Shown here in pieces: positions 1 through 37,896 of a stretch of 37,896 nucleotides of DNA. The notes under the pieces were generated by a model, which saw nothing but the letters and a program-made list of their open reading frames with translations, did not search any database and had not been told where the DNA came from. The stretch is from Hyphomonadaceae bacterium (GTDB lineage Bacteria; Pseudomonadota; Alphaproteobacteria; Caulobacterales; Hyphomonadaceae). Position numbers and translations under genes: made by a program. Within the stretch, counting starts at the first letter, position 1, and each line of letters opens with the position of its first letter. The stretch covers positions 1 to 37,896 of the forward strand of contig CANJXY010000013.1 in NCBI GenBank assembly GCA_947478925.1. The letters run 5' to 3'.

Positions 1-968
1 AAGTTGATGCGGTGGTCGGTCACCCGGCCCTGCGGGAAGTTGTAGGTGCGGATGCGCTCCGACCGGTCGCCCGATCCAACCTGCAGCTTGCGCGCGGCTG
101 ACCGCGCCGAATCCTTCATCTCGCGCTCGCGTTCGTAGAGCCGGATCTTCAGCTGCTCCATCGCCTTGCGGCGGTTCTCGTGCTGCGACTTTTCCGACGA
201 CGTCACGACGATGTTGGTCGGCAAGTGCGTTATGCGCACCGCAGAGTCCGTCTTGTTGACGTGCTGTCCGCCCGCGCCCGAAGAGCGATACGTGTCGATG
301 CGGATATCCTGATCGCGCACCTCGATATTCACTTCCTCCGGCACCGGCAGGATCGCCACCGTCGCCGCCGACGTGTGGACGCGCCCCTGCGATTCCGTCG
401 CAGGCACGCGCTGCACGCGGTGCACGCCGCTCTCGAACTTCATGCGTCCGAACACGCCTGAACCATTTAGCTGCGCCACGACTTCCTTGAAGCCGCCCAT
501 CTCGCCTTCGGTCGCGGACACCAGTTCAACCTGCCAGCCACGGCTAGAGGCATAGCGCTGGTACATCCGCCACAGGTCACCCGCGAATAGCGCGGCCTCG
601 TCTCCGCCAGTGCCCGCGCGCACTTCGAGAATTGCCGAACCGTCGTCGTCGCGATCCTTGGGCAGCAGCATCAGCTGCATCTCGCGCTCGATATCGGGCA
701 GCTTCGCCCTGATCTCTGCGCGTTCCTCGATCGCCATGTTGATGAAGTCGCGATCAGCGCCCGGATCCTCGATCACCTGCTCTGCCTCGGCGAGCTGGCT
801 ACGCAGCGAGAGCACCTCGCGCGACTTCTCCGCGATCCGCCGCAGTTCGGCATGGTCTCGCGCGAGTTGGACGATCTCCTTGGCGTCGGTCGCCACACCC
901 ATACGCGCCTCGACCTGCTCGAAGCGGTCGATCATCTGGCGCAGACGGGTTTCAGGTAGGACGGCCAT
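1..968 (-). CDS. prfA: Peptide chain release factor 1 (3' end outside window)
   Basis: RF1 recognises UAA and UAG in the ribosomal A site and triggers hydrolysis of peptidyl-tRNA. Translating the minus strand from ATG at 968 gives [20 protein letters not shown], then a helical domain 1, the PAT tripeptide anticodon in the stretch [16 protein letters not shown] (RF1 type, not the SPF of RF2), and the catalytic GGQ at residues 233-235, the same numbering as in E. coli RF1. The gene is open to the window edge, so about 35 C-terminal residues are missing. It follows the lipoprotein gene at 1035-1688 on the same strand with a 66-bp gap. In alphaproteobacteria prmC, which methylates the GGQ glutamine, often follows; that would lie outside the window. 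Confidence 0.97.
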
Positions 969-1034
969 GGGGTTCCTTCGGGAAGGCGCCCCATATGGGC
1001 CATGCCCGGCTGGAGGTCCAGAGGCTCTACCCTG

Positions 1035-1688
1035 CTAGGGCAAGGGCGGGCAGTCGGGGTCTCGGTCTTGATAGCCGCTACACGCGAAACTGCCATTGCT
1101 GTCTTCGCCGAGCCAGCCGGCCTGTCCGTTCGCGCGCTTCACGTTGACCCAGAACCCCAGCGAGGTGTCGGTGCGCTCGGCTGGCGTCGACCAGACGACG
1201 CTGTCATTGCTCAGGTCGCCATCGTCATCGCACCAGCTGGACAACTCACCCTTCTTCCACAGGGTGGAGCACCCCTCGCCTTCATAGCCCAGCAGGTAGA
1301 CGACTTCACCCGTCGCACGGTCCTTTCCGGCGAGCGGCACGAGTCGATCCTCCGTGCCCAGGATTTCCACCCACTCGTTCGGCTCGATCGTGGCGAGGAC
1401 CGGTGAATCGGAGCGCTTCTCCTGGTACAGGCTGACGGCTTCGCGGGCCTTGATCTTTCCTTTTAGGTAGCAGCCCTCGCCGGGGCAGGCACCCTTCTCA
1501 GTATAGATACCGTTGATGGTCGGCGGGCCCTGATCGGCGGCCAACGTGACCGCGACCGGCGGCGCCACTACCGGCAGGACGACGGCGGGCTGAGGTACGG
1601 CCCGCAGCGGCGGCGCAGCTGCCTGCTGCGGAGAGCATGACGTCAGCGCAAGGCAAAGTGTCGCGACCAACCAGTCGTGATGTCTCAT
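1035..1688 (-). CDS. Putative lipoprotein with SH3-like region
   Basis: A 217-residue exported protein. The N-terminus MRHHDWLVATLCLALTSC ends in a lipobox (LTSC, Cys18), so membrane anchoring in the envelope is predicted. A proline/alanine-rich linker follows, then a segment with SH3b-like character (VSLYQEKRSDSPVLATIEPN, then EWVEILG) and a cysteine-rich C-terminal half with about eight cysteines that could form disulfides. ATG at 1688 is chosen because it starts the signal peptide directly; an in-frame GTG at 1700 adds four residues. No enzymatic motif is visible. Bacterial SH3-like domains often bind peptidoglycan or proteins, but that role is only an inference here. Confidence 0.75.
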   Translation of the reverse strand: MRHHDWLVATLCLALTSCSPQQAAAPPLRAVPQPAVVLPVVAPPVAVTLAADQGPPTINGIYTEKGACPGEGCYLKGKIKAREAVSLYQEKRSDSPVLATIEPNEWVEILGTEDRLVPLAGKDRATGEVVYLLGYEGEGCSTLWKKGELSSWCDDDGDLSNDSVVWSTPAERTDTSLGFWVNVKRANGQAGWLGEDSNGSFACSGYQDRDPDCPPLP

Positions 1689-1721
1689 GCGCAAGCCCAC
1701 TCGTATCCCCGTCTGTCCCGC

Positions 1722-2171
1722 TTACGGGAAATAGATCCCGAACAGCGCCAGCACATTGCGCAGCGCCAGAAGCACCAGCAGCAGCGAACCGATGTTGAAC
1801 ACCAGGAACCGCACCGGCACGAAGTTGGTCGTGATCTGGATGAAGCTGTGCACGACCCGGATGCCGACATAGGCCCAGGCCAGCCAGACATTGATCATGT
1901 CCGTCACGCCCACGAGGTGGGAATACAGGCAAAGCGCATAAAAGATCGTCGGCTGCTCGTGCAGGTGATTGTAGTTGTCCGCCACCCACACCGCCTTGGG
2001 GTTGATCGGCGGCAGGCTGGCATAGGATTCCGACCCCTTCATTTTGGCCGGATCGATACCTGCCTTCCGCATCGCCGGAATGCGGCGGACGTAAAGCCAC
2101 ACCAGCACGACCAGCGTCCACACCACCAGCGCCAGAACCGGCGTCATCATGTTCGAAAGCGATTGCGGCAT
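1722..2171 (-). CDS. MAPEG family integral membrane protein
   Basis: A 149-residue protein with four predicted membrane helices (about residues 10-28, 65-85, 90-110 and 120-147), the size and layout of the MAPEG family (glutathione- and eicosanoid-related membrane proteins). The loop between helices 1 and 2 contains NYNHLHEQPTIFYALCLY, which matches the conserved N-x-x-E-x-P block of that family. The ATG at 2171 is chosen because GGGAGGG sits 8 nt upstream; the open frame continues further upstream but without membrane character. The substrate is not inferable: many bacterial members have glutathione transferase or peroxidase activity and others are uncharacterised. The 33-bp gap to the next lipoprotein gene suggests co-transcription. 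Confidence 0.85.
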   Translation of the reverse strand: MPQSLSNMMTPVLALVVWTLVVLVWLYVRRIPAMRKAGIDPAKMKGSESYASLPPINPKAVWVADNYNHLHEQPTIFYALCLYSHLVGVTDMINVWLAWAYVGIRVVHSFIQITTNFVPVRFLVFNIGSLLLVLLALRNVLALFGIYFP

Positions 2172-2324
2172 CCTGCGGCCCTCCCTGAGCGACGCGACAA
2201 TATGGAACTGCGGCAGGAAATCCAGCCACGACACAAGGCCTCGCGGCAGGGGCATGTCCAGTGCTAGCGTTCCCCCCGCTAGCCCAGCTTTAGGCCGCGA
2301 CGGCCGCGCCAGAAGGATGATCCG

Positions 2325-2888
2325 ATGCGAGCGACGTTCATTGCGGCCCTTCTGGCGGCCACTTCCGCCTGCGCCACCGTGACAACCGGTACATCCCCGT
2401 CCCCGCCCCAGGCCGCTGCACCGCATGCCTACACCGCCAAGGAAGAGGAAATCCTGCAGGTGGTAGACCGCATGCTGCTCGCCGTCGGCAACCACGATTC
2501 CACAGCCCTTGAAGACCTTCTCATCACCGAGGGCGTCTCATGGTTCCAGCACATCACGCCGGACGAAGCTGCCGAGGTCGAACCGTTCCACAATGAAGAC
2601 CTGATGTCGCCGGAGACCGACGCCGACCCGTTCATCGAGCGCTACTGGAACCCGACGATCCAGCTCCGCGGTAGCATCGCCCATGTCTGGGCGCCCTACG
2701 AACTGCGCGACGACGGCAAGCAGATCCATTGCGGCATCGACGCCTTCGACCTCGTCCATCTCGACGGCGACTGGCGCGTGGCCTCCATCCAGTCGACGAT
2801 GGAACCCCGGAGCTGCGAAGCTCTCATGCCTACCTCACCCGCCGACATGCGTCCGCGCGATGGCTGGAAGGAAACGCCCAACCAGTAA
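2325..2888 (+). CDS. NTF2/SnoaL-like fold lipoprotein
   Basis: A 187-residue protein with a lipoprotein signal peptide (MRATFIAALLAATSAC, lipobox Cys16). The mature part, about residues 38-160, has the pattern of a SnoaL/NTF2-like cone: an N-terminal helix (EEEILQVVDRMLLAVGNHDS), then alternating strands including GSIAHVWAPYELRDDGKQ and FDLVHLDGDWRVASIQ. This fold often forms a ligand-binding pocket or a ketosteroid-isomerase-type active site, but no catalytic pair is clear, so no reaction is assigned. It is divergent from the MAPEG gene, with 153 bp between the starts that must hold both promoters. Confidence 0.75.
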   Translation: MRATFIAALLAATSACATVTTGTSPSPPQAAAPHAYTAKEEEILQVVDRMLLAVGNHDSTALEDLLITEGVSWFQHITPDEAAEVEPFHNEDLMSPETDADPFIERYWNPTIQLRGSIAHVWAPYELRDDGKQIHCGIDAFDLVHLDGDWRVASIQSTMEPRSCEALMPTSPADMRPRDGWKETPNQ

Positions 2889-3180
2889 GCTACGCGTTGT
2901 CGAGCAAGGTGTTGGCGAACGCTTGAGCATCTCTAGCGGCACGAGAAATTTCATCATCCGGTCCGCCGAGGCCGAAGCCGCCGACTATGCTGTGATGGAG
3001 AACCAAGCCGTCGCAGGCTGACTCAAACCAAACAGACTCCGGGGTTACCGGGGCGGTTCACTTCGTCAGTGTGGGCGTCGCCGTATTGAACCATCGCTCG
3101 AAGCAGAAACGCACTTCAGCGTAGCTGCAGTCGATCATCTCGCAAGCGACCAGCCGACTTGCAGCCCGCTTCAGTGCAAC
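2889..3180. other. Intergenic stretch, mostly without assignable content
   Basis: About 290 bp between the NTF2-like lipoprotein and the HNH gene, whose 3' ends face each other. On the minus strand the frame of the HNH gene stays open for 40 codons past its TGA (3058-3180) and contains an ATG at 3138 that would give a 26-residue peptide (MIDCSYAEVRFCFERWFN and so on). I see no ribosome-binding site for it and no convincing terminator hairpin, so I do not call a gene. Confidence 0.5.
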
Positions 3181-3744
3181 TCACGTCTCCAGTTCGACAT
3201 CCCAGTAGAGATAATCGAGCCAGGTCTGGTGCAAATGGTTCGGCGGGAAGCGCCGACCCATCTCCTGCAGCTGGAATGTGGACGGACGATGCGGCCGATG
3301 GCTCGGATGCATGCCGATCTCGTGCGACATCCGCCCGCCCTTGCGCAGATTACAGGGGCTGCATGCTGCCACGATGTTGTCCCAACTCGTGCGTCCACCC
3401 TTCGAGCGCGGGATCAGGTGGTCGAACGTCAGGTCCTCGTGCGATCCACAATAGACGCACTTGAACCCGTCACGCAGGAACACGTTGAACCGCGTGAAAG
3501 CCGGCTGGCGATCCTGTTTCACGAATTCGCGCAGCGCGATGACGCTGGGCAGTCGCATGGTAATGGACGGCGAGTGCACGAACTCGTCGTATTCGGCGAC
3601 CACGTCTACGCGTTCCAGGAACACCGACTTCACAACCTCCTGCCAGGGCCAGAGGGAGAGCGGGTAATAGGACAGCGGTCGGAAATCGGCATTGAGAACG
3701 AGGGCGGGCCACCCGTTCGGAGCGTGCGTTACAACTTGGGTCAT
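3181..3744 (-). CDS. HNH endonuclease domain protein
   Basis: A 187-residue protein. The N-terminal half (LVLNADFRPLSYYPLSLWPW) is typical of the common free-standing bacterial HNH proteins. The HNH module spans about residues 88-145: CVYC (Cys96, Cys99), FDHLIPRSKGG with the DH pair at 108-109, and CSPCN (Cys128, Cys131, Asn132). The four cysteines form the structural zinc site and the His/Asn residues the metal-dependent nuclease centre of the family. ATG at 3742-3744 is chosen because MTQVVTHAPNGWPALVLNAD is the conserved N-terminus; the longer frame adds an arginine-rich shadow. Such chromosomal HNH proteins are widespread in alphaproteobacteria and their biological role is unsettled. Nothing nearby suggests a restriction or phage context. 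Confidence 0.9.
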   Translation of the reverse strand: MTQVVTHAPNGWPALVLNADFRPLSYYPLSLWPWQEVVKSVFLERVDVVAEYDEFVHSPSITMRLPSVIALREFVKQDRQPAFTRFNVFLRDGFKCVYCGSHEDLTFDHLIPRSKGGRTSWDNIVAACSPCNLRKGGRMSHEIGMHPSHRPHRPSTFQLQEMGRRFPPNHLHQTWLDYLYWDVELET

Positions 3745-4025
3745 GTGTACCCGTCGTCTTCGACAGGTCAGGCGAGCGCCACACGCCGGACCCGTCCGGT
3801 TCCCCAATCGCGCCACATGGCTCCAGCGACCGAGGTGATGATTCTTCGCATAACATCGTGACAGGGGGGCGACATGGCAAGCCCCGTCGCGCGGCGGCGC
3901 AGAAAAGCGGGGCCATTTGAGCCCGGAAAACCACGCCTCCGCGAAAAACGGCCATCCTTGCGGCCTGCTCGACAGGGATAGAGCGGCAAGGCAGGGTCGT
4001 GCCTCCCCACAACCGTGAGTGTGCC
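3745..4025. other. Divergent promoter region, HNH / M28 peptidase
   Basis: 281 bp between divergent genes. It must contain promoters for both, but I find no convincing -35/-10 pair, operator or hairpin, and the open frames crossing it are arginine/proline-rich shadows. Confidence 0.4.
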
Positions 4026-5678
4026 ATGTCGTTTCGCCTCCTGCTCGCCGCTCTGTCCACGTCAGTACTGCTGACGAGTTGTGTCGCGGTGGGTGGGTCG
4101 GGCATCGGCACGGCCAAAGTCGATCCGGTTCGGATGAATGAAACGGTCCGCGTCCTGTCCGGCGATGATTTCGAGGGCCGGGGCCCGACGACCCCGGGCG
4201 AAGAGAAGGCCGTCAGCTGGATTGCCGCGCAGTTCGCGGCCTTGGGACTTGAGCCCGCCGGCGACAATGGCGGCTGGTACCAGACCGTGCCGATCAACCG
4301 CTTTGTGCAGGACGGCCCGGCCGTTATCACCGCCAGAGCAGGTAGCCAGACCATGACATTCCAGCGAGGGACGGATGTGATCGTGGGCAGCCACCGCCCC
4401 GTCTCCCGTATCACCTTGACCGACACGCCCATCGTGTTCGTTGGCTATGGCGTCACGGCGCCGGAACGGGGCTGGGACGATTTCAAGGGTGTCGACGTGC
4501 GCGGCAAGATCTTGCTGATGTTGGTCAACGATCCTGATTTCGAGGTCGCGGCCGACAGCCCGACCGCGGGCAAGTTCGACGGCAAGGGCATGACCTACTA
4601 CGGCCGGTGGGTCTATAAGTTCGAGGAAGCCGCGCGGCGGGGCGCGGCGGCCGTACTGGTGATCCATCAGACGGCTGGCGCTGGTTATCCGTGGACGACC
4701 TTGCAGAATTCGTCGACGGCGGCCGGGCTCGACATCGTGCGCGCCAATGTCGAAGCCGAACGCGTGCAGGCGCAGGGCTGGATCCAGCAGCCGATCGCGG
4801 CGCGTCTGATGCGGGCTGCGGGTCTCGACTTTGACACCCTGAAGGCGTTGGCCGAGAAAGCAGACTTCCGGCCCGTCGACCTGACAGGCGTAACGATGTC
4901 GCTGAACTTCGGCCAGACCTACCAGCGGTTGACGACGCGCAATGTCGTCGCCCGGCTGACCGGGACCACGCACCCCAAAGAGACGGTGATGTTCGGCGCC
5001 CATTGGGATGCCTTCGGTCATGCGACGGCCAATGCGGCGGGCGACGACATCTACAATGGCGCCGTCGACAATGCGTCTGGCGTCGCGGGCCTGCTGGAAC
5101 TGGCGCGGCTGTTCGCGGAGGCGCCGCGCACCGGGCGTTCTCAACTGTTCGTCTCCTGGGCGGCGGAGGAGGCAGGGCTGCTGGGCGCCTATTACTACGC
5201 AGCACATCCGCTGCTTCCGTTGGAGACGACCGTCGCCAACGTCAACATGGACTCCCTGTTGCCCGGCCCCGCCGAGCCAGAGATCGTGGTCATCGGGTAT
5301 GGCAAGACGGATCTGCAGGACCGGTTGGAACGGGATGCCAAGGGTGTGGGGCGGACCCTGATCGCCGACCCCGCGCCTCAGGTCGGGGCCTTCTATCGCT
5401 CGGACCATTTCCCGTTGGCGAAGATGGGCGTACCGGCCCTGTTTGCCGCGGCGGGCTTCACGGGCGCGTCGGAGCGCAGCCGGGATTTCGTTCGGGACCG
5501 CTATCACCAGCCGACCGACGCCTGGGACGCATCGTGGTCTATGGAGGGCGCCGCCGAGGACGTGCAGCTGCTGTACGGCGTCAGCCGCTGGCTGGCCGAA
5601 GGTCGCAACTGGCCGACATGGACACCGGGCAACGAGTTCGAGGCGGTGCGAGAGGCAAGCGACGCGCAGCGGAACTGA
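4026..5678 (+). CDS. M28 family zinc peptidase, lipoprotein
   Basis: A 550-residue envelope-anchored aminopeptidase-like enzyme. The signal peptide MSFRLLLAALSTSVLLTSC ends in a lipobox. A PA-like inserted region (about 130-290, including FVGYGVTAPERGWDDFKGVD) precedes and interrupts the catalytic domain, as in many M28 peptidases. Predicted di-zinc ligands follow the family order: His326 (in HWDAFGH), Asp348 (in VDNASG), Glu382 with general base Glu381 (in AAEEAG), Asp409 (in NMDS) and His461 (in YRSDHFP). ATG at 4026 starts the signal peptide; a GTG at 3999 would add nine residues and is less likely. It probably removes N-terminal residues from peptides in the periplasm. It converges with the AlkA-like gene, only 6 bp away. 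Confidence 0.93.
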   Translation: MSFRLLLAALSTSVLLTSCVAVGGSGIGTAKVDPVRMNETVRVLSGDDFEGRGPTTPGEEKAVSWIAAQFAALGLEPAGDNGGWYQTVPINRFVQDGPAVITARAGSQTMTFQRGTDVIVGSHRPVSRITLTDTPIVFVGYGVTAPERGWDDFKGVDVRGKILLMLVNDPDFEVAADSPTAGKFDGKGMTYYGRWVYKFEEAARRGAAAVLVIHQTAGAGYPWTTLQNSSTAAGLDIVRANVEAERVQAQGWIQQPIAARLMRAAGLDFDTLKALAEKADFRPVDLTGVTMSLNFGQTYQRLTTRNVVARLTGTTHPKETVMFGAHWDAFGHATANAAGDDIYNGAVDNASGVAGLLELARLFAEAPRTGRSQLFVSWAAEEAGLLGAYYYAAHPLLPLETTVANVNMDSLLPGPAEPEIVVIGYGKTDLQDRLERDAKGVGRTLIADPAPQVGAFYRSDHFPLAKMGVPALFAAAGFTGASERSRDFVRDRYHQPTDAWDASWSMEGAAEDVQLLYGVSRWLAEGRNWPTWTPGNEFEAVREASDAQRN

Positions 5679-5684
5679 CGCAGG

Positions 5685-6353
5685 TCACGCCCCTCCGCCG
5701 TTCGCCTCGCGAACGGCGTTGATGTACGACCACAGCATGTGGGCCGCGACGCCGCGATAGGGTCGCCAGCGCTCGCCCGTCTTGAGGAATTGCTTTGGCG
5801 GATGTCGCTTCCGCTCGCCCGAAAGCATTCTGTAGGCCTCCGAAAGGCCGATGTCGGCGTGCGGAAACACGTCCCAGCGGCCCAGCGAAAACATCAGGTA
5901 CACATCCGCGGTCCACGGACCGATGCCCTTCACCGCCACCAGTTCAGCCTGCGCATCCTCGTCCGACGCCTTCGCCACGCGCTTCAGGTTTAGCGCCCCG
6001 CTCTGCACCGCCTCCGCGATCGACCGGATATGCGCGATCTTGGGCCGCGACATGCCGCAGCCTCGCAGCGCATCAAAATCCGCCGCCAGGACGCTGGCCG
6101 GCGTCACCTTGCCAAGCAACACCTCCACCCTGCCCCAGATCGTACCCGCAGCCTTGGTCGACAGCTGTTGGTAGGCGATGATCCGCGCCAGCCCGGCATA
6201 GTCGCGCTGCCGCGTCCGCCATTCCGGCACGCCGACATGGTTGTGCGCCGCAGCCATGATCGCGCAGCTCCTGGCGAGGCTCTTGACGGCCTTGGAGAGC
6301 TGCTTCAGGTCAGTGACGTCAATCGCCCCCCCTGTCGGTGATTTGACCGGCAT
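5685..6353 (-). CDS. DNA-3-methyladenine glycosylase (AlkA-like)
   Basis: A 222-residue base-excision-repair enzyme of the HhH-GPD superfamily that removes alkylated purines, leaving an abasic site. Visible features are the substrate-side helix YAGLARIIAYQQLSTKAAGTIW (about 52-73), the helix-hairpin-helix VAVKGIGPWTADVYLMFSLG (about 139-158) and the catalytic-aspartate region VFPHADIGL with Asp167. At 222 residues it is shorter than E. coli AlkA and resembles the compact AlkA/MAG type without the N-terminal domain. ATG at 6353 is preferred over an upstream ATG at 6380 because homologous cores begin shortly after it. No SOS or Ada box was recognised upstream. Confidence 0.92.
   Translation of the reverse strand: MPVKSPTGGAIDVTDLKQLSKAVKSLARSCAIMAAAHNHVGVPEWRTRQRDYAGLARIIAYQQLSTKAAGTIWGRVEVLLGKVTPASVLAADFDALRGCGMSRPKIAHIRSIAEAVQSGALNLKRVAKASDEDAQAELVAVKGIGPWTADVYLMFSLGRWDVFPHADIGLSEAYRMLSGERKRHPPKQFLKTGERWRPYRGVAAHMLWSYINAVREANGGGA
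5696..5718. terminator. Perfect 10-bp hairpin at the M28 / AlkA convergence
   Basis: CGCCGTTCGC, loop CTC, GCGAACGGCG. It begins 17 bp past the M28 stop and lies inside the last codons of the convergent AlkA-like gene. There is no clear U-tract on either side, so a terminator role is only suggested by position. Confidence 0.35.
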
Positions 6354-6489
6354 ATCCGCTCCGCCGCTGGACCGGTTCAACTGTGACCGCCGGTAGGCTT
6401 CAGGACAAGCTGCAGGGCCGTCATGACGAGCCCATGGAGGTTTTCTCCACCCCCGCTATAAGCGGTCCCTGCGACCAGAGGCCCCGACC

Positions 6490-6660
6490 ATGAAACAGTC
6501 CCCTATCCGCCGGCTCCGCCGCGACCGCTCGCGCCTCGAGCAGGAGCTGTCGCTCGCCCAAGGCACGGACGATAAGGCCGCCATCCCGATACTCAAAAAG
6601 AAGATCCACGACCTCGATCTGGAAATCGCGGCGCTGGACGCTAGGCGGACTGAAGGTTAG
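6490..6660 (+). CDS. Small coiled-coil protein, 56 residues
   Basis: ATG at 6490 gives MKQSPIRRLRRDRSRLEQEL and ends at TAG 6660. The product is highly charged, with a basic N-terminus and a heptad-like helical body (LKKKIHDLDLEIAALDARR) separated by a short GTDD turn, so an antiparallel helical hairpin or coiled coil is likely. An AGAGG sequence sits about 9 nt before the ATG. The gene is convergent with the BLUF gene, 10 bp away. No family is recognised. The charge and size would suit a nucleic-acid or protein-binding adaptor, but that is a guess. Confidence 0.6.
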   Translation: MKQSPIRRLRRDRSRLEQELSLAQGTDDKAAIPILKKKIHDLDLEIAALDARRTEG

Positions 6661-6670
6661 CCAATTAGGC

Positions 6671-7102
6671 TCAAGCGGTTCTGACAGCGCCGAACGCGGC
6701 AAGCAGGCCCGACAGATCGAGACCGGAGCTCGCCCCGCGCGCAGCGACGGCCTGACGCAACTCTGAGAAAGCCTTCTTCTCGCCCGCGCTGAGTTTGCGA
6801 GCCGATACAAAATTCATAGGGGAGCCGCCAAAGCTCCGCTCCTCGGCCGGGCCGGACTCGAGCACGATGAGGCCTGAATGGCGCCGGTCGCGACGAATGC
6901 GTTCAAGCAGGCTGGTGACGCCCGCCGGCGGACCTTCCAGCACTTGCAGGAATACACCCTCGTAGAACAGCAGCAGGCCGGTAATGCCTGCCCCAGCGTT
7001 GGCGGCTTGTGCGCGAAGATAGATGCGGTCGAGCTCTTCAGCTCGGAGCACGCCGATGGCGGTGCTCATGTAGGCGATGCGATGCAAGGCTCCGGAAGGC
7101 AT
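6671..7102 (-). CDS. BLUF-domain blue-light sensor
   Basis: A 143-residue stand-alone sensor of blue light using FAD. The BLUF fold covers about residues 7-100. Tyr11 (in RIAYMS), Asn35 (in ANAGAGITGLLLF) and Gln53 (in FLQVLEG) match the Tyr21, Asn45 and Gln63 of AppA that make the flavin hydrogen-bond switch, and RIRRDRRHSG matches the conserved basic block. The usual semi-conserved Trp (AppA Trp104) is Ser94, followed by the conserved Met96. A C-terminal helical tail (100-143) has no output domain, so signalling must go through a partner. ATG at 7102 has a GGAG about 7 nt upstream. The partner cannot be identified from the neighbours. Confidence 0.93.
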   Translation of the reverse strand: MPSGALHRIAYMSTAIGVLRAEELDRIYLRAQAANAGAGITGLLLFYEGVFLQVLEGPPAGVTSLLERIRRDRRHSGLIVLESGPAEERSFGGSPMNFVSARKLSAGEKKAFSELRQAVAARGASSGLDLSGLLAAFGAVRTA

Positions 7103-7258
7103 AGCCGGCTCCGTGTGTCCTGTTCCGATGATGCGGGCACAATGATGAATGGGGAATTAGCGTCTGTGTCACACTGCGTTTCCGTGACGAAGTGTATCGA
7201 GCCCGCCACGGCATCTACGTCAGGCCGGGTTCCGTTGACGAAACACCCGCAACAAGTT

Positions 7259-7999
7259 TCAGCTGGCCGTCAGCGCCGCGACCGAATTCGCGAGCACGAT
7301 CGTCTCGACATCGCCCTCGCCATTGACACGCATTGGCCGCCAGCGCCGTTGGAACGCTCGCAGCACGGCCGCCGTCTCCTCGCTGAACACGCCGTTGACG
7401 GCGATCTTGTAGCCGATCGCCGCGAGATCGGCCTGCAACCGCTCCACGGTCACGCCTGCGTCTCCCATCGCCGCGCCATGCATCATCCACGGCTCAGGCC
7501 TCTGCGGCGCCGGCCACAAGCCGATGCCAGCTTCGGCAAACCGCTTCCAAGGGAACAGCTCGCCCGGATCTTCCTTGCGATCCGGCGCGATATCGGAATG
7601 CGCAACGATACGATTCTGCGGGATCGGCCAGCGCGAGAGGATTCCCTTGCAGAGTTCGAGCACGGCTTCGATCTGTGCCTCGGGAAACGGGCGATAGCCC
7701 CACTCATGACCAGGGTTCACGATCTCGATGCCGATCGAGCGCGAGTTGAGATCCTCCTCGCCCCGCCACCAACTCCGCCCCGCCTGCCAGGCGCGCTTCT
7801 CCTCCGGCACCAGCGCAAAGACCCGGCCATCTTCCTCCACCATGTAATGTGCGGAGACGCGCGGCTCCTTGTCCTCCTGCATGCGGGCTAGCGCCGAGGG
7901 GCCGTCCTTCATGCCGGTATAGTGCAGCACCAGCATGTCGAGAGGATGCAGCCGCTCGTTGAAGTTGGCGCTGGGCGCCTGGATGATCTCGAGACTCAT
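7259..7999 (-). CDS. N-acetylmuramoyl-L-alanine amidase (AmpD/AmiD-type) with PG-binding domain
   Basis: A 246-residue zinc amidase that cleaves the bond between muramic acid and L-alanine in muropeptides. The amidase_2 domain (about 20-150) shows zinc ligands His26 (VLHYTG), His134 (AHSDIAP) and Asp144 (KEDPG), and catalytic Glu92 (SIGIEIVNPG). A peptidoglycan-binding repeat follows (about 175-240: VERLQADLAAIGYKIAVNGV and FSEETAAVLRAFQRRW). No signal peptide is visible, which suggests cytosolic anhydro-muropeptide recycling as for AmpD, although the binding domain would also suit an exported enzyme. Its ATG overlaps the TGA of the EamA transporter gene (ATGA), so translation is probably coupled. 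Confidence 0.93.
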   Translation of the reverse strand: MSLEIIQAPSANFNERLHPLDMLVLHYTGMKDGPSALARMQEDKEPRVSAHYMVEEDGRVFALVPEEKRAWQAGRSWWRGEEDLNSRSIGIEIVNPGHEWGYRPFPEAQIEAVLELCKGILSRWPIPQNRIVAHSDIAPDRKEDPGELFPWKRFAEAGIGLWPAPQRPEPWMMHGAAMGDAGVTVERLQADLAAIGYKIAVNGVFSEETAAVLRAFQRRWRPMRVNGEGDVETIVLANSVAALTAS

Positions 8000-8889
8000 G
8001 GCCCGATCTTGTCGCCAACCGAGGCTTCAGGGAAGCGCCGGTTGCGGCGCATGCCGATAATGCCCACCCCTGCCAAGGCCATGACGCCACCCAGCAGCAT
8101 CTGCCAGGTGACCGTCTCGCCGAGGAAGATGACCCCGAGGATGACCCCCATCACCGGCGTCATGAGGGTCAGTGGTGACAGCAGTGTCACCTCGTACTGC
8201 TTGATCAACCGGTAAAAGCTCCCATGCGCGAAAATCGAGACCCCCAACACGGCAAACGCGCTTGCCAGGTAGACATGCCAGTCGAGCCGGACGTACGCGT
8301 CCGCCTGACCGTTCTCCCACAGGAAGGACATCAGCATCAGCGGTGCAATCGAGAACAGCCCGATCCACGCCTGCAGCCGCATGGCGGGCATGGGATCTAT
8401 CCTTTTCATCAGGATGTTGGCGATGGCGCCAACCACCGCCGCGCCGATCAGGTAGATGATCCCGATGGTCAGCGAGAACTTGCCGGGATCGATGACGATG
8501 ATCATTACACCCACGAAGGCCAGCAGGATGCCGACGGTCCGATAGACGCCGATCTTCTCGCCAAGAAAGATGATCGATAGGATTGTCGTGAACGGAACGC
8601 CCAGCTGTCCCATCACGGACGCGACGCCCGCGGTGGAGGTCGAGAGGCCGAGAAAGAGCAACCCGAACTGGAAGCCTGCCATACCCATCGCGATCAGGAT
8701 CATCATCCCGATCTGCTTCGGCGCCGGAAACAGGAAGGGCGACAGTACAAGCGCCAGCAGTGTCACGCGGATGCCCGCAAAGAACAGCGGCGGCACGTCG
8801 CCGACGGTCACCGTCCAGCGGGTGATGACGAGGTTGAGCGCCCAGAACAGGCAGATGGCGACAAGAAGTACAAAGTCTGCGGGTTTCAT
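7996..8889 (-). CDS. EamA-family (DMT) transporter
   Basis: A 297-residue inner-membrane protein with about ten helices arranged as two EamA repeats, beginning MKPADFVLLVAICLFWALNL. Repeat signatures include the block near residue 80-100 (STAGVASVMGQLGVPFTTIL then IFLGEKIG) and its C-terminal counterpart (LLSPLTLMTPVMGVILGVIF then LGETV). The family exports or imports small metabolites; the substrate cannot be read from sequence. ATG at 8889 is chosen because the hydrophobic repeat starts there; the long upstream extension of the frame is non-membrane shadow. It ends in an ATGA overlap with the amidase gene, which hints at a shared role such as muropeptide or amino-acid handling. Confidence 0.9.
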   Translation of the reverse strand: MKPADFVLLVAICLFWALNLVITRWTVTVGDVPPLFFAGIRVTLLALVLSPFLFPAPKQIGMMILIAMGMAGFQFGLLFLGLSTSTAGVASVMGQLGVPFTTILSIIFLGEKIGVYRTVGILLAFVGVMIIVIDPGKFSLTIGIIYLIGAAVVGAIANILMKRIDPMPAMRLQAWIGLFSIAPLMLMSFLWENGQADAYVRLDWHVYLASAFAVLGVSIFAHGSFYRLIKQYEVTLLSPLTLMTPVMGVILGVIFLGETVTWQMLLGGVMALAGVGIIGMRRNRRFPEASVGDKIGP

Positions 8890-8975
8890 CCCCGCCCCCC
8901 TGCAGTCGGAATTGTGATGATTCAATCGCACGTCAGGCGGACGACGTCCGCCGGCAGATTGAAGACAGATTGACG

Positions 8976-9239
8976 CTAGAGCTCGATGACCCAGCCATCG
9001 GCCGTGCGGCGAGCGTCCAGCGTCTGCGTCTCGCCGGCGCGTACGACCTGCGGTTTGCGGCGCGGGCGCGCGAACGTCAGGAATACCGCCGCCAGGGCGA
9101 GCATGATGCCGATGAACGTGGTGGCCACGAGGGCCGCAATCGCCGCCACCAGCAGAAATACCCCGAATCCGGCCTTGGCGAGAATCCCGAATGCGCGATT
9201 CACGAATCCGACGTTTGGCTGGCCAAGGGTCTCGGTCAT
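8976..9239 (-). CDS. Small membrane protein, two helices
   Basis: An 87-residue protein starting MTETLGQPNVGFVNRAFGIL. A long hydrophobic region (AKAGFGVFLLVAAIAALV and TTFIGIMLALAAVFLTF) forms two closely spaced helices, followed by a basic stretch (ARPRRKPQ) and a short soluble tail ending in ADGWVIEL. The start at 9239 has GGGAG about 10 nt upstream; an alternative ATG at 9260 adds seven residues and also has a purine-rich sequence. It lies between the DjlA-like and EamA genes on the same strand, so it is likely in their operon. No family is recognised. Confidence 0.7.
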   Translation of the reverse strand: MTETLGQPNVGFVNRAFGILAKAGFGVFLLVAAIAALVATTFIGIMLALAAVFLTFARPRRKPQVVRAGETQTLDARRTADGWVIEL

Positions 9240-9286
9240 GGAGGGGCTCCCGGTGTTCATAAAAGGTGCGCCCCCTTACCCGAAAG

Positions 9287-9994
9287 TCAATCGGCGCGGC
9301 TGAGAATTCCGCGTTCGGCGCGTATGCGGGCATACGCTGTCGTGATCGCGGCCGCCTTTTCGTGCGCCACAGGCTCATATTCGCGCGGGGCGGATTTCGT
9401 CCCCGCTACGGTATCCGGATGGTTTTCAAGCATCAGGCGGCGGTAGGCCGCCCGGACAACCTCAAACGGAGCTTCCGGCGGAACCCCCAGAATCAAATAG
9501 GGATCATCCGCGTCGGACCCGAGGTGACTGGCCCTGATGCGGCGGAACTTGTCCTCGTGGAAGCCAAAGATATCCGACACGCTCCGAAGATACTCCATCT
9601 CCTCACCCGTGATGGTGCCATCAGCCGCAGCGATGCGGAACAAGCCGTCAAGCACGCCTTCCAGCAAACACGGGCGATCACGATAGCGTTTGGCGATTCG
9701 ACGCGCGTACGATTCGTAACCGAGCACAGTCTGGCGCGCGATGTCGAACACGCGTCGCATCGCCGCTTCGTCACCCGGCGCAGAGCGGAACACGCGCGCG
9801 AATGCCGCAACCTCATCGATCGTGACGAGCCCATCGGCCTTGGCAAGCTTCGCGCCCAGCCCAACGATCGCTGCTGTAAAATCGACGTCGTTCGGATCGG
9901 GCCCGCACAGCGGTGCATCAATCTCCGTGCCGGGCTCTTCAGCCGGCTCGAAGGCGCGCTGCGTCAGCGATGACAATTGCGACCAGATACTCAT
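9287..9994 (-). CDS. DjlA-like co-chaperone: TerB-like plus J domain
   Basis: A 235-residue protein. The N-terminal two thirds (about 38-150) form a TerB-like helical domain (LVTIDEVAAFARVF and GTITGEEMEYLRSV are the two acidic calcium-loop-like repeats). The C-terminus carries a J domain (about 165-228) with YLILGVPPEAPFEVVRAAYR and the invariant HPD at 192-194, which stimulates the DnaK ATPase. Unlike E. coli DjlA there is no N-terminal membrane helix, so it is probably cytosolic. It is followed on the same strand by the small membrane protein, EamA transporter and amidase. J proteins of this type next to an amidase gene are common in alphaproteobacteria. Confidence 0.93.
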   Translation of the reverse strand: MSIWSQLSSLTQRAFEPAEEPGTEIDAPLCGPDPNDVDFTAAIVGLGAKLAKADGLVTIDEVAAFARVFRSAPGDEAAMRRVFDIARQTVLGYESYARRIAKRYRDRPCLLEGVLDGLFRIAAADGTITGEEMEYLRSVSDIFGFHEDKFRRIRASHLGSDADDPYLILGVPPEAPFEVVRAAYRRLMLENHPDTVAGTKSAPREYEPVAHEKAAAITTAYARIRAERGILSRAD

Positions 9995-10275
9995 CGCATG
10001 GAGTTCTACCGCTGTGGCGTCGCATAGCGCAATCGCGACTCAGCTGAGGGGCTTGGAATTGGCGGCGCCTACACCCAATTGTAGAGGCACCGGGAACCGA
10101 TCGGCCCATGCGGGATTAGTTCCCGCACAGACGCTGCAGACCAGATACCAACATGATCCGCGAAATTCGAACAGAGTTCCTGCCCCCGGCGATCTAGTCC
10201 CCCCACGTCCCCCCGCCGGGAAGGAAGCGTCGGCGCCGCCTCAACAGGCGGCGCCGATTGCGTTTCAGGAAATGC
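9995..10275. other. Intergenic region between DjlA-like gene and helicase
   Basis: 281 bp. Apart from the helicase terminator hairpin at 10230-10257 and whatever promoter serves the DjlA-like gene, I see no gene. The forward open frame that crosses it is arginine/proline-rich and continues antisense through the helicase, as expected of a shadow. Confidence 0.5.
10230..10257 (-). terminator. Terminator-like hairpin after the RhlE-type helicase
   Basis: A perfect 12-bp stem, TCGGCGCCGCCT, loop CAAC, AGGCGGCGCCGA, about 20 bp past the helicase stop. It lacks a good U-tract, so it may be a weak intrinsic terminator or a 3'-end stabiliser. Confidence 0.65.
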
Positions 10276-11895
10276 TTATTGCTTCGAGAGATGCTTCATT
10301 AGGTCGCCCGCAGCGACCACGGGGCCGTTGTGACGCGGAGCATTGGCGTTCAACACATCACTGCGCGGAGCGCCCTGCGTGTTGGGTCCTTGGCCCTTGC
10401 GATGACCAGCACTCTGCGGCCCGCGCGGCTTCTGACCGTTCGGCGTTTGCGCGGACTTGGCCGGACCATTGCGCTTGTCGCCACTGCGACCGCGCGCGCC
10501 ATCCCGACCCTGCCCGCTGGGCTTGGCGCCGGGATGGATACGGCCGTCGGCATGAGCCCCTTCGGCACGGGGTTCATGTTGCATATGTTCGCCCCGTTCA
10601 GAGCGATTGTCCGAACGGTTGTTGCCTGGACGCGCGCCACGACGGTCATCGCGACGCGGCTGCTGGTTCTGCCCACGGCGCGGTTGAGGGGCACCACGCG
10701 GGCGAACGCCCGCAGACGTACGCTTCTCGTCCTCATTGGCGTTAGCCGACAGTTGCGCCAGCGCCGCATCGTTACGGCGATCAACGCTGGGAATCTTTTG
10801 GCGCGTGACGCGTTCGATATCGCGCAGCAGCGAACGTTCGTCCTCGGCGCAGAACGCCACGGCGGAACCATCCGTACCTGCCCGGGCCGTGCGGCCGATG
10901 CGGTGGACATACTGCTCGGGCACATCAGGCAGTTCGTACTGTACGACGTGCGTAACAGCCGAAACATCGATGCCGCGCGCGGCGATATCGGTCGCCACAA
11001 GCGCCCGTACCTTGCCGGCCTTGAACTCGGCCAACGCGCGTTCGCGCTGCGCCTGGCTCTTGTTGCCGTGGATGGCCATTGCCTGCACGCCGCCGCCTTC
11101 CAGGATGCGCGCAACCTTGTCGGCGCCGCGCTTGGTGCGGGTGAACACCAGCACGCGGCTGAATTCCGGTTTCGCGAACAGCTCGGTCAGCAGGCCACGT
11201 TTGCGGCCGGCTTCGATGAACATAACTTGCTGATTGACTCGCTCCGCGGTCGTCGCCTGCGGGGCGACAGAGACCTTCACCGGGTCGTTCAGCAGTTCGC
11301 CCGCGAGCTTGCCAATGTCCTGCGGCATGGTGGCCGAGAAGAACAGGTTCTGGCGCTTCCTGGGCAGGTGTTTGACGATCTGGCGGATCGGCACGATGAA
11401 GCCCATGTCGAGCATCTGGTCGGCTTCATCCAGCACGAAGATTTCGATCTGCGAGAGATCGGCATCGCGTTCGCCGAGGTGGTCGAGCAGGCGGCCGGGA
11501 GCCGCCACGATGACGTCAACGCCACGCGCCAGCGCCTGGCGTTGCGGGCCATGGCCCACGCCGCCAAAGATGGTGGCGACGGAGAAGCCGAGCTTCGAGC
11601 CATAGGCCTTGAAGCTCTCGGCGATCTGCGTCGCGAGTTCGCGCGTCGGCGACAGCACGAGCGCACGGCAGCCGCGCTTCGGCGCCGGTTTGCGGTTCGC
11701 GGCGAGACGATGCAGGATGGGGAGAGCAAATGCGGCCGTCTTGCCGGTGCCGGTCTGCGCGATGCCGAGAAGGTCGCGGCCTTCCATGACCCCGGGAATG
11801 GCCTGCAGCTGGATCGGGGTCGGCTGGGTGTAGCCCTTCTGGTTCAGCGCCTCGAGGATCGAAGCGTTGAGTCCAAGATCTTTGAATTCGGTCAA
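10276..11895 (-). CDS. rhlE: DEAD-box ATP-dependent RNA helicase (RhlE type)
   Basis: A 539-residue helicase that unwinds short RNA duplexes with ATP, in ribosome assembly and RNA turnover. The order of motifs is complete: Q motif (GYTQPTPIQLQAIP), Walker A AQTGTGKT (46-53), PTREL, DEAD (156-159), SAT (187-189), then in the second RecA domain ATDIAARGID and HRIGRTARAG. Residues from about 385 to 539 are a low-complexity tail rich in Arg, Gly, Asn and Gln, ending in NGPVVAAGDLMKHLSKQ. Such tails bind RNA or degradosome partners, and in alphaproteobacteria RhlE-like helicases associate with RNase E. Assigning RhlE rather than another DEAD-box class rests on the N-terminal pattern. A leader of roughly 200 nt lies upstream. 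Confidence 0.93.
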   Translation of the reverse strand: MTEFKDLGLNASILEALNQKGYTQPTPIQLQAIPGVMEGRDLLGIAQTGTGKTAAFALPILHRLAANRKPAPKRGCRALVLSPTRELATQIAESFKAYGSKLGFSVATIFGGVGHGPQRQALARGVDVIVAAPGRLLDHLGERDADLSQIEIFVLDEADQMLDMGFIVPIRQIVKHLPRKRQNLFFSATMPQDIGKLAGELLNDPVKVSVAPQATTAERVNQQVMFIEAGRKRGLLTELFAKPEFSRVLVFTRTKRGADKVARILEGGGVQAMAIHGNKSQAQRERALAEFKAGKVRALVATDIAARGIDVSAVTHVVQYELPDVPEQYVHRIGRTARAGTDGSAVAFCAEDERSLLRDIERVTRQKIPSVDRRNDAALAQLSANANEDEKRTSAGVRPRGAPQPRRGQNQQPRRDDRRGARPGNNRSDNRSERGEHMQHEPRAEGAHADGRIHPGAKPSGQGRDGARGRSGDKRNGPAKSAQTPNGQKPRGPQSAGHRKGQGPNTQGAPRSDVLNANAPRHNGPVVAAGDLMKHLSKQ

Positions 11896-12454
11896 GTGGG
11901 AGGTGTCTTTCTTGTGCGCGAACGCGCGGCCGCCTGTCTTTGCAGGTCCGCCGGAGGCGCTGTCTTGATGGGAATACCCGGCGTAAGCGGGCGTTCATGC
12001 GATCTCTTCAGGGCGTTCAACGGGCCGGAACCTGTTCTGAGGTTCCTCACGCAGCCGGAGCGCCGATAGCGTTCGCTCCGGAACAGATTTCCGGTGAACG
12101 CGACGGGCATATCGGGGCTAAAAGACTTAAAGTCAACCTAACAGCCTGTAATCAGGCAAAACGGCCGCAGCCCTATGCGCCCATGACCAGCGCACCGACC
12201 AGCAACGCGATCTCGATGCGCACCCGGCACAGGTCAATCGCCCGCACAGCGTTTACCATGGCTTCTGCCATGAGAGAGCACCCCACTAACCAGGTTGAAC
12301 GGCCCGCAACTCAGGCCCTTGAAATGAAGCCTTGCGGAACGCAGGGGTCGGCGCAACGACTCGCGCCTTGCAGGCGAGAGGCTTTCCCCAACGATCGCCC
12401 CAGCCGCCGCGCCGCGTGTTGTCTCGCGCACGAAGCTGGTCCACAGGCTCGCCC
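11896..12454. other. 559-bp divergent intergenic region, helicase / flavoprotein
   Basis: Longest gene-free stretch of the window. It holds the presumed helicase leader and promoter on the minus strand and a small hairpin at 12257-12272 (CATGGC, TTCT, GCCATG). The open frames in it (for example 12183-12458 on + and 12234-12431 on -) are arginine/alanine-rich without recognisable domains or ribosome-binding sites, so I call no gene. A small RNA could be present, but nothing in the sequence shows it directly. Confidence 0.45.
12108..12136 (-). promoter_or_regulatory. Possible sigma-70 promoter of the helicase gene
   Basis: On the minus strand TTGACT (12136-12131) is followed after 17 nt by GATATG (12113-12108), a good -35 and a weak -10. 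It would give a leader of about 205 nt before the helicase ATG at 11895. The leader contains a 6-bp inverted repeat at 12057-12079 (GGAGCG / CGCTCC) and another at 12027-12046 (GGAACC / GGTTCC). Confidence 0.3.
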
Positions 12455-13660
12455 ATGACGTCAGCGGGCAAGACAGCGATCATTGTCGGTGCGGGGCCAG
12501 CAGGCCTCGCCGCCGCGGAATTGCTCGCGAGCGAAGGCTGGCGCGTCACCATTCACGAACGCATGCCCAATCCGGCGCGTAAATTCCTGCTCGCTGGACG
12601 CGGCGGGCTTAATCTCACCCACTCGGAACCGTTCGACGCTTTTCTCGCACGATACGGCGCGGCGCGAGACCGGCTCGAGCCTGCGATTGCGGCGTTCACT
12701 CCGACCGATCTACGGGCATGGTGCGAAGGTTTGGGCATCGCGACATTTGTCGGTTCCAGCGGACGGGTTTTTCCCAAGCAGATGAAAGCCTCGCCCCTGC
12801 TCCGCGCGTGGCTTGCCCGTCTCGGCACACTTGGCGTCACGCTGGCTTCACGCTCGCGCTGGACCGGCTGGCAAGGCGACGAGCTCGTCTTCGACACGCC
12901 GGAGGGCCAGCGCGTCGAACATCCGGACGCGACAATCTTCGCTCTGGGCGGCGCGAGCTGGCCGCGTCTCGGATCCGATGGCGCATGGCAGGCCGCATTT
13001 GCAGAGCGCGGCGCACATATCAGCACGCTTCGCCCAGCGAATTCAGGTTTCGTGGTCGACTGGTCCAGCATCTTCCGTGAGAGGTTCGCCGGCGAGCCGA
13101 TCAAGCGCGCTAGCTTCAGCTTCGCGGGCAAACACGTGCGCGGCGAAGCGATAATTGCGGGTTACGGCCTCGAAGGCGGCGCCATCTATGCGCTTGGCGC
13201 ACCTGTTCGCACGGCCATAGACGCAAAAGGCGAGGCCATCATCACGATCGACCTGATGCCAGACGTGCCGCTGGATGTGGTCGCTGGCCGTCTCACCACG
13301 GCGCGCAAGGATTCAAACACCAACCGCCTGCGCAAGGCGGGTCTCTCGCCAGCCGCTGCCGGCCTGCTGCGCGAAGACATGCGGAGCGCGGCCCTGCCGG
13401 CAGCACCACAGGAGCTGGCCGAACGCATCAAGCAGTTGCGTATCCGCCTCACCGGCGTTGCTGCCATTGACCGCGCAATCTCGACGGCGGGCGGCGTCAG
13501 CTGGGACAGCCTGAATGCCGACTACTCGCTGACGTCCGATCCGCGCACGTTTGTCGCCGGCGAAATGCTGGACTGGGAAGCGCCAACGGGCGGCTACCTC
13601 CTGCAGGCGTGCTTCGCCACGGGCCGCGCTGCAGGCCACGGGGTGCTCATGCGCGGCTAG
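12455..13660 (+). CDS. Uncharacterised FAD-dependent flavoprotein (HI0933/BaiN-like, TIGR03862 type)
   Basis: A 401-residue NAD(P)/FAD-dependent oxidoreductase-like protein. The N-terminus carries the dinucleotide-binding Rossmann motif AIIVGAGPAGLAAAELLASE, then the family hallmark GRGGLNLTHSEP, and near the C-terminus the second FAD region FVAGEMLDWEAPTGGYLLQA. These features match the HI0933-like flavoproteins, and the short form with SGRVFPKQMKASPLLRAWLA matches the subgroup named TIGR03862. The substrate is unknown. ATG at 12455 is chosen because the flavin motif follows within ten codons; upstream codons are not conserved-looking. Its stop overlaps the stop of the convergent TonB-receptor gene (CTAG). 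Confidence 0.9.
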   Translation: MTSAGKTAIIVGAGPAGLAAAELLASEGWRVTIHERMPNPARKFLLAGRGGLNLTHSEPFDAFLARYGAARDRLEPAIAAFTPTDLRAWCEGLGIATFVGSSGRVFPKQMKASPLLRAWLARLGTLGVTLASRSRWTGWQGDELVFDTPEGQRVEHPDATIFALGGASWPRLGSDGAWQAAFAERGAHISTLRPANSGFVVDWSSIFRERFAGEPIKRASFSFAGKHVRGEAIIAGYGLEGGAIYALGAPVRTAIDAKGEAIITIDLMPDVPLDVVAGRLTTARKDSNTNRLRKAGLSPAAAGLLREDMRSAALPAAPQELAERIKQLRIRLTGVAAIDRAISTAGGVSWDSLNADYSLTSDPRTFVAGEMLDWEAPTGGYLLQACFATGRAAGHGVLMRG

Positions 13661-15762
13661 AACGCGCCGGCCACAGTGAGCGTCAGGGTGCGCCCCATCG
13701 TCGACGAACGGAATTCCTCCGACACCGGCACATAGTAATTACGGTCTGTTTCCTTCTGCACATCAAGCAGGTTGGCCGCCGTCACGCGCACCAGCAATCC
13801 GCCAAGGAATGCTGTCGTCTCAACGAAGAGTTCGACGTTAGGGTCCTTCGGTTCGATGGTCTCCAGGCGGTCGGCGCGATAGTGCGGCGTCGGACCAATA
13901 CTGTTCACTTTGCCGCCCCATGCGAACTTCATCGACGAAACGTCCTGGCGGAAATCCGCCGACCAGTCGAATTCCTGCTCGCTGGAAATCTGACGCTTCT
14001 GAAGGGAGACAGGGTCTGTCACATCCGAATCCTGTGCGCCGGCATTCAGTTTCAGGATGCCGCCCACAACGCCCATCTCATCCAGTGCCAATGTCGCTTC
14101 GATACGGCCGCCCCAGCGCGTACCATCGCCGATATTGCCGACAGCCGTGCAAGCCCCCGGGCCACCGGTTGGCGTCGTGCAGATGCCCGGAACGGTGATG
14201 AAATCCTGCGTGTCCTGAATGTCGTCATAGAAGCCGGTGATCGACAGCGAGCCACGCGGTCCGAGCGGGCGCTTCCACTGCAGGCTCGCCTTCCACGTCT
14301 GCTCCGGCAGCAGGAGCGGATTGCCGACGTTGGCGGAGCTGCTAATCGAATTCAGGCCCGTGGCGAAATCACCGAAGTCAAGTTGCGAAACGTCGCGCAG
14401 GAAAGAAGCGCGCCACTGGTCTTCAGCATTCGGCATCCAGGTCGCAACGACGCGCGGCTTTGAATAACTGAAATCGCGCTCGACGGATGCATCACCTGAT
14501 TGGGAGATTTTTGACGACTCGAAGTTGAAGCCGCCTTCAAGTGTGAGTTGTTGATTCAAACGCCAGACATCGTTGATGGACGCTTCGATGCGATCTTCCT
14601 CAACCTTCGTAGAAGCAATCGGCACCACGGCCGGCACGAACGGTCCGCCCGAGACACTCGCCAGGCTCTGACGATTCACGCGCCTGTAGTTGTAGGCGCC
14701 CTCCAGCCCAAACTCGACAGTGTGCTGCGTATCAGGTTTGAGTGTGTAGACACCACGCACCACATGCTCGCCCGCGCGATTGTCGGAATTGTCGATCCGC
14801 CGGGTCAGCGGCGCGATGAGAAGGTTCTGCGTCAGCAGCTGTTGCGGCCGCCAGTTCACAAGCCGGTTCACCGTAACCAGCTTCACGGCATTCTGGCCAT
14901 CGAACTTGTGCTCATAGTCTCCGCCGAGATCGACGTACCAGATATCCTTCTCGGTATAGTCCAACGAAATTGCGCCGATCGAGCCGATGGCGGGAGAGAC
15001 AAGGCGGACGTTGGCGGCGGCGTTGGTGGTGAACAGGCGGGGCAGCACACGGAAATTCGCGTTCAGCGTATCGCGCGGCGTTGGCGTCCAGTTGGCGGCG
15101 CCGGTGATCGTCAGCTCGTCGACCTGACTCTGGTAGAATTCGTTCTGCGACCGCGTGACTGTACCGAGCGCGTTACGGAATGTCGCCGCAACTTCCTCGC
15201 GCTCGCCGAGGCTCGTCGCCTGCACGCCGAGACGAAATCCGAAATTGTCGGTCTTCCAGGAATGCGTGCCGCCGATCTGTGCGCCAAGACGCCCCTGCTC
15301 GTACCAACGGCCCGTCAACGCGAATGTCGTCGACTCCTTCATGCCGGTCGCAGGCTTCAACACCACGTTGGCAAGCTCTGTATAGCCCCGGACATCGAGA
15401 TCGCCGGCGGCCGATGCGCGGATCAGTTCCACGCGCAGGACGGAGCCCGCGGCGATGCGGCCAAGCTCATCCCGGATGCTGGTCTTGGAAGAAGGACGCT
15501 GTCCGTCAATGAGGACGTTGCCAGCAGTAGCGCCGAAGCCGCGCAGGTCAGCGCCCTCGTCAAGCGTGAAACCGGGAAGCTGGCGCACCATGTCTTCAGC
15601 GGTGACGGGATTGAACCGCGCAAAGAATGCCGGCTGGAACTGCTGCACGCCTTCAGGTGCGGTGGCCGGAGCGGAAGGGTTTGTCGGTTCCTGCGCGCGG
15701 GCCATTCCCGTCAACGCGAATGCGCTTGCGGCAAGCGCAAGCAGGCTGGTCAAGCGCCTCAC
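13657..15762 (-). CDS. TonB-dependent outer-membrane receptor
   Basis: A 701-residue protein with a signal peptide (MRRLTSLLALAASAFALTGM then ARA) and an N-terminal plug, about 40-150 (AEDMVRQLPGFTLDEGADLR, then NVLIDGQRPSSKTSIRDELG, then VLRVELIR). The rest is a beta-barrel of repeated amphipathic strands ending in the aromatic C-terminal signature LTLTVAGAF recognised by BamA. I do not see an obvious TonB box before the plug. It resembles the shorter plug-containing receptors with rewritten plug ends common in Sphingomonad/Caulobacter-like bacteria. The ligand is unknown and there is no neighbouring siderophore or sugar operon. The start codon is GTG at 15762, supported by GGAGGG six bases upstream. 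Confidence 0.93.
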   Translation of the reverse strand: MRRLTSLLALAASAFALTGMARAQEPTNPSAPATAPEGVQQFQPAFFARFNPVTAEDMVRQLPGFTLDEGADLRGFGATAGNVLIDGQRPSSKTSIRDELGRIAAGSVLRVELIRASAAGDLDVRGYTELANVVLKPATGMKESTTFALTGRWYEQGRLGAQIGGTHSWKTDNFGFRLGVQATSLGEREEVAATFRNALGTVTRSQNEFYQSQVDELTITGAANWTPTPRDTLNANFRVLPRLFTTNAAANVRLVSPAIGSIGAISLDYTEKDIWYVDLGGDYEHKFDGQNAVKLVTVNRLVNWRPQQLLTQNLLIAPLTRRIDNSDNRAGEHVVRGVYTLKPDTQHTVEFGLEGAYNYRRVNRQSLASVSGGPFVPAVVPIASTKVEEDRIEASINDVWRLNQQLTLEGGFNFESSKISQSGDASVERDFSYSKPRVVATWMPNAEDQWRASFLRDVSQLDFGDFATGLNSISSSANVGNPLLLPEQTWKASLQWKRPLGPRGSLSITGFYDDIQDTQDFITVPGICTTPTGGPGACTAVGNIGDGTRWGGRIEATLALDEMGVVGGILKLNAGAQDSDVTDPVSLQKRQISSEQEFDWSADFRQDVSSMKFAWGGKVNSIGPTPHYRADRLETIEPKDPNVELFVETTAFLGGLLVRVTAANLLDVQKETDRNYYVPVSEEFRSSTMGRTLTLTVAGAF

Positions 15763-15918
15763 GTGCGTCCCTCCCCTGTGCCGACGTGCTGCCCATGTGG
15801 GGCCGTCAGCGTTTCTTATGTGTAAATTCCGCCGCTCTTTTGACGGCCATTTCTGACCCTCCAGCGCTACATATGTTTCACAAAAAGCAGGAGATTGGGG
15901 ATTGCCCCTTACGTCAAC

Positions 15919-15945
15919 AAAAAAAGGGCGGGCTCATGCCCGCCC
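15919..15945 (-). terminator. Rho-independent terminator of ompW
   Basis: Read on the minus strand: stem GGGCGGGC, loop ATGA, GCCCGCCC, followed by a run of seven T. It begins 30 bp after the OmpW stop codon and is the clearest intrinsic terminator in the window. Confidence 0.93.
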
Positions 15946-15975
15946 CCCAGTCATCGGCTCCGGCGACGCCTGCGC

Positions 15976-16614
15976 CTAGAACCGGTATCCAGTTCCGACC
16001 GTCAGGATCAGGGGATTCACATCGACCTTCGCCGCGATCTGGGTCGCGCCCGCAGAAATGGCGACGTCGCTGCTGATCCAAACTTTCCTGACATCGACGT
16101 TTAGCGACCAGTGATCATCGAGCTTGTAATCGAAGCCCGCCTGAAGGGCGCCGCCGAGGCTGTCGTCATAGCGGATCGCCGTCACCGGACCGCCCGCCGG
16201 CAGCTTCTTGTCGTAGAATGTCGTGTAGTTCATGCCCACGCCCAGATAGGGCTGGAACGCTCCCATGTCGGTCCAGTGATACTTGACGGTAAGCGTCGGC
16301 GGGAAATGCGAGACCTGACCAAGGTCGACCGTTCCAAGCGCCGTGTTTTCGGCCTTCACGTCATGCGTTGCGACACAACACAGCAGCTCGGCAGAAATGC
16401 TGTTCGTGAAGAAGTATTCGATCTGAAGCGTCGGCACGTATTCGTTCGAGATGTTCACCTCCCCGCCGATAGCGGAAATGTTGGACTTTTCCGCTGGCTG
16501 AACGGACGACACACCGACTTTCACCTGGAAATTGTGCCAGACATCCTGGGCCGACGCCGTTCCAGCGATGGCGAGTGCGGCGGCAGCAACGATCAGTGAA
16601 CGAACGATACGCAT
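15976..16614 (-). CDS. ompW: OmpW-family outer-membrane protein
   Basis: A 212-residue beta-barrel porin-like protein. The signal peptide MRIVRSLIVAAAALAIAGTA ends in SAQ. The barrel shows the OmpW pattern: early strand FQVKVGVSSVQPAEKSN, the central strands PTLQIEYFFTNSISAELLCC and PPTLTVKYHWTDMGAFQPYL, then GVGMNYTTFYD, and the C-terminal VGTGYRF. Members form an eight-stranded barrel that takes up hydrophobic compounds. ATG at 16614 begins the signal peptide. A perfect FNR/FixK-type box lies 58-71 nt upstream (16672-16685), in agreement with known oxygen control of OmpW in other bacteria, and a strong terminator follows. Confidence 0.95.
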   Translation of the reverse strand: MRIVRSLIVAAAALAIAGTASAQDVWHNFQVKVGVSSVQPAEKSNISAIGGEVNISNEYVPTLQIEYFFTNSISAELLCCVATHDVKAENTALGTVDLGQVSHFPPTLTVKYHWTDMGAFQPYLGVGMNYTTFYDKKLPAGGPVTAIRYDDSLGGALQAGFDYKLDDHWSLNVDVRKVWISSDVAISAGATQIAAKVDVNPLILTVGTGYRF

Positions 16615-16671
16615 GGGGAAGGTCCTGCTTCTGTTATGCAGAAACCTTTGCGCTCGTGTCAGCACGGGCGC

Positions 16672-16685
16672 TTGATCTGGCTCAA
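16672..16685. promoter_or_regulatory. FNR/FixK-type box upstream of ompW
   Basis: TTGATCTGGCTCAA on the plus strand is a perfect TTGA-N6-TCAA site and nearly the full TTGAT-N4-ATCAA consensus. Its centre is about 64 nt before the ompW start codon. It also lies 34-47 bp past the metH stop on the same strand. Confidence 0.65.
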
Positions 16686-16718
16686 CCAGCGATGCGTCCG
16701 CGCGCCGCGTTTAGGAGA

Positions 16719-19346
16719 CTAGTAATTCAGGATGGGACGCAGCCAGCGTTCTGCCGTCGCAAGGTCCCATCCCTTGCGCCTGGCATAGTCCTCGACCTGA
16801 TCCTTCTCGATACGGCCCACGGCAAAGTAGACCGCATCGGGATGCGAGAAGTAGAGCCCTGAAACGCTCGCCGGCGGGTTCATTGCGTAGCTTGAAGTGA
16901 GCTCTATGCCTGCCTTCGCCGTGGCATCCAGCAAATCGAACAGCGTCTTCTTCTCTGTGTGGTCTGGTTGCGAGGGATAGCCTGGCGCCGGACGAATGCC
17001 CTGATACTTCTCCGCGATCAGGTCTTCGCTCGTCAGCCCTTCATCAGGCGCATAGGCCCACAGCTCGCGCCGTACACGTTCATGCAGATATTCCGCGAAC
17101 GCCTCGGCAAAACGATCCGCCAGGGCCTTCACGATGATCGAAGAGTAATCGTCGCCCTTGTCGATGAACTCTTTCGCCTTGGCCATCTCGCCATGGCCCG
17201 CAGTGACGGCAAAGCCGCCGACATAGTCAGCGCCCTGCGGCGCGGCGAAGTCGGCGAGCGCGAGCTGCCCCTTCTCGTTCGTCTTCTCCATCTGCTGGCG
17301 CAGCGTGAAGAAACGCGCACGCTCGGCCTGCCGTGTCTCGTCGGCCCACACGACGACATCGTCGCCATCCGCATTCGCAGGCCAGAAGCCCACGACACCC
17401 TTTGCCTTGATCCACTGCTCGCCAATCATCCGCTGCAGTAGGCCTTGTGTGTCCTTCCACAGCGACTGCGCCGCTTCGCCTACGACATCGTCTTCCAGGA
17501 TCATAGGATAGCGTCCGACCAGATCCCAGCTCGCGAAATACGGCGTCCAGTCAATGTAGCGCGCCAGCGTCGCCAAATCGACTTCGACCTCCCGCACGCC
17601 AATGAAGCTCGGCTTCGGCGCCTTATAGCTCGACCAGTCGATCTTCGGCGCCATCTGCCGCGCCGCTTCGAGCGACACCCGCGCCTTCGCCTGCCCCCCC
17701 GAACGCGAGTCGCGGATCTTCTGGTATTTGTCCTTGATGTCGGCCCAGAACGTGGCGCGGGCGTCATCGCTGATCAACTGGCTCACCACGCCAACCGCAC
17801 GGCTCGCATCCAGCACGTGCACAACTGGCGCGTGCTTGAACATTGGCTCGATCTTGATGGCCGTGTGCGCCGGACTCGTTGTCGCCCCCCCGATCAGCAG
17901 CGGCTTGTGAATACCCAGCCGTTGCATCTCGCTCGCAAAGTAAACCATCTCGTCGAGCGACGGCGTGATCAGGCCCGACAGGCCGATAATGTCTGCGTTC
18001 TCGCGCTGCGCCGCCTCGAGGATCGTCTCCGCCGGCACCATTACGCCGAGGTCGACTACCTTGTAGCCGTTGCACTGCAGGACCACGCCGACAATGTTCT
18101 TGCCGATGTCGTGCACATCGCCCTTCACCGTCGCCATGATAACGACGCCGTTGGACTTATCGGCCATGCCGGTGCGGAGCTTTTCTTCCTCCATGTACGG
18201 CATTAGGTGCGCCACCGCCGCCTTCATCACGCGCGCCGACTTCACCACCTGCGGCAGGAACATCTTGCCGGCGCCAAACAGGTCGCCGACGATGTTCATT
18301 CCGTCCATTAGCGGACCTTCGATGACGTGCAGCGGACGCTCGACCTGTAACCTGGCCTCTTCCGTGTCCTCGACGATGAACTCGGTGATGCCGTTGACCA
18401 GCGCGTGCGCCAGCCTGTCCTTCACTGGCTTCTCGCGCCAGCGCAGGTCCTTCTTCTGCACCTCCCCCTTCTGTCCGCGGAACTTCTCCGCGATCTCGAG
18501 TAGTCGGTCTGTACCATCGGGGCGGCGATTGAGGATCACATCCTCCACCCGCTCGCGCAGCTCCGGATCGATGTTGTCGTAGATGTCGAGCTGCCCCGCA
18601 TTCACGATCGCCATGTCAAACCCGAGCTTGATGGCGTGATACAGGAAGACCGAGTGCATTGCGCGCCGCACTGGCTCATTGCCGCGGAACGAGAATGACA
18701 CGTTTGATAGCCCGCCCGACGTGCGCGCGTAGGGCAAATTCTCCTTGATCATCCGGACGCCCTCGAAGAAATCGACAGCGTAGTTGTTGTGTTCCTCGAT
18801 CCCCGTGGCCACGGCGAAGATGTTGGGATCGAAGATGATGTCTTCCGGCGGAAAGCCGATGCCGACGAGAAGATCATAGGCGCGTTTCGAAATCTCGTAC
18901 TTGCGCTTGGCGGTATCCGCCTGCCCCTGCTCGTCGAACGCCATCACGACAACGGCCGCGCCATAGCTCAACGCCTTGCGCGCCTGGTCAAGGAACTGCT
19001 TCTCGCCTTCCTTCATCGAGATCGAGTTGACGATCGCCTTGCCCTGGACGTTCTTCAACCCCTCCTCGATCACGTCCCACTTTGACGAGTCGACCATGAT
19101 CGGAACCTTGGCGATATCCGGCTCCGCCGCGATCAGGCGCAGAAAGGTACGCATCGCCGCTTTCGAATCCAGCAGGCCCTCGTCCATGTTCACATCGATG
19201 ATCTGTGCGCCGTTCTGCACCTGCTGGCGCGCCACATCGACCGCCTCGGCAAACTTGCCCTCGACGATGAGCTTCTTGAACGCCGCCGATCCGGTGACGT
19301 TCGTGCGCTCGCCGATATTGATGAAGTTGGCCGTGGACTTGGTCAT
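16719..19346 (-). CDS. metH: Methionine synthase, folate/cobalamin/activation half (split MetH)
   Basis: An 875-residue protein corresponding to the last three modules of MetH. The pterin-binding barrel covers about 5-265 ([36 protein letters not shown]). A cap and cobalamin Rossmann domain cover about 300-530, with the axial ligand His412 in DVHDIG. The reactivation (AdoMet-binding) domain covers about 560-875, with [20 protein letters not shown] and [12 protein letters not shown]. It takes the methyl group of 5-methyl-THF to cob(I)alamin and then to homocysteine, and reductively remethylates the inactive cofactor using AdoMet. The homocysteine module is encoded separately at 20440-21507. 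Splitting of metH is seen in several alphaproteobacteria. It is the last gene of the operon, 20 bp after the RidA-like gene. Confidence 0.97.
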
Positions 19347-19366
19347 GGGATGCTATTCACGATGCG

Positions 19367-19870
19367 CTAGTGGTTGGCCGGCACGGCGGCCGTGACTTCG
19401 ATCTCGACCAGTACGCCCGGCCGCACAAGGCCCGCGACCTGCACCGTCGAGCGCACAGGACGATTAGGCTGTGCATCGCTGCCATAGTGGCGGCCATAGG
19501 CGCGCATCATGCCATCGAAATCCATGTTCCCCCCAGGCGTTGGCGCCGCGAGATAGACCGTCATCGCCACGACATCGCCCTCGTTGGCGCTGGCTTCTTT
19601 CAGCAAAGCCGCAATCTTCGCGAAAACGTTCTCCGCCTGCGTTTCGGTGTCACCGCCGAAGTCGCCGGACGGCAGCGCATCAGGAATGATCCCGGGCAAG
19701 CGGATGGTCGCGTACCCCGGCGGAATGACGATCGTTTTGGAATAGAACGCCGTCGGCGACGCATACTGCCGATGGATCGCCGCGGGAGTTCCATCCCGCG
19801 TGGTGACATCAGCGATTACACAGCCGCCAAGCGCGACATTCGTTAGACATATTCCGGCAAGACGTTTCAT
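19367..19870 (-). CDS. RidA/YjgF-family protein with lipoprotein signal
   Basis: A 167-residue protein. The first 17 residues (MKRLAGICLTNVALGGC) look like a lipoprotein signal, with basic n-region, hydrophobic core and lipobox LGGC. The remainder, about 40-165, is the RidA fold: AENVFAKIAALLKEASANEG, VVAMTVYLAAPT, and the key arginine in PVRSTVQVAGLVRPGVLVEI, where the family binds the carboxylate of imine substrates. Cytosolic RidA hydrolyses 2-aminoacrylate and related reactive imines from PLP enzymes. An envelope-anchored form would act elsewhere. Its ATG overlaps the TGA of the PNPOx-like gene. If the signal is not functional it would be an ordinary RidA with an N-terminal extension. Confidence 0.85.
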   Translation of the reverse strand: MKRLAGICLTNVALGGCVIADVTTRDGTPAAIHRQYASPTAFYSKTIVIPPGYATIRLPGIIPDALPSGDFGGDTETQAENVFAKIAALLKEASANEGDVVAMTVYLAAPTPGGNMDFDGMMRAYGRHYGSDAQPNRPVRSTVQVAGLVRPGVLVEIEVTAAVPANH

Positions 19871-20430
19871 TCTGCGGCCTTCGTGCGCTGCAGTGCCGGC
19901 AAGCCGTCAATGCTCTGGGCGTTCTTCGTCAGCCGGCTCTCATGCCAGGCATCGAGCTCCATGTGATCGATATAGCGGCGCAACTGATCGCGCTCGCCCT
20001 TGAACTCCATGAAGGGCACAGCCCAGCCGCAACTGTCCTGCACCTTGTCGATGTCCGCAAAAATGATATCGCGCGCGCGTTCATGGCCCGGCGGGAACTT
20101 CGCGATCTCGTCTGCATAGCCAAGATCGTTGAATTGCATCACCTCACCGCGACCATAGAGCCGCATGATGTTCGGCGCGCCGTCATAAGCGCAGAACATG
20201 AAGGTGATCCGGCCGTTCTCCTTCACATGCGCCAGCGTCTCAGCGCCCGACCCACCGAGGTCGGCATAGGCGACCCGGTTCGGCCCGATGATGCGAAAGC
20301 TGTCATAGCCCTTCGGGCTGAGGTTCACGCGACCTATGTCCGCGAGCGGCGCTGTTGCGACGAAGAACATCTTCTGCGCCTGGATGAAGGCGACATGCTT
20401 GTCGTTCAGCGCGTCATAGAACTTTGCCAT
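19867..20430 (-). CDS. Pyridoxamine 5'-phosphate oxidase-like flavoprotein
   Basis: A 187-residue protein of the PNPOx-like split-barrel superfamily. HVAFIQAQKMFFVATAPLAD is the first strand pair, then VNLSPKGYDSFRIIGPNRVA, and ENGRITFMFCAYDGAPNIMR with YGRGEV carries the typical flavin-phosphate contacts. It resembles the general FMN/F420-type pyridoxamine 5'-phosphate oxidase family proteins rather than PdxH itself. The cofactor and substrate are unknown. The gene lies 9 bp after the MetH homocysteine module and overlaps the RidA-like gene by ATGA, so it is co-transcribed with the methionine genes. Confidence 0.88.
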   Translation of the reverse strand: MAKFYDALNDKHVAFIQAQKMFFVATAPLADIGRVNLSPKGYDSFRIIGPNRVAYADLGGSGAETLAHVKENGRITFMFCAYDGAPNIMRLYGRGEVMQFNDLGYADEIAKFPPGHERARDIIFADIDKVQDSCGWAVPFMEFKGERDQLRRYIDHMELDAWHESRLTKNAQSIDGLPALQRTKAAE

Positions 20431-20439
20431 TGCCGTCCC

Positions 20440-21507
20440 CTAAGCCAGTTCGAACGGCTCCAGCCCAGCGAGCCTCAGCGCATGCGGACGCTCCGGCGGC
20501 TGACGCGGGATGATGCCCTTCACGGATTCCGCCACATGCCGAATGTGGTCCGGCGTCGTACCGCAGCAGCCGCCAAGAATGTTGACGAGGCCCTCCTTCG
20601 CCCAGCCCTCGACCGCGTGAGCGGTCTGGTGCGGCTGCTCGTCATACTGGCCCATCTCATTTGGCAGGCCCGCATTCGGATAGGCGGCGACCAGCGTATC
20701 CGCCACCCGCGCCATTTCGGCGATGAACGGGCGCATCAGATCGGCGCCGAGCGCGCAATTGAAGCCTACCGCGAATGGTTTGGCGTGCTTCACCGAATTC
20801 CAGAACGCCTCGGTCGTTTGGCCCGACAGCGTGCGGCCCGAGCGATCTGTGATCGTGCCCGAAATCCAGATCGGCAGATGCTCGAGGCCCTCAGCCTCCA
20901 GATCCATGATCGCCTTGATCGCGGCCTTGGCATTCAGCGTGTCGGTGATGGTCTCGACCAGATAGAGATCGACGCCACCTTCGTTCAGCGCACGGATCTG
21001 ATCGCGATAGGCGCGATAGACCTCGTCGAAATCTACCAGCCGCGCGCCGGGATCGTTCACGTCGGACGACATCGACAGCATCTTGTTCAGCGGCCCGATC
21101 GAGCCGGCAAGAAAGCGTGGCTTCTCCGGCTCTCGCGCATTGAACTCATCGGCCACCTGCCGACCGATCCGCGCGCCTTCAAAGTTGATGTCCCACACCG
21201 CTTGGGCGTCGAGCTTGTAGTCATCCTGCGCAATCATCGTCGCAGAGAAGGTGTTCGTCTCGGAGATGTCGGCGCCCGCCTCGAAATACATCGCGTGCAG
21301 CTGCGCCACGAGGTCCGGCCGCGTCAGGCACAGGATGTCGTTGTTGCCCTTCATCTGACCGGGGTGCGTCTTGAAACGTTCGCCGCGATAATCGGCCTCC
21401 TGCAACCCCATCTTCTGGAACATCACGCCCCATGAGCCATCAAGGATCAGGATGCGCTCTTTCGCGATCTTCTTCAGCTTCGCGATGCGTTCACTGCGGG
21501 CGCTCAT
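20440..21507 (-). CDS. metH: Methionine synthase homocysteine-binding half (split MetH)
   Basis: A 355-residue zinc-dependent homocysteine S-methyltransferase module. The N-terminus [20 protein letters not shown] is the MetH-type start; the zinc ligands Cys251 (GFNCALG) and Cys314/Cys315 ([10 protein letters not shown]) match MetH numbering closely. It binds and activates homocysteine as a thiolate, and the methylcobalamin half is encoded downstream at 16719-19346. The ATG at 21507 overlaps the TGA of the VOC gene and follows a strong AGGAGGG six bases upstream. Upstream codons of the open frame are shadow of the VOC gene. Together the two proteins add up to a full MetH. Confidence 0.96.
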
Positions 21508-21959
21508 TGCTGCCCTCCTTGGCGAGGCGGTGGAATCGAGACTGCGCCACTGGCGTGCAGCGGAAAGAACGGATTGTGCGCCACCTCCCAGAGGTGGCCT
21601 TCGGGATCGGCAAAGTGTCCGACATAACCGCCCCACGACGTCTTGTGCGGCGCCTTCAGGCTGCTGCCGCCTGCGGCAAGCACCCGCGCGAACGCGGTAT
21701 CGACCGTTGCAGGATCAGCAACATTCCACGCCAGCGTCTGCCTCCGGAAGCCGTTGCCCTCGCCCGGCACGCCCGCGTCTTCGGCCAGCATGTCGTTCGG
21801 AAAAAGAGCGAGCACAACGCCATCCATATCGTAGAAATGGATGGTCTCCTGCGAGGCGCGCGAGCGCTTCAGCCCCATCGCTTCGTAGAATGCAGCAGCG
21901 CGTGCCAGGTCTTCGACGCCTAAAGTCACAATTGCGATGCGGATCGGAGGACTGCTCAT
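21504..21959 (-). CDS. VOC (glyoxalase/bleomycin-resistance fold) protein
   Basis: A 151-residue vicinal-oxygen-chelate protein, two beta-alpha-beta-beta-beta repeats. Repeat one: IAIVTLGVEDLARAAAFYEA and IHFYDMDGVVLALFPND; repeat two: TLAWNVADPATVDTAFARVL and GGYVGHFADPEGHLWEVAHN. The last stretch carries the typical E in LWEV and the His of HF(A)DPEGH that ligate the metal in enzymes of this fold. The reaction is not inferable. It overlaps metF (ATGA) before it and the MetH module after it (ATGA), so it is expressed with the methionine genes. Start codon chosen at 21959 by that overlap. Confidence 0.88.
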   Translation of the reverse strand: MSSPPIRIAIVTLGVEDLARAAAFYEAMGLKRSRASQETIHFYDMDGVVLALFPNDMLAEDAGVPGEGNGFRRQTLAWNVADPATVDTAFARVLAAGGSSLKAPHKTSWGGYVGHFADPEGHLWEVAHNPFFPLHASGAVSIPPPRQGGQQ

Positions 21960-22822
21960 AAGGCGTGACGCTCCGGCTTGATGCCCAAAAGTCTGCACGT
22001 GGACAGCGACAGGCCAGCGCGGTTCATCGTGTAGAAATGGAAATGGTCGACGCCCTGCTCTGCCAGGCGCTGGCAGAGCTCAGCTGCGACATGCGCTGTC
22101 ACCAGATCGCGTGTCTCCGCATCATTCTCGAGGCCTTCGTATAGTGCCGCAATTCGCGCCGGAATCGCCGTGCCGCACAACGCCGCCATCCGCTTCAAAC
22201 CGTTAAAGTTGGACTGCAGCATGATGCCTGGCACGATCGGCTGGTGAATACCCGCCGCTCGCGCCTGATCGAGGAATTTGAAGTACACGTCGGGATAGAA
22301 GAAGAACTGCGTGATCGCCCGTGTCGCACCCGCATCGAACTTGCGCTTCAGGTTTTCGATCTCTGCCGTGAGTGAAGATGCATCCGGATGCACTTCCGGA
22401 TAGCAACCCACTGAGATATCGAAGTCGGCAATCTTCCGAGCGCCTGCGATCAGGTCGTTGGCATAGGCATACCCGCCCGGATGCGGCTCATAGCGCGTGC
22501 CGATGCCGGCCGTCGGATCGCCGCGCAGCGCCACGACGCGCTTCACGCCGGCGGCCCAGTAGTCGCGCAGCACCTGGTCGATATCGTCCTTGGTCGCCGC
22601 GACACAGGTAATGTGTCCTGCGGGATTCAGGGATGTCTCTTCCGCCATCTTCTTGACGATGCCGTGCGTGCGTTCGCGCGTGGAACCGCCTGCGCCATAT
22701 GTCACCGACACATAGGTGGGGTTCAGCGGCTCGAGCCGCTTCACCGAATCCCACAGCTTCGCTTCCATCTCCGGGGTCTTCGGGGGAAAGAACTCGAAGG
22801 AGACTGATGGCGTTCGGCTCAT
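21956..22822 (-). CDS. metF: Methylenetetrahydrofolate reductase
   Basis: A 288-residue flavoprotein that reduces 5,10-methylene-THF to 5-methyl-THF, the methyl donor for MetH. The conserved N-terminal SVSFEFFPPKTPEMEAKLWD, the barrel signature TYVSVTYGAGGSTRERT, the segment RVVALRGDP, and DFDISVGCYPEVHPDASSLT with FITQFFFY-like AITQFFFYPDVYFKFLDQAR are all present. The length is the usual size of bacterial MetF. The start at 22822 makes an ATGA overlap with the regulator gene; the frame extends upstream without conserved sequence. The position before both MetH modules fits a methyl-transfer pathway from folate to homocysteine. Confidence 0.97.
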   Translation of the reverse strand: MSRTPSVSFEFFPPKTPEMEAKLWDSVKRLEPLNPTYVSVTYGAGGSTRERTHGIVKKMAEETSLNPAGHITCVAATKDDIDQVLRDYWAAGVKRVVALRGDPTAGIGTRYEPHPGGYAYANDLIAGARKIADFDISVGCYPEVHPDASSLTAEIENLKRKFDAGATRAITQFFFYPDVYFKFLDQARAAGIHQPIVPGIMLQSNFNGLKRMAALCGTAIPARIAALYEGLENDAETRDLVTAHVAAELCQRLAEQGVDHFHFYTMNRAGLSLSTCRLLGIKPERHAL

Positions 22823-23811
22823 GCTGCAGTCCTCTTGCCCGTCCCTTCCAGCGCGGCCTTCTTGCAATCAGCCGACCAGACCATCACGGATATGCCTTTG
22901 TCGCCGTCGGGTGCGGCAAACGTCTTCGCGGAGCGCACAGTGAGCCCGGCTCGGTCGGCCCAGCGCGCCATGTCATGCTCGCTGACACCCAGATGGCGAT
23001 GCGCATGGTCGCTGCGAAGGTGCTCCTGCGTGTGCGGCGCGAATTCGACGACGACGAGGCGCCCGCCCGGTTTTAGGACGCGTGCCGCCTCGTTGAGCGC
23101 ACGGCCCGGATCATCAAGGAAGTGCAGAACCTGGTGGATGATCACCAGATTTGCGGAATTGTCAGGATAGGGCGACGCCGTGGCGTCCCCGTGTCGGACC
23201 GAGGCATTGCTGATCCCGGCTTCCGCCAGCTTGGATCGCGCAACCGTCAGCATCTGGTGCGACAGGTCGATACCCTCGACACGCCGGGCCTTGTCCGCGA
23301 ACAGCGCCAACATCCGCGCGGTGCCGGTCCCGAAGTCCACCACCACCTCAAACGGCCCCGCCCCCGCCGCAGCGAGGACCGCCTGCTCAATGTCGTGATC
23401 AGAGTAGTGCATGGCGCGCAGGCGATCCCAGTCATCCGCCACCCGCGAGAAATAAGCGCCAGCGGCTGAAGCGCGCTCTCCCTTCACATCACGAAGCCGG
23501 TCCAGGTCACGCCGAATTTCAGGATCCGCCGCATCCACAACTGCGTTCAGCGAATCAACCAACGCCCGCGCCTGCCCTTCGGACGGCAGGCGATAGAACA
23601 CCCACGCCCCTTCCGGCAGCCGTTCAACCAGACCGGCCCCGGTCAGGAATTTCAGATGCCGGGAAAGCCTTGGCTGGCTCTGATTCAGGACCTGTGCAAG
23701 CTCGCCGACTGAGAGCTCGCCATGCGCCAGGAGGCTCAGAATACGCGCCCGCGTGATCTCGCCTGCGGCCCGCAGCTGAGTCACAAGATGATTGAGGGTT
23801 ACGGAAGCCAT
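22819..23811 (-). CDS. ArsR-type regulator fused to SAM-dependent methyltransferase domain
   Basis: A 330-residue fusion. Residues about 5-80 form an ArsR-type winged helix (EITRARILSLLAHGELSVGE, then RLSRHLKFLTGAGLVERLPE); the metal-binding cysteine pair of classical ArsR is absent. Residues about 120-320 form a class I methyltransferase with motif I DFGTGT (159-164), acidic end of strand 2 in EGIDLSHQML (Asp182) and motif near HQVLHFLDDPGRALNEAARV. The obvious hypothesis is that it senses SAM or SAH and controls the met operon; ArsR-family regulators of the SAM cycle (SahR, SamR) have been described in Proteobacteria. It is the first gene, with a 30-bp inverted repeat over its start codon, so autoregulation is likely. 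Confidence 0.92.
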   Translation of the reverse strand: MASVTLNHLVTQLRAAGEITRARILSLLAHGELSVGELAQVLNQSQPRLSRHLKFLTGAGLVERLPEGAWVFYRLPSEGQARALVDSLNAVVDAADPEIRRDLDRLRDVKGERASAAGAYFSRVADDWDRLRAMHYSDHDIEQAVLAAAGAGPFEVVVDFGTGTARMLALFADKARRVEGIDLSHQMLTVARSKLAEAGISNASVRHGDATASPYPDNSANLVIIHQVLHFLDDPGRALNEAARVLKPGGRLVVVEFAPHTQEHLRSDHAHRHLGVSEHDMARWADRAGLTVRSAKTFAAPDGDKGISVMVWSADCKKAALEGTGKRTAA

Positions 23812-23838
23812 ATAATGATATAAACATATCCTTATATG
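23809..23838. promoter_or_regulatory. 30-bp imperfect palindrome at the met operon start (candidate operator)
   Basis: Arms of 13 bp, CATATAAtGATAT and ATATCcTTATATG, with a 4-bp centre AAAC; 12 of 13 arm positions pair. It overlaps the ATG (CAT at 23809-23811 on the plus strand) of the ArsR-methyltransferase gene and the -10 region. A binding regulator would block both transcription initiation and start-codon access. The obvious binder is the product of the gene itself. Confidence 0.75.
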
Positions 23839-23845
23839 AACTCAA
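23817..23845 (-). promoter_or_regulatory. Promoter of the met operon, probably leaderless
   Basis: On the minus strand TTGAGT (23845-23840), a 17-nt spacer, and TATATC (23822-23817). The ATG at 23811 lies five bases after the -10, so the transcript would start at or beside the start codon. No Shine-Dalgarno sequence precedes the ATG, in agreement with a leaderless mRNA. Confidence 0.6.
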
Positions 23846-23910
23846 GCCATCCTCTTGGTCTCGTAATGGCCCAAGTTATGCTCCCGTTTATCAAGACAGC
23901 CAAAAAAGTG

Positions 23911-23930
23911 AAGTCAACGGGCGTTGACTT
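23911..23930. promoter_or_regulatory. Perfect 20-bp palindrome upstream of mlaA
   Basis: AAGTCAACG, centre GG, CGTTGACTT. It lies 49-68 bp before the mlaA start and contains TTGACT, which could be a -35 box, so the palindrome would overlap a promoter. It is near-central in the 167-bp divergent region with the met operon. Either an operator or a hairpin is possible. Confidence 0.5.
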
Positions 23931-23978
23931 GACCGCTGCGGAAACACATGTCGCCCGAAGTGCTGGGAGCGCCGCCTA

Positions 23979-24722
23979 ATGAGTATCAAAACTGCCATCC
24001 TGCCGGCAGCGGCGTCGATACTTGCTGCGGCCAGCCTGTCGGGCTGCATAACTGCCGGACCTGACCCGCAGGATCCCTATGCGGACTTCAACCGCCAGAT
24101 GTTCGCCTTCAACGAAGAGCTCGACAAGGCGGTGGTGGAGCCGATGGCTTATGGTTACCGTGCTTTGACGAACGAGCCTGTTCGCGAGGGCGTTGGCAAT
24201 TTCACCAGCAACCTCGGCGAGCCGCTGACCTTGGTGAACCATGTGCTGCAAGGCAAACTGCCGGATGCTGGCGCAACCTTCGGCCGCTTCGTCCTCAACA
24301 CGACGATTGGTATCGCGGGCGTCTTCGACCCCGCCTCCAGCCTCGGCATGGCCCGCACGCAGGAAGACTTTGGCCAGACCCTTGGGACTTGGGGCGTCCA
24401 GTCGGGCCCGTTCCTTGTCTTGCCGGTTCTCGGGCCGACGACGCCGCGCGATCTAGTCGGCAAGGGCGGCGATGTCGGCCTCAACCCGCTGAACTATCCA
24501 CAATTCCAGAATGACGATGCAATTCGCCTGGGCGTCGCAGCGCTTGGCGGCATCAATGCTCGCGAGGGCGCGATCGAGACTGTGGACGAGCTCCGCAACC
24601 AGATAGATCCGTATACGACAGTCAGGCGTTTGTATGGCCGGACAAGGGCCGCAGACATTGGAATTCCGTACACTGAACCGAATGACGCCCAGGAAGTGCC
24701 AAACGACGAACTAGACTTCTGA
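23979..24722 (+). CDS. mlaA: MlaA (VacJ) family outer-membrane lipoprotein
   Basis: A 247-residue lipoprotein. The signal peptide (MSIKTAILPAAASILAAASL) ends in lipobox LSGC, Cys23. The MlaA domain shows NRQMFAFNEELDKAVVEPMA, then GNFTSNLGEPLTLVNHVLQG, FGRFVLNTTIGIAGVFDPAS and FGQTLGTWGVQSGPFLVLPV with GPTTPRDLVG, all family-conserved. MlaA removes misplaced phospholipids from the outer leaflet of the outer membrane and passes them to MlaC. The mlaC gene follows after 19 bp, so the pair is co-transcribed; the inner-membrane MlaFEDB genes are not in the window. Confidence 0.95.
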   Translation: MSIKTAILPAAASILAAASLSGCITAGPDPQDPYADFNRQMFAFNEELDKAVVEPMAYGYRALTNEPVREGVGNFTSNLGEPLTLVNHVLQGKLPDAGATFGRFVLNTTIGIAGVFDPASSLGMARTQEDFGQTLGTWGVQSGPFLVLPVLGPTTPRDLVGKGGDVGLNPLNYPQFQNDDAIRLGVAALGGINAREGAIETVDELRNQIDPYTTVRRLYGRTRAADIGIPYTEPNDAQEVPNDELDF

Positions 24723-24741
24723 TCGGAACGTGGAGATCACC

Positions 24742-25398
24742 ATGAAACTCAAGAGCATGCTCACAGCTGCCATTCTTGTCGCCGCAACAGCTCCCGCTGC
24801 GTTCGCTGACAAGAAATCCGAAGCGTATGTGCAGGCGAACGCCAACAGCGTTCTTTCGGTGCTGAACGATCGCACGCTGTCCACAGACGCGCGGGAGAAG
24901 AAGTTCGGCGAGTTCATGAACAAGTTCGCGAACATGCCATCGATCGCCCGTCGCGTGATAGGCGCCAACGCTCAGTCGCTCTCGGAAGCCGAATTCAGCC
25001 GGTACTACAGATCATTCGAAACTTACGCGCTTGAAGTCTATCAGGTCCACTTCGACGACTTCCGGGGCGAGAAGCTGCGTGTCACCGGGTCGACGGACAA
25101 CGGTCCGCAGCGCTCCACGGTCGAGTCAGTCATCAAGAGTTTGGCGACCGGCAAGGACACCAAGGTCTATTGGGATGTCCTGCTCAGCAAGGACGGCACG
25201 TCATATCGCGTCCGCGACGTCGGTATCGAACTCGGCGGCTCGACTTTGTGGCTGGCCCAGGAACAGGCGGCCCAGTTCATCAACTATCTCGATCGCAACA
25301 ATGGTAACATCGACAAGCTTATCAGCCGCATCAATGTCCTGCTGGCTGACATGGAAGCTCGCAAGAAGGATGGCCGGGGCTCGGCTTACAAGGGCTGA
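24742..25398 (+). CDS. mlaC: MlaC-type periplasmic phospholipid carrier
   Basis: A 218-residue secreted protein of the MlaC/Ttg2D family that ferries phospholipids between the outer-membrane MlaA complex and the inner-membrane MlaFEDB transporter. The signal peptide MKLKSMLTAAILVAATAPAA ends in FA before DKK. Conserved features include the helix VLSVLNDRTLSTDAREKKFG, NMPSIARRVIGANAQSLSEA, FSRYYRSFETYALEVYQVHF and the C-terminal sheet YRVRDVGIELGGSTLWLAQE. Start at 24742 has GGAG eight bases upstream. It is the partner of the preceding mlaA gene. Confidence 0.92.
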   Translation: MKLKSMLTAAILVAATAPAAFADKKSEAYVQANANSVLSVLNDRTLSTDAREKKFGEFMNKFANMPSIARRVIGANAQSLSEAEFSRYYRSFETYALEVYQVHFDDFRGEKLRVTGSTDNGPQRSTVESVIKSLATGKDTKVYWDVLLSKDGTSYRVRDVGIELGGSTLWLAQEQAAQFINYLDRNNGNIDKLISRINVLLADMEARKKDGRGSAYKG

Positions 25399-25547
25399 GT
25401 CGCCGATTGACCCTGCCCAACAGACAGGCGCTGCTCGCGTCCTCGTGACTGCATGCCGCCGCGCTGTGTACTCGACAGCTTCCCCAGCGCTTCCTAGAAG
25501 CCTCTCCAACTGCCGGGTACATCGCCCGTGCAAAGGGAGAAACGCCT

Positions 25548-25835
25548 ATGTTCCGTCGTCTGATCGCCGCGACCGCCTTCGCTCTGGCTCTGTCGCCCGC
25601 CGCGCTTGCGCAGGATGCGCCGAAATTCTCGGTCAAGACTTCGACCATCGGCTCGATCCTCGACAACGCGGAAGCCAAGGCTGCCTTCGTAAAGGTAATG
25701 CCGGAAGTCGCCGCTGCGCCGCAGCTCGAGGGCGCGCGTGAAATGACCATCGATGCCGTCAAAGGCATGGCGCCGGAATACTTCCCCGACGACAAGGTCG
25801 CCGAGCTCGACGCCGAACTCGCGAAGATCAAATAA
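25548..25835 (+). CDS. Small secreted protein of unknown function
   Basis: A 95-residue protein with a signal peptide (MFRRLIAATAFALALSPAAL, cleavage near ALA-QD), leaving about 73 residues. The mature part reads FSVKTSTIGSILDNAEAKAA, FVKVMPEVAAAPQLEGAREM, then TIDAVKGMAPEYFPDDKVAE, then LDAELAKIK. I recall that similar segments (TIG-x-LLD, AAKA-V, NPQ, AR-MT, L-x-x-IDAEL-KI) occur at the C-termini of secreted enzymes in alphaproteobacteria, so it may be a free-standing version of that domain; this is from memory and unverified. A strong AAGGGAGA sits eight bases before the ATG. A classical terminator follows. Confidence 0.75.
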   Translation: MFRRLIAATAFALALSPAALAQDAPKFSVKTSTIGSILDNAEAKAAFVKVMPEVAAAPQLEGAREMTIDAVKGMAPEYFPDDKVAELDAELAKIK

Positions 25836-25865
25836 CCCCGCGAGCCACCTCGGGAATAAAGTCTG

Positions 25866-25900
25866 AACGGCGCGATCGTGAACGATCGCGCCGTTTCTGT
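25866..25900 (+). terminator. Strong terminator after the small secreted protein
   Basis: A 13-bp perfect stem, AACGGCGCGATCG, loop TGAA, CGATCGCGCCGTT, followed by TCTGT. It begins 31 bp after the stop codon at 25835. Confidence 0.85.
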
Positions 25901-25991
25901 TGAGAGTTGGCGGTCATATGCGTCAACTCGGCGCGAAATCGGAACCAGCGAGTGCTTGGCACGTCTAGCCTGCAGGCACGTTAGGAAGCAT

Positions 25992-26180
25992 ATGTCGGAC
26001 GCCCTGGAAAACCCTCGCCCTCGGATCATGTGGTGGACCCGGAGATTTAGCGGCCCGCTTCGCGAGACATTTCCCGTCGATATGAACGACGCTTCGGATC
26101 ACTTCATCAGTTTGCTCGCTCAGGCAGATCAACGTCTAGGCTCCGGCAACGCGTCGGGCGGTCATTCTGAAAGCGCTTAG
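25992..26180 (+). CDS. Small protein, 62 residues, unknown function
   Basis: ATG at 25992 with AGGAAG five bases upstream gives MSDALENPRPRIMWWTRRFS, GPLRETFPVDMNDASDHFIS, then LLAQADQRLGSGNASGGHSE. It has a basic tryptophan-rich patch (IMWWTRRF) then an acidic helix, and no signal or membrane segment. A longer frame starts at 25878 but that begins inside the terminator hairpin. The stop TAG at 26180 abuts the TAG of the MFS gene on the other strand. No family is recognised. Confidence 0.55.
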   Translation: MSDALENPRPRIMWWTRRFSGPLRETFPVDMNDASDHFISLLAQADQRLGSGNASGGHSESA

Positions 26181-27587
26181 CTATTTTCCGGAATTGTCGG
26201 TTGGCGCGATCCGCCGGCGTGGCTCTTCGACCTTCCAGACCATCACCACGAACGCGGCCGCCATGGCAATCATCGTCGCCCAGAACGACGATTGATAGCC
26301 CCAGGCCAGCACGAGCCCGGCTCCCAGCAATGGCGCCAGCGAGCCAATCACACCCTCGGCCGTGTTGGACAACGCCATGCGCATCGGCACGTCATGCGGG
26401 TGGCCATATTCAAGCACGATGTTCGCTGTCGACATCTGGAAGCCCGATTGGGCAGCGCCGATGACAAAGAACGACAGTGCAAACGTCTCGATCGAGTTCG
26501 ACAACAACAGCCCGCCAACGCCTGCAATGTTCAGCGCCGTCGAGATCACGAATGTCGAACGAAACCCGTTATGGTCCGACAAGTAGCCCCACACGAGGTT
26601 TGAGACCGTGTCGGCCCCCATGTACGCGAACGACAGGATCGCCAGGGTCGTACCGAATTGTTCCGGATGCGCGTCCGCCGTGACGCCCAACGCAAACGTC
26701 GCATAAAGGAAGAAGAAGGGTTGGCCAATGCGCGAGCCCATCACCAGCGAACGCGCCAGCATGAACCACGCAAATCCATGATCGTCACGGATCAGCGCCG
26801 GGAAATCTTTCATTCGGTCGCGCAGCGACTTCCGCTCCCGGACCGTCGGCGGTTCTGGCTCACGCATCAGGATCTGCAACGCAGAGAGGCCGAGGCTCGT
26901 CAGCACGAAGGCGAGAAAGAACGTCGTCGCATAGCCATTCCCCCACACGTGGTTGGCCACCAGCCACGAGCCTGCGAAGTACGACAGCAGCGCCGCGATG
27001 AACCCGCCCGTTAGATTGCGCCACGCCTGCAGCCGTCCGCGCAACCGGATCGGGATCACCTTGGCCAGCAACAGTTGGAAGGCGACGCGTTGAGGCCCCT
27101 GGAAGAAGCCGAGGAGGAAAAGGAAGAGGAGTGCGCAGGCGAGCGCCCACGGCCCGACGAGGAACCAGCCGGAAATTGCAAGGCCGAGAATCTGCGCCCG
27201 CATCAGGAGACCGAGCGTCACCGACACCGGCAGGATCTTCTTGCGGTGCTCGATCTGTGCGGCCCCAATGATGGGCGAGACGATGCCGCCCAGTTGCTGC
27301 AGGCTGGTGCCGATGCCAACCCAGAAATCCGATCCCGAGATGGAATGCAGGTAGGCCGGCACGAAAGTCGGCGTATTGACCAGTCGAAAGCCCGTCATCC
27401 CCAGCATGCCGTGGACATAATGTCCGGCATAATTCCGCTTCAGATTGTCCTCGACGAACTTGTCATAGGCTTCGTCTGCCTGGACGACCGCGGATGATCC
27501 GCGTTTTCCGCTTTCGGAGGTATCCGCCAAGGCTGTCGCCCTTCCCACAGGCAAGACCCTGCGAAGGCGGGGCGTGCCAGGAATCAT
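26181..27587 (-). CDS. MFS transporter
   Basis: A 468-residue inner-membrane transporter with twelve predicted helices and a central cytoplasmic loop (about 265-290, SLRDRMKDFPALIRDDHGFA). The first half has the repeat-like segment YLHSISGSDFWVGIGTSLQQ with LGGIVSPIIGAAQIEHRKKI, a variant of the MFS A-motif region, and the second half YMGADTVSNLVWGYLSDHNG with FRSTFV, another such loop. Substrate not inferable. The N-terminal 45 residues are a polar extension; ATG at 27587 has no clear ribosome-binding site, so the true start could be later. It is divergent from the PQQ-dehydrogenase-like gene. Confidence 0.9.
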   Translation of the reverse strand: MIPGTPRLRRVLPVGRATALADTSESGKRGSSAVVQADEAYDKFVEDNLKRNYAGHYVHGMLGMTGFRLVNTPTFVPAYLHSISGSDFWVGIGTSLQQLGGIVSPIIGAAQIEHRKKILPVSVTLGLLMRAQILGLAISGWFLVGPWALACALLFLFLLGFFQGPQRVAFQLLLAKVIPIRLRGRLQAWRNLTGGFIAALLSYFAGSWLVANHVWGNGYATTFFLAFVLTSLGLSALQILMREPEPPTVRERKSLRDRMKDFPALIRDDHGFAWFMLARSLVMGSRIGQPFFFLYATFALGVTADAHPEQFGTTLAILSFAYMGADTVSNLVWGYLSDHNGFRSTFVISTALNIAGVGGLLLSNSIETFALSFFVIGAAQSGFQMSTANIVLEYGHPHDVPMRMALSNTAEGVIGSLAPLLGAGLVLAWGYQSSFWATMIAMAAAFVVMVWKVEEPRRRIAPTDNSGK

Positions 27588-27693
27588 TACTAGGCCCGCA
27601 TCGCGCTCTGTTGAAGTGCGGCGCGTTGCAGCGACCGACGATTCCGGTGCAATGTCCGCCCCGCAACCCAGCCTTTTGGGACGGAACCCTTAA

Positions 27694-28944
27694 ATGAAAC
27701 GCCTGCTTCTCGCTCTGGCCGCCAGCGCCTGCTTCGTTACACCCGCTTTCGGCCAGGCGGCGCCGAAGCCGACGCCCGAACAGCTCGCGAAGACCTACGA
27801 GGAAGACCAGCTCAGCCTCGAGAAGTGCGGTGTTCCGCGTAACGCAGCGGACGATTATCGTCCCAGCCCGCTAATGGCTGACCAGACCCGCGCTCTCCGC
27901 CTGGCCTCGACCCAGAAATTCCATGTCGAGACGGTCGCAACCGGCTTGCCCAACGCGTGGGGCATTGCCTTCCTGCCGTCCGGCAACATCATCGTCACGA
28001 TCCGCGGTTCCGGACTCCGCATCATCAAGCCCGATGGCAAGGTCTCGGAGACCCTCAGCGGCTCGCCCTATATCAAATCGTCCATTCCGCTCTTCGGCAT
28101 GCACGACGTGATCCTCGACAAGGATTTCGCAAAGAACCGCACCATCTATCTCGCCTACGTCTCGACGCCCGCAGGCGGCGGCAACACGGGCTACATCGCG
28201 AAGGCCAAGCTCGCTGCCGATGAGCAATCGATCACTGACCTGCACGTGCTCAAGCAGGAAGGCGCCATGGTTCCCCGCCGCATCCTGCAGGCCAAGGACG
28301 GATCGCTCTTCGTCATCACCGCCGACATCCTCACGCCCTACGTCAGCGCACAGTCGCTCAAGAGCCCGAACGGCAAGGTCCTGCACATCAACTCCGATGG
28401 AACGACGCCGAAATCCAATCCCTTCCTCGCCGATGAATCCGCCGATCCGACCATCTACGCCAAAGGCGTGCGCGACCCGCAGGGCATGGTCTTCAAGCCC
28501 GGCACGCAGGACATCTGGATCATCGAGAACGAGCCGCGCGGCGGGGATGAGCTGAACCGCATCCAGAAGGGCAAGGACTACGGCTTCCCGACCATCAGCT
28601 ACGGCCGCGACAATGACGGCAAGCTGCTCAACAACGGTCTCACCAAACAGGCCGGCCTTGAACAACCCGTGTATTTCTGGACCCCCTCGGTCGCTTTCTC
28701 CGGCATGACCTGGCTCACCGGCGGTAAGTATCCCGGCTGGAAGAACTCGATCTTCATGGGCGGCCTCTCCGGCCAGCAACTCGTGCGCGTCGAGATGAAT
28801 GCGCAGGGCCGGGTCGTCGGCGAAGAGAAGCTCCTCCGCGACCGCTGCCAGCGCTTCCGCGATGTGCGCCAGGGGCCGGACGGCTTGCTCTACGTGCTCA
28901 CGGACGCACCGGCGGGAGAGTTGCTGCGGATTGTGCCGAACTAA
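27694..28944 (+). CDS. PQQ-dependent sugar dehydrogenase-like beta-propeller
   Basis: A 416-residue secreted protein with signal peptide MKRLLLALAASACFVTPAFG. The body is the six-bladed propeller of the soluble aldose dehydrogenase family: LPNAWGIAFLPSGNIIVTIR, GVRDPQGMVF (the PQQ-contacting Arg), NEPRGGDELN, the conserved WTPSVAFSGMTWLTGGKYPG, and RFRDVRQGPDGLLYVLTD (second Arg pair region). The position where the family usually shows the catalytic His (H-x-G-x-R motif) reads VPRRILQAKDGSLFV (Val193-Pro194-Arg195-Arg196), with no His. So it may bind PQQ without the normal proton abstraction, or use another base. It is divergent from the MFS gene, 106 bp apart. Confidence 0.88.
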   Translation: MKRLLLALAASACFVTPAFGQAAPKPTPEQLAKTYEEDQLSLEKCGVPRNAADDYRPSPLMADQTRALRLASTQKFHVETVATGLPNAWGIAFLPSGNIIVTIRGSGLRIIKPDGKVSETLSGSPYIKSSIPLFGMHDVILDKDFAKNRTIYLAYVSTPAGGGNTGYIAKAKLAADEQSITDLHVLKQEGAMVPRRILQAKDGSLFVITADILTPYVSAQSLKSPNGKVLHINSDGTTPKSNPFLADESADPTIYAKGVRDPQGMVFKPGTQDIWIIENEPRGGDELNRIQKGKDYGFPTISYGRDNDGKLLNNGLTKQAGLEQPVYFWTPSVAFSGMTWLTGGKYPGWKNSIFMGGLSGQQLVRVEMNAQGRVVGEEKLLRDRCQRFRDVRQGPDGLLYVLTDAPAGELLRIVPN

Positions 28945-28959
28945 ATTGTTGGGGGGGGC

Positions 28960-29397
28960 CTAAACCGCCAACCCCAACGCCTTGCGCATCGCCTCAACCG
29001 CTGCGTCGAACGCCAGCATCGTCGAGGTGTGGCGCGGCGGGTAATCCTTCACCGGCGCCAGGTGACGCAACTCCCAGAACACACCGCCGGGAGGCTCTGC
29101 GCCTTCTTTCAGCATCGCGCGCAATGCCTCGCGCGCCGACTCGACCTCCTCCAGCGACCGCCCGATCGCATGTTGAGACAAGATCGCCGTCGCTGCCTGT
29201 CCCAGCGCGCACGCTTTTGGATCAACAGCGATCTCGGCGATGCGCCCGCCAGCGTCGAGTTTCACATCCACCTGCACGGTCGACCCGCACACGCGCGACA
29301 CCTTGAGGGACGAGCCCTGCGCACCATCGAGCCGCCCGGTGTGCGGAATATCCGCTGCCAGCTCCAGAACGCGGTTGTGGTAAAGCTCGCCGAACAT
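28960..29397 (-). CDS. Iron-sulfur scaffold-like protein (IscU/SufU type)
   Basis: A 145-residue protein of the NifU N-terminal/IscU fold, which holds nascent Fe-S clusters. YHNRVLELAADIPHTGRLDG is the family N-terminus, Cys37 (SRVCGST) and Cys63 (KACALGQA) are two of the three cluster ligands. The third cysteine, expected in the PARIKC-like segment of SufU, is Ser125 in PPRHTSTMLAFDA. Asp-type ligand D usually between the first two is not obvious. It may bind clusters weakly or act in transfer. The gene converges with the PQQ-dehydrogenase-like gene; a run of eight G is between them. Confidence 0.9.
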   Translation of the reverse strand: MFGELYHNRVLELAADIPHTGRLDGAQGSSLKVSRVCGSTVQVDVKLDAGGRIAEIAVDPKACALGQAATAILSQHAIGRSLEEVESAREALRAMLKEGAEPPGGVFWELRHLAPVKDYPPRHTSTMLAFDAAVEAMRKALGLAV

Positions 29398-29467
29398 GCA
29401 GGCTATGTCGTCCCTATCGGGTCAGCGATCAAGGGTCGCCGGCTGGAAAGCCACCTCGGGGTCCGCG

Positions 29468-29794
29468 TCAAACAACAAACACGACGCTTGGAGTCCCGAC
29501 CACAAAGGACTCAGATCGATCTGAGTCATGGCACAACTCCAACATTTGCTCGCCGATCCGGATCGACGGCACACGCTCCTTCACCAGGCCAGCCGCCGCA
29601 ATCTCCTGCCCGAGGAGCGCACAGAGGGCTGTCGCAAGCTGTCCAAAATCCTCCGAGGGAGTATCAACGTCATTCAATCGAAGCCACGACATTACCGAGA
29701 TGGAAGTGTCTGGATCAAATCTGACTCGGACATTGTGCTTTCCTGCGCATATCTGCTCCTGCACCGCCCCCACCAGGAAGACGCCAGTCGGCAT
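29468..29794 (-). CDS. Hypothetical protein, 108 residues
   Basis: The frame gives MPTGVFLVGAVQEQICAGKH, then NVRVRFDPDTSISVMSWLRL, a helical stretch DFGQLATALCALLGQEIAAA, and SIRIGEQMLELCHDSDRSES. The alternation of amphipathic strand and helix looks like a small alpha/beta protein and not a shadow. It has no signal or membrane helix. It begins 23 bp after the CHAD gene on the same strand, so it may be the last gene of that operon. The ribosome-binding site is weak and the start uncertain. No family is recognised. Confidence 0.5.
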   Translation of the reverse strand: MPTGVFLVGAVQEQICAGKHNVRVRFDPDTSISVMSWLRLNDVDTPSEDFGQLATALCALLGQEIAAAGLVKERVPSIRIGEQMLELCHDSDRSESFVVGTPSVVFVV

Positions 29795-29817
29795 TCTTTG
29801 GCGGCCGGTACACTGCC

Positions 29818-30678
29818 CTACTCAGCCATGACGGGCGGGGTCAGTTCTTTCGTCCACGCCTTGGGCTTTTCAGAGAACAGCGCAGCGCCTGTCGCCCGCG
29901 CGCCTGTCACCAGCGATTTGCGACGCGCATCCAGCACTTCGCGGAAGCCCATCGGCCGCTCGCGCCAGCCCTTGGCGCCGGCCATCACAACTTCGATGTC
30001 CTGCACCTCGCCCAGCAGTTCTGCCAGGTCGCGCACGCCCGCCACGCGTTTATCGAGCGCATCGGGAAACTGTTGCCGCATCAGCCTGGCTTGCAGGGCG
30101 TGATATTTCGCCTGCTTGCGCCATTCGTGCAGCAGTTCAGGTGCTTCTGTCTCCAGCGCATCGTACATTGCAAGCCGGGCCTGACGATATGTCTGACCCA
30201 GCGCGCCAGCGAGATCGGCGCGAACGCCAGCTTCCATCGCGGGCACGAGATCGTCGGCGCGCCTGTCCAGACCGTCGATGAATTGCCTGATCGTGTCTTC
30301 GGCCTCCACCGTGCGGCGGCTGCGCAGGAAGCGCTCTTCCAGCCGGCGTGTCGCATCGCTGCCGATGCGCGAGGCAAGAAACGGGCGCAGCGTGTCCAGC
30401 GCCTCGATCCGCGCGCCTGCATCGCGAAGCTCGGACAGCAACCGTGCCTGATCGCGCCACCAGCGGTTCTCTCGCCGGTAGGCCTTCGCGCCCATCAGCG
30501 GCTTTGCGAGACGCAGGGCTGCACGGACGCGCTTGCAGCGCACGCGGGCCTTGTGCGCGAACGCTGCCTGCTCCTGCCCCGCCTCGGCGCACTCGGCCGA
30601 CAGCTTGTGCACCTGTTCGCGGATTACGCGCGACAGGCCTTCGCCGGGCGATTCATGTGGCGCGAGAACAAAACTCAC
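29818..30678 (-). CDS. CHAD-domain protein
   Basis: A 286-residue helical protein of the CHAD family (conserved histidine alpha-helical domain), which binds polyphosphate through basic residues. Features are the early basic helix FAHKARVRCKRVRAALRLAK, then NRWWRDQARLLSELRDAGAR, and the second conserved block ELLHEWRKQAKYHALQARLM near residue 183-202, with DLAELLGEVQDIEVV. There is no attached CYTH triphosphatase domain. CHAD proteins bind polyP granules and are often linked to phosphate metabolism. It sits 7 bp downstream of the lipoprotein gene on the same strand, so the two are co-transcribed. Confidence 0.9.
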   Translation of the reverse strand: MSFVLAPHESPGEGLSRVIREQVHKLSAECAEAGQEQAAFAHKARVRCKRVRAALRLAKPLMGAKAYRRENRWWRDQARLLSELRDAGARIEALDTLRPFLASRIGSDATRRLEERFLRSRRTVEAEDTIRQFIDGLDRRADDLVPAMEAGVRADLAGALGQTYRQARLAMYDALETEAPELLHEWRKQAKYHALQARLMRQQFPDALDKRVAGVRDLAELLGEVQDIEVVMAGAKGWRERPMGFREVLDARRKSLVTGARATGAALFSEKPKAWTKELTPPVMAE

Positions 30679-30685
30679 CCGCGCC

Positions 30686-31138
30686 TCAATGGTTCTTAGC
30701 TTTTTTCTCGTCGTAATTCTTCAGCGGGTCGCGCATGTGCAGCCGCACATAGTGCGCCTCGGCGCGCGGCTGGTTCGGCCAGAACCGCACCGTCCAAGAG
30801 TGCACATTGTCGTCTTCCGAGTAGACACGCTCACATTCCAGGTTCGGCACCGCGGTGGCTTCCGGCCGGTTGCCGTCCTTGCAGGCGAAGCCATCCGCCT
30901 CGAACACCTTGCGCGCCTCCGCTTCCTGGCCGCCGCGCCATGTCCGGGCGATTGACTGACGGAAGTCCTGGTCCACGGAGCCCTCGGCGTCTCGGTCCCA
31001 GAAGCCGAAATTGGTGCCAGCCGGACCCGGCCCCTGCGGCGGACGCGGACCGCCCGTCTGAATCGCGGTCGACGTACACGCGGCCAACGCCAGTGCCATC
31101 AGGACGCCGCCGACAAGCTTCAAGCTTGCGAATTTCAT
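30686..31138 (-). CDS. Putative lipoprotein, 150 residues
   Basis: Signal peptide MKFASLKLVGGVLMALALAAC with lipobox LAAC, Cys21. The mature part has a proline/glycine-rich linker (QTGGPRPPQGPGPAGTN) and a small C-terminal domain with two cysteines (FACKDGNR and NLECERVYS) that may form a disulfide, then HSWTVRFWPNQPRAEAHYVR. No known family is recognised. It is the first gene of a probable three-gene unit with the CHAD protein and the 108-residue hypothetical. Confidence 0.78.
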   Translation of the reverse strand: MKFASLKLVGGVLMALALAACTSTAIQTGGPRPPQGPGPAGTNFGFWDRDAEGSVDQDFRQSIARTWRGGQEAEARKVFEADGFACKDGNRPEATAVPNLECERVYSEDDNVHSWTVRFWPNQPRAEAHYVRLHMRDPLKNYDEKKAKNH

Positions 31139-31239
31139 CTACAGCCTCTCCCGGACGCCCAGCCCACTCAAACGACCGCATATCATAGACCCGCCCGCCC
31201 CATCGTCAAACGGCCCAGGCGCAGTTACCTGGCGCCAGG

Positions 31240-31872
31240 CTAGTTGTGAAAGCCTAATGTCCGGCCAAACCAATCGATTAAACCCGGCAGACTCTCGATG
31301 AAAAGCAGTGTCACATATGACACCGCGACCATCGCCACGACCGACACCACCAGCCCGACCGCCACAATCACCCCGTCGCGCTGGGCCAGCCCCAGGCCCA
31401 GCACAGCACAGGCCAGCGCCGGCGGAAAATTGCCTCCCGGCGGCAGGGGCAGGATCAGTACGACCGCCATGACCAGCACCACGATGCCGACAAAAATCGA
31501 ACCCACCCGCCCGGTCATGAACAGCAGACGCGGCTTCATCACGCGCTCGATCACCGCCAGCTTGGGCGCCAGCCCGGTGAACGCGCCAACCAGCGCCTTG
31601 CGGTCGAACGACCGTTTTGACAGGATGCCCGGCAGGTAGAGGTCCTCGCGCCCGAGCACCATCTGGATCGAGACGATCAACAGGATGATGCCCACCACCG
31701 TAGGCACCCCCGGCGGCATCGGCACCACAGACGGCAGAGCGAACAGCAAAACGGCGAGACCGAACGAGCGGGCATCGAGTGCATCAATGATCTCACGCAC
31801 CGTGACTTTCTCGCTTTCGCCCTGAACAGCACGAACGAGCAGCGCGGAGGTTGGATCGCCAGCATTACTCAT
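31240..31872 (-). CDS. exoD: ExoD-family membrane protein
   Basis: A 210-residue inner-membrane protein of the ExoD family, linked in Sinorhizobium to exopolysaccharide production and alkali tolerance. The N-terminal helix carries VTVREIIDALDARSFGLAVL, the hallmark PSVVPMPPGVPTVVGIILLI comes next, followed by an amphipathic loop (REDLYLPGILSKRSFDRKAL) and a long C-terminal hydrophobic segment with ILPLPPGGNFPPALACAVLG and GLAQRDGV. Biochemical role unknown. The ATG at 31872 overlaps the TGA of the upstream membrane protein gene, so translation is coupled. Confidence 0.93.
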   Translation of the reverse strand: MSNAGDPTSALLVRAVQGESEKVTVREIIDALDARSFGLAVLLFALPSVVPMPPGVPTVVGIILLIVSIQMVLGREDLYLPGILSKRSFDRKALVGAFTGLAPKLAVIERVMKPRLLFMTGRVGSIFVGIVVLVMAVVLILPLPPGGNFPPALACAVLGLGLAQRDGVIVAVGLVVSVVAMVAVSYVTLLFIESLPGLIDWFGRTLGFHN

Positions 31873-32261
31873 TTTCGATAGCCCGCCGGCGCGACGGAGG
31901 ATTCGAGCATGGCTTTGAAGCGCTCGGGCGCGCGGGTCAGAAGAACAGAAAAGGCGCTTAGGGAAATCTCCCTTCGACGAATTTTTCCACGATAGATGGC
32001 GCCAAACGTCTCCTTCATCTCGTTATGCGCATCGCCGGCAACCATGTAGCGAACGATTAGCCGTACGACGACGAGCACGAAGGAAATGACAAACACTCCC
32101 ACGGCGCCGATGTCAGCGCTTTTCAAGTTCGTCATCAGCCATAGGACGCTGGCCATGGCAGCGCACTGGACCAGGGTCAACGGAAGCACGCCCAACAGAA
32201 ATCCGCCGACGGAAAAGGCTCCTTCTCCGTCAGGCAGTTCTGAGTTTGCCGGTTCACTCAG
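31869..32261 (-). CDS. Small membrane protein, probable CTG start
   Basis: A 130-residue protein if it starts at CTG 32261: MSEPANSELPDGEGAFSVGG, then helices FLLGVLPLTLVQCAAMASVLWL and IGAVGVFVISFVLVVVRLIVRYM, and a basic tail (RGKIRRREISLSAFSVLLTR). GGAGG lies about 5-6 nt before the CTG, whose last two bases open the cysS stop codon (CTGA). The only downstream alternative starts in this frame, TTG at 32195 and later codons, lack such a signal and would cut off the first helix. Its TGA overlaps exoD (ATGA). No family is recognised. Confidence 0.7.
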   Translation of the reverse strand: MSEPANSELPDGEGAFSVGGFLLGVLPLTLVQCAAMASVLWLMTNLKSADIGAVGVFVISFVLVVVRLIVRYMVAGDAHNEMKETFGAIYRGKIRRREISLSAFSVLLTRAPERFKAMLESSVAPAGYRK

Positions 32262-33631
32262 ACGCGCCTCCAGGTCGAACCTTGCGGTCCATCCATGATC
32301 TCGACGCCTTCGGCGGCCAGCGCCTTTCGGATGCGGTCGGCCTCGGCAAAATTCTTCGACTGACGCGCATCCACGCGCGCCGAGACCAGATCGTCAATCC
32401 GCTTCGCGTCCCCGGCGTCCCCGCGCGCCCATTCTTCTGGGTCCCGCTGCAGGATGCCAAGCAACCGCCCGGCCGCCAGGATCTGCCCCTTGATCCGCGC
32501 CCAATGCTCCGGCTCGGCCTTGTTCGCTTCTGTCGCCAGCGCAGAGAGTTCGGCGAGCGCAAGCGGCGTATTGAGATCATCGCACAGCGCCGCCGTCACC
32601 GCGTTCGGCGCCTCGACATAGTCTGCCAGCACGTCCTTCATCCGCCGCAGCGCATTGTACAGCCGGTCCAGCGTCGCCTTGCTCTGGTCGAGCAGAGCCT
32701 CGGTCCAGTCGAGCGGCTGGCGGTAATGCCCCGTCAGAAGCGCAAAGCGCATGGTCTCGCCGTCATAGTGCTTCAGCAAGTCGTGGATAAGTTTCACGTT
32801 GCCCAGCGACTTGGACATCTTTTCCGAGTCCATCGACAGGAAACCGTTGTGCAACCAGTAGCGCGCCATCGGAGCGCCATGCGCACACTCGCTCTGCGCG
32901 ATCTCGTTCTCATGGTGCGGGAAGATCAGGTCGAGCCCGCCGGCATGAATGTCGATCGTCTCGCCCAGCACGGCCTTCGCCATCGCCGAGCACTCGATAT
33001 GCCAGCCCGGCCGTCCCTCGCCCCACGGGCTTTCCCAGCGCGCCTCTTTCGGCTCGCCCGGCTTGGCGGCCTTCCACAGCGCAAAGTCGGCCGGATCCTT
33101 CTTGCCTGCGTCCACTTCCACGCGCGCGCCTGCAATCATGTCATCCCGGTTCCGCCCCGACAGCTTGCCGTAGTCCGCCATCGAGAGGACGTCGAATAAG
33201 ACGCCATCCTTGCCCGGGTACGCATGGCCCTTGGCGACCAGCGTCTTGATGATCTCGATCATGCCGTCGATGTGCTCGGTCGCATGCGGCCGGAATGTCG
33301 GCTCCATCACCCCTAGCGCCGCCAGATCCTCCTTGTAGATCCGCTCGAACTTCGCGGTGATCTCGGCGATCGGCACGCTTGTTTCCGCAGCCGCCGCAAT
33401 GATCTTGTCGTCCACGTCAGTAATGTTGGCCGCATAGACCACGTTCTCGGCCCCGTACCGCGCCCGCAGCAGGCGAAACAGCACGTCGAATGCGACCGGA
33501 GGCCGCGCATTGCCGATATGGGCGTAGGAATAGACCGTCGGTCCGCACACATACATCGTCACCCGCTGAGGGTTTTGCGGTGAAAAGACCTGCTTTTCGC
33601 GTGTCAGCGTATTGTGAAGGCGGATGTCCAT
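32258..33631 (-). CDS. cysS: Cysteinyl-tRNA synthetase
   Basis: A 457-residue class I synthetase that charges tRNA-Cys. Zinc ligand Cys29 is in MYVCGPTVY, HIGN (His38-Asn41) is the HIGH motif, WHIECSAMAKAVLGETIDIH with GGLDLIFPHHENEIAQSE carries the other zinc ligands, and KMSKS occurs in DSEKMSKSLGN. The C-terminal part (from about 385) includes the DALR-like helical domain and the anticodon-binding tail. The ATG at 33631 is placed by the conserved MDIRLHNTLTREKQVF start; a perfect 12-bp palindrome sits directly upstream. It heads the operon with the small membrane protein and exoD. Confidence 0.97.
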   Translation of the reverse strand: MDIRLHNTLTREKQVFSPQNPQRVTMYVCGPTVYSYAHIGNARPPVAFDVLFRLLRARYGAENVVYAANITDVDDKIIAAAAETSVPIAEITAKFERIYKEDLAALGVMEPTFRPHATEHIDGMIEIIKTLVAKGHAYPGKDGVLFDVLSMADYGKLSGRNRDDMIAGARVEVDAGKKDPADFALWKAAKPGEPKEARWESPWGEGRPGWHIECSAMAKAVLGETIDIHAGGLDLIFPHHENEIAQSECAHGAPMARYWLHNGFLSMDSEKMSKSLGNVKLIHDLLKHYDGETMRFALLTGHYRQPLDWTEALLDQSKATLDRLYNALRRMKDVLADYVEAPNAVTAALCDDLNTPLALAELSALATEANKAEPEHWARIKGQILAAGRLLGILQRDPEEWARGDAGDAKRIDDLVSARVDARQSKNFAEADRIRKALAAEGVEIMDGPQGSTWRRV

Positions 33632-33643
33632 AAGACCGGTCTT
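33632..33643. promoter_or_regulatory. Perfect 12-bp palindrome touching the cysS start codon
   Basis: AAGACCGGTCTT lies immediately before the ATG (on the minus strand it ends at the base before ATG). It occupies the ribosome-binding region, where no Shine-Dalgarno sequence is seen. A hairpin or dyad-binding protein could affect initiation. Confidence 0.4.
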
Positions 33644-33836
33644 TTCGTTCCGTTAGGAATATTCAATAAGGGTTTGCGAATGCAGCAATTGGCGTTTCGC
33701 CGAGAGGCGCCTATGTGTCACGCACGTCCCGTCCGATCAATGTGGGCCGGGGTACGGTTCAAAAACAGGGCTTCGTAGCGCCCGATGGCTCTGAAACCGT
33801 CACGGGTTCCAGCCTGAGTAACGAAAGGGACGGCCC

Positions 33837-34451
33837 ATGGACACCGTGACGAAAGACAAGACCAAGACCGCTTTCGACCTCTCCCAGCGCCCCTCCCGAG
33901 ACGAGGCGGAAGACGCCGTCCGCACCCTCATCGCATGGGCCGGCGATGATCCCAAGCGCGAAGGCTTGATCGACACCCCCGGCCGCGTCGTCGATGCCTA
34001 CGAGGAATGGTTCAAAGGCTATGGCGAAGATCCCCGCGAATACCTCTCGCGTACCTTCGACGACGTGAAGGGCTATGACGACATCGTCATGCTCCGCGAC
34101 ATCGACGTGGAGTCCCATTGCGAGCACCACATAGCCCCGTTCCTTGGCAAGGCGTTCGTCGCCTACATGCCGCTCGACAACGTCGTCGGCATTTCCAAGA
34201 TCGCTCGTGTCGTCGAAATCTACGCCAAGCGCCTGCAGACGCAGGAAACGATGACTTCGCAGATCCTCACTGCGATCCAGGAAGTGCTAAAGCCCCAAGG
34301 CGTCGCCGTGATGATCGACGCCAAGCACGAGTGCATGACCACGCGCGGTGTTCATCACCCGAACGTCTCGACCATCACCACGCAGTTCAGCGGCGTCTTC
34401 AAGACCGACAAGGAGCTCCGCGAACGCTTCCTCCGCATGTCGGGACGGTAA
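33837..34451 (+). CDS. folE: GTP cyclohydrolase I
   Basis: A 204-residue enzyme that converts GTP to 7,8-dihydroneopterin triphosphate, the first step to folate and related pterins. Zinc ligands Cys95 and His98 (SHCEHH) and Cys166 (KHECMTTRG) match the E. coli trio. The core includes REGLIDTPGRVVDAYEEWFK, YMPLDNVVGISKIARVVEIY and the terminal TTQFSGVFKTDKELRERFLR. ATG at 33837 follows AAAGGGA. Folate made here would feed the metF/metH one-carbon genes, though they are far away on the window. It converges with the M23 peptidase gene. Confidence 0.97.
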   Translation: MDTVTKDKTKTAFDLSQRPSRDEAEDAVRTLIAWAGDDPKREGLIDTPGRVVDAYEEWFKGYGEDPREYLSRTFDDVKGYDDIVMLRDIDVESHCEHHIAPFLGKAFVAYMPLDNVVGISKIARVVEIYAKRLQTQETMTSQILTAIQEVLKPQGVAVMIDAKHECMTTRGVHHPNVSTITTQFSGVFKTDKELRERFLRMSGR

Positions 34452-34476
34452 GTCAGGGGCAGCCGGGCGGCCGCTC

Positions 34477-35664
34477 TCACTTCGCCAGAACAATGTCCCC
34501 GCTCTGCAGCGGACGCGCATAGTCCGCATAGGGCAGCTCGATGTTCGTGAAGGTCACCGGTATGCCCGCGCACGCCAGCGGCTCCGGGCGGTCACACACC
34601 TGGAAGTGCAGGTGCGGCTCCGACGAGTTGCCTGACGAACCCAGCTTCCCGATAAGCTGACCCGCCTTGACGACATCCCCCACCTTCACCGTCAGGCTGC
34701 CCGGCTTGAGGTGGGCGTACATCGAGAACTCGCCATTGCCGTGATCGATCACGATGTGGTTTCCCGCTATCGCATTCACGTTGCTCGCCACCATCTGCAT
34801 CTGATAGGCGCCCACACGCTCGGCGTAGACCTCGAACGCCTCGTCCGGCTGTCGCAGCGTGGCCGGATCTTCGGTCACGTCTTCCTTCACCGCGACAACT
34901 CTCCCATCCGCCGCCGCAAGAATCTCCGCGCCGTAAGCGTAGAAATCTTCGAACGTCGTTCCGTTCCCATGGTGCGAGCTCGTACCATCACCGAGGCGCA
35001 CGATGTCGAACGCAAATTCTTCCGGGAGGGCCCAGCGGTGTGCGGTATGCGGCGTCGGACCGACAGCCGCGAACCAGAGGCCTGTCATCGGAAAGCGGAA
35101 TGCCGTCTTCGACATCGCCGAGTCGATCGGCAGGCTGGCGCTCGTCTCGGCGGTCCTACTCCCGCGCACGAAGCGGACCCGTACCCGCACCGCATCGCGC
35201 GTACCCTTGTAGGCAAAGGGCTGCCCCATCATCAGCAACGCCTCGCCATGCTTAAGCGCAGGCCCCGCCAGCAGCGCATCCTTCGCGATCAGCGCGCCTG
35301 AGCAGAACTGAAACGCCATCATGTCCATCATGCCCGAGGCCTGCACCCGCGGCCCTGCCATGGCCACCGTCTTGAGGTCGGCGCCCGCGATATGGCGCGT
35401 ATCCTTTACCACGCCGCCCGCCATCAACTCGACATCCACACCCAGGATTTCGATCGACGCCGAACCGGCGTGCGACACCAGCACGTTCTGCAGCACCAGG
35501 CTCTGCACGCCCCGCTGCGATTCCAGCGGATAGGTGCGCACCTGCTCCGCCGGACAGAACTTCACCATCACATCACTCGACTTCCCATCGGCGTAGGCCC
35601 ACTCGGGCGTCAGGGCAGCCGTCAGCAATCCCGCCGCAACAGCGGCAGACCACACGATCTTCAT
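34477..35664 (-). CDS. M23-family peptidoglycan-type peptidase (LytM-like)
   Basis: A 395-residue secreted protein with a signal peptide (MKIVWSAAVAAGLLTAALTP then EWAYA). The N-terminal half is an uncharacterised beta-rich region. The C-terminal half is LytM: AHRWALPEEFAFDIVRLGDG (metal-binding Asp region, FAFD), YGAEILAAADGRVVAVKEDV, HIVIDHGNGEFSMYAHLKPG, and PHLHFQVCD with the HLH zinc motif. Members cut peptide cross-links in cell walls, although some act as regulators. Start at 35664 matches the signal peptide; the open frame upstream is shadow. It sits 14 bp after the HAAS gene, in the same operon. Confidence 0.92.
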   Translation of the reverse strand: MKIVWSAAVAAGLLTAALTPEWAYADGKSSDVMVKFCPAEQVRTYPLESQRGVQSLVLQNVLVSHAGSASIEILGVDVELMAGGVVKDTRHIAGADLKTVAMAGPRVQASGMMDMMAFQFCSGALIAKDALLAGPALKHGEALLMMGQPFAYKGTRDAVRVRVRFVRGSRTAETSASLPIDSAMSKTAFRFPMTGLWFAAVGPTPHTAHRWALPEEFAFDIVRLGDGTSSHHGNGTTFEDFYAYGAEILAAADGRVVAVKEDVTEDPATLRQPDEAFEVYAERVGAYQMQMVASNVNAIAGNHIVIDHGNGEFSMYAHLKPGSLTVKVGDVVKAGQLIGKLGSSGNSSEPHLHFQVCDRPEPLACAGIPVTFTNIELPYADYARPLQSGDIVLAK

Positions 35665-35678
35665 CTCAGTCTCCAGTG

Positions 35679-36296
35679 TTAGAATTCGTTGGATGGGTTG
35701 GAGGGCAGCCCAACGCGCGGTGGTTTCACGCGCCCGTACGCCCAGGTCAGCAGCAAGTAGAGAAGGACCCCCGTCACGATGGCGAGCGGCGCAAACCACC
35801 CGCCTGTGAGTTCGACGCCATCGACATTAGCGTCTGCGCCAATGAACAACTGTCCGGTGCTCAGCCGGAAGACACCGACATCCTGGTTTGTCGTCAGCTT
35901 CAGGATGCCGAGAAATATCATCATCGTCGCAACCAGATACCCGACACTCATGACGATCGCCGTCACCAGCCCGCGTATGCCCGTCGCCGCCGTACGCAAG
36001 ATCGCCGACAGGACATCGTGCGGACCAAAAGTCCGCCCCGCCCGCACACGCAAGCGATCCGCCACCAGCTGTGGCAGAAACTCATCCGGATCACCCAGTT
36101 GCTCAAGCGCCGAGCGCGCATCAGCTTCACTCGCAGGCGTCTGCGCCATGGCGTCGAGAATATGCGTCTCCAACTCCTGCCGCACGGCATCGGCTTCCGC
36201 GCGTGAGAGCGGCGCCAGCGTACGATCAACCTGTGCGAAGTAACTCGCCAACAGCTTGCGCGCCTGCACATCGCCAATCTCGATCCAGCTAGACAT
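35679..36296 (-). CDS. HAAS-domain (DUF1700-like) membrane protein
   Basis: A 205-residue protein whose N-terminal 80 residues carry the HAAS signalling helical domain: LASYFAQVDRTLAPLSRAEA, VRQELETHILDAMAQTPASE and ALEQLGDPDEFLPQLVADRL. Two or more membrane helices follow (IRGLVTAIVMSVGYLVATMM; WFAPLAIVTGVLLYLLLTWA) with an extracytoplasmic segment between. HAAS proteins are typically encoded next to PadR-like regulators and are thought to relay envelope status to them. Here the gene begins in an 8-bp overlap with the padR stop, so both are produced together. Confidence 0.9.
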   Translation of the reverse strand: MSSWIEIGDVQARKLLASYFAQVDRTLAPLSRAEADAVRQELETHILDAMAQTPASEADARSALEQLGDPDEFLPQLVADRLRVRAGRTFGPHDVLSAILRTAATGIRGLVTAIVMSVGYLVATMMIFLGILKLTTNQDVGVFRLSTGQLFIGADANVDGVELTGGWFAPLAIVTGVLLYLLLTWAYGRVKPPRVGLPSNPSNEF

Positions 36297-36645
36297 CGAG
36301 CAACCCCCTCAGACTAGCGTCGAACCTGATCCAGCGACGTGCGCCGTCGTCCAGCGCAGCGAGACCCTTTGCGGTTATGGAATAGGTCTTCTTCGCAGGC
36401 CCCGATTCCTGGATCACCCATTCGGCGCTGGTCAGCCCGTCATGCTCGAACCCAGCCAAGAGCGGATAGAGCGTGCCTTCAGGAATACTGCCGCCGAGCA
36501 CATCCTTGACCGCGACCGCCAGCGCATAGCCGTGCCGCGGCCCCGACTTCAGTGCGCCAAGTACGGCAAAGGGCAACACCCCTTTGCGCCAGCGCTTCTC
36601 CCAGTCATCCACCTGCGCATTCACGGCTGTCACCCAAGCTTTCAT
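36289..36645 (-). CDS. PadR-family transcriptional regulator
   Basis: A 118-residue winged-helix repressor. The DNA-binding part has KGVLPFAVLGALKSGPRHGY, AVAVKDVLGGSIPEGTLYPL and the wing/helix EHDGLTSAEWVIQESGPAKK, followed by the conserved KTYSITAKGLAALDDGARRW. An N-terminal extension (MKAWVTAVNAQVDDWEKRWR) precedes the wing. ATG at 36645 is directly adjacent to a 29-bp inverted repeat, a probable autoregulatory operator, and no Shine-Dalgarno sequence is visible. Its gene overlaps the HAAS gene; the two and the M23 peptidase form one operon. Confidence 0.93.
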   Translation of the reverse strand: MKAWVTAVNAQVDDWEKRWRKGVLPFAVLGALKSGPRHGYALAVAVKDVLGGSIPEGTLYPLLAGFEHDGLTSAEWVIQESGPAKKTYSITAKGLAALDDGARRWIRFDASLRGLLDV

Positions 36646-36646
36646 C

Positions 36647-36675
36647 TGATGTACATCGATATTCGAGGTACATCA
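36647..36675. promoter_or_regulatory. 29-bp inverted repeat, candidate PadR operator
   Basis: Arms TGATGTACATCGA and TCGAGGTACATCA, centre TAT; 12 of 13 pairs match. Each arm contains GTACATC-type sequence with the ATGT/ACAT core known from PadR operators. The repeat ends one base before the PadR ATG and overlaps a TTGATG / TACATC pair with 17-nt spacing that could be the promoter (minus strand). Confidence 0.75.
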
Positions 36676-36801
36676 AGAGCTCAGCTGTAGTTTTCCAGTT
36701 ATCCTGCAAAAGCGCCTATGTGCCCGCGCCAGGCCCACCAGTGCCACCTCGGACTTGAGAAGTGATCGTCTCGAAGGATGAATGCTGGGGGGACAATCGT
36801 T

Positions 36802-36978
36802 TTAGTTCCGCGTCCGCAACTCAGGACCATGCGGCATCGGCCCCAATTCGTAATCAAAGCCCAACGCATTTTGGCGCTGCATTTGAGCCTGCTGGACCTT
36901 GTTCATGCGATCCCCGTCCAGCGTTGAGGACGTGCTTCCGGGTATGCCGAACCCCGCAAGCAGATACGAGCCTGCCAT
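36802..36978 (-). CDS. Small ORF, 58 residues, unknown function
   Basis: ATG at 36978 gives MAGSYLLAGFGIPGSTSSTL, then DGDRMNKVQQAQMQRQNALG, then FDYELGPMPHGPELRTRN, and stops at TAA 36802. It starts 6 bp after the DUF2007-like stop. The N-terminus is weakly hydrophobic; the middle is Gln-rich. An internal ATG at Met25 (GGGGA a few bases upstream) could be the real start, giving 34 residues. No family is recognised. Confidence 0.5.
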   Translation of the reverse strand: MAGSYLLAGFGIPGSTSSTLDGDRMNKVQQAQMQRQNALGFDYELGPMPHGPELRTRN

Positions 36979-36984
36979 CAGCGC

Positions 36985-37278
36985 TCACACCTTCCAGTGG
37001 TCTCGACGCCGTGTCGGCTCGGCCTCCCGATCGCGATGCTCTGCAGCCACCTTGATCGGCCGACGGATCGCATCCTTCGCTTCTTGAATTTTCGCATGCG
37101 GCACGAACACCTGCATGCCGCTCAGCGCCAGCGTCCAGCCCCAGTCGATATTGGCATGGCGCGCGTTCCCCACGAACGCATCGATGTCCTCCGCACGAAG
37201 CTCGGAAGCGATCACTTCGGCCTCCTCCCGCATCGCCAGCGCGATCAGGATGGTATCGTCCAGCTGCTCACTGGTCAT
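36985..37278 (-). CDS. DUF2007-like putative signal-transducing protein
   Basis: A 97-residue protein, MTSEQLDDTILIALAMREEA and so on, with strand-helix-strand order AEVIASELRAEDIDAFVGNA and GWTLALSGMQVFVPHAKIQE then AKDAIRR, as in the small DUF2007 domain, which resembles ferredoxin-like PII-type folds. The C-terminal tail is basic. ATG at 37278 follows GGGGGAG eight bases upstream. Function unknown. Confidence 0.75.
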   Translation of the reverse strand: MTSEQLDDTILIALAMREEAEVIASELRAEDIDAFVGNARHANIDWGWTLALSGMQVFVPHAKIQEAKDAIRRPIKVAAEHRDREAEPTRRRDHWKV

Positions 37279-37395
37279 TTGGCAACTCCCCCAACGTCGC
37301 CACCAACCCGCGTTCGTCGCCGAAAGGCAAGTCCGCGCACCAATGTGATTCCGGACAAGCACAGGGCGCGTGAGCTGGGCGAGGAGTTGCAAAGA

Positions 37396-37896
37396 TCAGG
37401 GCACGGTCGGCGGCGCCTCTTTCACTTTGACCTGCGCATCCACGAGCGGCGTCTTCAGCTCGGCGGACTCCGCTGCCTCCGCTTGCTTGGCTTTCTTGCC
37501 CTTCTTCGCCGGCTTGGGCGGCGGCGGGATCAGCACCGGCACGAACGGCTTCAACGGATCGGGATTGTAGCGCGGCTTCAGATCGCTGGCCGACAACCGC
37601 TCCACCACGCTCGGATCAAGCACACTGCCGGCATAGTCAATGGTTGGCCGATCCTTGCGCGACTTTCCTGACCAGATTCGCCGCGTGTAGATCGGATAGT
37701 TCATTGGCGACAGCGAGTCCCAGAAACGCGGCCGCGAGATCTTGCCCTTGAACACCAGCCCCGCCTCGCGCACCGCCTGCGCGAGCGGAGATTCGTCCTC
37801 GCCATACGTGCCATAGAAACGCAGCCCGCATTCTGCCGCGCCCTCGGCCACCCACTTCAGCGGCGCCGCCGAGAGCGGAGAGCCCTCGCCCCCGCC
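37396..37896 (-). CDS. DUF2235-type protein, C-terminal part (gene continues beyond window)
   Basis: The frame is open to the window end, so at least 166 residues are inside. The visible part begins with GGGEGSPLSAAPLKWVAEGA, which fits the DUF2235 motif near its catalytic His region (phospholipase-like alpha/beta hydrolase related to type VI effectors), followed by AECGLRFYGTYGED and ISRPRFWDSLSPMNYPIYTR. The last 60 residues are a Pro/Lys-rich tail (IPPPPKPAKKGKKAKQAEAA). I base the family on that short block, so the assignment is tentative. Neither the N-terminus nor any secretion signal is visible. Confidence 0.6.
   Translation of the reverse strand, partial: GGGEGSPLSAAPLKWVAEGAAECGLRFYGTYGEDESPLAQAVREAGLVFKGKISRPRFWDSLSPMNYPIYTRRIWSGKSRKDRPTIDYAGSVLDPSVVERLSASDLKPRYNPDPLKPFVPVLIPPPPKPAKKGKKAKQAEAAESAELKTPLVDAQVKVKEAPPTVP

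Follow-up and report, generated by a model that had tools for sequence, protein, structure and literature searches.

The AT-rich inverted repeat in front of the ArsR-methyltransferase gene is, with a probability of about 0.9, the operator of a SahR-type repressor, and this estimate covers the whole explanation, including release of the repressor by S-adenosylhomocysteine (SAH), co-induction of ahcY and metK, and a leaderless sahR message. The repeat lies in a 37,896-nt stretch of Hyphomonadaceae DNA, which was analysed at its full length (the window, Table 1). An earlier note on this DNA had proposed an autoregulatory operator that overlaps the promoter of the ArsR-methyltransferase gene and heads a metF-metH operon, and the sequence comparisons are in line with this proposal. 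The range it gave, 23809-23845, contains the box, the −35 and −10 elements and the ATG. The AT-rich inverted repeat does exist, although the 30-bp register in which it had been described is wrong.

Table 1. Coordinates of the sahR promoter elements and of the genes of the sahR operon in the window
Feature	Position	Strand	Remarks
Predicted SahR-type operator, 22-mer CATATAAGGATATGTTTATATC	23817..23838	-	20-bp core 23818-23837; box upstream of sahR in 105/109 homologous loci
30-bp inverted repeat, 12/13 pairs	23809..23838	.	Wrong register; pairing retained in nearest relatives only
−35-like TTGAGT	23840..23845	-	TTG here in 61/64 distinct short-spacing promoters vs 8/37 others
−10 region TTATATC	23817..23823	-	Within the operator's 3′ half; TTATAT here in 38/64 distinct short-spacing promoters
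sahR ATG	23809..23811	-	20-mer followed by ATG at 3-9 nt in 67/105 boxed loci; no Shine-Dalgarno (SD) sequence
sahR, 330 aa	22819..23811	-	ArsR HTH, residues 11-79; class I methyltransferase domain, ~121-264
metF	21956..22822	-	Start overlaps sahR stop (ATGA)
Glyoxalase/VOC-fold protein	21504..21959	-	Start overlaps metF stop (ATGA)
metH part 1, homocysteine-binding module	20440..21636	-	
PNPOx-like flavin-binding protein	19867..20430	-	Between the metH parts
Rid-family (L-PSP) protein	19367..19870	-	Between the metH parts
metH part 2	16719..19346	-	Pterin, B12 and activation modules

The regulator encoded at this locus is a fusion of an N-terminal ArsR HTH (HTH_5, 1.8e-14) and a class I methyltransferase domain (Methyltransf_11, 4.4e-25). 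The cysteine metal site that characterises the HTH domain of metal-sensing ArsR/SmtB proteins was not found in it; its single cysteine lies near the C-terminus, thus the product does not resemble a metal sensor. Motif I of the methyltransferase domain reads DFGTGTA, and residue 165 is alanine, whereas almost all aligned relatives have glycine at this position. The affinity for SAH could therefore differ, and this substitution could weaken ligand binding. The nearest named relatives belong to Hyphomonadaceae. Close homologues of the protein were found in Hyphomonas, Hirschia, Henriciella and Phenylobacterium, that is, in lineages to which SahR has been assigned at the family or order level (PMC4239095).

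Regulators of this kind are already known. SahR recognises a 20-bp palindrome, its core regulon consists of sahR, ahcY, metH, metH2, metF and metK, and its carriers include Caulobacterales and Hyphomonadaceae (Leyn et al. 2014, PMC4239095). Deletion of sahR raised the activity of the sahR promoter in Ensifer aridi (PMC8877191), and the same paper cites a demonstration of SAH as the SahR effector for Desulfovibrio. The locus in the window shares with the published SahR (PMC4239095) the ArsR-family regulator with a methyltransferase-like domain, the 20-bp palindrome, the regulator's own operon with metF and metH, and the further targets ahcY and metK; neither the regulon nor the motif length differs. 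A leaderless promoter with the operator placed between the −35 element and the ATG is not mentioned in the accessible parts of the published descriptions. As far as its sequence tells, the sahR locus is a member of the published SahR system and not new in kind.

The repeat of the earlier note was found again, with 12 of 13 pairs between the arms 23809-23821 and 23826-23838, a 4-nt loop and its centre at 23823.5. The probability of any 12/13 palindrome with a loop of 0-8 nt in 60 nt of local composition is ~0.0007, hence the inverted repeat is not noise. Such palindromes are less rare in the window as a whole, where nine overlapping matches were found at a few places against a mean of 0.6 under an order-1 Markov model. 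The strong G+C-rich hairpins at 25865-25896 and 10229-10258, which are followed by T-rich sequence and probably act as intrinsic terminators, are among these matches. For comparison, sahR homologues were drawn from 40 relatives and from named genomes, and the promoters of the resulting 109 loci were compared on the box. When about 100 homologous promoters were aligned in this way, the conserved palindrome turned out to be 20-22 bp long and centred at 23827.5, and the typical box across loci, found in 105 of the 109, reads CATATAA(A/G)GATATGTTTATAT(C/G). At 101 distinct sites, mean pairing was 84% in the 22-mer register versus 58% in the 30-bp register. The high pairing of the longer repeat (12/13) was seen in only four of these loci, the window and its three nearest congeners, so the 30-bp unit is not what is conserved at homologous promoters. 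The boxes before ahcY and metK in this genome agreed with this, as they form 6/13 and 4/13 pairs in the 30-bp register but 10/11 and 9/11 as 22-mers. An operator of 30 bp with its centre at 23823.5, extending over the start codon, would be favoured by the pairing in the window and its closest congeners, but is highly improbable in view of these values. Since the conserved register is 23817-23838, the outer arm (23809-23821) consists mostly of non-conserved leader bases and the ATG. Of the proposal that the operator covers both the −10 element and the start codon only the first half stands: the 22-mer overlaps the −10, but it ends 5 nt before the ATG and thus leaves the start codon outside the operator.

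The 20-mer form of the operator, ATATAAGGATATGTTTATAT, or a variant of it occurs before sahR, ahcY and metK. Searching the 3.94-Mb genome with the 20-mer pattern (at most three mismatches) gave exactly three sites, located before sahR-metF-metH, before ahcY, which encodes a 466-aa adenosylhomocysteinase, and before metK, while the reversed control pattern had no match at the same threshold. These three sites cover the entire core SahR regulon (sahR, metF, metH, ahcY and metK). The pattern matched mostly at two or three places in each congener, again with no control matches, and the congener sites retrieved included, as judged by tblastn, 10 before metK and 14 before ahcY, i.e. the same gene set as in the genome itself, besides two looser AT-rich matches near neither gene. 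A variant of the metK box in congeners is ATATAAAGCTTTCTTTATAT. The ahcY box appears to lie just before a promoter-like stretch, TTTGCC/TTGCCC ... TGCTATAG, which implies an operator geometry different from that at sahR. The idea of a switch for the methionine operon was therefore right in that the box heads the metF-metH operon, but the presence of the box before ahcY and metK means that more than one operon is involved. The regulon also bears on the identity of the effector. SamR of Xanthomonadales, a distant SahR homologue that likewise controls methionine genes, has an identical domain make-up, and a SamR-like regulator responding to SAM instead of SAH could be imagined here. However, the SamR regulon contains no SAM-cycle genes except metK, hence no ahcY, and its motif is a 24-bp palindrome (PMC4239095), whereas the box described here is 20-22 bp long and ahcY has a site, which makes this reading very unlikely. 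Considering its length, symmetry and regulon, the box is best assigned to the SahR motif.

The promoter of sahR could be laid out on the minus strand as TTGAGT (23845-23840), 17 nt, TATATC (23822-23817), 5 nt and ATG (23811-23809), with no SD sequence, just as the earlier note had read it. If the A of the ATG is taken as +1, TTATAT (23823-23818) occupies −12 to −7, as would be expected for transcription beginning at this A. The standard sigma-70 scan gave no match at the sahR promoter, because TTGAGT/TATATC score too few matches. The arrangement is shared widely: an in-frame ATG follows the 20-mer at a distance of 3-9 nt in 67 of the 105 boxed loci, and at exactly 6 nt in 45. None of these 67 short-spacing loci has an SD-like tetramer in the −18 to −4 region, although this absence is partly forced by the operator occupying that space. 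TTG stands 7-10 nt before the box in 61/64 distinct short-spacing promoters versus 8/37 others (Fisher P 8e-15, uncorrected for relatedness; the loci are related to each other and the thinning to distinct promoters was crude). With the promoters anchored on the ATG, conservation outside the box is highest in columns −35 and −34, with 1.29 bits for the T at −35.

The same SahR operator could also serve a promoter that is not leaderless, in which the −10 would be TATAAG, located in the box's 5′ half, and the message would carry a leader of ~20 nt without an SD sequence. TATAA(A/G) is indeed a good match to a −10, and leaders lacking SD sequences are common in alphaproteobacteria (PMC4117421). 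Nevertheless, no conserved −35 lies 16-18 nt upstream of TATAAG, where the columns −60 to −38 reach at most 0.21 bits against the value at −35. Moreover, the short-spacing class combines a nearly fixed distance from box to ATG with the lack of an SD sequence, whereas in the leadered sahR loci (mostly Mesorhizobium and relatives) the ATG comes ~20-22 nt after the box and 26 of 32 have an SD-like tetramer. For these reasons the leadered alternative seems rather unlikely, and the conserved geometry suggests that the A of the ATG is probably the first nucleotide of the sahR transcript, which lends comparative support to the leaderless transcript proposed earlier. A later start at a GTG (codon 10) was also considered and is disfavoured by the conserved distance between ATG and box and by homology that in most relatives begins before codon 10. 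Several loci from Hyphomonadaceae and other alphaproteobacteria (L050, L058, L062, L066, L069 and L076) have a good box and no ATG close after it.

At ahcY and metK of the same genomes, the start codon is ~45-105 nt away from the box and is mostly preceded by AGGAG- or GGAG-type sites. It is therefore fairly likely that −35, operator/−10 and ATG form one fused unit of nearly fixed spacing at the sahR promoters of Hyphomonadaceae and Caulobacteraceae, and that the leaderless message of the sahR operon stands beside SD-leadered ahcY and metK messages, so that the mode of initiation differs within one regulon. Leaderless messages are familiar from another alphaproteobacterium: the accessible part of PMC4117421 describes 375 leaderless genes in Caulobacter crescentus, whose mRNAs start at the ATG and are translated as well as leadered ones, but it treats a general phenomenon, and sahR is not named there. 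Searches of the literature on sahR in Caulobacter, or on operators placed over leaderless starts, returned nothing relevant. The conserved leaderless layout of the sahR promoter, of which no description was found in the literature examined, is thus probably a modest addition to the known SahR system.

Downstream of the promoter, metF follows sahR directly in 76 of 80 named loci. Homology of metH part 1 begins near residue 46-51, thus its true start is probably near 21490. The metH gene of the window is split in two parts by the PNPOx-like and Rid-family genes (19367-20430), and a glyoxalase-fold gene lies between metF and metH. An RNA switch upstream of the operon was rejected, as the window has no match to any Rfam element, a SAM/SAH riboswitch included. 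A second inverted repeat, AAGTCAACGCCCGTTGACTT, is located at 23911-23930 in the sahR-mlaA intergenic region and is possibly an operator or a promoter element for the divergent mlaA. In several congeners, repeats of the TCAAC-N4-GTTGA type recur ~110-160 bp ahead of sahR.

In the original SahR work, that of Novichkov and co-workers from 2014, SahR reportedly acts as a repressor that is lifted by SAH. A corresponding mechanism can be envisaged for the window. A dimer of the ArsR-methyltransferase protein would bind the 20-22 bp palindrome at 23817-23838; as the operator takes up the stretch of sahR's own promoter that separates the −35 from the end of the −10, the bound dimer would exclude RNA polymerase. 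By analogy with the characterised SahR, accumulated SAH would bind to the methyltransferase-like domain and cause the repressor to leave the DNA. Release would induce the sahR-metF-metH operon, ahcY and metK together, at three promoters at once, and this joint induction may clear SAH and regenerate methionine and SAM. The sahR transcript would be leaderless from the A of the ATG, while those of ahcY and metK would have ordinary leaders with SD sites.

These results assign a previously unannotated genome to the SahR regulon, of which it has a complete and minimal set of three sites, and correct the register of the operator. If the mixed initiation modes are real, the level of the repressor itself could respond to the state of the ribosomes in a different way. 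The occurrence of a leaderless sahR beside leadered ahcY and metK in many genera would offer a simple natural comparison for leaderless translation in an autoregulated operon.
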